A DNA stretch of 52,375 bases from Desulfobacteraceae bacterium (lineage in GTDB: Bacteria; Desulfobacterota; Desulfobacteria; Desulfobacterales; JAABSP01), in NCBI GenBank assembly GCA_011390345.1, contig JAABSP010000038.1:1-52375 (forward strand). Reading direction: 5' to 3'. This document shows, piece by piece, positions 1 to 52,375 of this stretch (position 1 is its first letter; each line of letters starts with the position of its first letter). The position numbers and the translations under genes were made by a program. The notes under the pieces were generated by a model, which ran no database searches, was not told the DNA's origin, and saw only the letters and a program-made list of their open reading frames with translations.

Positions 1-2
1 AG

Positions 3-56
3 GCAGTCCAAAAAGAAATCCTGCATTTCCTTGAGGTGTTGCAAAAAGAGGCATGA
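3..56 (+). CDS. C-terminal end of an unidentified protein (partial)
   Basis: An open frame enters from the left edge and ends in TGA at 54-56. The 17 residues seen (AVQKEILHFLEVLQKEA) look like a helical, charged protein tail. The stop overlaps an ATG at 53 in the usual ATGA arrangement, which suggests a translationally coupled downstream gene. Too little is visible to name a family. Confidence 0.35.
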   Translation, partial: AVQKEILHFLEVLQKEA

Positions 57-112
57 TCGAAATGATGAAACTTCATTAACTTTTTGCAACGTTAGGGTTC
101 AATATTGGAACC
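38..112. repeat. Inverted repeats at the left edge
   Basis: GTTGCAAAAAG at 38-48 is matched by its exact reverse complement CTTTTTGCAAC at 80-90, separated by 31 bases. Directly after it, GGGTTC at 94-99 pairs with GAACCC across an AATATTG spacer, making a nearly perfect palindrome that lacks one base. Both structures lie over the end of the first gene and the start of the decayed second one. They could be an mRNA hairpin, an operator or the edge of a lost element; the sequence alone does not decide. Confidence 0.55.
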
Positions 113-319
113 CGAAACAAGAGAGGGGTCACCGTCCGTTCGCCTTTGGATGGTGGTGATCAAGAGCGGATTTTGGCTGAATATTTTCGACAACAGGCAG
201 AACGTGTGCAGTATTCTCATCCCAATGTGTCAGCAATGCTTGAAGGCATCGCCAAAGAATACGAATACGATGGAAAACGGGAAGACATTGAGGCCAGCCT
301 CAGAAAAGAATGCTTCTGA
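53..319 (+). pseudogene. Small gene with an early in-frame stop
   Basis: The frame opens with ATG at 53, meets TAA at codon 9 (77-79), then stays open to TGA at 317-319. The open part reads like real protein: it starts around TLGFNIGTRNKRGVTVRSP and ends with a charged helical tail, DIEASLRKECF. No ATG lies near the start of that open part. The likeliest reading is a gene of about 88 residues broken by a nonsense mutation, or the surviving C-terminus of a longer protein. A different frame over the same bases is longer but has no protein-like character. Family not recognised. Confidence 0.4.
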
Positions 320-457
320 AAAATGCTGTTCTGGGACAGGACAACCGTCCTGCAGCCATTTGAGAGCAGGAAACAATGCGTCTGCCCTCCCATTACCGTA
401 AGATATTTGCACTACGAAATCATTGAGCGGGCTGAAAATTCCAACAGGAGACAATAA

Positions 458-1711
458 ATGAAACTGACCCATCTCCTTTTCGAAAAATACAAGGCATTCG
501 AAGCCGAATACCATCTCGATATCAAGCCTCTGACGATCCTCATCGGCCCCAACAGCAGCGGCAAGAGCGTGATCGCCCGCCTGCCGCTACTGCTGGAAAG
601 AGGCTTCAGCGGAAAGTCCGTGGCCCCCCTCGATCTGGAGTTCGACGGCCTCGATTTCGGGGCAGTTTTCAAAGAGCTGGTCTACAACCAGTCCCCCAGA
701 AGCAACCTTCGGATCGGCTTCTCCTTTGAGGATGAGGATGGTCAACAATGGTCCGTGGCAGTCCGCATCCAGGGCTATGAAGAATACCAGATCCTGATCG
801 TTCAGCATTTCGAACTGCTCAAAAACGGATCTTCCGTTTTTACAGCTCAATGGACAGGCGATGATCCGAATACAGAACCCGACAGATACTTTGTGGAATC
901 ACTGGATCGTGAAATGCGGATCGAGTTTGTGGGCCTGCTGCCGAATATTCTGTTGGACGAAATCGACATCCAGAACCTGCTTCGGCAGCGATTGCGGGTG
1001 AACTATCTCGGCCCCTTTCGAGAAAAGCCGCAGCGGACCTATCGCTATTCCGGAGGCCGCCACACCGATGTGGGTCCCGGCGGCAGCCAGGCTCCGCAGA
1101 TTCTGGCCAGTGAAGCCTCCCGAAAGGAGCGGAAGATTCTGGAGGATTTGGGGCAGTGGTTCCATGAACATCTGGGCGGCTGGAAGATCGATGTTGCAAA
1201 GGAGGGTGTCGGCTTCTCCCTTGTTCTGTATAACCCCAAAAACCCTATGCTTAAGGTCAATCTCAGGGATGTGGGCACGGGCATTGCGCAGGTTCTGCTG
1301 ATGGTCGTGCAGAGAATGTTCGACGAGGTTCATGGCGCGACCGGCGGGCTCGAAGTCGTGGAGCAGCCGGAGCTGCATCTGCACCCGCAGGCACATGGCG
1401 ATCTGGCCGATCTTTATGTAGCGGCGTGCCATAAGGTCAACACCCGCTTTCTGATCGAAACCCATTCCGAACTCTTCCTGCTCCGGCTGAGGCGGCGCAT
1501 TGCCGAAGGAAAGTTGAACCCCGAAAATGTGGTCTTCTACTGGGTCAAGGGAACGGACGAGAAGGAGAAGATCATCCCGATCAACATCGATGAATCCGGG
1601 GAGACCGATACATGGCCCACGGACGTATTCTCTGACGCATACAAGGAGATCACAGCCATCCGAAGAGCGCAGAAGAACAGGAAAAAGCAGGAGGAACCCG
1701 ATGCGGGTTGA
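458..1711 (+). CDS. AAA/ABC-type ATPase, DUF3696-like (OLD-type ATPase)
   Basis: This 417-residue ATPase belongs to the RecF/SMC-like AAA group that includes DUF3696 proteins. Walker A is GPNSSGKS at about residues 30-37. The distal half has the Walker B-type segment VEQPELHLHP near residue 300 and the switch segment ETHSELFLLRL near residue 334. The tail is charged and lysine-rich. A good Shine-Dalgarno (AGGAGA) precedes the ATG. The next ORF starts inside its stop region (ATG 1701, stop 1709-1711), so the two were one translational unit. Such ATPases usually power a separate effector, often a nuclease, in defence or repair modules. Here the partner looks broken, so the module may no longer work. 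The ATPase itself is intact by length and motifs. Its exact role is inferred. Confidence 0.8.
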   Translation: MKLTHLLFEKYKAFEAEYHLDIKPLTILIGPNSSGKSVIARLPLLLERGFSGKSVAPLDLEFDGLDFGAVFKELVYNQSPRSNLRIGFSFEDEDGQQWSVAVRIQGYEEYQILIVQHFELLKNGSSVFTAQWTGDDPNTEPDRYFVESLDREMRIEFVGLLPNILLDEIDIQNLLRQRLRVNYLGPFREKPQRTYRYSGGRHTDVGPGGSQAPQILASEASRKERKILEDLGQWFHEHLGGWKIDVAKEGVGFSLVLYNPKNPMLKVNLRDVGTGIAQVLLMVVQRMFDEVHGATGGLEVVEQPELHLHPQAHGDLADLYVAACHKVNTRFLIETHSELFLLRLRRRIAEGKLNPENVVFYWVKGTDEKEKIIPINIDESGETDTWPTDVFSDAYKEITAIRRAQKNRKKQEEPDAG

Positions 1712-2013
1712 ATTCTCCCCGAATGTTCTCGCTGACCCGCAGCATTACGATCGACTGGATCGGATCGTCCATTTCTTCGAAGAAGAGCGGCATCTCTGGC
1801 ATTCCGATGATCCGGACGCGGTTTTTGAAGAGCCATTGTATTCCGCAGGAAGCCTATCCCGATCTTGAAAATGAGAATGCGGAAGCGTTTATCGAGACCC
1901 GAAGAATGGAGATGATTTCCAGAGAAGCGGAATTCATGAAACAATTCGATGTCGAACCCGCAGGTATGGAAGAAAACGATACTTTCGAAGAACCGGAGAT
2001 CGATGCGGAATAA
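1701..2013 (+). pseudogene. Frameshifted partner of the upstream ATPase
   Basis: ATG 1701 opens a 55-residue frame starting MRVEFSPNVLADPQHYDRL and including HLWHSDDPDAVFEEP, ending at 1868. Just before that stop, the +1 frame takes over with equally protein-like sequence (QEAYPDLENENAEAFIETRR onward) to TAA at 2011-2013. Joining the frames around 1845-1855 gives a protein of about 103 residues, so a one- or two-base indel is likely. The start overlaps the ATPase stop, the usual layout for an ATPase plus effector pair. Effectors in such pairs are normally several times longer, so this may be an internal-deletion remnant. That last point is inference from memory of similar gene pairs. Confidence 0.5.
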
Positions 2014-2212
2014 GCCCGATAGCCATATCCGGCAGCCCGGAACTCCCAAAGCCCGCCATGTATGGCTGGATCGCTCTGATACAGTGCTGGAGTGGATGAA
2101 ACATAGTCCATCCATTTTTCAGATTCCGTTCGACAAGGATGGCAGGAATGCGGCACAGATGAAAAGCAGGATTCGGAGCCGGTTTTCAAACCACTTCAAA
2201 AGGAAGCGCTGA
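2003..2212 (+). CDS. Small basic protein of unknown function
   Basis: A 69-residue frame from ATG 2003, which overlaps the stop of the preceding frame (TAA 2011-2013). It is strongly basic at the C-terminus (SRIRSRFSNHFKRKR) and contains HVWLDRSDTVLEWMKHSP. Its stop lies inside the following terminator hairpin, so it is the last frame of the transcript. It may be a small gene or the C-terminal piece of the decayed partner. No family recognised. Confidence 0.4.
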   Translation: MRNKPDSHIRQPGTPKARHVWLDRSDTVLEWMKHSPSIFQIPFDKDGRNAAQMKSRIRSRFSNHFKRKR

Positions 2213-2228
2213 AAACCGGCTTTTTCTT
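2177..2228 (+). terminator. Rho-independent terminator after the ATPase module
   Basis: AGCCGGTTTTCA at 2177-2188 is matched by its exact complement TGAAAACCGGCT at 2210-2221, followed by TTTTCTTT. The 12-bp stem plus T-run is a textbook terminator. It overlaps the 3' end of the last small ORF. Confidence 0.8.
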
Positions 2229-2301
2229 TGGCGGAAGGGGAAGCGGGACCACGTTCCCAACAGCCCTGTCAGAAGCCCTCGAAGACGGTTATGCTGCCAT
2301 C

Positions 2302-4521
<2,220 letters not shown>

Positions 4522-4578
4522 CTATTGAAATGTCGGCAAGGTGGCAAGATGCACCTCTGTAGCCAGTTTAATATAAAT

Positions 4579-4617
4579 TTCTAATTAGGAACTATTACGA
4601 ATTAAATGCTGTGTCAA
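4579..4617 (-). promoter_or_regulatory. Possible katG promoter with overlapping palindrome
   Basis: The gap 4498-4774 upstream of katG holds TTGACA (minus strand, 4612-4617). A near-palindrome around CTAATTAG (4579-4591), set in AT-rich DNA, sits where the -10 region would be. A repressor of the Fur/PerR family could bind there, as is common for katG genes, but the match to a known box is loose and no good -10 hexamer is seen. Nothing else was recognised in this gap. Confidence 0.3.
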
Positions 4618-4774
4618 TCTTTTTCTGACAGGATAAAAGAAAGTGAAAATCCGGATGGGAGGGCAAATCAACCGCTACGGAACAGGTCAAGAAAATAAGA
4701 AAAAGGTCGAGAAAATATAAAGGAGTTCGAGAAAATTTGACCGATCAGGCATTAAGTGCAAATGGTTGGGCCGC

Positions 4775-5509
4775 CTACTCAATTTCGGCATACCAGCGCA
4801 TATTCGGCCCATACCACGAAGCGGTCCCGTTGATCACCCTTGCATCCCCATCGGCCATCGTTCCCGTATAGTTTCCCAGCATGTTGTGCCGATAGAGGAT
4901 GATCTGGTTGTTGTTGAGAAACTTGAACTCCACCACATCCTTCTGCTGTTCCCCGGTCATCTGGTTGTGCCAGAGGCCGTCGAAGAGATCCGAATCTCCC
5001 CGGCGGGTCCAGATGGCGTTCCAGAAATCTTTGCCGTCGAACTCCTTGACCCGCCAGATCCTGCCGAGGAACGGGAAGCGGGCCGGAGGCGCGGATGGCT
5101 CCGCCTGCGGGGGCTGCAGTGATTTTGGCGGCAGTGAACCGGCTGCGGCTGCGGTTGCGTCTGCGGCCGGAGCTGGTGTCTGGACATCTACAGATGACAG
5201 ATCGCTTTCGGTGATCTCTCCGGAGGCTTCCCCCGATTTATTTCCCGAAATATCCCCCGATATTTCCAATGACCGCTGGGATTCAGGAGCCGCGCCTGTC
5301 TCCAAACCCGGCGTATCGGTAAACCGGATGGCCCTCACCTGCCCCATATCCACGGGCACGGTATAGGTGTTGCCGTCAGTGGTTTCGACGATCATCTCCG
5401 CATCCGCCTTTTTCTCCGCAAATCCGCCGGAAAAGATTATGGCCATACAAAGAGCAATGCATGAAAAGAGGATCATGGCGATCCGAATGCGGTCATATGT
5501 GCTCTTCAT
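4775..5509 (-). CDS. Secreted two-domain protein of unknown function
   Basis: A 244-residue protein with an N-terminal signal or anchor (about residues 8-30, IRIAMILFSCIALCMAIIF). A short beta-rich segment (MIVETTDGNTYTVPV) follows, then a low-complexity linker built on SGDISGNKSGEASGEI and an Ala/Pro-rich stretch. The C-terminal domain of about 95 residues is rich in Trp, Gly and Tyr (GRIWRVKEFDG through ASWYGPNMRWYAEIE) and looks like a small beta-sheet domain. ATG 5509 is preferred over the TTG at 5515 because GGAG lies nine bases before it. It stands alone between katG and an empty region. No family recognised; export to the envelope is the only firm inference. Confidence 0.7.
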   Translation of the reverse strand: MKSTYDRIRIAMILFSCIALCMAIIFSGGFAEKKADAEMIVETTDGNTYTVPVDMGQVRAIRFTDTPGLETGAAPESQRSLEISGDISGNKSGEASGEITESDLSSVDVQTPAPAADATAAAAGSLPPKSLQPPQAEPSAPPARFPFLGRIWRVKEFDGKDFWNAIWTRRGDSDLFDGLWHNQMTGEQQKDVVEFKFLNNNQIILYRHNMLGNYTGTMADGDARVINGTASWYGPNMRWYAEIE

Positions 5510-5755
5510 CTTCAAGTTCTCCTTCTTGCAGTTCCAATGATCGTCCCCTTTTTGGCAGATATTCAGGGGCAGAAGCGTTCCTCTGCTGCCGCCGAAATAT
5601 TATCTATTTATAGTGGATCGTGGGAATATTGTCAATCAGAGGGTTGTCAATTGCCGGAATAGTTTCTGTTTGGGGAGGAACGATGAAACGGTTTTGGGCT
5701 CCGTCAGAATTTATGGAAGAAGATCAGGCAATCGATTTCTGAGTTTGCGCATTTG

Positions 5756-5917
5756 CTAAACATCCGAATATAAAATATGTTCAGGAATAGGATTGACGAG
5801 CTTCCAGTCACTATTGGCATTTTCCGCTTGCCAAAGATCATAGTTTTTCTGGAGGTTAAGCCATAGCTCAGGAGTCGTATTAAAAGCCCTTGAAAGGCGT
5901 AATGCTATATCCGGAGT
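5756..5917 (-). pseudogene. higA: C-terminal remnant of a HigA-type (XRE) antitoxin
   Basis: On the minus strand, 53 codons run from just after an in-frame TAA (5918-5920) to TAG at 5756-5758. They read TPDIALRLSRAFNTTPELW, then LNLQKNYDLWQAEN, then a short tail. ALRLSxAFxTTPExWLNLQxxYDLW is the hallmark of the HigA antitoxin C-terminus, after the helix-turn-helix. No start codon, no DNA-binding half and no HigB toxin were found on either side, so this is a fossil of a toxin-antitoxin pair. The rest of the gap 5510-6142 is AT-rich and holds no other recognised gene. Confidence 0.75.
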
Positions 5918-6028
5918 TTAACATTGTTTCCCTTGTCTCTTCCTATGATATCCATTATCATTTAATCCTTATATATCCAAAACAAACGTATTTGTAAATA
6001 AAATTTTCCCTGCGGAAAAAATTTGCCG

Positions 6029-6057
6029 ATTTCGAAAGAATACCTATATTTCGAAAT
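6029..6057. promoter_or_regulatory. Paired ATTTCGAAA palindromes upstream of nifU
   Basis: ATTTCGAAA occurs at 6029-6037 and again, as the perfect palindrome ATTTCGAAAT, at 6048-6057. The starts are 19 bases apart, about two helical turns. A degenerate copy (ATTTCGAGAAA) follows near 6103. Two palindromes on one face of the helix, 85-115 bases before the nifU start, fit a regulator site. The regulator is unknown. Confidence 0.35.
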
Positions 6058-6142
6058 GTGTAAGAAGAGCAGGATTTCTTCGGATCAGGAGTTGAAGAAG
6101 TCATTTCGAGAAACATATGGGGCGGAAGCCAAGGAGGAAGAT

Positions 6143-6976
6143 ATGTGGGAATATACGGATAAAGTCAGAGAGCATTTCCTGAATCCGAAAAATGTCGGAG
6201 AGATAACCGATGCCGACGGTGTCGGCGAGGTCGGCTCCCTTGCCTGCGGCGATGCCCTGAAGCTGACCTTCAAGCTCGATGACGAGGGGAAAATCGCAGA
6301 CGCCAAATTCCAGACCTTCGGGTGCGCGAGCGCGATCGCATCCTCTTCAGCGCTCACCGAGATGGTCAAGGGGCTTACGCTTGAAGATGCCGCGAAGATC
6401 ACCAACGACGACATCGCGCAGTTTCTGGGTGGGCTTCCCAAGGAGAAGATGCACTGCTCGGTCATGGGACGGGATGCGCTGGAGCGGGCCATCGCGGATT
6501 TCAGGGGAGAGTCCGTGGAAAAAGTGGTGGAAGGGAATCTGGTCTGCCAGTGCTTCGGAGTCACGGATAAGGAGATCGAGCGGGCCGTGAAGGAGAACGG
6601 CCTTTCCACCATCGAGGATGTGACCTCCTACGTCAAGGCCGGGGGCGGCTGCTCCCAGTGCCATGACGATATCCAGGAGATCATCGACAGTATCCAGGGG
6701 ACAAAAAAACCGGCCCGGAAGAAGCCGGAAAAACTGACCAACATCCAGAAGATCCGCCTCATCGAGGAGACCTTGGACAGGGAAATCCGACCCGAGCTGA
6801 AAAAGGATGGCGGAGACATCGAGCTGGTCGATGTGGACGGGGACCGGGTCATGGTCAACCTTAAAGGGGCCTGCGCGACCTGCCAGGCATCTCAGGTGAC
6901 GTTGAAGGAGTATGTGGAAAAGAGGCTCCATGAGTTTGTCACACCGACGCTCGTGGTGGAGGAGGTGCGCCAATGA
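6143..6976 (+). CDS. nifU: NifU Fe-S cluster scaffold protein
   Basis: Three-domain scaffold on which Fe-S clusters are built from NifS-derived sulfur before transfer to apo-proteins in the cytoplasm. The N-terminal IscU-like domain carries the three scaffold cysteines (SLACGDA, TFGCASA, MHCSVMG). The central domain holds a permanent [2Fe-2S] cluster with the BFD-like motif CQCFGVTD followed by GGGCSQCH. The C-terminal Nfu domain has CATCQAS. Length is 277 residues from ATG 6143, which follows an ideal AAGGAGG. An in-frame ATG at 6023 would add 40 residues unlike any NifU, so it is rejected. The stop overlaps the nifS start. With cysE and cysK downstream and no nitrogenase genes in view, this is probably the general Fe-S system. 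Confidence 0.96.
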   Translation: MWEYTDKVREHFLNPKNVGEITDADGVGEVGSLACGDALKLTFKLDDEGKIADAKFQTFGCASAIASSSALTEMVKGLTLEDAAKITNDDIAQFLGGLPKEKMHCSVMGRDALERAIADFRGESVEKVVEGNLVCQCFGVTDKEIERAVKENGLSTIEDVTSYVKAGGGCSQCHDDIQEIIDSIQGTKKPARKKPEKLTNIQKIRLIEETLDREIRPELKKDGGDIELVDVDGDRVMVNLKGACATCQASQVTLKEYVEKRLHEFVTPTLVVEEVRQ

Positions 6977-8148
6977 AGACCATTTATCTGGACAACAACG
7001 CGACGACACGGGTGGCCCCCGAGGTGGTGGAGGCCATGATCCCCTATTTCGGAGAGTTCTACGGCAACCCCTCCAGCATGCACACCTTCGGCGGGCAGGT
7101 CAATGCAAATGTGCAGGAGGCCAGGGCCAAACTCGCGGATCTTCTGGGGGCATCTCCGGACGAGATCCTCTTTACGAGCTGCGGCACCGAAAGCGACAGC
7201 ACCGCGATTTGGGCGGCCCTTCGCTCCCAGCCCGACAAGCGCCACATCGTCACCTCCCGGGTGGAGCATCCTGCGGTGAAGAATCTCGGGGAGTATCTGG
7301 CCAAAAACGGCTACCGGACTACCTTCGTGCCGGTGGACGGCAAGGGCCGGCTCGATACGGATTTCCTTTTCAAACACCTCACCGAGGATACCGCGATCGT
7401 CTCTCTGATGTGGGCCAACAACGAGACCGGCGTCATCTTTCCCATAGAGGAGCTGGCCCAAGAGATCAAGTCAAGGGGCATCGTCTTTCACACCGATGCG
7501 GTGCAGGCTGTGGGCAAAATCCCCATCGACCTTTCAAAGGTCAAAGTCGATATGCTCTCCCTTTCGGGCCACAAGCTGCACGGCCCCAAGGGCGTGGGCG
7601 CGCTCTATGTGCGCAAGGGAACCCGCTATTCCCCCTTTCTCATCGGGGGCCATCAGGAGCGGGGCCGTCGAGGCGGCACGGAAAATGTGGCCTCCATTAT
7701 CGGGCTCGGGAAGGCCGCGGAACTTGGGGCCGCAGCCATCGACGAGGAGAACCATCGGGTCAAGGCTCTGCGGGACCGGCTGGAAAATGCCCTGCTGGAG
7801 AAGATCCCCAGTTCCATGATCAACGGTGATCCGGAAAACCGGCTGCCCAATACCACAAGCATCGCATTCGAATATGTGGAGGGGGAGTCGATCCTTCTGA
7901 TGATGAACGAGCACGGCATCTGCGCATCCTCCGGGTCGGCCTGCACCTCCGGGTCTCTGGAGCCCTCCCATGTGCTGCGGGCAATGGGCGTTCCCTTCAC
8001 GGCCGCGCACGGCTCCATCCGGTTCAGCCTGAGCATCTACAACACCGAAGAGGAGATCGACTTCATCATCGAAACCCTTCCGCCCATCATCGAGCGGCTT
8101 CGGAATATGTCGCCGTTCTGGAAAAAGGCCGGGCAGCAGAGCGCCTGA
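6973..8148 (+). CDS. nifS: Cysteine desulfurase NifS/IscS
   Basis: PLP enzyme of 391 residues that takes sulfur from L-cysteine as an enzyme persulfide and hands it to NifU. The PLP-binding lysine is Lys201 in SLSGHKLHGPKG, and the persulfide-forming cysteine is Cys324 in SSGSACTSGS. HTDAVQAVGK, which contacts the cofactor, is present. The start ATG overlaps the nifU stop (ATGA), so the two are co-translated. Placement before serine acetyltransferase and cysteine synthase means the operon both makes and uses cysteine. NifS is chosen over IscS because of the neighbouring full-length NifU. Confidence 0.96.
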   Translation: MKTIYLDNNATTRVAPEVVEAMIPYFGEFYGNPSSMHTFGGQVNANVQEARAKLADLLGASPDEILFTSCGTESDSTAIWAALRSQPDKRHIVTSRVEHPAVKNLGEYLAKNGYRTTFVPVDGKGRLDTDFLFKHLTEDTAIVSLMWANNETGVIFPIEELAQEIKSRGIVFHTDAVQAVGKIPIDLSKVKVDMLSLSGHKLHGPKGVGALYVRKGTRYSPFLIGGHQERGRRGGTENVASIIGLGKAAELGAAAIDEENHRVKALRDRLENALLEKIPSSMINGDPENRLPNTTSIAFEYVEGESILLMMNEHGICASSGSACTSGSLEPSHVLRAMGVPFTAAHGSIRFSLSIYNTEEEIDFIIETLPPIIERLRNMSPFWKKAGQQSA

Positions 8149-8183
8149 TTTCCGTCCCGCCGGAAATCACCAGCACCCCCGCC

Positions 8184-8292
8184 CTCTCTTTTCCGGTCGA
8201 TTCTGAAGCGGAATAGAGAGCCGAAAACAGGCGAGAATATATTACTTTTTTCATTCTCTCTTTTTCGGTCGATCCCGAAGCGGAATAGAGAG
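8184..8292. repeat. Two 37-bp hairpin repeats between nifS and cysE
   Basis: A 37-bp unit, CTCTCTTTTCCGG to CGGAATAGAGAG, occurs at 8184-8220 and again at 8256-8292, with few differences. Each copy folds on itself: CTCTCT.TTCCG pairs with CGGAA.AGAGAG, with one mismatch and a 13-base loop. The copies are 72 bases apart and separated by AT-rich sequence. They may act as RNA stabilising or attenuating structures in the operon, or be REP-like dispersed repeats. Confidence 0.7.
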
Positions 8293-8299
8293 GGCGGGC

Positions 8300-8373
8300 G
8301 GATCGATAAAAGAACAAAGATAGACAAAGATCAAGGAAGATCGATAAAGATCAAAGATCAACGAAGATCAAGG
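8300..8373 (+). repeat. AAAGATCAA-type short repeats in the cysE leader
   Basis: Between the second hairpin and cysE, the leader is an irregular string of GATCAA and GATCGAT units separated by A-rich bases (about six copies), ending in the Shine-Dalgarno AAGGAGGG. It looks like slipped-strand duplication. No coding frame was seen in it. Confidence 0.5.
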
Positions 8374-8380
8374 AGGGTCT

Positions 8381-9343
8381 ATGGATGATATCAGAAGCAC
8401 CTCTCAGGATGCGTGCCGGACCGAAAAAGCCGCGAGCGCGTTCTATCGGGACAAACTGCCCAAGGTGGTGGAGAGCATCATCGAGAGCTGCGATGACAAG
8501 AACTGCCCCAACCATGTGGATTTCGATCCGATCCCCTCGAAAGCATCTGTCATCGACATCATTCACCGGTTCCGGGAGATCCTCTTTCCAGGCTATTTCA
8601 ACCGGGGAAAACTCGACCCCATCAATCTGAAATACAGCATGGGCCAATCGGTCTCCGCGCTATTCGATCTCCTTGCAGAGCAGATCTGCCACAGCATCCG
8701 CCATGATTGCATGCGATACGACCAGGCCTGCGCCCATTGTGCGGACCAGGGGAACGAGACCGCAATCGCCTTGCTGGAAGCGGTCCCTGCCATTCGAAAG
8801 ATTCTGGCCACCGATGTGGCCGCATCTTTTGACGGAGACCCGGCCGCAAAGAGCCACGACGAGATCATCTTCAGCTATCCCGGCATCTTCGCCATCATGG
8901 TCTATCGGGTGGCGCACCGGCTCTACGATCTGGAGGTTCCCCTGCTGCCCCGGATCATGACAGAGCACGCTCACAGCATCACCGGCATCGACATCCATCC
9001 TGGGGCCGAGATCGGAGAGCGGTTCGTCATCGACCACGGAACCGGCGTGGTGATCGGCGAGACCACCGAGATCGGAGACAATGTCCGGATCTATCAGGGG
9101 GTGACGCTGGGCGCGCTCTCTCTGCCCAAGGATGCCGGGGAGCAACTGCGAGGAAAGAAGCGCCACCCGACCGTTGAGGATGACGTGATCATCTACTCAG
9201 GCGCAACCATTCTGGGCGGCGATACGGTCATCGGCGCACGTTCGGTGGTCGGCGGCAATGTCTGGCTCACCCGCTCGGTCCCGCCCGACACCCGGGTCAT
9301 GATGAAGGCCCCGGAGCTGGTCTATCGAGAGAATCATTCCTGA
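8381..9343 (+). CDS. cysE: Serine O-acetyltransferase
   Basis: Makes O-acetylserine from serine and acetyl-CoA, the first step of cysteine synthesis. It has 320 residues: a helical N-terminal half (to about residue 190), then the left-handed beta-helix of hexapeptide repeats ([34 protein letters not shown], and onward to [13 protein letters not shown]). The catalytic His and Asp lie in the [10 protein letters not shown] and VIDHGTG segments. The long N-terminus resembles the EpsC/long SAT type. A strong Shine-Dalgarno precedes the ATG. It lies between nifS and cysK, so it supplies substrate to the next gene product. Confidence 0.95.
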
Positions 9344-9439
9344 AAAAGAGTAATGGCCTGGAAAACAGCAGTGGCCTCAAAAACAGCAGGAGCCTGAAAA
9401 AAGGCAGAGGCCGGAAATCCGGCCAAAAAGGAGATCCCC
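9344..9439 (+). repeat. Degenerate 17-18-bp tandem repeats between cysE and cysK
   Basis: The 96-base gap is mostly GGCCTGGAAAACAGCAGT-like units repeated three to four times with drift, ending in GGCCGGAAATCCGGCC, a small palindrome, before the AAGGAG of cysK. It may be an intra-operon processing or stabilising structure. No promoter was recognised. Confidence 0.5.
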
Positions 9440-10360
9440 ATGAAAATTTTTTCCGGAATTCATCATACTATCGGGCTGACGCCGCTGGTGCGTCTCAACC
9501 GGATTTCAAGCCATGTGGAGGCCGATGTGCTGGCCAAACTGGAGTTTTTCAATCCGGCCGGCAGCGTCAAAGACCGGATCGCGGCCGCGATGATCGACAC
9601 GGCCGAGGCCGAGGAGCAGATCGGCCCCCAGACCCATATCATCGAGCCGACCAGCGGCAACACCGGCATTGCCTTGGCCTTTATCTGCGCGGCCCGAGGA
9701 TACCGGCTCACCCTGACCATGCCCGATACCATGAGTACAGAGCGGCGCAAGCTCTTGGCTCATCTGGGCGCGGAACTGATATTGACGCCCGGAGATCAGG
9801 GAATGAAGGGGGCCATTGCAAAGGCCGAGGAGATCGCGGGAGGTGAAACCGATGCCTTTATCCCCAACCAGTTCGGCAACCCGGCCAATCCGAAGATCCA
9901 CGAGCTGACCATGGGCCCCGAGATATGGAAGGATACCGAAGGAACCCTGGATTACTTTGTCTCGGGTGTGGGCACGGGCGGAACCATCACGGGCGCGGCC
10001 CGGTATCTGAAATCGAGAAAGAAAAGCATTCAGGCGGTTGCGGTGGAGCCGGAGGCATCGCCGGTGCTCTCCGGCGGAAAGCCGGGCCCCCACAAGATCC
10101 AGGGGATCGGCGCGGGGTTCGTTCCGGAGGTGCTGGACAGCTCCCTGATCGACGAGATCATCCAGGTAAGCGACGATGATGCCCTGGAGACCGCAAGACA
10201 ACTGGCAAAGCAGGAGGGGATTCTCTGCGGGATCTCATCCGGGGCCGCGGTAGCCGCGGCATTGAAACTGGCCTCCCGGGACGGGATGAAAGGAAAGCGG
10301 ATCGTTGCGATACTTCCCAGCACCGGAGAACGGTATATCAGCACAGACCTTTTTCGATAA
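9440..10360 (+). CDS. cysK: Cysteine synthase A (O-acetylserine sulfhydrylase)
   Basis: PLP enzyme of 306 residues that replaces the acetyl group of O-acetylserine with sulfide to give cysteine. The PLP lysine lies in [11 protein letters not shown], and the substrate loop is [23 protein letters not shown] binds the cofactor phosphate, and [12 protein letters not shown] is the CysK-type segment near the active site. Length and motifs fit CysK rather than cystathionine beta-synthase. It lies directly downstream of cysE, its classical partner. Confidence 0.95.
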
Positions 10361-10362
10361 GA

Positions 10363-10394
10363 ACGGTTTTCATGTCAGACGGTTTTCATGTCAG
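10363..10394 (+). repeat. Tandem 16-bp duplication after cysK
   Basis: ACGGTTTTCATGTCAG is repeated exactly, head to tail, at 10363-10378 and 10379-10394, followed by GATCGATCGATC. It lies in the 85-base gap before the M16 peptidase gene. Probably a replication slippage product. Confidence 0.7.
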
Positions 10395-10445
10395 ATGGAT
10401 ACGATTGATCGATCGATCCATTATTATTCATAGAAAGGATTTTAT

Positions 10446-13367
10446 ATGATGTCGAAAAAGCACCTTATTTTCCATTGTCCCTTCTCTCTGCTGCTTCTAT
10501 GGATTATCTTTTTTGTCCTCTCTTTCAAAACAATTCCGCTATCTGCAGAAGGCGGAGGAGAAATCCCCGTGTGGCCCCATGAAAAAAGCGATCTGAAGCC
10601 GGACCCGGCCGTGATCTACGGCAAACTGCCCAACGGGTTCCGGTATGCGGTAATGCCGAACAAAAAGCCCGAAGGCCGGGTGAGCATGCATCTGAACATT
10701 CAGGCCGGCTCCCTCCATGAGACCGAAGATCAGCAGGGGCTTGCCCATTTTCTGGAGCATATGCTGTTTAACGGAACCGAGCATTTTGCCCCCGGAGAGC
10801 TGGTCAGGTACTTCCAGCGGATCGGGATGAAGTTCGGCCCCGATGCCAACGCACATACCGGCTTTACCGAGACGGTCTATGATATCCTCCTTCCCCAGAA
10901 CGACAAAGAGAGCCTGAAAGAGGCCCTGCTGGTGCTCCACGACTATGCTCAGGGTGCGCTGCTGCTGCCCGAAGAGATCGACCGGGAGCGGCGGGTGATC
11001 CTGGCCGAGAAGATGACCCGGGATTCGATCTCCTACCGCACCTTTGTCTCTACAATTAAATTCGAGTTGCCCGGAACCCGGATCGCAGACCGGATGCCCA
11101 TCGGCGAGGAGGAGGTGCTGCGGACCGCAGGAAAAGACCGGCTCAAATCCTATTACGATACTTGGTATCGGCCCGAAAAGATGATCCTGGTGATGGTCGG
11201 GGATGTGGAAACAGATCTTGCCGTCTCTCTCATCAAAGAGCGCTTCTCCGGAATGGAGCCCCGGGCTCCGGAGAAGGCCGATCCTCATCCGGGAACCTTC
11301 GACCATGACGGGGTAAAAGCCTTCTACCATTATGAAGAGGAGGCCGGAAACACCAAGGTGGGCATCGAGGCGGCCCAATATGCGGAGCCGCTTGATGATT
11401 CCTTTGCACTGCAGAAGAAGATTCTTCTCCGACACATGGCCCACAGCATCGTGGACAAACGGCTCGACGCGATGCTCAAAAAGCCGGATACTCCCTTCAG
11501 CTCTGCCTCCATCGGCTCCGGACTCTACCTCGATGTGGTCGATTACGCGGAGATCAGTGCCGAAACCAAGCCGGAAAACTGGGAAGAGACTCTGACAACC
11601 ATTGAAAAGAGCCTGCGCCAGGCCCTGGAATACGGATTTTCCGAAGCCGAGGCGGCCCGGGTTCAGCAGGAGTACAGGGCCATGTACGAAAGGGCCGCAA
11701 AGACCGCAGAGACCCGGGAGAGCAGCCATCTGGCCCGGGGATTGATCCGGAGCATGAACAAGAACCGTGTCTTTCAATCCCCGCAGCAGGAGCTTGCACT
11801 CTTTGTTCCGGTCATTGAATCGGCAACTGCGGAAACGCTTCACCAGGAGCTGAAAGAGACCTGGGCTCAGGATCATCGGCTGGTGCTGATTACGGGAAAT
11901 GCAAAGATTCAAGGGAAAGAGGAAATCCGGGTGAAAACCGAATTATCGCCCGAAGATCGGATATTGGCGGCCTTCAAGACCAGCCTGGCACAGGCCGTGG
12001 AAAAGCCGGCCAAGATCCGTGCTGTCTCCTTTCCCTATCTGGATGCGCCGGAAAAACCGGGAAAGATCGCGGAGAAGAAGGTGCATGAGGATCTCGGCAT
12101 AACCCAGATCACCTTTGAAAACGGGATGCTGCTCAACCTGAAACCGACCGATTTCTCGGCCAATCAGGTTCTGGTCAACCTCTGCCTGGGAGAGGGGGGA
12201 AGTAGTGAGCCGGCAAGCGATCCGGGGCTTTCCGAGCTTTCCGAATCAGTGGTCAACCAGAGCGGCCTCGGGGAGCTGGACAAGGATGAGCTGGACCGGG
12301 CACTGGCCGGAAAGAACATCAATGTCCGCTTCTCTGTGGATGAAGAGCGCTTCTGCTTCTCGGGTCAGGCCGTGTCGGACGAGGTGCCTCTGCTCTTTTC
12401 CCTTATCTACGCGCATCTGCAGGACCCGGCCTTTCGGGAGCCGGCCTACGGTCTGATGATGGAGCGGTATCGGCAGCAGTATCTCGCCCTTTCCAGATCC
12501 GTGGACGGTGCTATCCTTCTGCAGGTAAAGAAGTTTCTGGCCGGCGGCGACTCCCGGTTCGGTCTCCCGCCCTTTGATCAATTCGAGAAGCTGACTCTGG
12601 AGGATGTGAAGAAGTGGCTTGCCGGTCCCATCTCAACCGCGCCCCTGGAGCTGTCCGTGGTCGGGGATTTCGACCCTGAAGCGGTGATGGATCTTGCTGC
12701 CCTCTACATGGGAAGCCTGAACAGGAAAAAGGCCGATGCCGTGGTCCAAAGAGAGGCCCCCGTCTTTCCCGATGGCGAAGAGCTGACCCTGGAGGTCATC
12801 ACGGAGATTCCCAAGGGGGTGGCTATGGTGGCCTATCCGACCGATGATATCTGGGACATCCACAGGACTCGACGCCTTTCCGCAACCGCAAGCCTCTTTT
12901 CGGACCGGCTCCGGGAGAATATCCGGGAGAAGCTGGGCGCGGCCTATTCGCCTGTTGCCTACAGCGCACCGAGCCGGGCCTATCCGGGCTACGGAACCTT
13001 TCAGGTGATGGTCTATATCGATCCTGCGGATGCGGAGATGGTGATCCGGGAGGTGAAGATGATCTCGAAAAAACTCGCGGAAGAGGGCATCAGTGAAGAC
13101 GAGCTGCGTCGGGCCGTGGATCCGATCATCACCGGGATCAGGGATATGCGGAAGCAGAACAGCTATTGGCTCAATACGGTGCTGACCGGCACGAGAGAAC
13201 ATCCGGAGCAGATCGAGTGGAGCCGGACCATTGTGGAGGATTATACGGCGATCACCCCGGCGGATGTGGAGAAGATGGTGGAGACCTATCTGAAGAATGA
13301 GAAGGCTGCGGAGGTGATTGTTCTGCCTGCGGCCGAGGCGGAAGAGGGAGGTGGAGAAGGCGCTTAA
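10446..13367 (+). CDS. Secreted M16-family zinc metalloprotease
   Basis: A 973-residue two-lobe peptidase of the pitrilysin/insulinase family. An N-terminal hydrophobic segment (about residues 10-33) indicates export to the periplasm. The inverted zinc site is HFLEH at residues 101-105, with the third ligand Glu in the following ERRVILAEKM helix. Two M16 core domains and the inactive C-terminal pair (from about residue 540) give the usual full length. The substrate is unknown; relatives degrade peptides, signal peptides or quorum peptides. AAAGGA precedes the ATG. It may be transcribed with cysK but has no obvious link to cysteine synthesis. Confidence 0.92.
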   Translation: MMSKKHLIFHCPFSLLLLWIIFFVLSFKTIPLSAEGGGEIPVWPHEKSDLKPDPAVIYGKLPNGFRYAVMPNKKPEGRVSMHLNIQAGSLHETEDQQGLAHFLEHMLFNGTEHFAPGELVRYFQRIGMKFGPDANAHTGFTETVYDILLPQNDKESLKEALLVLHDYAQGALLLPEEIDRERRVILAEKMTRDSISYRTFVSTIKFELPGTRIADRMPIGEEEVLRTAGKDRLKSYYDTWYRPEKMILVMVGDVETDLAVSLIKERFSGMEPRAPEKADPHPGTFDHDGVKAFYHYEEEAGNTKVGIEAAQYAEPLDDSFALQKKILLRHMAHSIVDKRLDAMLKKPDTPFSSASIGSGLYLDVVDYAEISAETKPENWEETLTTIEKSLRQALEYGFSEAEAARVQQEYRAMYERAAKTAETRESSHLARGLIRSMNKNRVFQSPQQELALFVPVIESATAETLHQELKETWAQDHRLVLITGNAKIQGKEEIRVKTELSPEDRILAAFKTSLAQAVEKPAKIRAVSFPYLDAPEKPGKIAEKKVHEDLGITQITFENGMLLNLKPTDFSANQVLVNLCLGEGGSSEPASDPGLSELSESVVNQSGLGELDKDELDRALAGKNINVRFSVDEERFCFSGQAVSDEVPLLFSLIYAHLQDPAFREPAYGLMMERYRQQYLALSRSVDGAILLQVKKFLAGGDSRFGLPPFDQFEKLTLEDVKKWLAGPISTAPLELSVVGDFDPEAVMDLAALYMGSLNRKKADAVVQREAPVFPDGEELTLEVITEIPKGVAMVAYPTDDIWDIHRTRRLSATASLFSDRLRENIREKLGAAYSPVAYSAPSRAYPGYGTFQVMVYIDPADAEMVIREVKMISKKLAEEGISEDELRRAVDPIITGIRDMRKQNSYWLNTVLTGTREHPEQIEWSRTIVEDYTAITPADVEKMVETYLKNEKAAEVIVLPAAEAEEGGGEGA

Positions 13368-13458
13368 ACCCGTCGCTCTAAAGCGGGGGGATGCCCAGAC
13401 TTATCTCCATTTCCGGTTCATCGCGTGTCATCTGAAGCGGATTCCGGCGGCCGATCAC

Positions 13459-13575
13459 ATGAACAGCACCAACGTCGTGGCCCGCATCAACCTGCCGAAC
13501 ATGGCCTATGATCCGAAAGACCGGGTCGAGGTCTATGCCCAGGCCCAGGAGGGGCTGATAGGGATTCTCCTATGA
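13459..13575 (+). CDS. Possible 38-residue ORF or gene remnant
   Basis: A GC-rich frame with native-looking codon use, MNSTNVVARINLPNMAYDP onward to EGLIGILL, lies between the M16 gene and the GH65 gene. The same frame is open back to 13318, inside the M16 gene end. It could be a small gene (GGCGG eight bases before ATG) or the tail of a lost gene. No family recognised. The rest of the gap 13368-13636 shows nothing else. Confidence 0.25.
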   Translation: MNSTNVVARINLPNMAYDPKDRVEVYAQAQEGLIGILL

Positions 13576-13636
13576 AAGAATGAAACAGAACGGAAGACAG
13601 GCAACCCTCTTGAAATCAAAAGGATTGCTCTGAAAT

Positions 13637-16027
13637 CTAATCATCGTCACAGAAGGGCTCTCCGAACCGGCATTCGGTTTCTGGAGCCTCTTCTGTCAGC
13701 ATCACTTCCTCCCCTTCATGGTAGATCTCAAGCCCCTTCCCCTCCACCAGCCGGTAGGTCGCAGTTTCCGGTTTCATTTCGATCTCCAGCAGTTGCCCCC
13801 GGATGATCAGGCGGAATCGGAAGAAATTGCATCCTTTGGGAAGTCTCGGCTTGAAGGTGATCTGTCCGTTGTGGTCCCGCATTCCCGCAAAGCCATAGAC
13901 CAGCACCATCCACGCGGCCCCGATGGAAGCTATATGGCAGCCGTGGCTCACATTGCCGCCGATATCGGCAAGATCCATCAGTACCGCATACCGGGCATAT
14001 TCGGCCGCTTGCCGGTGATGGCCGATCTCGGCCGCGACAATGCTCTGGATGCCCACGGAGAGAGAGGAGTCTCCCGTAGTGAGCCGGTCGTAATAGTCGA
14101 AGTTTCTCGCCTTCTCCTCGGAAGAAAAGCAGTGGCCCAGCAGAAAGACGGCCAACACCAGATCGGCCTGCTTGATCACCTGGTGCCGGTAGATCACCAG
14201 CGGATGGTAATGGAGCAGCAGGGGGAAATTCCCGGGCGGCGTTCCCTCGATGTCCCACTCCTTCTTGCTCAAAAAGCTGTCGTCCTGGGGATGAATGCCC
14301 CGGGTCTCGTCATATGGGATATACATGGCGTTTGCGGCCCTGCGCCACTCCCCGATCTCCTCTTCGGCCAGTCCGGTCTTGTCGGCCAGAGCCCGGTACC
14401 GGGTCGGTTCTTCAGTCTGCAGAGCCTCTACTGTGTTTGCGGCAAATAGAAGGTTCTCCTGGGCCATCAGGTTGGTGTAGGCGTTGTTGTCCACCACGGT
14501 GTTGTATTCGTCGGGGCCCGTGACGCCGTGAATGCAGAACTTCCCATCCTTCCGGACCGAGAAGAATCCGATATCCCGCCACATCCTCGCTGTCTCCACC
14601 AGCATCTCAGCGCCCTCCCGATGGAGAAATTCCCGGTCCCCGGTGGCTTCCACATACTTTTTCAGGGCATACATGATATCCGCATTGATATGGTACTGGG
14701 CCGTGCCGGCCGCATAGTAGGCCGATGCCTCATCGCCGTTGATGGTCCGCCAGGGGAAGAGCGCCCCCCGCTGATTGACATCCACGGCCCGCTGTCTGGC
14801 CTTGTCCAGCATGCTGTAGCGAAACTTCAGCAGATTTTTGGCGCTCCGGGGGTTGGTATAGGTGAGAAATGGGAGCACATATATCTCGATGTCCCAGAAG
14901 TAGTGGCCCTCATACCCGTCGCCGGTCAGCCCCTTGGCCGGAATTCCGGTCCCCTCGACCCGGGCCGATGCCTGGCAGAGCTGAAAGAGATTCCAGCGGA
15001 TCGCCTGCTGCCACTCCTCGCTGGTGCGGTCCGCAAGTCGATGATCCACCTTTATCCGCACATCACTGGTCCGCCAGAAATAGGCCATGAACCGTTTCTG
15101 AGTCTCCAGCACCGTGGGAAACCCCTGCCGTTTTGCCCTGTCCAGGGTTCGCTTTGCCCGCTGGCAGAGGTTCTCCGCGGGAGTGCTACGGGAGGTGTGG
15201 TAGGTGATCCACTTGGTGAGCCGGATCGGAACATCAGGCTCCGCCTCGACCGAGAAGACTACCCGGCCATCATTGGAAGTCGATACCTGTTCCCAGTTCA
15301 GAGGGGATGTGGTCTCCATCTGATGGTCAATGCCGCAGGCCAAAGACATCCGGCTGTTTGTGGTGCGGAACCCGAGGATGATCCGCTGCTCCTCTTCGAT
15401 GGCAACAATCGGATCGAGCACCTTCTCCCGAAAGACCCTTGTCTGTCTCGGATCGCCGTCTGTGCCCCGGATGGTCCGGTGGGGAATGATCTCCGATGAG
15501 ATGACCACAGGGGCCGGGCGGTTCAACAGCTTCACCTCGTACCGGATGGCCGCGAGATGGCGGTGGGCAAAGGATACCAGCCGCTCGGAACAGACCGAGA
15601 CCTCGATGCCGGACGCCATCTGCCAGATCAGCTCCCGGCGCAGGGTTCCTGTCTTCATATCCAGGGTGCGGGTGAACTCCTTGAGATCGGCCGTGGGCAG
15701 AAAGAGGGGCTCGTCATCCACATAGAGCCGGATGATCTTCAGATCATGGAGGTTGACGATGGTCTGGCCCGTCTTGGCAAAGCCGTATGCCTTTTCCGCA
15801 TAGATGATGGGCCAGCTCTCGTAGAAGCCGTTGACAAAGTTGCCATGCTGTTTGTAGGGCCTTCCCTCCTCAAAGGTCCCCCGCATCCCGAGATACCCGT
15901 TGCTGAGCGCAAAGATCGTCTCCATCTGCCCTAAAAAATCGGGGTAGTACTGTTTTTCGACGATCTTCCATTCATCTCCCGGATAGATATAGCGGGGGGG
16001 TTTGAGCCGTTCCCGGTGCAGCATCAT
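13637..16027 (-). CDS. Glycoside hydrolase family 65 disaccharide phosphorylase
   Basis: A 796-residue GH65 protein. Members split alpha-linked disaccharides such as maltose, trehalose or kojibiose with phosphate, giving beta-glucose 1-phosphate plus glucose. The N-terminal beta-sandwich (DFLGQMETIFALSNGYLGMR) is followed by the alpha/alpha-barrel. The general acid Glu is in HGVTGPDEYNTVVDN near residue 505, and the phosphate-pocket region includes KQADLVLAVFLLG. The C-terminal beta domain is complete. AAAGGAGG lies ideally before the ATG. No phosphoglucomutase or sugar transporter is nearby, so the substrate (maltose or trehalose are likeliest) cannot be fixed. It is convergent with the M16 gene. 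Confidence 0.92.
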   Translation of the reverse strand: MMLHRERLKPPRYIYPGDEWKIVEKQYYPDFLGQMETIFALSNGYLGMRGTFEEGRPYKQHGNFVNGFYESWPIIYAEKAYGFAKTGQTIVNLHDLKIIRLYVDDEPLFLPTADLKEFTRTLDMKTGTLRRELIWQMASGIEVSVCSERLVSFAHRHLAAIRYEVKLLNRPAPVVISSEIIPHRTIRGTDGDPRQTRVFREKVLDPIVAIEEEQRIILGFRTTNSRMSLACGIDHQMETTSPLNWEQVSTSNDGRVVFSVEAEPDVPIRLTKWITYHTSRSTPAENLCQRAKRTLDRAKRQGFPTVLETQKRFMAYFWRTSDVRIKVDHRLADRTSEEWQQAIRWNLFQLCQASARVEGTGIPAKGLTGDGYEGHYFWDIEIYVLPFLTYTNPRSAKNLLKFRYSMLDKARQRAVDVNQRGALFPWRTINGDEASAYYAAGTAQYHINADIMYALKKYVEATGDREFLHREGAEMLVETARMWRDIGFFSVRKDGKFCIHGVTGPDEYNTVVDNNAYTNLMAQENLLFAANTVEALQTEEPTRYRALADKTGLAEEEIGEWRRAANAMYIPYDETRGIHPQDDSFLSKKEWDIEGTPPGNFPLLLHYHPLVIYRHQVIKQADLVLAVFLLGHCFSSEEKARNFDYYDRLTTGDSSLSVGIQSIVAAEIGHHRQAAEYARYAVLMDLADIGGNVSHGCHIASIGAAWMVLVYGFAGMRDHNGQITFKPRLPKGCNFFRFRLIIRGQLLEIEMKPETATYRLVEGKGLEIYHEGEEVMLTEEAPETECRFGEPFCDDD

Positions 16028-16251
16028 TATACCTCCTTTGATTCCCTCATTACCTGACGGTTGCCTCTATAGTATATCCCTGTTCGAAGGAAAAAAAAAG
16101 ATATTCACGTCGAAAAGTCATCGACTTGGAAACCGAAGGGAAAAGAGGGTGCTATGAGATCCTTAGATTTTTTAGGGAGATAAGCCAAGGGAATCGAATC
16201 GGAGAATCGAATCGGGAAATCCAATGGCAGCCAGTGGAGATGAATAAAAAA

Positions 16252-16291
16252 AAGCCGGATCAGGACCTGTCTTTTGGCCCCGACCCGACTT
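16252..16291 (-). terminator. Terminator of the atpZ-atpI-atpB-atpE operon
   Basis: AAGCCGGATCAGGACC (16252-16267) and GGCCCCGACCCGACTT (16276-16291) form a 16-bp RNA stem with G-U pairs and an 8-base loop. An eight-base A-run lies on the left (T-run for minus-strand transcripts) and TTTT on the right, so it may work in both directions. The rest of 16028-16315 holds the GH65 upstream region and no gene. Confidence 0.75.
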
Positions 16292-16315
16292 TTTATAAAC
16301 TTACTTCAGGAAGCT

Positions 16316-16606
16316 TTATTGCGCGCCTCCGGTAAAGAGCCCTGCGATGGCAGCGGCCTGCGGATGGGCGTAGATCAGGATCAGCGCGACAACGAGCGCA
16401 TAGATACAGAGCGACTCGATCATGGCCAGACCGATCAGCATGGTCACGGTGACCTTACCAGAGGACTCGGGGTTCCGGGCGATACCTTCCACCGCGGCCT
16501 TAAGTCCGATACCCTGGGCAAGACCACAACCGATTGCGGCGATGGCGATTCCAAAACCTGCTGCTGTTACGCTCGCGATGAAAAACTGCAGTGCTTGTAC
16601 TTCCAT
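16316..16606 (-). CDS. atpE: ATP synthase F0 subunit c
   Basis: A 96-residue hairpin of two membrane helices that forms the rotor ring. The ion carboxylate is Glu64 in [12 protein letters not shown], and the polar loop is [11 protein letters not shown]. Ligands seen in Na+-binding rings are present at Gln31, Glu64, Ser65 and Tyr69, while the position of the Ilyobacter Thr67 is Leu66. This pattern lies between the Na+ type (Q..EST..Y) and the H+ type (Q..EAL..Y). It is the last gene of the atpZ-I-B-E operon, 140 bases after atpB. The F1 genes are not in the window. Confidence 0.97.
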
Positions 16607-16746
16607 TCTTAACCTCTTCCTCCTTAATGAGTTAGTATGATGAACCGGCCTCTTCCATTGTCATCCCATTAACAATAAGGCCAAAAATAAACATTTACAT
16701 ATTCCGGTACATATTCCGGTGAATCTCTTGGATCAGAAGCCCGGAA

Positions 16747-17436
16747 CTAGTGCGCGTGCTCCAACGCGCCGGTGAAATACATGATCGAGAGCAGAAAAAA
16801 GACGAATGCCTGAACCAGTGCCACAAAAATGCCCAGGGTCATGATCGGCAGCGGCGCGAAGAATGCCCCGGCCAGCAGAAAGAGAATGCCCAGCACCAGC
16901 TCATGTCCCATCATGTTTCCGAAAAGACGGAAGGAGAGGGAAAGGATACGGGCGAAATGGCCGATCAACTCGATGGGGAAGATGATGGGAATCATCCACC
17001 ATACAGGCCCCAGGAAGTGCTTGATGTATTTGGGTCCGTGGTACATTACCCCTATGATGTGGGTGAAGACCACCACCACCAAGGCGCAGGAGAGTGTTGT
17101 ATTGAGGCTTGCGGTAGGCGGAAAGAAGCCCGGGATCAGCCCCACGATGTTGGATACGAAGATGTAGATGAAGACCGTTGCTGCCAGAGGGAAGAGCCAG
17201 CGCCCTTCCTCGCCCGTCACATCGACCATGAACTCCTCGATTCCGGAGATCAATACCTCAAAAAGGTTCTGGAATTTCGAGGGGATCAGAGTAATGCTGC
17301 GGGTAGCGATGAATCCGGCAATGATCAGAAAGGCCATGACCACCCAGGAATAGACCACATGGGGGTATGTGTGGGCAAAATGGCCCAGTCCGATGGCCTC
17401 GAACACCTTGACGAAAAAGAGATAGGGATGTTCCAC
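16747..17436 (-). CDS. atpB: ATP synthase F0 subunit a
   Basis: The 229-residue integral membrane stator subunit provides the ion half-channels against the c ring. The essential stator arginine is Arg170 in LSLSFRLFGNMMGHE. Five to six hydrophobic helices are visible, and the C-terminus ends in the helix of LVQAFVFFLLSIMYFTGALE. It sits between atpI and atpE, as in other split F0 operons of this lineage. The start is one base from the end of atpI. Confidence 0.97.
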   Translation of the reverse strand: MEHPYLFFVKVFEAIGLGHFAHTYPHVVYSWVVMAFLIIAGFIATRSITLIPSKFQNLFEVLISGIEEFMVDVTGEEGRWLFPLAATVFIYIFVSNIVGLIPGFFPPTASLNTTLSCALVVVVFTHIIGVMYHGPKYIKHFLGPVWWMIPIIFPIELIGHFARILSLSFRLFGNMMGHELVLGILFLLAGAFFAPLPIMTLGIFVALVQAFVFFLLSIMYFTGALEHAH

Positions 17437-17437
17437 C

Positions 17438-17884
17438 TTAAATCGCCTCCTTGAAAAATAGGTTTTTGCATTCCAGCAGCGTCGCGAGTATAATGCTGAC
17501 GACCACTACTGAGAGTCCGATTAAAAGGCCTATGGGGTTCACATAGCCCTTGGAGATCAGAACGAATATGATAAATCCGCTGATGATGAAGCGGAGGTAA
17601 TATTTGGCAAGCACCGTATGGTGAGATGCGACATAGGGCGGCTTGAAGGATCTTCTCAGAGTCCTGTAGAGCATGTAGAAATTGATGGTGACGATCAATC
17701 CTCCGAAAATGATCCCCCGGGAGAACGCCGGAGGCGATAGTGCAATGCTCATCAATGCCGCCAGGCATAGGAGCACCCAGTTGGCCCGGGTGATGAATTG
17801 TAAAAGCCGCTGTTGTATCTTCAAGCCGTCTTCCTTGTATTGACTGCTATTCTTGTCTTTATGGCCGTTTTGCATTTCCTGCAT
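17438..17884 (-). CDS. atpI: ATP synthase protein I (AtpI-like)
   Basis: A 148-residue membrane protein with four hydrophobic segments and a positively charged loop (YRTLRRSFKPP). AtpI proteins help assemble the c ring and may handle Mg2+ or Ca2+. ATG 17884 is chosen over GTG 17887: it overlaps the atpZ stop as TGATG and has AGGAAG six bases upstream. AtpI sequences diverge fast, so the call rests mainly on topology and operon position. Confidence 0.85.
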   Translation of the reverse strand: MQEMQNGHKDKNSSQYKEDGLKIQQRLLQFITRANWVLLCLAALMSIALSPPAFSRGIIFGGLIVTINFYMLYRTLRRSFKPPYVASHHTVLAKYYLRFIISGFIIFVLISKGYVNPIGLLIGLSVVVVSIILATLLECKNLFFKEAI

Positions 17885-18138
17885 CACAGCTTCCTGCTCT
17901 TTTTAATGGCAAGTCCGATATTTCGAAAACCTGCGACAATCCCCAGAAACAAGCAGATCAGAGTGAATCTGGGGGTGGTGTCGAAGAGGTATCTGTCCAG
18001 ATATACCCCCAGCGCAAGACCGATGACTATGGAGAGAGAGACCGAAAGGCCGATGCTGCTGTAATAGGCCATCTCCCGAAGAGATTGTGAGGTCTCACGC
18101 TTCATGAAAAAGAACATCCACTCGAAAGAGAAGAACAC
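17884..18138 (-). CDS. atpZ: AtpZ-like small membrane protein
   Basis: Up to 84 residues with two membrane helices (about residues 24-46 and 57-75). The motif GLALGVYLDRYLFDTTP followed by FLGIVAGFRNI is typical of the AtpZ/AtpI superfamily found at the front of F0 operons. AtpZ is thought to assist AtpI in ring assembly or Mg2+ handling. The start is uncertain: GTG 18138 or the ATG codons at 18117 and 18105 are possible, and none has a clean Shine-Dalgarno. The downstream atpI overlaps its stop. Confidence 0.8.
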   Translation of the reverse strand: MFFSFEWMFFFMKRETSQSLREMAYYSSIGLSVSLSIVIGLALGVYLDRYLFDTTPRFTLICLFLGIVAGFRNIGLAIKKSRKL

Positions 18139-18202
18139 CTTTCCCCACTAAAGTTGACGCATTTAGCACGGGAATCGGAACAAGTCAATCTTAAATTTTG
18201 AT

Positions 18203-19042
18203 TCATGGATTCATAATCTTCAAATCTGTTCCGTCAAAGACGGGACCGTCCTTGCAGACATGGGCATAGGCATCGGCTTTGGAATCGGTCTCCACGGCAC
18301 ATCCGAGGCATGCGCCGATGCCGCAGGCCATGATCGTCTCCACCGAAACCCGGCAGGGAATTTCCGCGTTTCGGGCAAGGTTTGATACGGCCCGGAGCAT
18401 TGGAATCGGGCCGCACGCGCAGATGAGATCGGGTCTGTCCGTTTCGATCCGCTCTTCCAGCGGTTTGGTCACCAGCCCCTTTCTACCCGCGCCCCCGTCC
18501 TCGGTGGCCGGGATCACTTCGATGCCCATCTCGGAAAACTCCTCCAGGCAGAGGAGATCGGCCTCGGTTCTTCCGCCGACAAAGAGCGTGAGATCGTCCG
18601 GGGAGCGGCCATGCATCAGGGCATAACGGCCGTAGAAGAAGAGCGGGGCGATGCCGATGCCGCCGGCCGCGAGAAAGATCCGATCGGCCCCTTCCGGGAG
18701 TCCGAACCAGTTTCCCAGAGGCCCCAGCAGGTCCAGAACCGCGCCGGCCCGCTGCTCTGAAAGGCGACGGGTGAAGGGGCCCACCACCCGGTAGAGCAGC
18801 TCGATCCCGTGAACCCGGTAAAGCGTATCTGCCCCTTCCGAATCTGCGGAGACCTCTTTTCCCCGGAGGCGCCGGTGAATGGAAAAGGGACGGCGCAGCA
18901 GGGGCCCCCTGTCGTCTGGAAAGCGCAGGGTAACGAACTGTCCCGGCTTTGCCGCTTCATATCCCTCCCCGGTGATCCCCATCCGAAAGTAGCCGGGGGT
19001 CGCTGGCTGATTCCAGAGAATCTCTGTCTGCTGCTGGCGCAT
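18203..19042 (-). CDS. pyrK: Dihydroorotate dehydrogenase electron-transfer subunit (PyrK-like)
   Basis: A 279-residue flavo-iron-sulfur protein. The FAD-binding segment is LLRRPFSIH, the NAD-binding part starts at FLAAGGIGIAPLFFYGRYAL, and the [2Fe-2S] loop near the C-terminus is CGIGACLGCAVE followed by CKDGPVF. PyrK links the PyrD subunit to NAD+ in pyrimidine synthesis. No pyrD lies next to it here. Relatives such as sulfide dehydrogenase or NfnA share the fold, but the short cysteine loop favours PyrK. ATG 19042 follows GGAGGG; a TTG at 19063 is the alternative. It is transcribed toward the atp operon. Confidence 0.88.
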   Translation of the reverse strand: MRQQQTEILWNQPATPGYFRMGITGEGYEAAKPGQFVTLRFPDDRGPLLRRPFSIHRRLRGKEVSADSEGADTLYRVHGIELLYRVVGPFTRRLSEQRAGAVLDLLGPLGNWFGLPEGADRIFLAAGGIGIAPLFFYGRYALMHGRSPDDLTLFVGGRTEADLLCLEEFSEMGIEVIPATEDGGAGRKGLVTKPLEERIETDRPDLICACGPIPMLRAVSNLARNAEIPCRVSVETIMACGIGACLGCAVETDSKADAYAHVCKDGPVFDGTDLKIMNP

Positions 19043-19208
19043 GCCTGCTGGTTTCCCTCCCAATCCAAAGGCTTTCGTACAAAGAAATGGTTTCTATCAT
19101 AAATGTCCGGCTTTGGGAACAAAAAAAAGATCGAATGAAACCGCTTCCTTAACCGCTGCATGCCCTGATTGTCTTGATCATGGGCCAACCATGCGTTACT
19201 ATGGAAAA

Positions 19209-20078
19209 ATGAAACGATATAGTTCAACGGCAACAGCATATCGACTACCGCGCCCGGCGCCTTTTGCCGGAATTTTTCTCATGACAGCGATTCTCTGGAT
19301 GATGATGTCCGCAATGCCCTTTTCCGGAGCCACTGCCCATGCAGATCCGCCGCCGCTCCCCTTTCAGCCGGGGGAAAAGCTCAAGTTCGATCTGAAGTGG
19401 GAGTTCGTCAAGGCCGGGGAGGCAACCTTACGGGTGCTTTCGGCAGAGAACGTGGGGGATGTCCCTGCCTACCATTTCCAAATGACGGCAGAGACCACAT
19501 CCTTTGTGGATGTCTTCTATAAGGTGCGGGACCGGATCGACGCGTTCGTGGATACGGATGTGACCCGTTCACTGCTCTACAAGAAGAAGCAGCGGGAGGG
19601 CAAGACCCACCGGGATATTATGGTGCAGTTCGACTGGGAGAAGAACCTTGCCCAATATACCAACTTCAACAAGCCCAAGCCCCCTGTTGAGCTGCTGCCC
19701 GGCACTTTCGATCCGCTCTCTGCATTCTACTTCGCCCGGACCGTGGCCCCGGCTCCCGGCATGGATGTCAAACGGCCTGTGACGGACGGGAAGGATGTGG
19801 TGATGGGAAGGGCTGAGTTTATCCGGCGGGAGCGGATCGAGGTGAACGGCAAAACCTACGACACCTTTCTGATCGAGCCGGAGATCGAGCATATCGGCGG
19901 CGTCTTCGAGAAGAGCGATGACGCGAAAATTCAGGTCTGGGTGACCGCGGATCACCGCCGGATTCCGGTGCTGATCAAGAGCAAGGTCATTGTCGGCAGC
20001 TTCAGGGCAGAGCTGGAATCGGCAGCGGGGCTGGTTCCGGAGCCCGTGAAAAGCTTCAAAGAAGAGCGTCCGGAGTAG
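19209..20078 (+). CDS. DUF3108 envelope protein
   Basis: A 289-residue protein with an N-terminal signal or anchor (about residues 17-36, PFAGIFLMTAILWMMMSAM). The conserved DUF3108 body follows, opening FQPGEKLKFDLKWEFVKAGE and ending near HRRIPVLIKSKVIVGSF. It is predicted to be beta-rich and periplasmic; no function is established. ATG 19209 follows GGAAAA, and ATG 19191 is also possible. The frame is open to 19041 but that part overlaps the divergent pyrK start and has no signal-like sequence, so it is left out. It is convergent with the sigma-54 regulator gene. Confidence 0.85.
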   Translation: MKRYSSTATAYRLPRPAPFAGIFLMTAILWMMMSAMPFSGATAHADPPPLPFQPGEKLKFDLKWEFVKAGEATLRVLSAENVGDVPAYHFQMTAETTSFVDVFYKVRDRIDAFVDTDVTRSLLYKKKQREGKTHRDIMVQFDWEKNLAQYTNFNKPKPPVELLPGTFDPLSAFYFARTVAPAPGMDVKRPVTDGKDVVMGRAEFIRRERIEVNGKTYDTFLIEPEIEHIGGVFEKSDDAKIQVWVTADHRRIPVLIKSKVIVGSFRAELESAAGLVPEPVKSFKEERPE

Positions 20079-20113
20079 TCCTTTGATCCGGAATGCAGCG
20101 AAGGCCCGCTCGG

Positions 20114-21493
20114 CTATCCCACTACTTCGGTCTCGATGTCGATCCCCATCTTCTTGATCCGCTTCCAGAGCGTGACCCGGCTCACCCCAAGCCTTCTTGC
20201 AGCCTCGGAGCGATTCCCGCCCGTCTCCTTCAAAGTCTTGATCAGAAGCTGCCGCTGCTGATTTTTATCGGTTGGCTTCGATTTTGATTTCTCCTGCGGC
20301 CGGCATTCGCAGCTCCTGGCCAGAATCCGCGGCGGCAGATGCTCCACTTCCACGGGCCTGTCAGAACAGAGCACCAGGGCATATTCCATGGCATTCCGCA
20401 GCTCCCGGACATTGCCGGGCCACTCATAATTCTGCAGCAGCTCCATCGCGGCCGGTGTGATACCGGAGACATTCTTCCCGCTCTTCATGGTGTTGATCTG
20501 AAGGAAATGGTGGGCCAGAATCGGGATATCCTCCTTTCTTTCGAAAAGAGAGGGGCAGTGGATTGGAAAGACATTGATCCGGAAAAAGAGATCCTCCCGG
20601 AAGCCGCCATCTGCCACCAGCTTCTCCAGATCCCGGTTGGTGGCGGTGATGATCCGGACATCCACAGGGATGGGGCGGTGATCCCCCACCCGCTCCACCT
20701 CCTTCTGCTCCAGGACCCGCAGCAGCTTCACCTGCATGGTGGGCGGGATTTCCCCGATCTCGTCCAGCAGAATCGTTCCGCCGTGGGCCTCTTCAAACCG
20801 GCCGAAGCGTGTCTTCTCCGCGCCCGTGTAGGCCCCTTTCACATGGCCGAAGAGTTCGCTCTCGAGAAGATTTTCATTCAATGCCGAGCAGTTGACCCGG
20901 ATAAAAGGTTTTCCCTGGCGCAGGCTGCTCTCATGAACTGCAAAGGCCACGAGTTCTTTTCCGGTTCCGCTGGGCCCCTGGATCATCACCGGTGCATCGG
21001 TTCTGGCCACATGATCGATCAGCTCCAGCATCTTCAGGATCGGCGGGGATTCTCCCAGAATGCCGTGGGAGGGCGCATCCAGGTGAAAGGTCTTCCGGAG
21101 AGCCAGAATCTCCTGCTGCTGCCGGACCATCTCGGAGATGTCGGTCAGGGTCTCCACCGCGCCGATGATCTCCCCTTTTTCATCTTTTAAGACCGTCGCG
21201 TTTTTGATGATGTTGACCCGCCGCTGCGCCTTATTCGTGATGGTACATTTCTTGCCTTTCATCTCCTTGCGCCGGAAGAGGCCGCACCACTCCTCACAGC
21301 TTCCTCTGCCGATGATCTTGCAGCCGTCGCAGTTGAGTATCCGGCAGGACTGACCGATCAACTCCTCCCGGGCATAGCCCGTGGTCTTCTCCGCGGCCGG
21401 ATTGACCGCTACGATCTCCCCCCGGGGGTTCACCACCAGAATCGCGTCCTGCAGGGTATTGAAGATGGTCTTCCAATGATCCGATATATTCAT
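20114..21493 (-). CDS. PAS-domain sigma-54 enhancer-binding regulator
   Basis: A 459-residue activator of sigma-54 RNA polymerase. The N-terminal PAS domain (about residues 5-125) carries a cysteine cluster, [21 protein letters not shown], with a further Cys downstream. The AAA+ domain has Walker A GPSGTGKE, the sigma-54 contact loop GAYTGA (variant of GAFTGA), Walker [12 protein letters not shown] and the R-finger region [11 protein letters not shown]. The C-terminal Fis-type helix-turn-helix is [20 protein letters not shown]. The cysteines suggest a redox, metal or haem sensor; this is inferred. It diverges from the octaheme cytochrome operon, which has a -24/-12 promoter, so that operon is its probable target. 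GGAG precedes the ATG. Confidence 0.95.
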
Positions 21494-21609
21494 GAAGGCT
21501 CCGCAATATGTAAACTGTTAAGTTAGCAGGTGTTAATATAGCCTTTACCTCCTGGTTTCGCAAGGGAAAAAGGATCTGAAAAATTCGACTGAAGGGAAAA
21601 ATGGGCTGC

Positions 21610-21629
21610 TTTGCAGGATGATCTGCAAA
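21610..21629. promoter_or_regulatory. Likely enhancer site for the divergent regulator
   Basis: TTTGCAG at 21610-21616 and CTGCAAA at 21623-21629 form a perfect inverted repeat with a 6-base spacer. Its centre lies about 110 bases before the expected start of transcription, the usual distance for the binding site of a sigma-54 activator with a Fis-type DNA-binding domain. It also lies in the promoter region of the regulator gene, so autoregulation is possible. Confidence 0.55.
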
Positions 21630-21705
21630 ATTCTTCTTGATCATCGGAGCATTCTTCAATAGAATTATAACAAGATATTATTACCTTGTAGATACACACA
21701 TGTTC

Positions 21706-21721
21706 CGGCATGAAAATTGCT
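21706..21721 (+). promoter_or_regulatory. Sigma-54 (-24/-12) promoter of the octaheme cytochrome operon
   Basis: CGGCATGAAAATTGCT matches the sigma-54 consensus TGGCAC-N5-TTGCW, with GG at 21707-21708, GC at 21719-21720 and the required 12-base offset between them. Only the first T and one inner base differ. Transcription would start near 21732, leaving a leader of about 100 bases before the GTG start. A sigma-54 activator is encoded next door on the other strand. Confidence 0.75.
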
Positions 21722-21831
21722 TAAAAGTTGCCAAGAGTCTCTCTTTCGTCCCGAACAGCGGAGGGATAGCGATTGCCCATTCGTTATACAACGAAAATAC
21801 ATTGATATATCTATGGGATAAGGAGGTAAGA

Positions 21832-23502
21832 GTGAAAAAAGTCGGATCGAGAAAAGTGTTAATCCCTTTCCTCTCTCATGTGGGATGCGTCTCACTCGCA
21901 CTCATGCTGCTCTTTTCGGCCCCGGGATGGGCGCAGGAGGAAGAGATGCAGGCAGATGCGCCGGGAAGAATCTTGGCCCGTCAGGCCACCCAGGATAAGA
22001 CTTCCTGGATCACCGCGGATCATTCCCGGTTCGAGGCCTTGCAGAAGGAATTCAATTCGGGCCCCGAGGTCACCCGGGCCTGTCTGACCTGCCACAATGA
22101 TGCCGCGTCCCAGTTCCACGAGACCATCCACTGGACATGGCTCGACCCATATTCGGAAAAGGGGATCACCGGCAAGGGCGGATTGTCGGTCAACAACTTC
22201 TGCATCAGCATCCACAGCAACGAGCCGAGATGCACATCGTGCCACGCAGGATACGGCTGGAAAGACAAGAACTTCGACTTCACCCAGCAGGACAAGGTCG
22301 ATTGCCTCATCTGCCACGAGCAGACCGGAACCTATAAGAAGTTCCCCACCAAGGCCGGCCGTGTGGTGAGTGAGCCGACTCTCTTCAAGGGGAACGGAAA
22401 GACCTACACCCCGCCGGACTGGAACAAGGTGGCACAGAGCGTTGCGAGACCGACCCGGAAGAACTGCGGCACCTGCCACTTCTCCGGCGGCGGCGGGGAC
22501 GGCGTTAAGCACGGGGATATGGATTCATCTCTTTTCAAGCCGGACAAGAAGCTCGATGTCCACATGGGAACCGACGGACAGGATTTCGACTGTATCCGGT
22601 GCCATACCACCACCCGCCATCAGATCGCAGGCCGGATCTATTCGACCCCCGCAGTAACCCATCGGAAAAGCCTGATCGAAGATGACCTGATCCCAAAGAT
22701 CCGGTGCGAATCCTGCCACAGCGCGACCCCTCACAAAGAGGCAAAGATCAACGACCATACCGATAAAGTCGGGTGCCAGAGCTGCCATATTCCGACCTTT
22801 GCACGGGTCGAGCCGACCAAGATGTGGTGGGACTGGTCCAAGGCCGGAGAGAAGAAGAACGGAAAGCCCTATACGATAGACGGCCCCTTTGGAAAACATA
22901 CCTACAACACCAAGAAGGGCGAGTTCAAATGGGACAAGAATGTGGTTCCGGAATACTTCTGGTTCAACGGCTCGATCAACACCCTGACGGCCATAGACAA
23001 GATCGACCCTTCCGGCGTGGTCCGGGTGAGCTGGCCCGAAGGGAGCCGGGATGATCCCGATTCCCGGATCACCCCTTTCAAAGTGCATCGGGGAAAACAG
23101 CCCTACGACACGGTCAACAAGACGATTCTGATCCCGCACCTTTTCGGCAAGAAGGAGAGCGGCGCGTTCTGGGGCAATTTCGACTGGAAGCTGGCGCTGG
23201 AGTCGGGGATGGCCTATGCGGAGCTGCCCTTCAGCGGCGAGTTCGACTTCGTGGAGACGACCTATGTCTTCCCCACCACCCATATGGTCGCGCCCAAGGA
23301 GGATGCCCTCCGGTGCGAGGCCTGCCACAGCAGCGACGGCCGGATGGCCGGCCTTGCCGGATTCTATATGCCGGGCAGAGACAGCAATGATCCTGTGGAG
23401 ATGGCCGGATGGGCCATCGTGCTGCTCTCCCTGGGCGGCGTTATCCTCCACGGGCTGGGGCGTTCATTTTTCAGGAAAAACGGCGGCTCGGGCCGCAAAT
23501 AA
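21832..23502 (+). CDS. Octaheme c-type cytochrome, tetrathionate reductase family
   Basis: A 556-residue exported multihaem cytochrome with eight CXXCH motifs: CLTCH (residues 84-88), CTSCH, CLICH, CGTCH, CIRCH, CESCH, CQSCH and CEACH. The NNFCISIHSNEPRCTSCH segment and the order of motifs match the octaheme tetrathionate reductase family, which reduces tetrathionate, nitrite or hydroxylamine in vitro. GTG 21832 follows AAGGAGG and begins a clear signal peptide ending at PGWAQ. The frame is open to 21637, but the sigma-54 promoter lies there, so that part is untranslated. A C-terminal membrane helix (WAIVLLSLGGVILHGLG) anchors it outside the membrane. The next gene is a cytochrome b that can feed it electrons from quinol. 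The physiological substrate is unproven. Confidence 0.93.
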   Translation: MKKVGSRKVLIPFLSHVGCVSLALMLLFSAPGWAQEEEMQADAPGRILARQATQDKTSWITADHSRFEALQKEFNSGPEVTRACLTCHNDAASQFHETIHWTWLDPYSEKGITGKGGLSVNNFCISIHSNEPRCTSCHAGYGWKDKNFDFTQQDKVDCLICHEQTGTYKKFPTKAGRVVSEPTLFKGNGKTYTPPDWNKVAQSVARPTRKNCGTCHFSGGGGDGVKHGDMDSSLFKPDKKLDVHMGTDGQDFDCIRCHTTTRHQIAGRIYSTPAVTHRKSLIEDDLIPKIRCESCHSATPHKEAKINDHTDKVGCQSCHIPTFARVEPTKMWWDWSKAGEKKNGKPYTIDGPFGKHTYNTKKGEFKWDKNVVPEYFWFNGSINTLTAIDKIDPSGVVRVSWPEGSRDDPDSRITPFKVHRGKQPYDTVNKTILIPHLFGKKESGAFWGNFDWKLALESGMAYAELPFSGEFDFVETTYVFPTTHMVAPKEDALRCEACHSSDGRMAGLAGFYMPGRDSNDPVEMAGWAIVLLSLGGVILHGLGRSFFRKNGGSGRK

Positions 23503-23523
23503 GATATTGAGGAGGGAAACATC

Positions 23524-24180
23524 ATGTCCGAAAACCCAATGATCAAAATCTATCTCTATTCGAAGTTCGAACGGTTCTGGCACTGGGCACAGGCGCTGCT
23601 GATCTTTCTGCTGCTACTGACAGGATTCGAGGTCCACGGAACCTACACCCTCTTCGGGTTCGAGGCGGCCGTAGAGATCCACAACTTTACCGGCATCGCC
23701 TGGCTGGTACTCTACATCTTCATCGTCTTCTGGCTGCTGACCACCGGCGAGTGGCGCCAGTACATCCCCACCACCAGAAAGCTCTTTGCCGTGGCCAAAT
23801 ATTACGCGGTGGACATCTTTCAGGGCAAGCCCCACCCGGTGCAGAAGGCAAAGGAGGCAAAGCACAACCCCCTGCAGCGGCTCACCTATTTGGGGCTCTC
23901 CGCTATTTTGCTGCCGGTCCAGATGGGCACGGGACTGCTCTATTACACTTATAATAGTTGGGGCAGATGGGGGCTGGAGGGCATTTTCAGCCTGAGCGCC
24001 ATTGCCCTGATCCACTTTGCACTGGCATTTCTGATCCTCTCCTTTCTCATTGTCCATATCTATATGACCACCACCGGCCATTCCCTTTCCGCGCATGTCA
24101 AGGCCATGTGGTCCGGATGGGAGGAAGTGGAAGAGGGAACGGCCATCGAGGATTGGGAGAAGGCAGGCGGAAAGATTTAA
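23524..24180 (+). CDS. Cytochrome b (b561/FdnI-like) membrane subunit
   Basis: A 218-residue di-haem-type cytochrome b with four membrane helices. Candidate axial histidines lie in the first helix (FERFWHWAQALL), at EIHNFTGIAW, and in the last helices (LIHFALAFL, IVHIYMTTTGHS). It resembles the gamma subunit of formate dehydrogenase and thiosulfate reductase cytochrome b. It follows the octaheme cytochrome after 21 bases with GGAGGG before its ATG. It probably carries electrons between the quinone pool and the octaheme protein in the periplasm. Direction of electron flow is not shown by the sequence. Confidence 0.9.
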   Translation: MSENPMIKIYLYSKFERFWHWAQALLIFLLLLTGFEVHGTYTLFGFEAAVEIHNFTGIAWLVLYIFIVFWLLTTGEWRQYIPTTRKLFAVAKYYAVDIFQGKPHPVQKAKEAKHNPLQRLTYLGLSAILLPVQMGTGLLYYTYNSWGRWGLEGIFSLSAIALIHFALAFLILSFLIVHIYMTTTGHSLSAHVKAMWSGWEEVEEGTAIEDWEKAGGKI

Positions 24181-24203
24181 CCCCTGCCCCCCTTTCCCCT
24201 TTT

Positions 24204-24240
24204 GCGGCGCGGCCATTTTACGGCCGCGTCATTTTCCCTC
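24204..24240 (+). terminator. Possible terminator after the cytochrome operon
   Basis: CGCGGCC (24208-24214) pairs with GGCCGCG (24222-24228) around an ATTTTAC loop and is followed by ATTTT. The T-run is short, so termination may be partial. The rest of the gap 24181-24509 is C- and T-rich with no gene or clear promoter. Confidence 0.45.
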
Positions 24241-24509
24241 TCCCCAAATTTCTCATCCCCCAGACGATCTCCTCTTTTACCTCTCCCTTCTCCGATTTTT
24301 GCGGAAAAGCCCTTGCCAAAAAACCCGATGCTGGCGTAATGTATTCAAAATTTTTGTTCGGATGTCCTCCACAGGAATGCCGGGGGCGGATTCTCCGGAT
24401 GATCTCATGCAGAAAAGGCTTGTACTCTCTGCCCCGAATTTGATATGGGGCAGATGGATTCCGATAAAGGCGGCGGCCCGGAATCAATGGCGGAATTAGG
24501 GAGGGCGTC

Positions 24510-25262
24510 ATGAAAGTGATCTTTCACAAGGATTTCTACGAGGTGTATACCTCCGATCCCGCGGCCGCGGCCGACCGGATGGAGGCGATCGTCGGGGCCA
24601 TCGAACCCCATGCCGATTTCGAGGATGCCGTAATGGCCAGTGAAGAGGATATCGCGGCGGTCCATGCACCGGAACAGATCCAGTCGGTGCGGCGGCGGGG
24701 GCTTTACGACATATCGGCACTGGCGGCCGGCGGCGCGGTTGGGGCGGCCGAGATCGGCCTGAAAGAGCCCTGCTTCGGCCTGATCCGGCCTCCGGGACAC
24801 CATGCATCGGCCGCGTCCTCCTGGGGGTTCTGCTATTTCAATAACATGGCCGTGGCCTTAGATTCGCTCTACCGGCGGAAGATGATCGAGACGGCATTCG
24901 TCCTCGATTTCGATCTCCACTATGGGGACGGAACCGTCAACATCTTAGGAAACCGGAAGTATGTTACGATCTACAATGTGAACGCATATGAGCGGAAAGC
25001 CTACATGGACGAGGTGGAGCGGGAACTGTCAAGATGCCGGGTCGATCTCATCGGGATCTCGGCAGGATTTGACAACCATCGGGCCGACTGGGGCGGGCTC
25101 CTCTCCACGGATGACTACCGGGAGATGGGACACATGGCCCGGGAGGCGGCAGCAGCTTCCGGCGGCGGTCTTTTTGCCATTTTGGAGGGCGGATACAACC
25201 ATCGGGTACTCGGCGAAAACGTCCTTGCCCTGATGGAGGGAATGAAAGGATCGAAACTATGA
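24510..25262 (+). CDS. Histone-deacetylase-family zinc amidohydrolase
   Basis: A 250-residue member of the class II HDAC/acetylpolyamine amidohydrolase/AcuC superfamily, which removes acetyl groups from lysine, polyamines or small molecules. The catalytic His pair is in RPPGHHASAASSWGFCYFNN. Zinc ligands are Asp and His in LDFDLHYGDGT and a second Asp in ISAGFDNHRADWGG. The tail carries LEGGYNHRVLGENV. It is shorter than typical AcuC (about 370) but keeps all catalytic elements. Its stop overlaps the argC start (ATGA), so the two are co-translated. That pairing with an N-acetyl-glutamate pathway gene is notable. The substrate is unknown. Confidence 0.92.
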   Translation: MKVIFHKDFYEVYTSDPAAAADRMEAIVGAIEPHADFEDAVMASEEDIAAVHAPEQIQSVRRRGLYDISALAAGGAVGAAEIGLKEPCFGLIRPPGHHASAASSWGFCYFNNMAVALDSLYRRKMIETAFVLDFDLHYGDGTVNILGNRKYVTIYNVNAYERKAYMDEVERELSRCRVDLIGISAGFDNHRADWGGLLSTDDYREMGHMAREAAAASGGGLFAILEGGYNHRVLGENVLALMEGMKGSKL

Positions 25263-26296
25263 TTCGAGCAGCGGTTGTGGGGGCCACCGGGTATGCGGGC
25301 GCAGAATTGGTTCGGATTCTGGCCGGACATCCCGGCGCGGAGTTGACGGCCATCACCTCCCGGCAGTATGCGGGTGTGCCGATTTCAAAGGTCTATCCCG
25401 CGCTGGGGGGGCATGTTGATCTCGTGTGTGAGGCGTATTCTCCGGAAGCAGTCGGGAAAAAGGCCGATGTGGTATTTACTGCGCTTCCCCATAAACTTCC
25501 CATGGAGATCGTTCCCGAGCTGGTGCGCCAGGGAAAACGCGTGGTCGATCTTTCCGCGGATTTCCGGTTTCGATCGGCTGCAGCCTATGAGGCGGCCTAT
25601 CAGCCCCATACAGCGGTCGATCTGATGGAGAAGGCGGTCTACGGCCTTTCGGAGATATACCGGAAGGAGATCAAAGGTGCGGCTGTGGTGGGCAATCCCG
25701 GATGTTACCCCACCAGCGTTCTGCTGCCGCTGATTCCGCTGATCAAGGGAGGGCTGATCGACACGGGATCACTGGTTGCCGATTCCAAATCGGGCGTGAG
25801 CGGCGCGGGCCGGTCGCCGTCCCTGACCACGCTCTTCTCCGAGGTGCATGAGTCGTTCAAATCCTATAAGGTGACGGCTCACCGCCACAATCCGGAGATG
25901 GATGAGGTCTTGACCCGGGAGGCGGGTGATCCGGTTCACATCACCTTTGTCCCTCATCTCGTTCCCATGAACCGGGGGATGCTCTCTACCTTATATGCGC
26001 GGCTCAAAGGAGACGCGGACGGGAAGAAGGTCGGCCAGTGCCTTTCCGATTTCTATGAAAAAAGCCCCTTTGTCCGGATCTGTAATGACGGCAGGATTCC
26101 CGACACCCTCCATGTGCGGGGGACCAACCACTGCGACATCGGATTTCGGGTGGACGAAAAGAACGGCCGGCTGGTGATGATGTCGGTCATCGACAACCTG
26201 GTCAAGGGTGCGGCCGGCCAGGCCGTTCAGAACATGAACATCATGTTCGATACGGACGAGACCGCAGGATTGGCTGCGGTTCCCTATCCCATCTGA
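25259..26296 (+). CDS. argC: N-acetyl-gamma-glutamyl-phosphate reductase
   Basis: NADPH-dependent enzyme of 345 residues that reduces N-acetylglutamyl phosphate to the semialdehyde in arginine synthesis. The nucleotide-binding motif GATGYAGAELVRIL is at the N-terminus. The catalytic cysteine lies in VGNPGCYPTSVLLPL, and the catalytic His is probably in KVTAHRHNPEMDE. The start overlaps the deacetylase stop. No other arg genes are in the window. The ACT protein follows after 21 bases. Confidence 0.96.
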   Translation: MIRAAVVGATGYAGAELVRILAGHPGAELTAITSRQYAGVPISKVYPALGGHVDLVCEAYSPEAVGKKADVVFTALPHKLPMEIVPELVRQGKRVVDLSADFRFRSAAAYEAAYQPHTAVDLMEKAVYGLSEIYRKEIKGAAVVGNPGCYPTSVLLPLIPLIKGGLIDTGSLVADSKSGVSGAGRSPSLTTLFSEVHESFKSYKVTAHRHNPEMDEVLTREAGDPVHITFVPHLVPMNRGMLSTLYARLKGDADGKKVGQCLSDFYEKSPFVRICNDGRIPDTLHVRGTNHCDIGFRVDEKNGRLVMMSVIDNLVKGAAGQAVQNMNIMFDTDETAGLAAVPYPI

Positions 26297-26317
26297 TCGA
26301 GAAACAAAGAGGATATC

Positions 26318-26749
26318 ATGAAGCTTCAGCAGCTTTCCATCTTTATCGAAAACCGTTCCGGCCGGCTGGCAAAGATCACGGCCACACTGGGAGAGGCCGG
26401 GGTGAACATCCGGGCCATGTCGCTGGCCGATACCTCCGATTTCGGGATTCTGCGGCTGATTGTCAATGATACGGATCGGGCCGTTGCGGTGCTGCGGGAG
26501 AACGGGTTTACGGTCAATCTATCGGAAGTGATCGCGGTGCAGATCGACGACCGTCCCGGTGAGCTGGGAAGGTTTTTGACGGCCATCGATGGGGCCGGGC
26601 TCAATGTGGAGTATATGTACGCCTTTGTCCAGAAGCGGATGGAACATGCGGTTGTGATCTTCCGGTTCGATGAGATCGACAAGGCGATTGCGGCGGTTCG
26701 TGAAGAGGGTTATACGGTGCTGGAGACGAGTGAGATATTCAGTATGTAA
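26318..26749 (+). CDS. Tandem ACT-domain protein
   Basis: A 143-residue protein made of two ACT domains (about residues 1-67 and 68-143), with no catalytic domain. The first opens LSIFIENRSGRLAKITATLG, the second AVQIDDRPGELGRFLTAID. ACT domains bind amino acids and regulate partner enzymes. In related bacteria such a gene often stands beside phenylacetate-CoA ligase homologues and a Liv-type ABC transporter, as it nearly does here, which suggests sensing of branched-chain or aromatic amino acids. Two inserted-looking genes separate it from that transporter. Confidence 0.88.
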   Translation: MKLQQLSIFIENRSGRLAKITATLGEAGVNIRAMSLADTSDFGILRLIVNDTDRAVAVLRENGFTVNLSEVIAVQIDDRPGELGRFLTAIDGAGLNVEYMYAFVQKRMEHAVVIFRFDEIDKAIAAVREEGYTVLETSEIFSM

Positions 26750-26782
26750 GCGGCAAAAAGTGATGAAGGAACGCGTCAGGTC

Positions 26783-27940
26783 ATGAAAATTCACAGCTTC
26801 AGCTTCAATAATAAAGCGGAGGGACTTAGAATCAATCCCATTCGTTTTCATGATGTATCTCTGCTGGTGGGAATGTCGGGGGTGGGAAAGACGCTGATCC
26901 TTCAATCCATACTGGATCTCAAAAGAATTATAAATGGAGATGCTCTTGATGGTGTTGAGTGGGAGGTAAGATTTTCGACTGAAAACAATGATAATTGTAT
27001 ATGGAAAGGCGCATTCGAAAAGATTGATAATGCCTTATACCCGGAATATAGTCCCTATAAATCGGATTTAGAGGATTCGAGATCCGGATCGGTAGAAACG
27101 GATCGATCAATACTGCCTAAAATCATATATGAAGAAGTGAGAATTGAGAATCAGCTTATCGTTGATAGAAGAGAAAATAATATAGTATTCAAAAATACGT
27201 CAATTCCAAAACTTTCCAAAGATATAAGTGTTTTAAAATTATTGAATGGAGAGGAAAATATCTCTCCGATTTATGAGAGCTTCAACAGGATTCATGAAAG
27301 TGATGGACCTGAAAAAAAAGCGAATATTTCAAGCAGAGAGATCAAGGCATTACTTGAAAAAGATAATACGCTTGAAAAAATAAAGAACAGAAGACTTTCG
27401 ACATACAGGAAACTGGCTCTTGTATATTTTAGCCAGAAAGAAGTGTTTTCACGAATCAAAAACAATTTCATAGAAGTATTTCATCAAATAGAAGACATTC
27501 AATTTAGAAATGATGAGGAAGATTCTTCCTCTCCTATACACCTCCAGCTTAAAGAAAAAAATGTGTCCAAATGGATTCCATATTTTAATATCTCGTCAGG
27601 AATGTTAAAGACCCTGCTCCAGATCAGCCAACTCTATCTTTGTGCCGAGGGGACGGTCATTCTGATCGACGAATTTGAAAACAGCCTTGGAATCAACTGC
27701 ATTGATATTCTTACGGAAGAGCTGCTGCATAACGAAAGCAATCTCCAATTGATCATTACCAGCCATCATCCCTACATCATCAATACCATCGGCATGGAAC
27801 ACTGGAAGCTGGTGACTCGAAAGGGAGGAGAGATCACCGTAAGAGATGCCGGCGAGTACCCTCTCGGCAAATCCCGCCACGAAGCTTTCAAACAGTTGAT
27901 GCAACTTGAGGATTACAAAGAGGGCATCAAGGCGGGATGA
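26783..27940 (+). CDS. AAA/ABC-type ATPase of a two-gene putative defence module
   Basis: A 385-residue ATPase of the AAA_15/AAA_21 (OLD-like) type. Walker A is GMSGVGKT (residues 30-37). FNISSGMLKTLLQISQLYL is the signature-like segment, Walker B is TVILIDEFENSLG (about 291-303), and LIITSHHPYIINTIG is the switch segment. The region between about residues 90 and 250 is variable and rich in Lys, Asn and Ile. DNA from 26783 to about 27600 is visibly AT-rich with many AAA, ATA and AGA codons, unlike the neighbours, which indicates horizontal gain. The last part and the next gene are closer to host composition. The stop overlaps the start of the TOPRIM-like gene (ATGA). By analogy with PARIS, Gabija and OLD systems it would sense or hold a nuclease partner; that is inference. 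Confidence 0.85.
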   Translation: MKIHSFSFNNKAEGLRINPIRFHDVSLLVGMSGVGKTLILQSILDLKRIINGDALDGVEWEVRFSTENNDNCIWKGAFEKIDNALYPEYSPYKSDLEDSRSGSVETDRSILPKIIYEEVRIENQLIVDRRENNIVFKNTSIPKLSKDISVLKLLNGEENISPIYESFNRIHESDGPEKKANISSREIKALLEKDNTLEKIKNRRLSTYRKLALVYFSQKEVFSRIKNNFIEVFHQIEDIQFRNDEEDSSSPIHLQLKEKNVSKWIPYFNISSGMLKTLLQISQLYLCAEGTVILIDEFENSLGINCIDILTEELLHNESNLQLIITSHHPYIINTIGMEHWKLVTRKGGEITVRDAGEYPLGKSRHEAFKQLMQLEDYKEGIKAG

Positions 27941-28632
27941 ACATCTATTTCCTTGTTGAAGGGCGCAGAACGGAAGCCGAAGTATATCCGGCCTGGCTAC
28001 AGCTTTTACTTCCCCAGTTGAAAAAAGTGGATGATTTCGACAAGGTGTGCCGCAACAACTATTACCTCTTCAGCTCCGAAGGCATTCCCTTCATTGAAGA
28101 CGACATCATCAACGCACTCCATGATATAAACAATACCGGCAGATATGATTATTTCGTGATCTGCCTGGATGCCGACAGAGCAACGGTGGCGCAGAGAGAA
28201 GAAAAGGTACTCCGGCGGATCAAAGAAGCTTCGGTTCAGGCTTCAGGTGTAAAAATCATAGTAATCGTCCAGAACCGATGCATTGAAACATGGTTTCTGG
28301 GAAATCGAAAGGTATACTCCAGATTTCCCGGTCCCGCTTTTGCAAAATACTCCCGGTTTTACAATGTCGCTGAAGATGATCCGGAAAGCATGGAGAAGCC
28401 GGATGAATTTGCCGGAAGCATTGCAGATTACCATTTCAAATATATCCGGGCGATGCTGCAGGAAAAGAATATCCGCTATTCCAAAGCCAATTCGACGGAA
28501 GTTCAAAAAGAGCATTACCTGGAGGCACTGCGAAAAAGAGTTGCAGAAGAGCCTTCACATCTGATAACCCTGAATCGATTTTTTTCATTCTGTGAGCGGA
28601 TCGGATCGGAGATGAAAGGCGGAACGGCATAA
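27937..28632 (+). CDS. TOPRIM-like (RloB/DUF4276-type) putative effector nuclease
   Basis: A 231-residue protein with the pattern of small TOPRIM nucleases paired with ATPases. The first strand ends in the acidic motif FLVEGRRTEAE (Glu8, Glu13). DYFVICLDADRAT gives the DxD pair (Asp78, Asp80). IVQNRCIETWFLGNRK around residue 117 matches the conserved IExWFL segment of RloB/DUF4276-like proteins. It is co-translated with the upstream ATPase. Catalysis would need the Glu and DxD to bind Mg2+. In known pairs this subunit cuts DNA or RNA, including tRNA, when phage is sensed. Whether it is an AbiL-like, PARIS-like or new subtype cannot be told without searches. Confidence 0.75.
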   Translation: MNIYFLVEGRRTEAEVYPAWLQLLLPQLKKVDDFDKVCRNNYYLFSSEGIPFIEDDIINALHDINNTGRYDYFVICLDADRATVAQREEKVLRRIKEASVQASGVKIIVIVQNRCIETWFLGNRKVYSRFPGPAFAKYSRFYNVAEDDPESMEKPDEFAGSIADYHFKYIRAMLQEKNIRYSKANSTEVQKEHYLEALRKRVAEEPSHLITLNRFFSFCERIGSEMKGGTA

Positions 28633-28700
28633 CGCTCTACTCAAGGATCTGGCAGATCATAACTGTTTTTCATTTCAACCCACAAATAGGAGATGGTCGA

Positions 28701-29846
28701 ATGCGAAGAATCATTTTGATGGCAACAGCAGGCATTTTCGTTCTGATGGTTTCATCACTGGCCTTTGCCGCAGACAAAGAGCCCTACAAGGTCGGATGCG
28801 TCTTTGCCGTCACCGGAAAGGCCTCCTGGCTCGGCGAGCCCCAGAAGAACACGGCCGAGATGATCGCAAAGCAGATCAATGACGCGGGCGGGATCGACGG
28901 CCACATGCTGGAACTCTACATCGAGGATACCCAGGGGGAGAACAACCGGGCAAAACAGGCCGTCAAGAAGCTCGTCCACAGCCATGATGTGGTCGCGATC
29001 ATCGGCCCTTCCAGAAGCGGAACCAGCAAGATCCTGATCCCGGATATGCAGAGAGCCAAGATCCCCATGATCTCCTGCGCGGCCGCGGAGAGCATCGTCA
29101 ATCCGGTCAATCCGTGGGTCTTCAAGGTCGCGCCCAACGACAGCGATGCGGTCCGGAAGATATATGAGCATATGAACAAGAAGGGCATCGAGAAGATCGG
29201 GATCATCACCGGAACGACCGGTTTCGGCAACGCGGGCCGGAACCAGCTCAAGGAGCTTGCCGGAGAATACAAGATCAATATTGCTGCCGATGAGACCTAC
29301 GCACCCGGCGACACCGATATGACGGCCCAGCTCGTCAACATCAAAAACGCAGGAGCACAGGCCCTGATCAACTGGTCCATCGTGCCTGCCCAGTCCATCG
29401 TTCCCCAGAACATGAAGCAGCTCAAGCTCGATATTCCCCTATACCAGAGCCACGGCTTTGCAAACGTCAAGTATGCAGAGGCCGCGGGAGAGGCCGCGGA
29501 AGGGCTCATCTTTCCGGCCAGCCGGATCATGGCGGTCGATACACTCTCCGAAGATCATCCCCAGTATAATGTGGTCAAGGAATACAAGGATAATTACGAG
29601 AAGAAGTACAACGACCATGTGAGCACCTTCGGGGGCCATGCCTACGATTCCCTCCACCTTGTGGTCAATGCCCTCAAAGCAGTGGGACCGGACCCGGAAA
29701 AGATCCGCGAATATCTGGAGACCGCAAATTTCGTGGGCACGGCCGGCGTCTTCAAGTTCACTCCTGAAGATCACTGCGGGCTGGACAAGGAGGCTTTTGC
29801 CCTGCTCACGGTGAAAGACGGCAAATTCGTGGTGCTGGGAGAATAA
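28701..29846 (+). CDS. livJ: Liv-type ABC transporter substrate-binding protein
   Basis: A 381-residue periplasmic-binding protein of the Leu/Ile/Val family. The signal peptide ends near SLAFAADKEP. The body opens YKVGCVFAVTGKASWLGEP, with the usual two-lobe pattern and ADETYAPGDTDMTAQL near the hinge. It captures the ligand in the periplasm for LivHMGF. First gene of the transporter operon, with AGGAG before the ATG. The nearby ACT and PaaK-like genes fit a branched-chain or aromatic amino acid or acid ligand. Confidence 0.92.
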   Translation: MRRIILMATAGIFVLMVSSLAFAADKEPYKVGCVFAVTGKASWLGEPQKNTAEMIAKQINDAGGIDGHMLELYIEDTQGENNRAKQAVKKLVHSHDVVAIIGPSRSGTSKILIPDMQRAKIPMISCAAAESIVNPVNPWVFKVAPNDSDAVRKIYEHMNKKGIEKIGIITGTTGFGNAGRNQLKELAGEYKINIAADETYAPGDTDMTAQLVNIKNAGAQALINWSIVPAQSIVPQNMKQLKLDIPLYQSHGFANVKYAEAAGEAAEGLIFPASRIMAVDTLSEDHPQYNVVKEYKDNYEKKYNDHVSTFGGHAYDSLHLVVNALKAVGPDPEKIREYLETANFVGTAGVFKFTPEDHCGLDKEAFALLTVKDGKFVVLGE

Positions 29847-29858
29847 GCGGAACCGGTG

Positions 29859-30764
29859 ATGGATCAGGTCGGCAGCGGTTTTTCGGATTTTCTGCAGTTC
29901 CTCTTCATGGGGCTGCAACGGGGGAGCATCTACGCGCTGGTGGGAATGGGATACAACATCATCTACAATTCCACCGGCGTGATCAACTTTGCACAGGGGG
30001 AGTTCGTGGTCTTCGGGGGGCTAATGATGGTGACGCTCACCATGACCGCGAACCTCTCCATCCCCCTTGCCTTTCTGCTCACGGTGCTTTTCGTGACACT
30101 GATCGGGGTGCTGATGGAGCGCTTCACCATCAAGCCGGTGAAGAATCCGAACGTGCTGCGCCTGATCATCATCACTATTGCAGTTTCCATCCTGTTAAAG
30201 GGCATGGCCATGTGCTTCTGGGGCAAGGGCTCCCATTACATGCGCCATTTCACCGGGTCGGACCCCATCGAGGTTTTCGGGGCCACCCTCCTGCCCCAGA
30301 CCCTCTGGATCATCGGCATCCTGGCCGTGGTGGTGATCGGGTTTGTCCTCTTCTTCAACCATACCATGATCGGTAAGAGCATGCGGGCCTGCGCGATCAA
30401 CCGGGATGCGGCCCGCCTTGCCGGGATTAACGACCGGAACATGGTGATGCTCTCCTTTGCCCTTTCGGCCGGGATCGGCGCGATCGCGGGGATCATCATC
30501 ACCCCCATCATCCAGATGGACTACACCCGGGGGGCGCTGCTGGGGCTGAAGGGGTTCGGCGCGGCCGTGGTGGGGGGACTGGGCAACAGCTTCGGGGCCG
30601 TGGCCGCGGGGATGCTCTTCGGAATCATGGAGGCGATGGCCGCGGGGTACATCTCCTCCCATTATATGGATGCGGTCGCGCTGCTGATACTGCTCATAGT
30701 CCTCTTCATCCGGCCCAGCGGCCTCTTCGGTAGCGCAGATGCCGCTCGTCTGAGGGAGTTTTAA
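29859..30764 (+). CDS. livH: Branched-chain amino acid ABC transporter permease LivH
   Basis: A 301-residue inner-membrane permease with about eight hydrophobic helices. The start region GSIYALVGMGYNIIYNSTG and VINFAQGEFVVFGG are hallmarks of LivH, and AARLAGINDRNMVMLSFALS is the cytoplasmic loop that contacts the ATPases. ATG 29859 is preferred over the GTG at 29856. It lies 12 bases after livJ. Confidence 0.94.
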   Translation: MDQVGSGFSDFLQFLFMGLQRGSIYALVGMGYNIIYNSTGVINFAQGEFVVFGGLMMVTLTMTANLSIPLAFLLTVLFVTLIGVLMERFTIKPVKNPNVLRLIIITIAVSILLKGMAMCFWGKGSHYMRHFTGSDPIEVFGATLLPQTLWIIGILAVVVIGFVLFFNHTMIGKSMRACAINRDAARLAGINDRNMVMLSFALSAGIGAIAGIIITPIIQMDYTRGALLGLKGFGAAVVGGLGNSFGAVAAGMLFGIMEAMAAGYISSHYMDAVALLILLIVLFIRPSGLFGSADAARLREF

Positions 30765-30768
30765 AGGG

Positions 30769-31770
30769 ATGGAACGGCGGGATTATATCGGTATCGGGGT
30801 GCTGCTGGCGATGGTCATCGCGGTTCCCTTTCTGGTGGACAATCCGTACTACCTCGGGGTCCTCGTCTTCACCGCTCTCAACTGCCTCACCTGCATCGGG
30901 CTGAGCCTGCTCATGGGATATGCGGGGCAGATCTCCCTGGGGCACGCCGCGTTTATCGCGCTGGGGGCATATTCTTCGGCGCTTTTGACCACACTTGCGG
31001 GATGGTCTCCCTGGGCCGCGATGGGCGCTGGTGCAGTGATATCAGCGGTAGTTGCGGTGATTGTGGGGGTTCCCTCCCTGCGGCTCAAGGGACATTACCT
31101 CGCGATGGCCACCCTCGGATTCAGCGCAATCGTTCATATTGTCGCGATCGCGGCCGTGGATATCACCGGCGGCCCCCAGGGGATCGGCGGGATTCCCTAT
31201 CTCTCCTTCGGCGATCTGGTCCTCGATACGGACATCCGATTCTACTATTTCAGTTGGGCCGTGGTGATCATCGGGCTGATTCTCGCGCTCAATCTCATTC
31301 ATTCCCGCATGGGCAGAGGATTGCGGGCCATCCACGGCAGCGAGGATGCGGCCTGCGCGGCCGGAGTCCATACCGCGCTTTACAAAATCCAGATCTTCAT
31401 CATCAGCGCGGTCTACGCTTCGATCTCGGGAAGCCTCTACGCCTCCTACGCCACCTATATCGACCCGGGGCCCTTCGATGTGATGCACTCAGTGCTGCTG
31501 GTGACGATGGTGGCCGTGGGCGGGATGCACCGGCTCTGGGGGGCCGTCATCGGCGCGGTGCTCCTCTCCCTGCTGCCGGAAATCCTCTCCTCCTTCTCCG
31601 GATACTTTCAGATGATCGGCCTCGACTACAGCCAGGACTACGACATACTTATCTACGGCGGGATTCTGCTGGCCATCATGCTCTTTCTGCCGGAAGGGCT
31701 CTTTTCGGGGGGCAGAAGTCTTTTCCGGTATCTCTACCAGAAGTTTTCCCCCGCGGAAGAGGAGGGATGA
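30769..31770 (+). CDS. livM: Branched-chain amino acid ABC transporter permease LivM
   Basis: The 333-residue second permease, with about nine to ten membrane helices. CIGLSLLMGYAGQISLGHAA is the LivM signature, and GRGLRAIHGSEDAACAAGV is the ATPase-contact loop. Its stop overlaps the livG start. Confidence 0.94.
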   Translation: MERRDYIGIGVLLAMVIAVPFLVDNPYYLGVLVFTALNCLTCIGLSLLMGYAGQISLGHAAFIALGAYSSALLTTLAGWSPWAAMGAGAVISAVVAVIVGVPSLRLKGHYLAMATLGFSAIVHIVAIAAVDITGGPQGIGGIPYLSFGDLVLDTDIRFYYFSWAVVIIGLILALNLIHSRMGRGLRAIHGSEDAACAAGVHTALYKIQIFIISAVYASISGSLYASYATYIDPGPFDVMHSVLLVTMVAVGGMHRLWGAVIGAVLLSLLPEILSSFSGYFQMIGLDYSQDYDILIYGGILLAIMLFLPEGLFSGGRSLFRYLYQKFSPAEEEG

Positions 31771-32534
31771 TGGCCCAATACCCTCTTCTCAGGATCTCAG
31801 GGCTGCGGAAGGTCTTCGGCGGCGTGATCGCTGTGGACGACCTCGACTTCGATGCCGATACCGGCTCCATCACCGCGCTCATCGGCCCCAACGGCGCGGG
31901 AAAGACAACCGTCTTCAACATGATCACGGGATTTCTTCCCCCCACGGACGGGGAGATCCTTTTTGTGGAGAGAAAGATCGAAAAGCTCCCCTCCCACCGG
32001 GTGGCCCGGATGGGCGTTGCCCGGACATTCCAGCATGTGCAGGTCTTTTCACAGATGAGCGTGCTGGAGAACGTGATGGTGGGACGACATACCCGATCGA
32101 AGACGGGTCTCTTCCTCTCCCTGCTGACCCCGCCCTTCTGGCGTCCTGAAGAGCGGCGGATCGAGGAGAAGGCGCGGGAGTGGCTCTCCTTTGTGGGGAT
32201 GGAAGGGATTGCGGATCGACCCGCGGGAAGCCTGCCCCTGGGGAACCAGCGGATGCTGGAAGTGGCCCGGGCATTGGCCGCGGAGCCGAAACTGCTGCTG
32301 CTGGACGAGCCCGCATCGGGCCTGAACGCCCGGGAGACTCTTGCCATGGGAGAGCTGATCGGCCGAATTCGGGAGATGGGAATTACGGTGCTGCTGGTGG
32401 AACATGATATGGAGCTGGTGATGGAGATATCGGATCAGGTGGTGGTGGTCAACTTCGGCCGGCGGATAGCGGCCGGAACCCCTGCCGAGGTGCAGCTCGA
32501 CCCGGACGTGATCGCGGCCTATCTGGGGGAATGA
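31767..32534 (+). CDS. livG: Branched-chain amino acid ABC transporter ATPase LivG
   Basis: A 255-residue ATPase subunit. Walker A is GPNGAGKTT, the Q-loop region is RTFQHVQVF, and Walker B is LLLLDEPASGLN with the switch His in VEHDMELV. The signature is LPLGNQRMLEVARAL in place of LSGGQ; this variation is normal for LivG. The start overlaps the livM stop (ATGATG at 31767). The frame is open far upstream inside livM, but that is a shadow. Confidence 0.94.
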   Translation: MMAQYPLLRISGLRKVFGGVIAVDDLDFDADTGSITALIGPNGAGKTTVFNMITGFLPPTDGEILFVERKIEKLPSHRVARMGVARTFQHVQVFSQMSVLENVMVGRHTRSKTGLFLSLLTPPFWRPEERRIEEKAREWLSFVGMEGIADRPAGSLPLGNQRMLEVARALAAEPKLLLLDEPASGLNARETLAMGELIGRIREMGITVLLVEHDMELVMEISDQVVVVNFGRRIAAGTPAEVQLDPDVIAAYLGE

Positions 32535-32535
32535 C

Positions 32536-33273
<738 letters not shown>

Positions 33274-33286
33274 GAGGAGAAAAGCG

Positions 33287-34579
33287 ATGGAGTGCTGGGA
33301 TTTCAAACAGGAGTGCATGAACCGGGAGAGCATCGAGCAACTGCAGCTCGAACGGCTCCAGGCCACCCTTCACCGGGTCTATAAAAATGTTAGCCACTAC
33401 CGGCAGACCTTCAGAGAGATCGACTTCATGCCGGAGGATCTGAGCAGCCTCGACGATTTCCGGCGGCTTCCCCATACGAGCCGGCAGGTGCTTATGGAGA
33501 ACTACCCCTACGGGATGTTTGCGGTCCCCCTCCGGGAGGTGGTGCGGCTCCATACCCCGGCGCTGAACATCGATGAGCCGGTCGTGATCGGCTTCACCGC
33601 AAACGATCTGGACAACTGGGCCGAGCTGACCGCAAGAAATCTTTCGGCCGTGGGCGTGGGCAAGGATGACGTGGTGCAGATATCCCTCACCTTCGGCAGC
33701 GTCACGGGCCCCTTTGGGGTGCAGTTGGGCGCGGAACGGATCGGCGCATCCGTGATCCCCATGTCGAGCGGCCGGCACAGCTCCCAGGTGCAGATCCTGC
33801 GGGATTTCCGGACTACCACACTCGTTTCTGCCCCGACATTTGCCCTGCGGCTCTACCGGACCATGATGGAGCAGGAGATCGACCCCAAGACCCTGCAGCT
33901 CCGGATCGGGATCTTCGGGGCAGAGCCCTGGTCCGAATCGATCCGGGACGATATCGAAGAGAAGCTTCACATCACCGCAACGGACATGTACGGCCTCACA
34001 GAGGTCTTCGGCCCCGGCGTCGCGTGGGAGTGCAGTGAAAAACAGGGGCTCCACATCCCGGAGGACCATTTTCTGGCGGAGATCATCGACCCGGATACCG
34101 GAGAGCCGGTTCCTGACGGCCAAGAGGGGGAACTGGTGCTCACCACCCTCACCAAGGAGGCATTTCCCCTGATCCGGTACCGCACCGGGGATTTGACCCG
34201 GATGCTGCCAGGGGACTGCCCCTGCGGCCGCTCCCACCTGCGGATCGACCGGATTCTGCGGCGCTGCGACAATGTCTTTGTCATGGGCGGCTCCCGGATC
34301 ATCCCGGAGCAGATCGGAAAGATCCTCAACCGGATCAGCGGGGCTGCGCCCAATTTTCAGCTTCTGGTGGAGCGGGAGGAAGACCGGGATCGGCTCGATG
34401 TCCTGGTGGAGATCTCCAATGATTTATTCTTCGACCAGATGAAGAAACAGCGCCGGTTTGTGGAGGATCTGCACAGCGCGCTCTCCGAGTTTCTCGGCTG
34501 GGAGGTGGGGGTCCGGCTGGTGGAGGCAGGGGCATTTGACCCGGCTCAACCGGTGGTCGATAAGAGAAATATCCGCTAA
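33287..34579 (+). CDS. Phenylacetate-CoA ligase family protein with a lost ATP loop
   Basis: A 430-residue PaaK-type adenylate-forming protein. Most family landmarks are present: FGSVTGPFGVQLGAERIGA, GIFGAEPWSESIRDDIE, the ATDMYGLTEVFGPGVAWEC adenylate-binding segment, RYRTGDLTRML and a C-terminal domain with GGSRIIPEQIGKIL. The glycine-rich ATP loop, normally SSGTTGKPT, reads TPALNIDEPVV at about residues 90-100, though the flanks (RLH before, IGFT after) align. The frame is unbroken, so this is substitution and not a frameshift. The protein may have lost ligase activity or serve as a partner or sensor. It is the last gene of the liv operon. Confidence 0.85.
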   Translation: MECWDFKQECMNRESIEQLQLERLQATLHRVYKNVSHYRQTFREIDFMPEDLSSLDDFRRLPHTSRQVLMENYPYGMFAVPLREVVRLHTPALNIDEPVVIGFTANDLDNWAELTARNLSAVGVGKDDVVQISLTFGSVTGPFGVQLGAERIGASVIPMSSGRHSSQVQILRDFRTTTLVSAPTFALRLYRTMMEQEIDPKTLQLRIGIFGAEPWSESIRDDIEEKLHITATDMYGLTEVFGPGVAWECSEKQGLHIPEDHFLAEIIDPDTGEPVPDGQEGELVLTTLTKEAFPLIRYRTGDLTRMLPGDCPCGRSHLRIDRILRRCDNVFVMGGSRIIPEQIGKILNRISGAAPNFQLLVEREEDRDRLDVLVEISNDLFFDQMKKQRRFVEDLHSALSEFLGWEVGVRLVEAGAFDPAQPVVDKRNIR

Positions 34580-34593
34580 TTTGCGTTGTTCCC

Positions 34594-34622
34594 TTGACAG
34601 AACCCGCGTTTTTGAATAAAAG
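34594..34622 (+). promoter_or_regulatory. Probable sigma-70 promoter of folD
   Basis: TTGACA at 34594-34599 and TAAAAG at 34617-34622, with a 17-base spacer. Transcription would start near 34629, about 100 bases before folD. The leader holds a CTTTTAAAG palindrome followed by seven T residues (34631-34648), which could be a weak terminator for the preceding operon or an attenuator-like hairpin. Confidence 0.5.
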
Positions 34623-34729
34623 AAAGACTTTTAAAGGCTTTTTTTGTGAAGGACTTTACAAAAAACAGGAAAGAATAAAGGTCAGGCGTCGTATACAATT
34701 AACCACCTAAGAAAAAAAGGAGTGCGAAG

Positions 34730-35638
34730 ATGACGGCAAAGCTCATCAAGGGTACGGAGATTCGCGAGGAGATCCTGAGTGAGATCGAAAAAGAGGTCAA
34801 GGAGATCAAGGAGAAGCACGGAAAGGTTCCGGGGCTCGTCACCATCCTCGTAGGAGAGAACCCCGCATCGATCTCCTACGTCACCCTGAAGATCAAGACC
34901 GCAGACCGGCTCGGGTTCCATGAGATCCAGGACAACCAGCCCGCGGACGTCGCGGAGGCCGATCTTCTGGCCCTGATCGACAAGTACAACAAGGATGAGG
35001 CCATCAACGGCATCCTGGTCCAGCTCCCCCTGCCCAAACATATCGATGAGAAGAAGATCCTGAACGCGATCGATCCGGACAAGGATGTGGACGGTTTCCA
35101 TCCGGTCAACGTGGGCCGCCTGATGATCGGCGGCGACGAGGTCAAGTTTGCGCCCTGTACCCCGGCCGGCATCCAGGAGATGATCATACGCGCGGGCGTG
35201 GAGACCAGCGGAGCTGAGGTCGTTGTGGTGGGCCGCTCCAACATCGTGGGCAAACCGATCGCGAACATGATGGTGCAGAAGGGCCCGGGAGCCAACTCCA
35301 CCGTGACTATCGTCCACACCCGGACAAAGGATCTGGCCGCACACTGCAAACGGGCCGACATCCTGATTGTGGCAGCGGGCGTGCCCGGGCTGGTGAAGCC
35401 CGAGTGGATCAAACCCGGCTCCTGCGTCATCGACGTCGGCGTCAACCGGGTCGGCGAGAAGAAGAGCGAGAAGACCGGCAAAATGATTCCGCTGCTGAAG
35501 GGCGATGTTGACTTTGACGCGGCCAAGGAGATCGCGGGCTCCATCACTCCGGTTCCGGGCGGCGTGGGCCCCATGACCATCACCATGCTGATGAGGAACA
35601 CCCTGAAATCTCTCAAGTACAAACTCGGCATACAATAA
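34730..35638 (+). CDS. folD: FolD methylene-THF dehydrogenase/cyclohydrolase
   Basis: A 302-residue bifunctional enzyme interconverting 5,10-methylene- and 10-formyl-tetrahydrofolate in the cytoplasm. The active-site region is SYVTLKIKTADRLG, followed by ILVQLPLPKHID, DVDGFHPVNVG and the NADP-binding VVVGRSNIVGKP. The C-terminal motif is ITPVPGGVGPMTITML. In acetogenic or sulfate-reducing anaerobes FolD also works in the Wood-Ljungdahl pathway. Single gene with its own promoter. Confidence 0.97.
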   Translation: MTAKLIKGTEIREEILSEIEKEVKEIKEKHGKVPGLVTILVGENPASISYVTLKIKTADRLGFHEIQDNQPADVAEADLLALIDKYNKDEAINGILVQLPLPKHIDEKKILNAIDPDKDVDGFHPVNVGRLMIGGDEVKFAPCTPAGIQEMIIRAGVETSGAEVVVVGRSNIVGKPIANMMVQKGPGANSTVTIVHTRTKDLAAHCKRADILIVAAGVPGLVKPEWIKPGSCVIDVGVNRVGEKKSEKTGKMIPLLKGDVDFDAAKEIAGSITPVPGGVGPMTITMLMRNTLKSLKYKLGIQ

Positions 35639-35701
35639 TTTCCGTGCAGGTAATTTCCGCGCAGGGATGATAAAAGCTTAAAAAAACAGCATCTATTTCA
35701 T

Positions 35702-35734
35702 ATACCGGAGGGGAAGCCTTTTCCCTTCCGGTAT
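35702..35734 (+). terminator. Hairpin after folD
   Basis: ATACCGGAGGGGAA (35702-35715) pairs along its whole length with TTCCCTTCCGGTAT (35721-35734), with one G-U pair and a 5-base loop. The stem is strong, but the following bases (CCCCGCTTTG) are not a T-run, so it may stabilise the folD mRNA 3' end and not terminate by itself. The rest of 35639-35927 shows no gene. Confidence 0.5.
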
Positions 35735-35927
35735 CCCCGCTTTGTGCAGCATAGCGCACGCAAATTCCTTTTGCGGATGATCACGAGCAGCGATCGGGAT
35801 TTAGAAAATCGGATATATTGACACACCTCCCGGTTGATGTTAATCTATAAATCTTGTGAACCTGTAAAGCAGATATCCGCATGTAGGCTTATTGGTCACA
35901 TGTAAACCCAAACAGGCGGATGATATC

Positions 35928-36854
35928 ATGAAATCGAGATTTACCCTTTTCCTGTTGAGCACTTCGGGCGCTCCGGCATGGCAGTTCACATTTTCCAAAA
36001 AGCTGCTGACGGTCATTTCCATCCTCTGCTTCCTCTTCCTCGGCCTGATCGGCGCCGGCATCTACGACTATTACAACCTCAAGACCGCAGCGCTCTACAA
36101 TCAGTACCTGAAGAACCGCCTTTCGGACCAGGGGGAGAAGATGGCGCTTCAGCAGGATCAGATCCGCGTCTTTGCCGGGGAGATCGACAACCTGAAAAAC
36201 GATCTTCTGTCCTTAAACGATTTTGAAAAGAAGATCCGGATCGTTGCCGGCCTCGATGATAACGAGGATATGCCGCAGCTCTTCGGCATCGGCGGCGCGG
36301 TTCCCGAGGATCTTGCGCCCGGGGCCGATCTTTCGAAAAAGCATTCGACGCTGATACGGCGGATGCACGAGCAGGTAGCGGAGATCGACACGGCTCTGAT
36401 GGTTCAGCAGAAGGGTTTTGCTTCGATCATCGACCATATCGGCAAACAGCGGAACTTCCTGGCCTCCCGCCCCTCTATCCGGCCCACGGACGGATATATC
36501 TCCTCCCCCTTCGGCCACCGGAAATCCCCCTTTACGGACCTTCCCGAATTCCACAGCGGGCTCGACATCGCGAACCGGGAGGGGACCAAAATCCTTGCAA
36601 CTGCCGACGGAACCATCACCTATGCCGGCAGTAAGGGCGCAATGGGCAAAATGGTCATGATCAATCACGGCTACGGAATGGCCACCCGGTACGGCCATCT
36701 CAGCAAGATCCTGAAAAAGTCCGGCGAGCGGGTCAAAAGGGGCGAGACCATCGCGGAGATGGGCAATACTGGCCGCTCCACCGGCTCCCATGTCCACTAT
36801 GAGATTCTGCTCAACGGCGTTCCCCTGGACCCGACAGATCACATCCTCAACTGA
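35928..36854 (+). CDS. Membrane-anchored M23 (LytM) peptidase-family protein
   Basis: A 308-residue envelope protein. The N-terminus has a membrane helix (about residues 22-45, LLTVISILCFLFLGLIGAG), then a coiled coil (about residues 50-100). The C-terminal M23 domain has the zinc ligands His and Asp in FHSGLDIANREG and HxH in TGSHVHYEILLNG, with RYGHLSKI between them. It probably cuts peptide cross-links in peptidoglycan or activates such an enzyme. ATG 35928 follows GGCGGA; the open frame upstream lacks a start with a ribosome site. It precedes secA by 185 bases. Confidence 0.9.
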   Translation: MKSRFTLFLLSTSGAPAWQFTFSKKLLTVISILCFLFLGLIGAGIYDYYNLKTAALYNQYLKNRLSDQGEKMALQQDQIRVFAGEIDNLKNDLLSLNDFEKKIRIVAGLDDNEDMPQLFGIGGAVPEDLAPGADLSKKHSTLIRRMHEQVAEIDTALMVQQKGFASIIDHIGKQRNFLASRPSIRPTDGYISSPFGHRKSPFTDLPEFHSGLDIANREGTKILATADGTITYAGSKGAMGKMVMINHGYGMATRYGHLSKILKKSGERVKRGETIAEMGNTGRSTGSHVHYEILLNGVPLDPTDHILN

Positions 36855-37039
36855 TCCTAAATTGATATTGGCCATCTTCTCTTAAAACAGAGCGCAGCTT
36901 CTCCTTTTCCGCACCCTCCCTTCCTTCCCCCCCAAAAGGGGCCTACCCTTTACAAACCCTTCGACAAACTTACCTTTTATATGTTATGGTTTCTTTTTGA
37001 AAAACGAACAAAACCACCATCCAAAGGAATACGCTTTCA

Positions 37040-39562
37040 ATGATATTGAACTTTCTGACCAAGGTTTTCGGAAGCAAGAATGAACGGGAACTGAAACGGC
37101 TCTATCCGTATGTGGAGCAGATCAACGGGCTGGAGCCGGAGATACAGGCATTGAGCGATGCGGCGCTACAGGATAAAACCCCGGAATTCAAAATCCGCTA
37201 TCAGGAGGGGGAGACTTTGAAAGATCTGCTGCCCGAGGCATTTGCCGTGGTCCGGGAGGCATCGGTTCGGGCTCTGGGGATGCGCCATTTCGATATGCAG
37301 CTCATCGGCGGGATTGTGCTCCACCAAGGTAAGATCGCTGAGATGAAGACCGGCGAAGGTAAGACCCTGGTCTCCACCCTGCCGGCATATCTCAACGCGA
37401 TAACCGGTAAAGGGGTCCACATCATAACCGTCAATGACTATCTGGCCCGCCGCGATACCGAGTGGATGGGCAAAATCTACAATTTTCTGGGGATGAGCGT
37501 CGGGACAATTCTCCACGGCCTGAACGACGAGGAGCGGAAGGCCTCCTACGGCGCGGACATCACCTACGGAACCAACAACGAGTTCGGCTTCGACTATCTC
37601 CGCGACAACATGAAGTTCGAGCGGGAGGCACTGGTCCAGCGGGATCTTCACTTTGCCATCGTTGACGAGGTGGACTCGATCCTGATCGACGAGGCCCGGA
37701 CCCCGCTGATCATCTCGGGGCCGGCCGAAAAATCGACAGATCTCTACTACCAGGTGAACCAGCTCATTCCGACCCTGCAGGAGGAGCGGGACTACACCAT
37801 CGACGAGAAGGCCCGCACCGTGATGATCAACGAGGAGGGGATCGGACGGGCCGAGAAGTTTTTAGATGTGGAAAACCTCTACGACCCCCAGAACATAGAA
37901 CTCCTCCACCATGTCAACCAGGGGCTCAAGGCGTATTCGCTTTTCAAGCGGGATGTGGACTACATCGTCAAAGAGGGCGAGGTGATCATTGTGGACGAGT
38001 TCACAGGACGCCTCATGCCGGGCCGGCGCTACAGCGAGGGGCTCCACCAGGCCCTGGAGGCCAAAGAAGGGGTCAAGATCGAAAACGAGAACCAGACCCT
38101 TGCCACCGTAACCTTTCAGAACTACTTTCGGATGTATGACAAGCTCTCGGGCATGACCGGAACCGCGGACACCGAGGCGGCCGAGTTCAAGAAGATCTAC
38201 GACCTCGACGTGGTGATCATCCCCACCAACATGCCCATGATCCGCATCGACCATTCCGATGTGATCTACAAGACCCGGCCCGAGAAATACAACGCGGTCC
38301 TGGATGAGATCGAGGACTGCTACCGGCGGGGCCAGCCGGTGCTGGTGGGAACCGTCTCCATCGATGTTTCGGAGCAGTTGAGTACAAAGCTCAAGCGCCG
38401 GGGCATCCCCCACTCGGTGTTGAACGCGAAAAACCACGAAAAAGAGGCCGAGATCGTCTCCCAGGCGGGCCAGGCCAAATCGGTCACCATCTCCACCAAC
38501 ATGGCGGGCCGGGGAACCGACATCGTTCTGGGCGAGGGGGTCAGGGAGGTTGGGGGGCTGCACATCCTCGGCACGGAGCGGCATGAGAGCCGGCGGATCG
38601 ACAACCAGCTCCGGGGCCGTTCGGGCCGTCAGGGGGACCCGGGCTCATCGAGATTCTATCTGGCCCTGGAAGACGACCTCCTCCGGATCTTCGGCGGAGA
38701 GCGGATCAAAAGCCTGATGGAGCGGATGGGCATGGAGGAGGGCGAGCCGATCGAGAACCGGCTCATCAGCCGCCAGATCGAAGGGGCTCAGGCCAAGGTC
38801 GAGGGCCGCAACTTCGATGTCCGGAAGCACCTGCTGGAGTATGACGATGTGATGAACCAGCAGCGGGAGGTGATCTACGAACAGCGTCGCGAGGCCCTTC
38901 GCGGGGAGAACCTCAGAGACTCCATCATCGAGATGATCGAAGACAAGGCCGAGGAGATCACCGACATCTATGCCAGCGACATGATTCCCGCGGCCGAGTG
39001 GGACATGGAGGGGCTCAAGGAAGCGGTCTACAAACATTTCAATTTTCGTATTGCTCTTGACGAAGAGGAGGAAGACGGGTTAAACACAGAGATACTCGCC
39101 CAGAAGATCGCGGCCGCTGCCGTAAAACGATACGAGGAAAAAGAGGCCGAGATCGGAGCCGATGAATTCAGAAATGTGGAACGATACTTCATGCTGCAGA
39201 GCGTAGATTCCCTGTGGAAAGATCATCTGCTGAGCATGGATCACCTCAAGGAGGGAATCGGACTGCGGGGATATGCCCAGCAGCATCCCCTGATCGTCTA
39301 CAAAAAGGAGGGCTTCGATCTCTTCCAGAACATGATCTCCCGGATCAAGGAAGAGGTGCTGGAGATTCTCTTCAAGATCCGATTTGTCTCTCCGGAGAAG
39401 ATGGCCGAGCTGAACCGTCCCAAAGAGCAGAATCTGACCTTTCAGGGCGCGGACAAGGCCGAGACCCGAAAGCCGGTGAAAAGAGAAGGGGAGAAGGTGG
39501 GGAGAAACGTCCCCTGTCCCTGCGGCAGCGGAAAGAAATATAAAAAATGTTGCGGAAAATAA
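37040..39562 (+). CDS. secA: Preprotein translocase ATPase SecA
   Basis: The 840-residue motor that drives unfolded preproteins through SecYEG. Walker A is [17 protein letters not shown], and the DEAD-type motif is [33 protein letters not shown] and [19 protein letters not shown] belong to the second motor domain. The C-terminus ends in the zinc-binding SEC-C motif [15 protein letters not shown], which binds SecB or ribosomes. Full length and intact. clpS follows after 21 bases. Confidence 0.98.
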
Positions 39563-39583
39563 ACGGTCTAGAGGAGCGTCCAT

Positions 39584-39898
39584 ATGAGTCCCTATAGTCC
39601 GGAACTGGAAGACGAGGTTATCTCCAAAAGCGAAGAGGAGATCGAAGAACCCTCTCTGTATAAGGTTCTCCTCCACAATGACGACTACACGACCATGGAG
39701 TTCGTCGTCGAGATCCTCATGTATGTCTTCAACAAATCACCCGAAGATGCCATGCGCATCATGCTCAACGTCCACCGCGAGGGAATCGGCGTCTGCGGCG
39801 TCTACTCCTTTGAGGTAGCGGAAACAAAAGTGGATACGGTCGAGGCCTTGGCCCGGGAGAAGGGCTTTCCACTCAAATGTACGATGGAGGAAGAGTAG
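39584..39898 (+). CDS. clpS: ClpS adaptor protein
   Basis: A 104-residue adaptor that brings N-degron substrates to ClpA. The core opens LYKVLLHNDDYTTMEFVVEI, with the substrate-contact Asn-Asp pair, and includes MLNVHREGIGVCGVYSFEVA. The flexible acidic N-terminus is rich in Glu. It lies three bases before clpA. Confidence 0.96.
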   Translation: MSPYSPELEDEVISKSEEEIEEPSLYKVLLHNDDYTTMEFVVEILMYVFNKSPEDAMRIMLNVHREGIGVCGVYSFEVAETKVDTVEALAREKGFPLKCTMEEE

Positions 39899-39901
39899 AC
39901 C

Positions 39902-42151
<2,250 letters not shown>

Positions 42152-42168
42152 AGATACCATAGACTTCG

Positions 42169-42864
42169 ATGCCCGTATTTCTGCTGTCAGCAGATCGGAT
42201 CGATTTCCCCTCCCCCGGCCGCGCCCGGCAGGACGGCCTGCTTGCGGTGGGGGGAGATCTCTCCCTCCCCCGCCTCCTTCGGGCCTACGAGATGGGAATA
42301 TTCCCTTGGTATGCTGAAGGAGACCCCATCATCTGGTGGTCCCCGGACCCCCGCCTCGTTCTCTACCCCAAAGATTTAAAGATCTCCAAAAGCCTGCAGA
42401 AGATCCTCCGCCAGAACCGATTCCACGTCACCCTGGACACGGCCTTTCCTGATGTTATCCGGGAGTGTGCCATAGTGCGCCGGGAAAAGGGGGAGGAGAC
42501 ATGGCTGGTTTCGGAGATGATCGATGCCTACATCGACCTCCATCGCGCAGGATATGCCCACTCGGCCGAGGCCTGGAGCGATGGCCGCCTGGTAGGAGGG
42601 CTTTACGGCGTCTCCCAGGGGAGTTGTTTCTTCGGCGAGTCCATGTTCGCACGCACCAGCAACGCCTCGAAAGTCGCGTTTGTCCTCCTGGTGGAGCAGT
42701 TGAAAGCCTGGGGGATCGATCTGATCGACTGCCAGGTTCCCACGGGCCATCTCAAGCGGCTCGGTGCAAGGGAGATCCCCCGGGAGCGGTTTCTGGATCA
42801 ACTCGAGAAGCGGCTGAAAATCCCCACCCGGCTGGGGAGATGGCGTTTTGACCCTTCTTCCTGA
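42169..42864 (+). CDS. aat: Leucyl/phenylalanyl-tRNA-protein transferase
   Basis: A 231-residue enzyme that adds Leu or Phe to proteins starting with Lys or Arg, making N-degrons for ClpS-ClpAP. The N-terminal FPSPGRARQDGLLAVGGDLS is followed by YEMGIFPWYAEGDPIIWWSP and by FFGESMFARTSNASKVAFV. DCQVPTGHLKRLGAREIPR is the C-terminal motif. It follows clpA by 17 bases, putting the N-degron writer, adaptor and unfoldase in one operon. Confidence 0.97.
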   Translation: MPVFLLSADRIDFPSPGRARQDGLLAVGGDLSLPRLLRAYEMGIFPWYAEGDPIIWWSPDPRLVLYPKDLKISKSLQKILRQNRFHVTLDTAFPDVIRECAIVRREKGEETWLVSEMIDAYIDLHRAGYAHSAEAWSDGRLVGGLYGVSQGSCFFGESMFARTSNASKVAFVLLVEQLKAWGIDLIDCQVPTGHLKRLGAREIPRERFLDQLEKRLKIPTRLGRWRFDPSS

Positions 42865-43152
42865 AAAATAATTTCTCCTTGGAATGCCCTTTCCCGGGCA
42901 TGCTCTTCCCCTGTAAATTCTCGCAGTTCCCCTCCCCTACTCCGGCCTGTCCGGAAAGGAAGACCCTCCATGTATTGTATAAAAGTTCATAAGGAATTCA
43001 GAAGAAGAATTAGCGTGAGATTTGATGCAAAAGTAGGGTTTCCACTTATTCCGTTATCAATCTAAGCTTTATAAAATACTTAATATTTTGCAAGATTACC
43101 TTGGTGTTCGACTTGCACCTTCACTTACCAGTCGAAAAGGATGTGGTTCTCG
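42865..43152 (+). other. AT-rich gap before the chemoreceptor operon
   Basis: A small hairpin, TGCCC (42885-42889) with GGGCA (42896-42900), lies after aat but lacks a T-run. From about 42970 to 43110 the DNA is clearly AT-rich and probably holds the promoter of the chemoreceptor operon, with TATAAAATAC near 43070. No clear -35 or sigma-28 motif was found, and no gene. Confidence 0.4.
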
Positions 43153-44745
43153 ATGAAGTCTATTCACCTGTCCGTGTTCATGAAAATATGGCTGAGCATC
43201 AGTATTCTGATCATCGGCTATCTTTTTTCCATTGGTGTGGTCCATTTTGCCGGCATGCATATGAAAAATAAGATGCATGGGATTTCAGATGGCCTGTTTC
43301 CCGCGGCGAGTTATACACAGAAGGCGCTGAGCAATTTTGAAAAGCAGATGGGCTTTTATGAGGATGCTGTTGTACTGGGGGAGACCGATAAAATTGATCA
43401 GGCCGAAACGCCATACCAGGAAGTGATCAACGCTCTGGAGGCTTTTGCGGCCCTGCCGGAACTCCCTTTGAACCGAATCCGGTACGCCAAGAATCTGCGC
43501 CGTGAAATCAAGGAATATACCCGCAAGGCCTCGTCGATGTATCAGGAGATGGCTTCGGGAAACATGACGGACGCGCCTGCCGAAGCAGCCAAGAAGATGG
43601 CCCAGGGGCGAACACGGCTGGAAGGCCGGCTCTCGTATCTGGCCGAGCATATTTCAAAGGATCTGGAGAAGAGCATCAACTCCACATTGGCATTCTTCAA
43701 CCGGCAGCAGTTCTTCAATTTCATCGTCTTTGCCGTGGTTCTTCTGCTTTCCCTGGGGCTGGTCTGGCAGGTTACCCGGAACCAGATCGTTGCCCCGATC
43801 GAGCGGGCAATCTACCAGTTGAGACAGGTGAGCCAGCGGGTGGCCGACACCTCCGGCAGCGTCTCCGACACCAGCCAATCTCTGGCCAGAGATACCTCGG
43901 AACAGGCATCCAGTCTCCAGCAGACCTCCGCATCCATGGCAGAATTGGCCGAAATGACCAGGCGCAATGCCGAAAATGCCCAGGAGTCCAAAGAGATGAC
44001 GACCGAGGCCGGGCAGATCGTGGAACAGGTCAACAGACACATGTCGGAGCTGACCGGAGCCATCCAGGAGATCACCCGGTCCAGCCAGGAGACAGCCAAG
44101 ATCATCAAACTCATTGAGGAGATCGCGTTTCAGACCAACCTGCTGGCCCTGAATGCTGCTGTGGAGGCGGCACGGGCCGGCCAGTCGGGCCGTGGCTTCT
44201 CGGTGGTGGCCGAGGAGGTCCGAAGCCTGGCCAGCCGGGTCTCCCAGGCGGCCGAGAAGACCACCAAACTCATCACGGATACTGTAAAGGCAGTGGAAAA
44301 CGGGGATCGACTGGCCAGTGCCACAGCCGAGGCATTTCAGCAGAACATCCGGATTTCCAATAAGATCGGAAATCTGTCAGAGGAGATTCTGGCATCTTCT
44401 TTGGAGCAGTCCAAGGGGCTCGATCAGACAACCCAATCTGTTGCGCAGATCGACACAGTTGTCCAGTCCAATACCCTCAGGGCCGAAGCCTCAGCCGAAG
44501 CAGCACAGGAATTGTCGCAGCAGACCGATATCATGGCCCATATCGTGGACCAACTCTCTGCGCTGGTCAAAGGAAAGCATCAACGGCAAACCGCTGCTCC
44601 GGAACCCGCGCCTCCCTTTTATATCGAAGATCCTGCGGGAAAAAAGAGACAAGGCCTCACCCACAGGATTTCGCGGTTTTTTTCAAAGGGAGAATTCCAA
44701 CAAAGAAGAACTGCTGTTACCCCGATGAAAAGGAGCAAGATATGA
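43153..44745 (+). CDS. Methyl-accepting chemotaxis protein
   Basis: A 530-residue transmembrane chemoreceptor. TM1 (about residues 9-31) and TM2 (about 190-210) enclose a periplasmic domain of about 155 residues, predicted to be helical, with many Lys and Glu and no known-fold motif seen. A HAMP-like linker follows, then the long cytoplasmic coiled coil with the signalling tip [19 protein letters not shown] and [15 protein letters not shown]. No CheR pentapeptide at the C-terminus. ATG 43153 is chosen over ATG 43141 because AAAGGA lies 11 bases before it. It overlaps the next gene (ATGA), a periplasmic binding protein. Confidence 0.93.
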
Positions 44746-45188
44746 ACCGTTTCCTGTCTGTTATCCTGTCGATTTTCTCTCTGATCCTCCTGATCCCGGA
44801 TTTTACCCCCTGCGCAGGGGCTCAGGAGGTGAAGATCGTGGCCCATCCTGATGTTCCCCGTTACGCGCTCAGCCAGGATGAGATTCAGCAGATCTTTCTG
44901 GGAAGAAATACCCAGTGGGATGAGAACAAGGAGAAGATCCACTTCATCACGCTGGAGGGGGGCGATGTTCATGAACAGTTTGTCCGCAGATTTGTGGGCA
45001 AAACCTCTTCTCAATACGGCAATTACTGGCGGAAAATGGTCTTCACCGGAAAGGGGAGAGCCCCCAAGTCTCTGAAAGACCCCGAGGATGTCGTGGCCTA
45101 TGTCGCAAATACCCGAGGAGCCATTGGGTATGTGCCGTCGGAGACCGATACCAAAGATGTTGGGATAATTTCGGTAACACCCCAATAG
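44742..45188 (+). CDS. Small periplasmic binding protein (PstS-like, single lobe)
   Basis: A 148-residue exported protein. The signal peptide (1 to about 27, ending CAGAQ) is followed by [20 protein letters not shown] and [11 protein letters not shown]. The C-terminus carries [16 protein letters not shown], which is typical of the PBP-like domain family related to phosphate-binding PstS. At about 120 mature residues it is roughly half the usual two-lobe size. It overlaps the receptor gene and precedes a porin gene, so it may present a ligand, perhaps an anion, to the receptor. The ligand is not known. Confidence 0.82.
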
Positions 45189-45212
45189 CATTTACCCAGA
45201 GGAGGTTTTTTC

Positions 45213-46583
45213 ATGACCCGACAAATCTTTTTCATGTGCGTTTTCATCATCACGGCCCTGGCTGGCGGGGCCTGGGCCTCTGAATTGTCATCCCTGGACC
45301 TCGACATCCACGGATTTGTCTCCCAGGGCTATCTGAAGAGCGAGGGCAACAACTTTCTGACCGCAGATACCAATGACGGCTCTTTTCAGTTCAACGAGGT
45401 GGGGATCAATCTCAACAAGCGGTTGACCGATTCCCTCCATGTGGGTGTGCAGCTCCTGGCCCGGGATCAGGGGGTGATCGGAAACAACGAGGTGGAGATC
45501 GACTGGGCCTACGGCAATTACCGGTGGCGGGACTGGCTCGGGGTTCGGGCCGGCATCATGCGGATTCCACTGGGGCTGTACAACGAGACCCGGGATCTCG
45601 ATTTTCTGCGCACCAGCATCCTGCTCCCCCAAAGTGTTTACAACGAGAACCTCCGGGACTACTTCAGCCGCATTCGGGGCATCGGCCTGTACGGCGATAT
45701 TCCCATGAACAATGTCGGCTCTTTAGGATATCAACTGATGGTGGGCACGGTCGATATCGACCCGGACGGCGGCGTTGCCCGATCCTCCGAGACCTCGGGC
45801 GTCATGGAGTTTGTCGATTCGGATGTGGGAACCGTTTACAACGGAAGTCTTCAGTGGCATACGCCTCTGGATGGCCTCAGCACCGGGATCACCTACTTTT
45901 ACAACAGCGATGCCGAAGCCCGGGCGAATCTCACCATTCCCCAGGATTCGGGGATGCCGTCGGGGGTCGGACAGGAGCCGGACATCTCCACCGGCCCTGA
46001 CACTGCTGGCCCCGACGCACCTTCCGATATGCCGCCAGGATCTGAAATGCCGCCGGGAATAGGCCAGGATAGTGGAATGCCGAGGCGTCTGGGCCAGCCG
46101 AGCAGCGTGGAGATCCCCTCTGAAATGACCGTGATCGACGAACTGGATGAGTTTGAAGTCTATGTCCTCTCCGCGGAGTATACCTGGAACGACCTGGTCA
46201 TTGCGGCCGAGTATATGAAGATGAACCGGAAGAGCCATCTCAAGGGATTTCCCATGGAATTTGAACTCGATATGGTCGGATACTATCTGAGCGCGGCCTA
46301 CCGGTTCACAGACTGGTTCGAGCTGGGATCATACTATTCCATCTATTATGGGGACGAAGATGACAAAGACGGCGATGATCTCGAAGCCCGGGGGAAGCCC
46401 GATTACCGGGCCTGGCTAAAGGATTTCACCGTGACCACCCGCTTCGATATCAATCCTTACTGGAACTTCAAGCTGGAGGGGCATCTGATGGACGGGGCTG
46501 CCCTGGTCATGGCTCAGGACAACCCGGACGGCTTTGATGAACACTGGTATCTGCTGGCCGCAAAGGTGAGCTTTTACTTTTAA
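45213..46583 (+). CDS. Outer-membrane beta-barrel porin-like protein
   Basis: A 456-residue protein with a signal peptide ending at GGAWAS and alternating strands from LDLDIHGFVSQGYLKSEGN to the C-terminal LLAAKVSFYF. The terminal aromatic is what the BAM complex recognises. The N-terminal part (FNEVGINLNKRLTDSLHVGV, GVRAGIMRIPLGLYNETRD) resembles putative porins found in Desulfobacterota and Gammaproteobacteria. A segment of about 60 residues at 250-310, rich in Gly, Pro, Ser and Met with repeats such as SGMPSGVGQEP and PPGIGQDSGMP, is probably an exposed loop. It follows the binding protein by 24 bases and likely lets the sensed solute enter. Confidence 0.85.
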   Translation: MTRQIFFMCVFIITALAGGAWASELSSLDLDIHGFVSQGYLKSEGNNFLTADTNDGSFQFNEVGINLNKRLTDSLHVGVQLLARDQGVIGNNEVEIDWAYGNYRWRDWLGVRAGIMRIPLGLYNETRDLDFLRTSILLPQSVYNENLRDYFSRIRGIGLYGDIPMNNVGSLGYQLMVGTVDIDPDGGVARSSETSGVMEFVDSDVGTVYNGSLQWHTPLDGLSTGITYFYNSDAEARANLTIPQDSGMPSGVGQEPDISTGPDTAGPDAPSDMPPGSEMPPGIGQDSGMPRRLGQPSSVEIPSEMTVIDELDEFEVYVLSAEYTWNDLVIAAEYMKMNRKSHLKGFPMEFELDMVGYYLSAAYRFTDWFELGSYYSIYYGDEDDKDGDDLEARGKPDYRAWLKDFTVTTRFDINPYWNFKLEGHLMDGAALVMAQDNPDGFDEHWYLLAAKVSFYF

Positions 46584-46628
46584 CCACGCGTTTTCAAAAA
46601 TCACCATAGATGATCCGCGTTAAGCTCT

Positions 46629-46683
46629 GTTCAGCTCCAGTTCAGTTCCAGTTCAGTTCCAGTTCAGCTCCAGTTCAGCTCGA
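46629..46683. repeat. 11-bp tandem repeat at the 3' end of pglZ
   Basis: GTTCAGYTCCA is repeated almost five times. The pglZ stop codon (TCA on the plus strand, 46664-46666) lies inside the fourth unit and the last few codons of pglZ come from the fifth. Eleven bases is not a multiple of three, but each unit carries a potential stop, so copy changes after the stop would not alter the protein. Confidence 0.85.
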
Positions 46684-49435
46684 ACTGCTGCCGCAACAGA
46701 TCGATGTCGAGGGAGATGATTCCTGCGGCTTCGTCTTTGGTTAAAATTGGATAGCCCTCTATGTTGAGCAGCCGCTGCGAGGCGTCTATCCATTGTTTCA
46801 GCCGGAATTCGGGGATGTCAAGCTCCCGGGAGAGGGTCTGGGGAGTGATTCTTCCCCCTTGCCGAACCAGGATCTTTGTGATTTTCAGGATGATTTCGTC
46901 ATCGGGAATGGTGCTGCCTGAGATGGCTTTCTGCTGCTGATAGACCGGGGAATCCTTCAGACGGCCAAGCCATTCCTGGGGCCCGGCTTGGGCCGGCTTT
47001 TGAGATTTTGCCGTTTTTTCGAAGAGGGGCAATTGGCCTTTGGAAGGCGGCTCCGGCGCGAAGGACGTAAAGGACTCAAAGGACGAAAAGGACGTTTGCC
47101 GGATGGATGGTGGATGGGGTGGTTCCTCCCACCAGTCGGGAATGTGGCGATGGCGTTCCCGCCAGCCCTGGGGGATGGGGCCTCCGGGGGAGAGCAGCGC
47201 GATGGGGACCAGCATCTCCTGGGGGGTGAGGCCCCCGTGGTAGCCGTTCTTTTTGACGCTGTACCGGTACTTTTCGGACCAGAGAGCGATCAGGCCCGCT
47301 TGGGGAGATGCCATGACGCGGCTGCCGGTAATGTGCAGCTCGCCTTGGCCGGCCGGTTCTTTGGCTGCCGGACGCCACCTCTCTCCTTCGCCGCCGGACT
47401 TGAGCGCGGTTCCCCACTCCGACACATGGCCGTGGTCGCTGATGAGCAGCACCGCGCGGCCTGCGGCACGAGCCTCGTATAGGAGCGCGGACAGGGGGCG
47501 GATGAAATCAAGGGTCCACCGGGGATCGGTCTGGTCCCCCTTTTTGAGATGGTCGTCCACCGCATTGAGGACCACCCCCACCGCACGAAGGCTCTTGGTT
47601 CCCAGGGCATTCCGGATCTCCTCGGAGAGGCTGCCGTCTTTGGCATCCGCGACTGCGATCTTGTGGAAGAGCTTCGGGGGGGCCGAACTGCCCGACGCGG
47701 CCTTCAGTGCCGGATGGGCCGAAAAGTTCTTTGCCTCCTCCCGGCTCTCCCCTTCCGCCAGGCGGCCCGTGAAGAAGCTGGTCCGGGAATATCGGGTTAC
47801 GGATGGGATGGCTGCGATGACCGGGCCGATCTCGGGGCCGATGACCGGTCCGATCTCCGGTCCGGTCTCCGATCCGGTCTCCGGACCGGGGGCCGGAACC
47901 AGCTCGGCCCATTCCCGCGCGGTGATGCTCTCCAGCAGCTCCTGAAAGACCGCGTTGCTCATGCCGTCCATGAGGAGGATCAGCATCGGAACTTGGGGCA
48001 GAAGGGGGGAGACGATCCTTTCCAGAACCGATTCGATGGGCAGGGCCGCATCTCCTGCAGAACCGGCTATTGTCCAGTCCCGGAGGAGTTCGGCAAACCG
48101 CTGGTTCTCCTGATCCCGCAGGCCGGCTGCGGCCTCCCCCAGCCGGCCGTAGGCGAGGGAGAGGGCTTTTAAGGGCTCGGCCGCGCGGATGCGGTCCCGG
48201 GCCCAGTCCACGAAGCCGCCGTCCCGGGCATAGGCCGTTGCCGCTTCCCTGAAATCGCGGGGTACGGATGTTTTGCCCGATCGGTTCGGGCTCTTTTTCT
48301 CCAGCCAGCGGAGAAGGCGGGCTGCCATGATGATCCTTTCCATCCTCGGGGAGCTGGGTTCTCTGCCCATTTCGTGGGAAAAGATACCGGCCTTGGCATC
48401 GAAGAGGTCGTCTCCGGCCCGGATCGGGGTTCTGGAGAGCGCATTTTCCAGGGCCCGGGCAAAGCGGATCAGGCGCTGATCAAAACCGTGGGGGGAGACA
48501 GGGCTGAGATGCGCGAAATCGGATGCGCCGATCTTCTCCAGCACGGCATCGGAGCGCTTCAGCCAGGCATGGCGGGCTTTATGGTCCGGAAAACCGGTCC
48601 GGATCAGCTCGGCCGCGGCCATGTGCCACTGCCGGGCCTGATGGGCAGGGATTTCAGGATTGCCGGTGAGCTGCTCCAGACGGCCCGCGGCCCGGTCCAG
48701 GTTTCCGTCCCCTGAAGCCGGATCTCCGTAAATCACGCCCAGGGCAAGGCCGGCAGGCAGGGCCAGGGGCTCAGGGGTTGCGTGGACGCAGTTGAGGATG
48801 GCCTCGGCCGCGGGGCCTGCGGTTCGAACGATCCAGTCGGCCGCGGCCCTTCGGAAAGGTTCGGATGCGGCCCCCCAGCGTCGGACATCGGCTTCATCCG
48901 CGGACCATTTCAGCAGCGATACGAGATCCGGAAGCCCGGTCTCCATGCCCAGATATCCCTTCAGCAGGATCTCCCAGACCGTCTCCGCATCAAGTACCCG
49001 GTTGGGAACCGGGGGATATCCTGACACGGGCACAAGTTCCATGAGCATCTCCGAGATCCAACTGTGGGCCGTGACCCGGGGATCGATCCGCCGGGCCCCG
49101 AAGAGCCATCCCACGATGTGCCACGGGTCCAGGGGGAAGAGCCTGCGGCCGGCCAGCCGGACCCGGATGTCCTCCCCCAGTTGGGATTCCCCCAGAGGGG
49201 TGATGAGCACCATTGTGGTCCCCGGTTCCGGAGGCCGGCAGAGGGCCATGCGGAACTGGATCGGCGCATCGCACTGGCGGATGCAGACGCGGCCTTCTCC
49301 CTCTTCGATGATCTCCTCTCCGGTCCAGGGGCCCCGGGATCGGATACCTATAAACCGGGCCTCGGGCCGCTTTTCCCGAACCGCGGCCACCTGCGCTCGG
49401 ATCTGGCCCAAAGTCGGCGTCAGGGAGGCTGTCAT
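46664..49435 (-). CDS. pglZ: BREX PglZ, alkaline-phosphatase-superfamily protein
   Basis: A 923-residue PglZ of BREX type 2 style. The N-terminal half is helical and variable. The phosphatase-like domain begins with LILLMDGMSNAVFQELLESI (metal-binding Asp), continues with AIPSVTRYSRTSFFTGRL (nucleophile region) and has LLISDHGHVSEWG (metal-binding DHGH). The PglZ-specific YHGGLTPQEMLVPIALL closes the domain. The C-terminal part (from about residue 800) has a linker and a winged-helix-like end. Six tetrapeptide repeats precede the nucleophile region. PglZ is an invariant BREX component that blocks phage replication together with PglX and BrxC/PglY. It overlaps pglY by ATGA. Confidence 0.88.
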   Translation of the reverse strand: MTASLTPTLGQIRAQVAAVREKRPEARFIGIRSRGPWTGEEIIEEGEGRVCIRQCDAPIQFRMALCRPPEPGTTMVLITPLGESQLGEDIRVRLAGRRLFPLDPWHIVGWLFGARRIDPRVTAHSWISEMLMELVPVSGYPPVPNRVLDAETVWEILLKGYLGMETGLPDLVSLLKWSADEADVRRWGAASEPFRRAAADWIVRTAGPAAEAILNCVHATPEPLALPAGLALGVIYGDPASGDGNLDRAAGRLEQLTGNPEIPAHQARQWHMAAAELIRTGFPDHKARHAWLKRSDAVLEKIGASDFAHLSPVSPHGFDQRLIRFARALENALSRTPIRAGDDLFDAKAGIFSHEMGREPSSPRMERIIMAARLLRWLEKKSPNRSGKTSVPRDFREAATAYARDGGFVDWARDRIRAAEPLKALSLAYGRLGEAAAGLRDQENQRFAELLRDWTIAGSAGDAALPIESVLERIVSPLLPQVPMLILLMDGMSNAVFQELLESITAREWAELVPAPGPETGSETGPEIGPVIGPEIGPVIAAIPSVTRYSRTSFFTGRLAEGESREEAKNFSAHPALKAASGSSAPPKLFHKIAVADAKDGSLSEEIRNALGTKSLRAVGVVLNAVDDHLKKGDQTDPRWTLDFIRPLSALLYEARAAGRAVLLISDHGHVSEWGTALKSGGEGERWRPAAKEPAGQGELHITGSRVMASPQAGLIALWSEKYRYSVKKNGYHGGLTPQEMLVPIALLSPGGPIPQGWRERHRHIPDWWEEPPHPPSIRQTSFSSFESFTSFAPEPPSKGQLPLFEKTAKSQKPAQAGPQEWLGRLKDSPVYQQQKAISGSTIPDDEIILKITKILVRQGGRITPQTLSRELDIPEFRLKQWIDASQRLLNIEGYPILTKDEAAGIISLDIDLLRQQFELNWS
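47818..47889 (-). repeat. Six 12-bp in-frame repeats inside pglZ
   Basis: Six consecutive 12-base units encode GPET, GSET, GPEI, GPVI, GPEI and GPVI, ending three residues before the PSVTRYSRTSFF segment. Two 24-base super-units (47818-47841 and 47842-47865) differ at only three bases, so duplication was recent. Unit number could change by slippage without shifting the frame. Confidence 0.85.
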
Positions 49436-52375
49436 TCTGTTGATGTCCCGGTTGATTTACGGGGTGATGCAGGGGGTGATGTACGGGTTGCTGCGTCAGA
49501 AGCCTGCCGGATCTCCCAGCGCAGATGCACTGTAACCCGCTGCCCCGGCTCCAGCTTCTCCTCCAGCCGGGCCAGCAGTGCCCTTGCCGCGTCCGGTGTC
49601 AGGTCATCCTGGGACCCGCTTTCGGCAATCTGATCTGTTGGGCCGGCCGGGGGGAGCGGCGGATCGGTCTTTCCGGGCTCTTTCTCCTTTGGCTTTTCGG
49701 GCCGTGGCGGTTTCCGGGTCAGGATGGAGATGGCCCGGGTCTGGGCGCTCTTCAGGGTCCCCGCCAGTCCTATGGCATGTTCGTCCGCGGTCAGGGCCTG
49801 GATCACTTCCCTTCGGATCTCTGCGATCTCCGCGCCGGGGTCCTTTCCGGCCGGATCGAAGATCACCCACTCCGCGGCATCCATCGCGGCCCCGAGATGG
49901 GCCGCGCCTTTGATGCAGGTTCCCATGGCCGGGGCCGAGGTCTGTGCCCGGGCCTCGGCAATGGCCCGGATGAGCGGCTCCTCCCCCTGGGTTTTGGAGA
50001 TGCTTTCCAGCAGAGTCCGGGAGGCCCCGGCCGTCTGCATCCGGGGCGCGGTCTCCGCCTCGATGGAAAACTGTTTCAGCCGGTCCCGCAGTTGCCGGTG
50101 CAGAGCATTGACCGGGCTCTGGTATTCAGATGCCTTCTCCCGGATGCGCTGGGCCAGCAGCGACACATTCGCGGCATTGAGCAGGGGGGAGACCGTGAGG
50201 TCGAAGAGGGTTTGGGCCCGCTCCCGCGCGGTCTGCCATACCGGGGCAGGGGGCAGGGTCTGCTCCCGCAGTTCCATATCTCCCTTTAAACCGCCCAGGG
50301 TCGGCGCAAAGGGGACCCCTTGAAAATAGAAGCTCCGGTTGGTCATCTCCGCATAGACCAGAATCAGCAGGTCCCCGGCCTCCAAAGGGAGTCCCATGGG
50401 CCGGGGCTGGTCCATCCACTCCCGCAGTTGGCGCACTGTAAGGGTTCCCCCGGCCTCGGCCGCCTTTCGGTTGAAGTGGCTTTTCCAGTGGTGGCCCAGC
50501 ACGAAATGGGTCTCGGCCATCTCCCCCAGCAGCAGTGGGTTTGCGATCTGGCGCACCACCTTTCGAACCCCGGTCTCCACCTGGACCCGGCCATCCGGGG
50601 TGCGGGCCGCTTCTATGGCCACATCCAGCACCTTTTTCAGGTGTGTTGTCTTGATTTCGGCCTCGAAATGGGGGTGGGCCGGATACTGGTGTTCCAGGGC
50701 CTGGCCCAGCAGATCTTCCATCGCGGTCTTCATGTCGGGCGCTGCCGGGGGCCGGGGGTCGAATCCGGGCAGGAGGGACTGGAAGTGATCTGTCAGCTCG
50801 TGCGCGGTGTCGATCGCTTCGGTGTTCGCGGAATCGAGGCCAAAGGCCGCGCACAGGTCGTTTTTCACCCGCTGGCGGAGCATGCTCCGCTGGTTCTCCA
50901 GCAGGGTCTTGGCCGATAACTGGTCCTGGGGCGAGAGGTGAGCTGCATATCCCCGGTACCGCTCTCCGGTCAGGATGTGCTCCAGGATTACCAGGGTTCC
51001 GAGGTTTTTCTTCGCGGCCCGGCTGAAAAAGGAGGGGACCCAGGCCAGGGTCCGGAACCCCGAGGGATTGTTCTCCAGAAGGGTCTGGAGTCTGCTGATG
51101 TCGTCCTTGGGGCCGTGATTGGGCTCGTCGAACGGATAGTCGATGATCAGCTTCCATGCCTCGCCCCTGGGGGGAAAGTCGCCTTCCTTCATGGCCCGGA
51201 TGTTGCCGAACCGGATTTCGCACATTCGCCGGGTGTCGCGCCACAGAAAGGGGTGTTCGATAAAAAATTCGTCCCGGTTTTCGATGCCGAGCTGGTCAAA
51301 GAGCATCTCCCGGATGTATCGGATCTTGTTCCCCTCGTTATCCTCCCGCCGGGCCTGGTCGATGATGCTTTCGGTCTCCACGCCGGTCAACTGCACCGAA
51401 AGGGTCGGGTTCGATTCCTCCCCCACCTTGATCTCGCCGATCTCCGCGGCCCACCTCTTCACCCGCTGGGCCACGAGCTGCCCCTCCCGTCCCGGGATGG
51501 GCGAGGTGATGGTGCCGTGGTTGAGCGCGGAGAGGCGGGATGCGTTCAGGGCCCGCAGAGCCTCCACCCCCGGGGTGAGTGCGCTCAGCAGCAGGGTCTT
51601 GATGAGCCGGTCGTCGTTGGTAAAGGCTTTGCGGGCCGGGTCGTCGAATGGGAGGGCCTCCAGTTCCTCCCGGCGCTGTTTGTGCTGGCGCTCCAGAAGG
51701 GGCAGGAGTTTCTGATGATAGAGGCGCTTGGCATTGTCGAACTGAATCCGCATCTCCTCATTGAATGCCTCTTCTCCGTGCGCGATCACGTCAAAGAGAT
51801 CCCCCACCGGGACCAGATCCCCCAGTTGCAGGGTATCCCGCTGGTTCACCAGAAGCTGCAGCATCACCTTGAGCGCGGTCCGCTCCCGCTGCAGCAGGCT
51901 GGAGACCGCGATCAGGGTCTGCACCAGCGCGGGGCTGAAGGGGTAGATCTGCCGGAACATGGCCCGGTCCCCTTGGCTGGTGAGGAGGGTGTGGAGGACC
52001 TCCTCCCGGACTTTTGCGGTTCGCTCGAATGCTTCGTCAATGGCCTTTGCGGCCCCTTTGTCTTTTGGGGTGAGAATCCGCTTCTGTGCGATCACGGGGA
52101 GGTTCCGGTCTTCCAGGGTGATGGTGTCGAAGCGGCCCTCCCAGTGGCCCAGGATGTCGCTGAAGTTGAGGGCCGCAGCCCCGCTGGCCTCTTTGCCCAC
52201 CAGGTCCCGGAGGTCCCGCTGCCGGGCCACGAAGCTGATGATGGGCAGGGGGCGGTCCGCGCTCTGGGCCTCCACGAGCTTGGCCAGCTTCTGCCCCTCC
52301 AACTGCACGAATCCGAGATCCGCGGAATGGCTGGCCAGCCACAGGATCAGCTCGTCCAGAAAGAGGATCACGCCG
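49432..52375 (-). CDS. pglY: BREX PglY ATPase (N-terminus beyond the window)
   Basis: About 980 residues of the C-terminal part of PglY/BrxC-like ATPase; the gene runs off the right edge. The first residues seen, GVILFLDELILWLASH, are the Walker B region, so Walker A lies outside. The body (ISFVARQRDLRDLVG, FSPALVQTLIAVSSLLQRER) follows the DUF6079/PglY pattern, and the tail is a Pro/Lys-rich linker (PRPEKPKEKEPGKTD) plus an acidic C-terminus. PglY is the large P-loop component of BREX type 2. The order pglY-pglZ with ATGA overlap is as in that type. pglX and pglW are expected beyond the window. Confidence 0.85.
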   Translation of the reverse strand, partial: GVILFLDELILWLASHSADLGFVQLEGQKLAKLVEAQSADRPLPIISFVARQRDLRDLVGKEASGAAALNFSDILGHWEGRFDTITLEDRNLPVIAQKRILTPKDKGAAKAIDEAFERTAKVREEVLHTLLTSQGDRAMFRQIYPFSPALVQTLIAVSSLLQRERTALKVMLQLLVNQRDTLQLGDLVPVGDLFDVIAHGEEAFNEEMRIQFDNAKRLYHQKLLPLLERQHKQRREELEALPFDDPARKAFTNDDRLIKTLLLSALTPGVEALRALNASRLSALNHGTITSPIPGREGQLVAQRVKRWAAEIGEIKVGEESNPTLSVQLTGVETESIIDQARREDNEGNKIRYIREMLFDQLGIENRDEFFIEHPFLWRDTRRMCEIRFGNIRAMKEGDFPPRGEAWKLIIDYPFDEPNHGPKDDISRLQTLLENNPSGFRTLAWVPSFFSRAAKKNLGTLVILEHILTGERYRGYAAHLSPQDQLSAKTLLENQRSMLRQRVKNDLCAAFGLDSANTEAIDTAHELTDHFQSLLPGFDPRPPAAPDMKTAMEDLLGQALEHQYPAHPHFEAEIKTTHLKKVLDVAIEAARTPDGRVQVETGVRKVVRQIANPLLLGEMAETHFVLGHHWKSHFNRKAAEAGGTLTVRQLREWMDQPRPMGLPLEAGDLLILVYAEMTNRSFYFQGVPFAPTLGGLKGDMELREQTLPPAPVWQTARERAQTLFDLTVSPLLNAANVSLLAQRIREKASEYQSPVNALHRQLRDRLKQFSIEAETAPRMQTAGASRTLLESISKTQGEEPLIRAIAEARAQTSAPAMGTCIKGAAHLGAAMDAAEWVIFDPAGKDPGAEIAEIRREVIQALTADEHAIGLAGTLKSAQTRAISILTRKPPRPEKPKEKEPGKTDPPLPPAGPTDQIAESGSQDDLTPDAARALLARLEEKLEPGQRVTVHLRWEIRQASDAATRTSPPASPRKSTGTSTE

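Follow-up and report, generated by a model that had tools for sequence, protein, structure and literature searches.

Results

A chemoreceptor operon with a half-size binding protein and a porin

The window analysed here is a whole stretch of 52,375 nucleotides from a Desulfobacteraceae bacterium (assembly GCA_011390345.1, contig JAABSP010000038.1), and it holds a tight operon of three genes on the forward strand, each with a ribosome-binding site, that code for a chemoreceptor (MCP), a half-size periplasmic binding protein (HPBP) and an outer-membrane porin (Table 1). The coordinates confirm the single overlapping operon described in the original prediction, which was made from the sequence alone: the MCP stop codon (TGA, 44743-44745) and the HPBP start codon (ATG, 44742-44744) share an ATGA junction, and the HPBP stop (45186-45188) is followed by a gap of 24 bases, with AGGAGG preceding the porin ATG. 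The MCP start given in Table 1 lies 11 bases downstream of AAAAGGA (43135-43141) and is likelier than an alternative in-frame ATG at 43141, because the latter overlaps that ribosome-binding site. A scan for promoters and terminators returned signals no commoner than in shuffled sequence.

Table 1. Features of the MCP-HPBP-porin operon, in window coordinates.
Feature	Position	Strand	Basis or remark
Chemoreceptor (MCP), 530 aa	43153..44745	+	PF00015, E 1.7e-38; start from spacing to AAAAGGA
MCP first membrane helix, predicted periplasmic four-helix-bundle sensor, second membrane helix	43159..43791	+	AlphaFold2 model, structural neighbours
MCP signalling domain PF00015	43993..44460	+	Pfam
HPBP ribosome-binding site AAGGAG, within MCP 3' end	44730..44735	+	identical bases before HPBP start in the relative L028
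HPBP, 148 aa, signal peptide (by reading)	44742..45188	+	overlaps MCP stop by 4 bases
Outer-membrane beta-barrel porin, 456 aa, C-terminal F	45213..46583	+	signal peptide and terminal F by reading; family profile nearest OprP

Upstream of the operon, on the same strand, are genes that we take to be clpA-like and aat-like, and the genes downstream, on the opposite strand, are presumably pglZ and brxC of a BREX system; no pst or pho gene was recognised by reading next to the operon. The absence of a transporter, also remarked on originally, is true of the operon, which contains no permease or ATPase gene; some 10 kb upstream, a separate gene group holds an ABC transporter of the branched-chain type (28701-33273) that comes with a binding protein of its own and lies outside the operon. 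The HPBP of the window is the only copy found in the source genome. That genome is probably able to use a chemoreceptor operon: CheW domains are matched 19 times, in some cases in frames of sufficient length for CheA, and MCP domains 46 times, some of these matches being fragments of the same gene. The signalling domain of the window MCP scores 132.6 bits, against a cut-off of 34.6, which identifies the protein as a chemoreceptor; Pfam finds no HAMP domain in it.

The binding protein corresponds to one lobe of PstS

HPBP had been described as roughly one lobe of a binding protein, and both a profile and a structural model match only the contiguous lobe of PstS. The Pfam match, to PBP_like_2, is sub-threshold (E 1.4e-4, profile positions 94-187 of 267; 22.2 bits vs a gathering score of 27), and a profile of 26 HPBP relatives reaches the PstS structures 1twy and 4exl at E ~1e-10, at their middle segment. 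For the AlphaFold2 model of residues 28-148 (pLDDT 95.4, pTM 0.85, 83-row alignment), phosphate-binding proteins fill the 38 best VIA rows, aligned over the contiguous lobe. The model superposes on 4lat with a Z of 15.8 (1.9 A over 106 residues) and on residues 77-212 of E. coli PstS (9k3x) with a Z of 11.7 (2.3 A over 110), and LysR effector domains come next below the PstS-type matches, with Z no higher than 8.6. The 121 residues of the mature protein cover the contiguous lobe only, and not the two lobes of PstS. Judged by profile and model, HPBP is a single domain that shares its ancestry with this lobe.

In PstS this lobe binds phosphate through R...SGT residues. In the half-size family the column of that Arg holds Leu in 63 and Gln in 31 HPBPs (94 of 123 representatives below 80% identity) and the SGT positions are not kept; in the window HPBP the R...SGT residues are replaced, as in the family. 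A region with the pattern FTGKG..PP is conserved in HPBP. Public records name the protein 'phosphate ABC transporter substrate-binding protein', a name that is probably misleading, since HPBP is half-size and its phosphate residues are lost.

The window porin has no Pfam match. Among 27 members of its family, Pfam at E <= 0.01 finds Porin_4 in 10 and Porin_O_P in 6 (none in the window member), and a 27-row profile comes nearest to Porin P (OprP, 2o4v; E 9.4e-5). Of 120 porins of the family with lengths of 330-480 aa, 109 have an aromatic residue at the C-terminus, which is F in 106. With a binding protein homologous to PstS and a porin profile nearest Porin P, phosphate taxis could be envisaged, given that PstS activates the chemoreceptor CtpL (PMC6321045), but HPBP is half the size of PstS and has lost the R and SGT residues, and no pst or pho gene was recognised by reading beside it. 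Phosphate is thus an unlikely ligand, phosphate sensing by HPBP was ranked low given the loss of the motif, and a system of the CtpL-PstS kind is most improbable here.

The porin and HPBP form a conserved pair

Profile searches found 52 half-size HPBP places in 39 of 395 genomes of the organism's own phylum, and 84 such places in 43 of 299 genomes of Pseudomonadota. In the 395-genome search the half-size places outscore the longer homologues: the weakest of the former has an E of 3.2e-14 (genome G174), whereas homologues with frames of 273-438 aa, which we took for PstS, range from 4.5e-12 to 9.1e-9. The half-size open frame of G174 has a length of 282 because a reading that starts upstream overlaps and extends it. 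Frames of 577-708 aa in another genome (G694), which could have passed for fusions of HPBP with a receptor, are overlapping readings of porin genes.

The neighbourhoods of 142 HPBP places were examined: all 52 from the own phylum, 64 of the 84 from Pseudomonadota, 18 in 17 named contigs and 8 on plasmids (from 8 of 19 plasmid hits). In 132 of the 142, a porin of the same family is encoded no more than 400 nt away on the HPBP strand (49/52, 62/64, 13/18 and 8/8, respectively), a count that is a test of family membership and not an independent one, because the profile used for the porins was itself built up iteratively from the same loci, starting with five seeds, the window porin and four plasmid porins. 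Conversely, 132 of the 137 members of the porin family in the examined loci stand beside an HPBP and five do not. Three of the ten porin-less places are at contig ends (L034, L038, L044), and another, in L029, is the leading member of a tandem pair.

With a reach of 600 nt and both strands considered, 95 of the 142 places have a signalling gene nearby (41/52, 45/64, 4/18 and 5/8). The partner is an MCP in 34 of them, a kinase in 31, a GGDEF/EAL protein in 28 and a kinase together with a GGDEF protein in 2, with none recognised in the remaining 47. The same script, applied to 20 loci of full-length homologues from the own phylum, found a porin in none and a signalling gene in 6, the signalling reach having been widened there by 1250 nt to compensate for the absent porin; in 20 arbitrary stretches of these genomes it found a porin in none and a signalling gene in 1. 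The picture holds when the set is thinned to 123 HPBPs below 80% identity (porin in 115, signalling gene in 84). Two plasmid records outside the 142, from Vibrio (L163) and Photobacterium (L164), carry a hybrid kinase with HPBP and porin.

The constant unit is therefore porin plus HPBP, and the third gene varies. Homologues scattered over other genomes had been named beforehand as evidence against a functional trio; the survey found them co-located, which leaves that reading standing, but not with a constant third gene, as only 34 partners are MCPs. Because the pair and its link with signalling recur in two phyla beyond the controls, 'sensing and not uptake', as the original prediction had put it, is the better reading of HPBP. 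Were HPBP an accessory of uptake, it would pass a solute to a transporter encoded elsewhere, and the receptor would be linked to it since the same solute attracts. Its ancestry among periplasmic binding proteins and its usual public name agree with such a role, which is nevertheless very unlikely for a lone contiguous lobe whose operon lacks permease and ATPase and which adjoins a signalling gene in 95 of 142 places.

The sensor domain and its relatives

The sensor half of the window MCP has no Pfam match, as expected from the original remark that it fits no known motif. A new fold was considered and is not supported: the AlphaFold2 model (pLDDT 92.6, 27-row alignment) is an all-helical bundle between two membrane helices, a predicted four-helix bundle with known structural neighbours that include Tar/Tsr, TorS and QseE. 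In Foldseek every E is above 0.01, with 4k0d (a kinase sensor), Vc1313, PcaY and Tar at the top. VIA-align places first the LytS sensor of XylFII-LytS (5xsd, Z 14.7, 2.4 A over 120; 5xsj, Z 13.7), followed by PcaY (13.6), McpN (12.8), QseE (12.2) and TorS from TorS-TorT (11.8), which is weak evidence, as helical bundles align easily and Z values under about 13 are common for them. Several of these neighbours receive their input from a binding protein or from a partner in the outer membrane, which we take as a lead to the mechanism and only that.

A profile of the window sensor, extended over the 95 signalling partners in five iterations, matched 29 other partners over almost their full length. 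From its 39 rows, 30 proteins were kept, after dropping three second matches inside MCPs and six partial ones (L162, L138, L116, L045, L046, L047). The resulting family, window included, comprises 23 MCPs, 6 GGDEF proteins and 1 hybrid kinase, with identities of 9-23% to the window sensor; Pfam at E <= 0.01 recognises TarH in 3 of the 30 and 4HB_MCP_1 in 2, and nothing in the window member. The profile had no further match outside the partners in the same loci, and on the control file it matched only the L163 kinase, itself a partner.

In the 299 genomes, 19 places matched the sensor profile at E <= 1e-25, a cut picked after the list was seen, and 12 of them are beside an HPBP; since 11 of those 12 were seeds of the alignment, only the 8 non-seeds are informative. 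One of the 8 is beside an HPBP (on the opposite strand), six have an HPBP elsewhere in the genome and one has none. Counted by genome, HPBP is present in 5 of 6, vs 43 of 299 overall, with 2 of the 6 (G395, G616) having earlier supplied HPBP or sensor seeds. Among 44 genomes with weaker matches only (E 4e-22 to 1e-10), HPBP is present in 14 and absent from 30, and these matches look like general four-helix-bundle sensors.

Exchange of outputs and sensors

When the output type is mapped on a tree of 84 HPBPs from the thinned set, 15 changes are required, compared with a possible minimum of 2 and a shuffled mean of 40.1. Well-supported branches force at least 3 changes for MCPs, at least 5 for kinases and at least 4 for c-di-GMP proteins, on a tree of 125 columns in which 39 of 81 inner branches are open.

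The sharpest single observation is an exchange of the sensor inside a conserved operon. The closest relative found, in a Desulfobacteraceae MAG (L028), has the same three genes with the same overlaps; its HPBP is 65.5% identical to that of the window, its porin 73.6% (over 129 aa), and its MCP 53% from window residue 192 onward. Its sensor, by contrast, is a dCache_1 domain (E 1.2e-28) that BLAST does not match to the window sensor, so a specific interface between HPBP and sensor is not kept even between nearest relatives. Cache domains also occur in other partners: dCache_1 in 3 of 9 further MCPs and 8 of 32 kinases, and dCache_3 in 8 of 24 c-di-GMP proteins.

A Cache domain at this position, together with fold neighbours of the window sensor that were solved with small ligands (according to the entry titles), could mean that the bundle itself binds the chemoattractant, as in PcaY, Vc1313 and Tar, and that HPBP and porin only aid the passage of the cue or serve another protein. 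We consider this unlikely, as it leaves the pairing of HPBP and porin beside kinases and GGDEF proteins unexplained.

Discussion

Sensory units of a porin and a binding protein are already in print, in the form of VpvABC of Vibrio cholerae, in which the porin VpvA and the periplasmic binding protein VpvB accompany the diguanylate cyclase VpvC (PMC12456836, PMC8754643). The prediction made there is that the porin imports an unknown signal that VpvB and VpvC sense, and vpvAB, which occurs without vpvC in many Gamma- and Betaproteobacteria, is presented as a possible conserved sensing unit (PMC12456836). A word search of that paper found neither histidine kinase nor chemoreceptor; chemotaxis is mentioned in the legend of a figure and in a reference, and nowhere else. 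The window, too, has a porin gene beside a binding-protein gene and a membrane signalling protein (VpvA and VpvB were compared by description), but its output is an MCP and not a diguanylate cyclase, the phylum is another and the order is MCP-HPBP-porin. With an MCP as third gene, it would be a variant built on a VpvAB-type pair and not a VpvABC operon.

By analogy with receptor-activating binding proteins elsewhere and with the published VpvABC proposal, we suggest that the dedicated barrel would bring or hold an extracellular cue at the outer membrane; that the one-lobe PstS-like protein would register it in the periplasm, alone, as a dimer or touching the barrel; that HPBP would then act, presumably by contact, on the four-helix bundle of the receptor; and that the MCP would alter CheA activity and hence swimming. 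We regard it as probable, on balance, that the operon is such a chemotaxis-coupled variant of the porin and binding-protein unit known from VpvAB. In favour of this we count the kept pairing, the swapped outputs, the lost phosphate motif, the CheW-domain genes of the source genome, the sensor family found on three outputs, the LytS match and the VpvABC precedent; against it, the 47 of 142 places with no recognised signalling gene and the named contigs with only 4 of 18, the swapped sensor of L028, the weak bundle matches, the open branches of the tree and the 6 of 20 in the full-length control.

The two-lobe binding proteins of XylFII-LytS, TorT-TorS and LuxP-LuxQ are not known to have a porin partner, and those of CtpL-PstS and the E. 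coli chemoreceptors are full-size and also serve a transporter. Control by binding proteins is established for chemoreceptors, kinases and c-di-GMP enzymes across several sensor types (PMC6321045, PMC9602780). The first three systems, in which the sensor domain responds to a periplasmic binding protein, resemble the mechanism proposed for the window and differ in their kinase output; CtpL-PstS and the E. coli chemoreceptors that work with sugar- and dipeptide-binding proteins share with that proposal a chemoreceptor activated by a binding protein (PMC6321045). The sensors of LytS and TorS align with the window sensor model.

A different arrangement, which we hold to be possible yet rather doubtful, is that HPBP binds no small ligand but attaches to its barrel from the periplasmic side and, through contact with the receptor, signals whether the barrel is occupied or what state the envelope is in. 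The retained lobe is the contiguous one, whereas many type II binding proteins have the majority of their ligand residues in the other, discontinuous lobe (PMC10601554). The phosphate residues of the retained lobe are lost, the pairing with the porin (132/142) is tighter than with any receptor type, and one structure to which the model of the sensor can be aligned is QseE, determined as a complex with QseG, a lipoprotein of the outer membrane (9m08, entry title). However, QseG is a lipoprotein and not a barrel, and a ligand might just as well bind at the conserved FTGKG..PP region. A broader version may be put forward, as a speculation only: HPBP might be a recycled PstS lobe that binds no solute and relays across the periplasm from a barrel-receptor to whichever inner-membrane signaller is adjacent, its output (taxis, c-di-GMP or phosphorelay) and sensor having been repeatedly exchanged in at least two phyla.

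VpvAB-type modules, for which import by the porin and sensing by the binding protein are already proposed, are a known kind that has been little studied, and the window holds a new form of it. What is new here is the one-lobe identity of HPBP and its lost phosphate site; the occurrence in a second phylum; outputs through chemoreceptors and kinases, each nearly as common as those through c-di-GMP enzymes; a single family of sensors common to three outputs; and the exchange of sensors within one operon. No record of chemoreceptor or kinase versions of the module was found in the open-access literature and the few subscription journals covered. If our reading is correct, a protein filed as a 'phosphate ABC transporter substrate-binding protein' would become the constant part of a plug-in sensing module for chemotaxis, c-di-GMP and two-component signalling, in which a ligand or contact found in any member could be tested across all of them; HPBP would offer a natural one-lobe binding protein for study, and the reading would also bear on the role of VpvA and VpvB in front of VpvC. 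In a genus that we took for Vibrio, the HPBP profile finds HPBP in 39 of 61 genomes, and all 30 of the loci examined there have the porin, 12 of them in the Vpv layout of porin, HPBP and GGDEF protein. The GGDEF reading is split in two of the loci of this genus (L223, L234), and another (L213) has an MCP.

Results and Discussion

Among the loci found, the closest relative of the window operon (4115-6849 in L028, a Desulfobacteraceae metagenome-assembled genome) retains the signalling half of the chemoreceptor, the half-size binding protein, the porin and the gene overlaps, but its receptor carries a dCache_1 domain instead of the sensor domain of the window receptor, a predicted four-helix bundle. 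A HAMP domain was not found by Pfam in the window receptor (43153-44745); the same analysis found one in 8 of the 9 chemoreceptor partners with non-bundle sensors.

The profile search recovered 5 to 7 half-size proteins per genome in five Pseudomonadota genomes (G395, G526, G403, G415 and G694), which suggests paralogous modules with differing cues or outputs. At another locus (L055, 5829-12303), a single chemoreceptor is preceded by tandem copies, comprising three porins and two near-identical half-size proteins.

The half-size family has lost the phosphate residues of PstS (R...SGT), yet most of its annotated plasmid matches are labelled 'phosphate ABC transporter substrate-binding protein'.

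The porin and half-size protein also occur as a pair without a receptor. On an Alteromonas plasmid (L073, 5902-12306), such a pair has a csf locus (type IV CRISPR) as its neighbour. At L029, the genes grouped with another pair encode a radical-SAM protein and an APH-type kinase, as identified by Pfam. L030 and L031 also hold receptor-less pairs, and their neighbouring frames resemble those of L029, the only one of the three on which Pfam was run.

In the window, an AMP-binding enzyme gene comes next after the ABC transporter group.

Other gene groups in the window
Feature	Position	Strand	Remarks
Branched-chain-type ABC transporter gene group	28701-33273		Encodes a full-size binding protein of its own
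pglZ and brxC (BREX phage defence)	46664-52371	-	Immediately 3' of the operon, continuing past the window end
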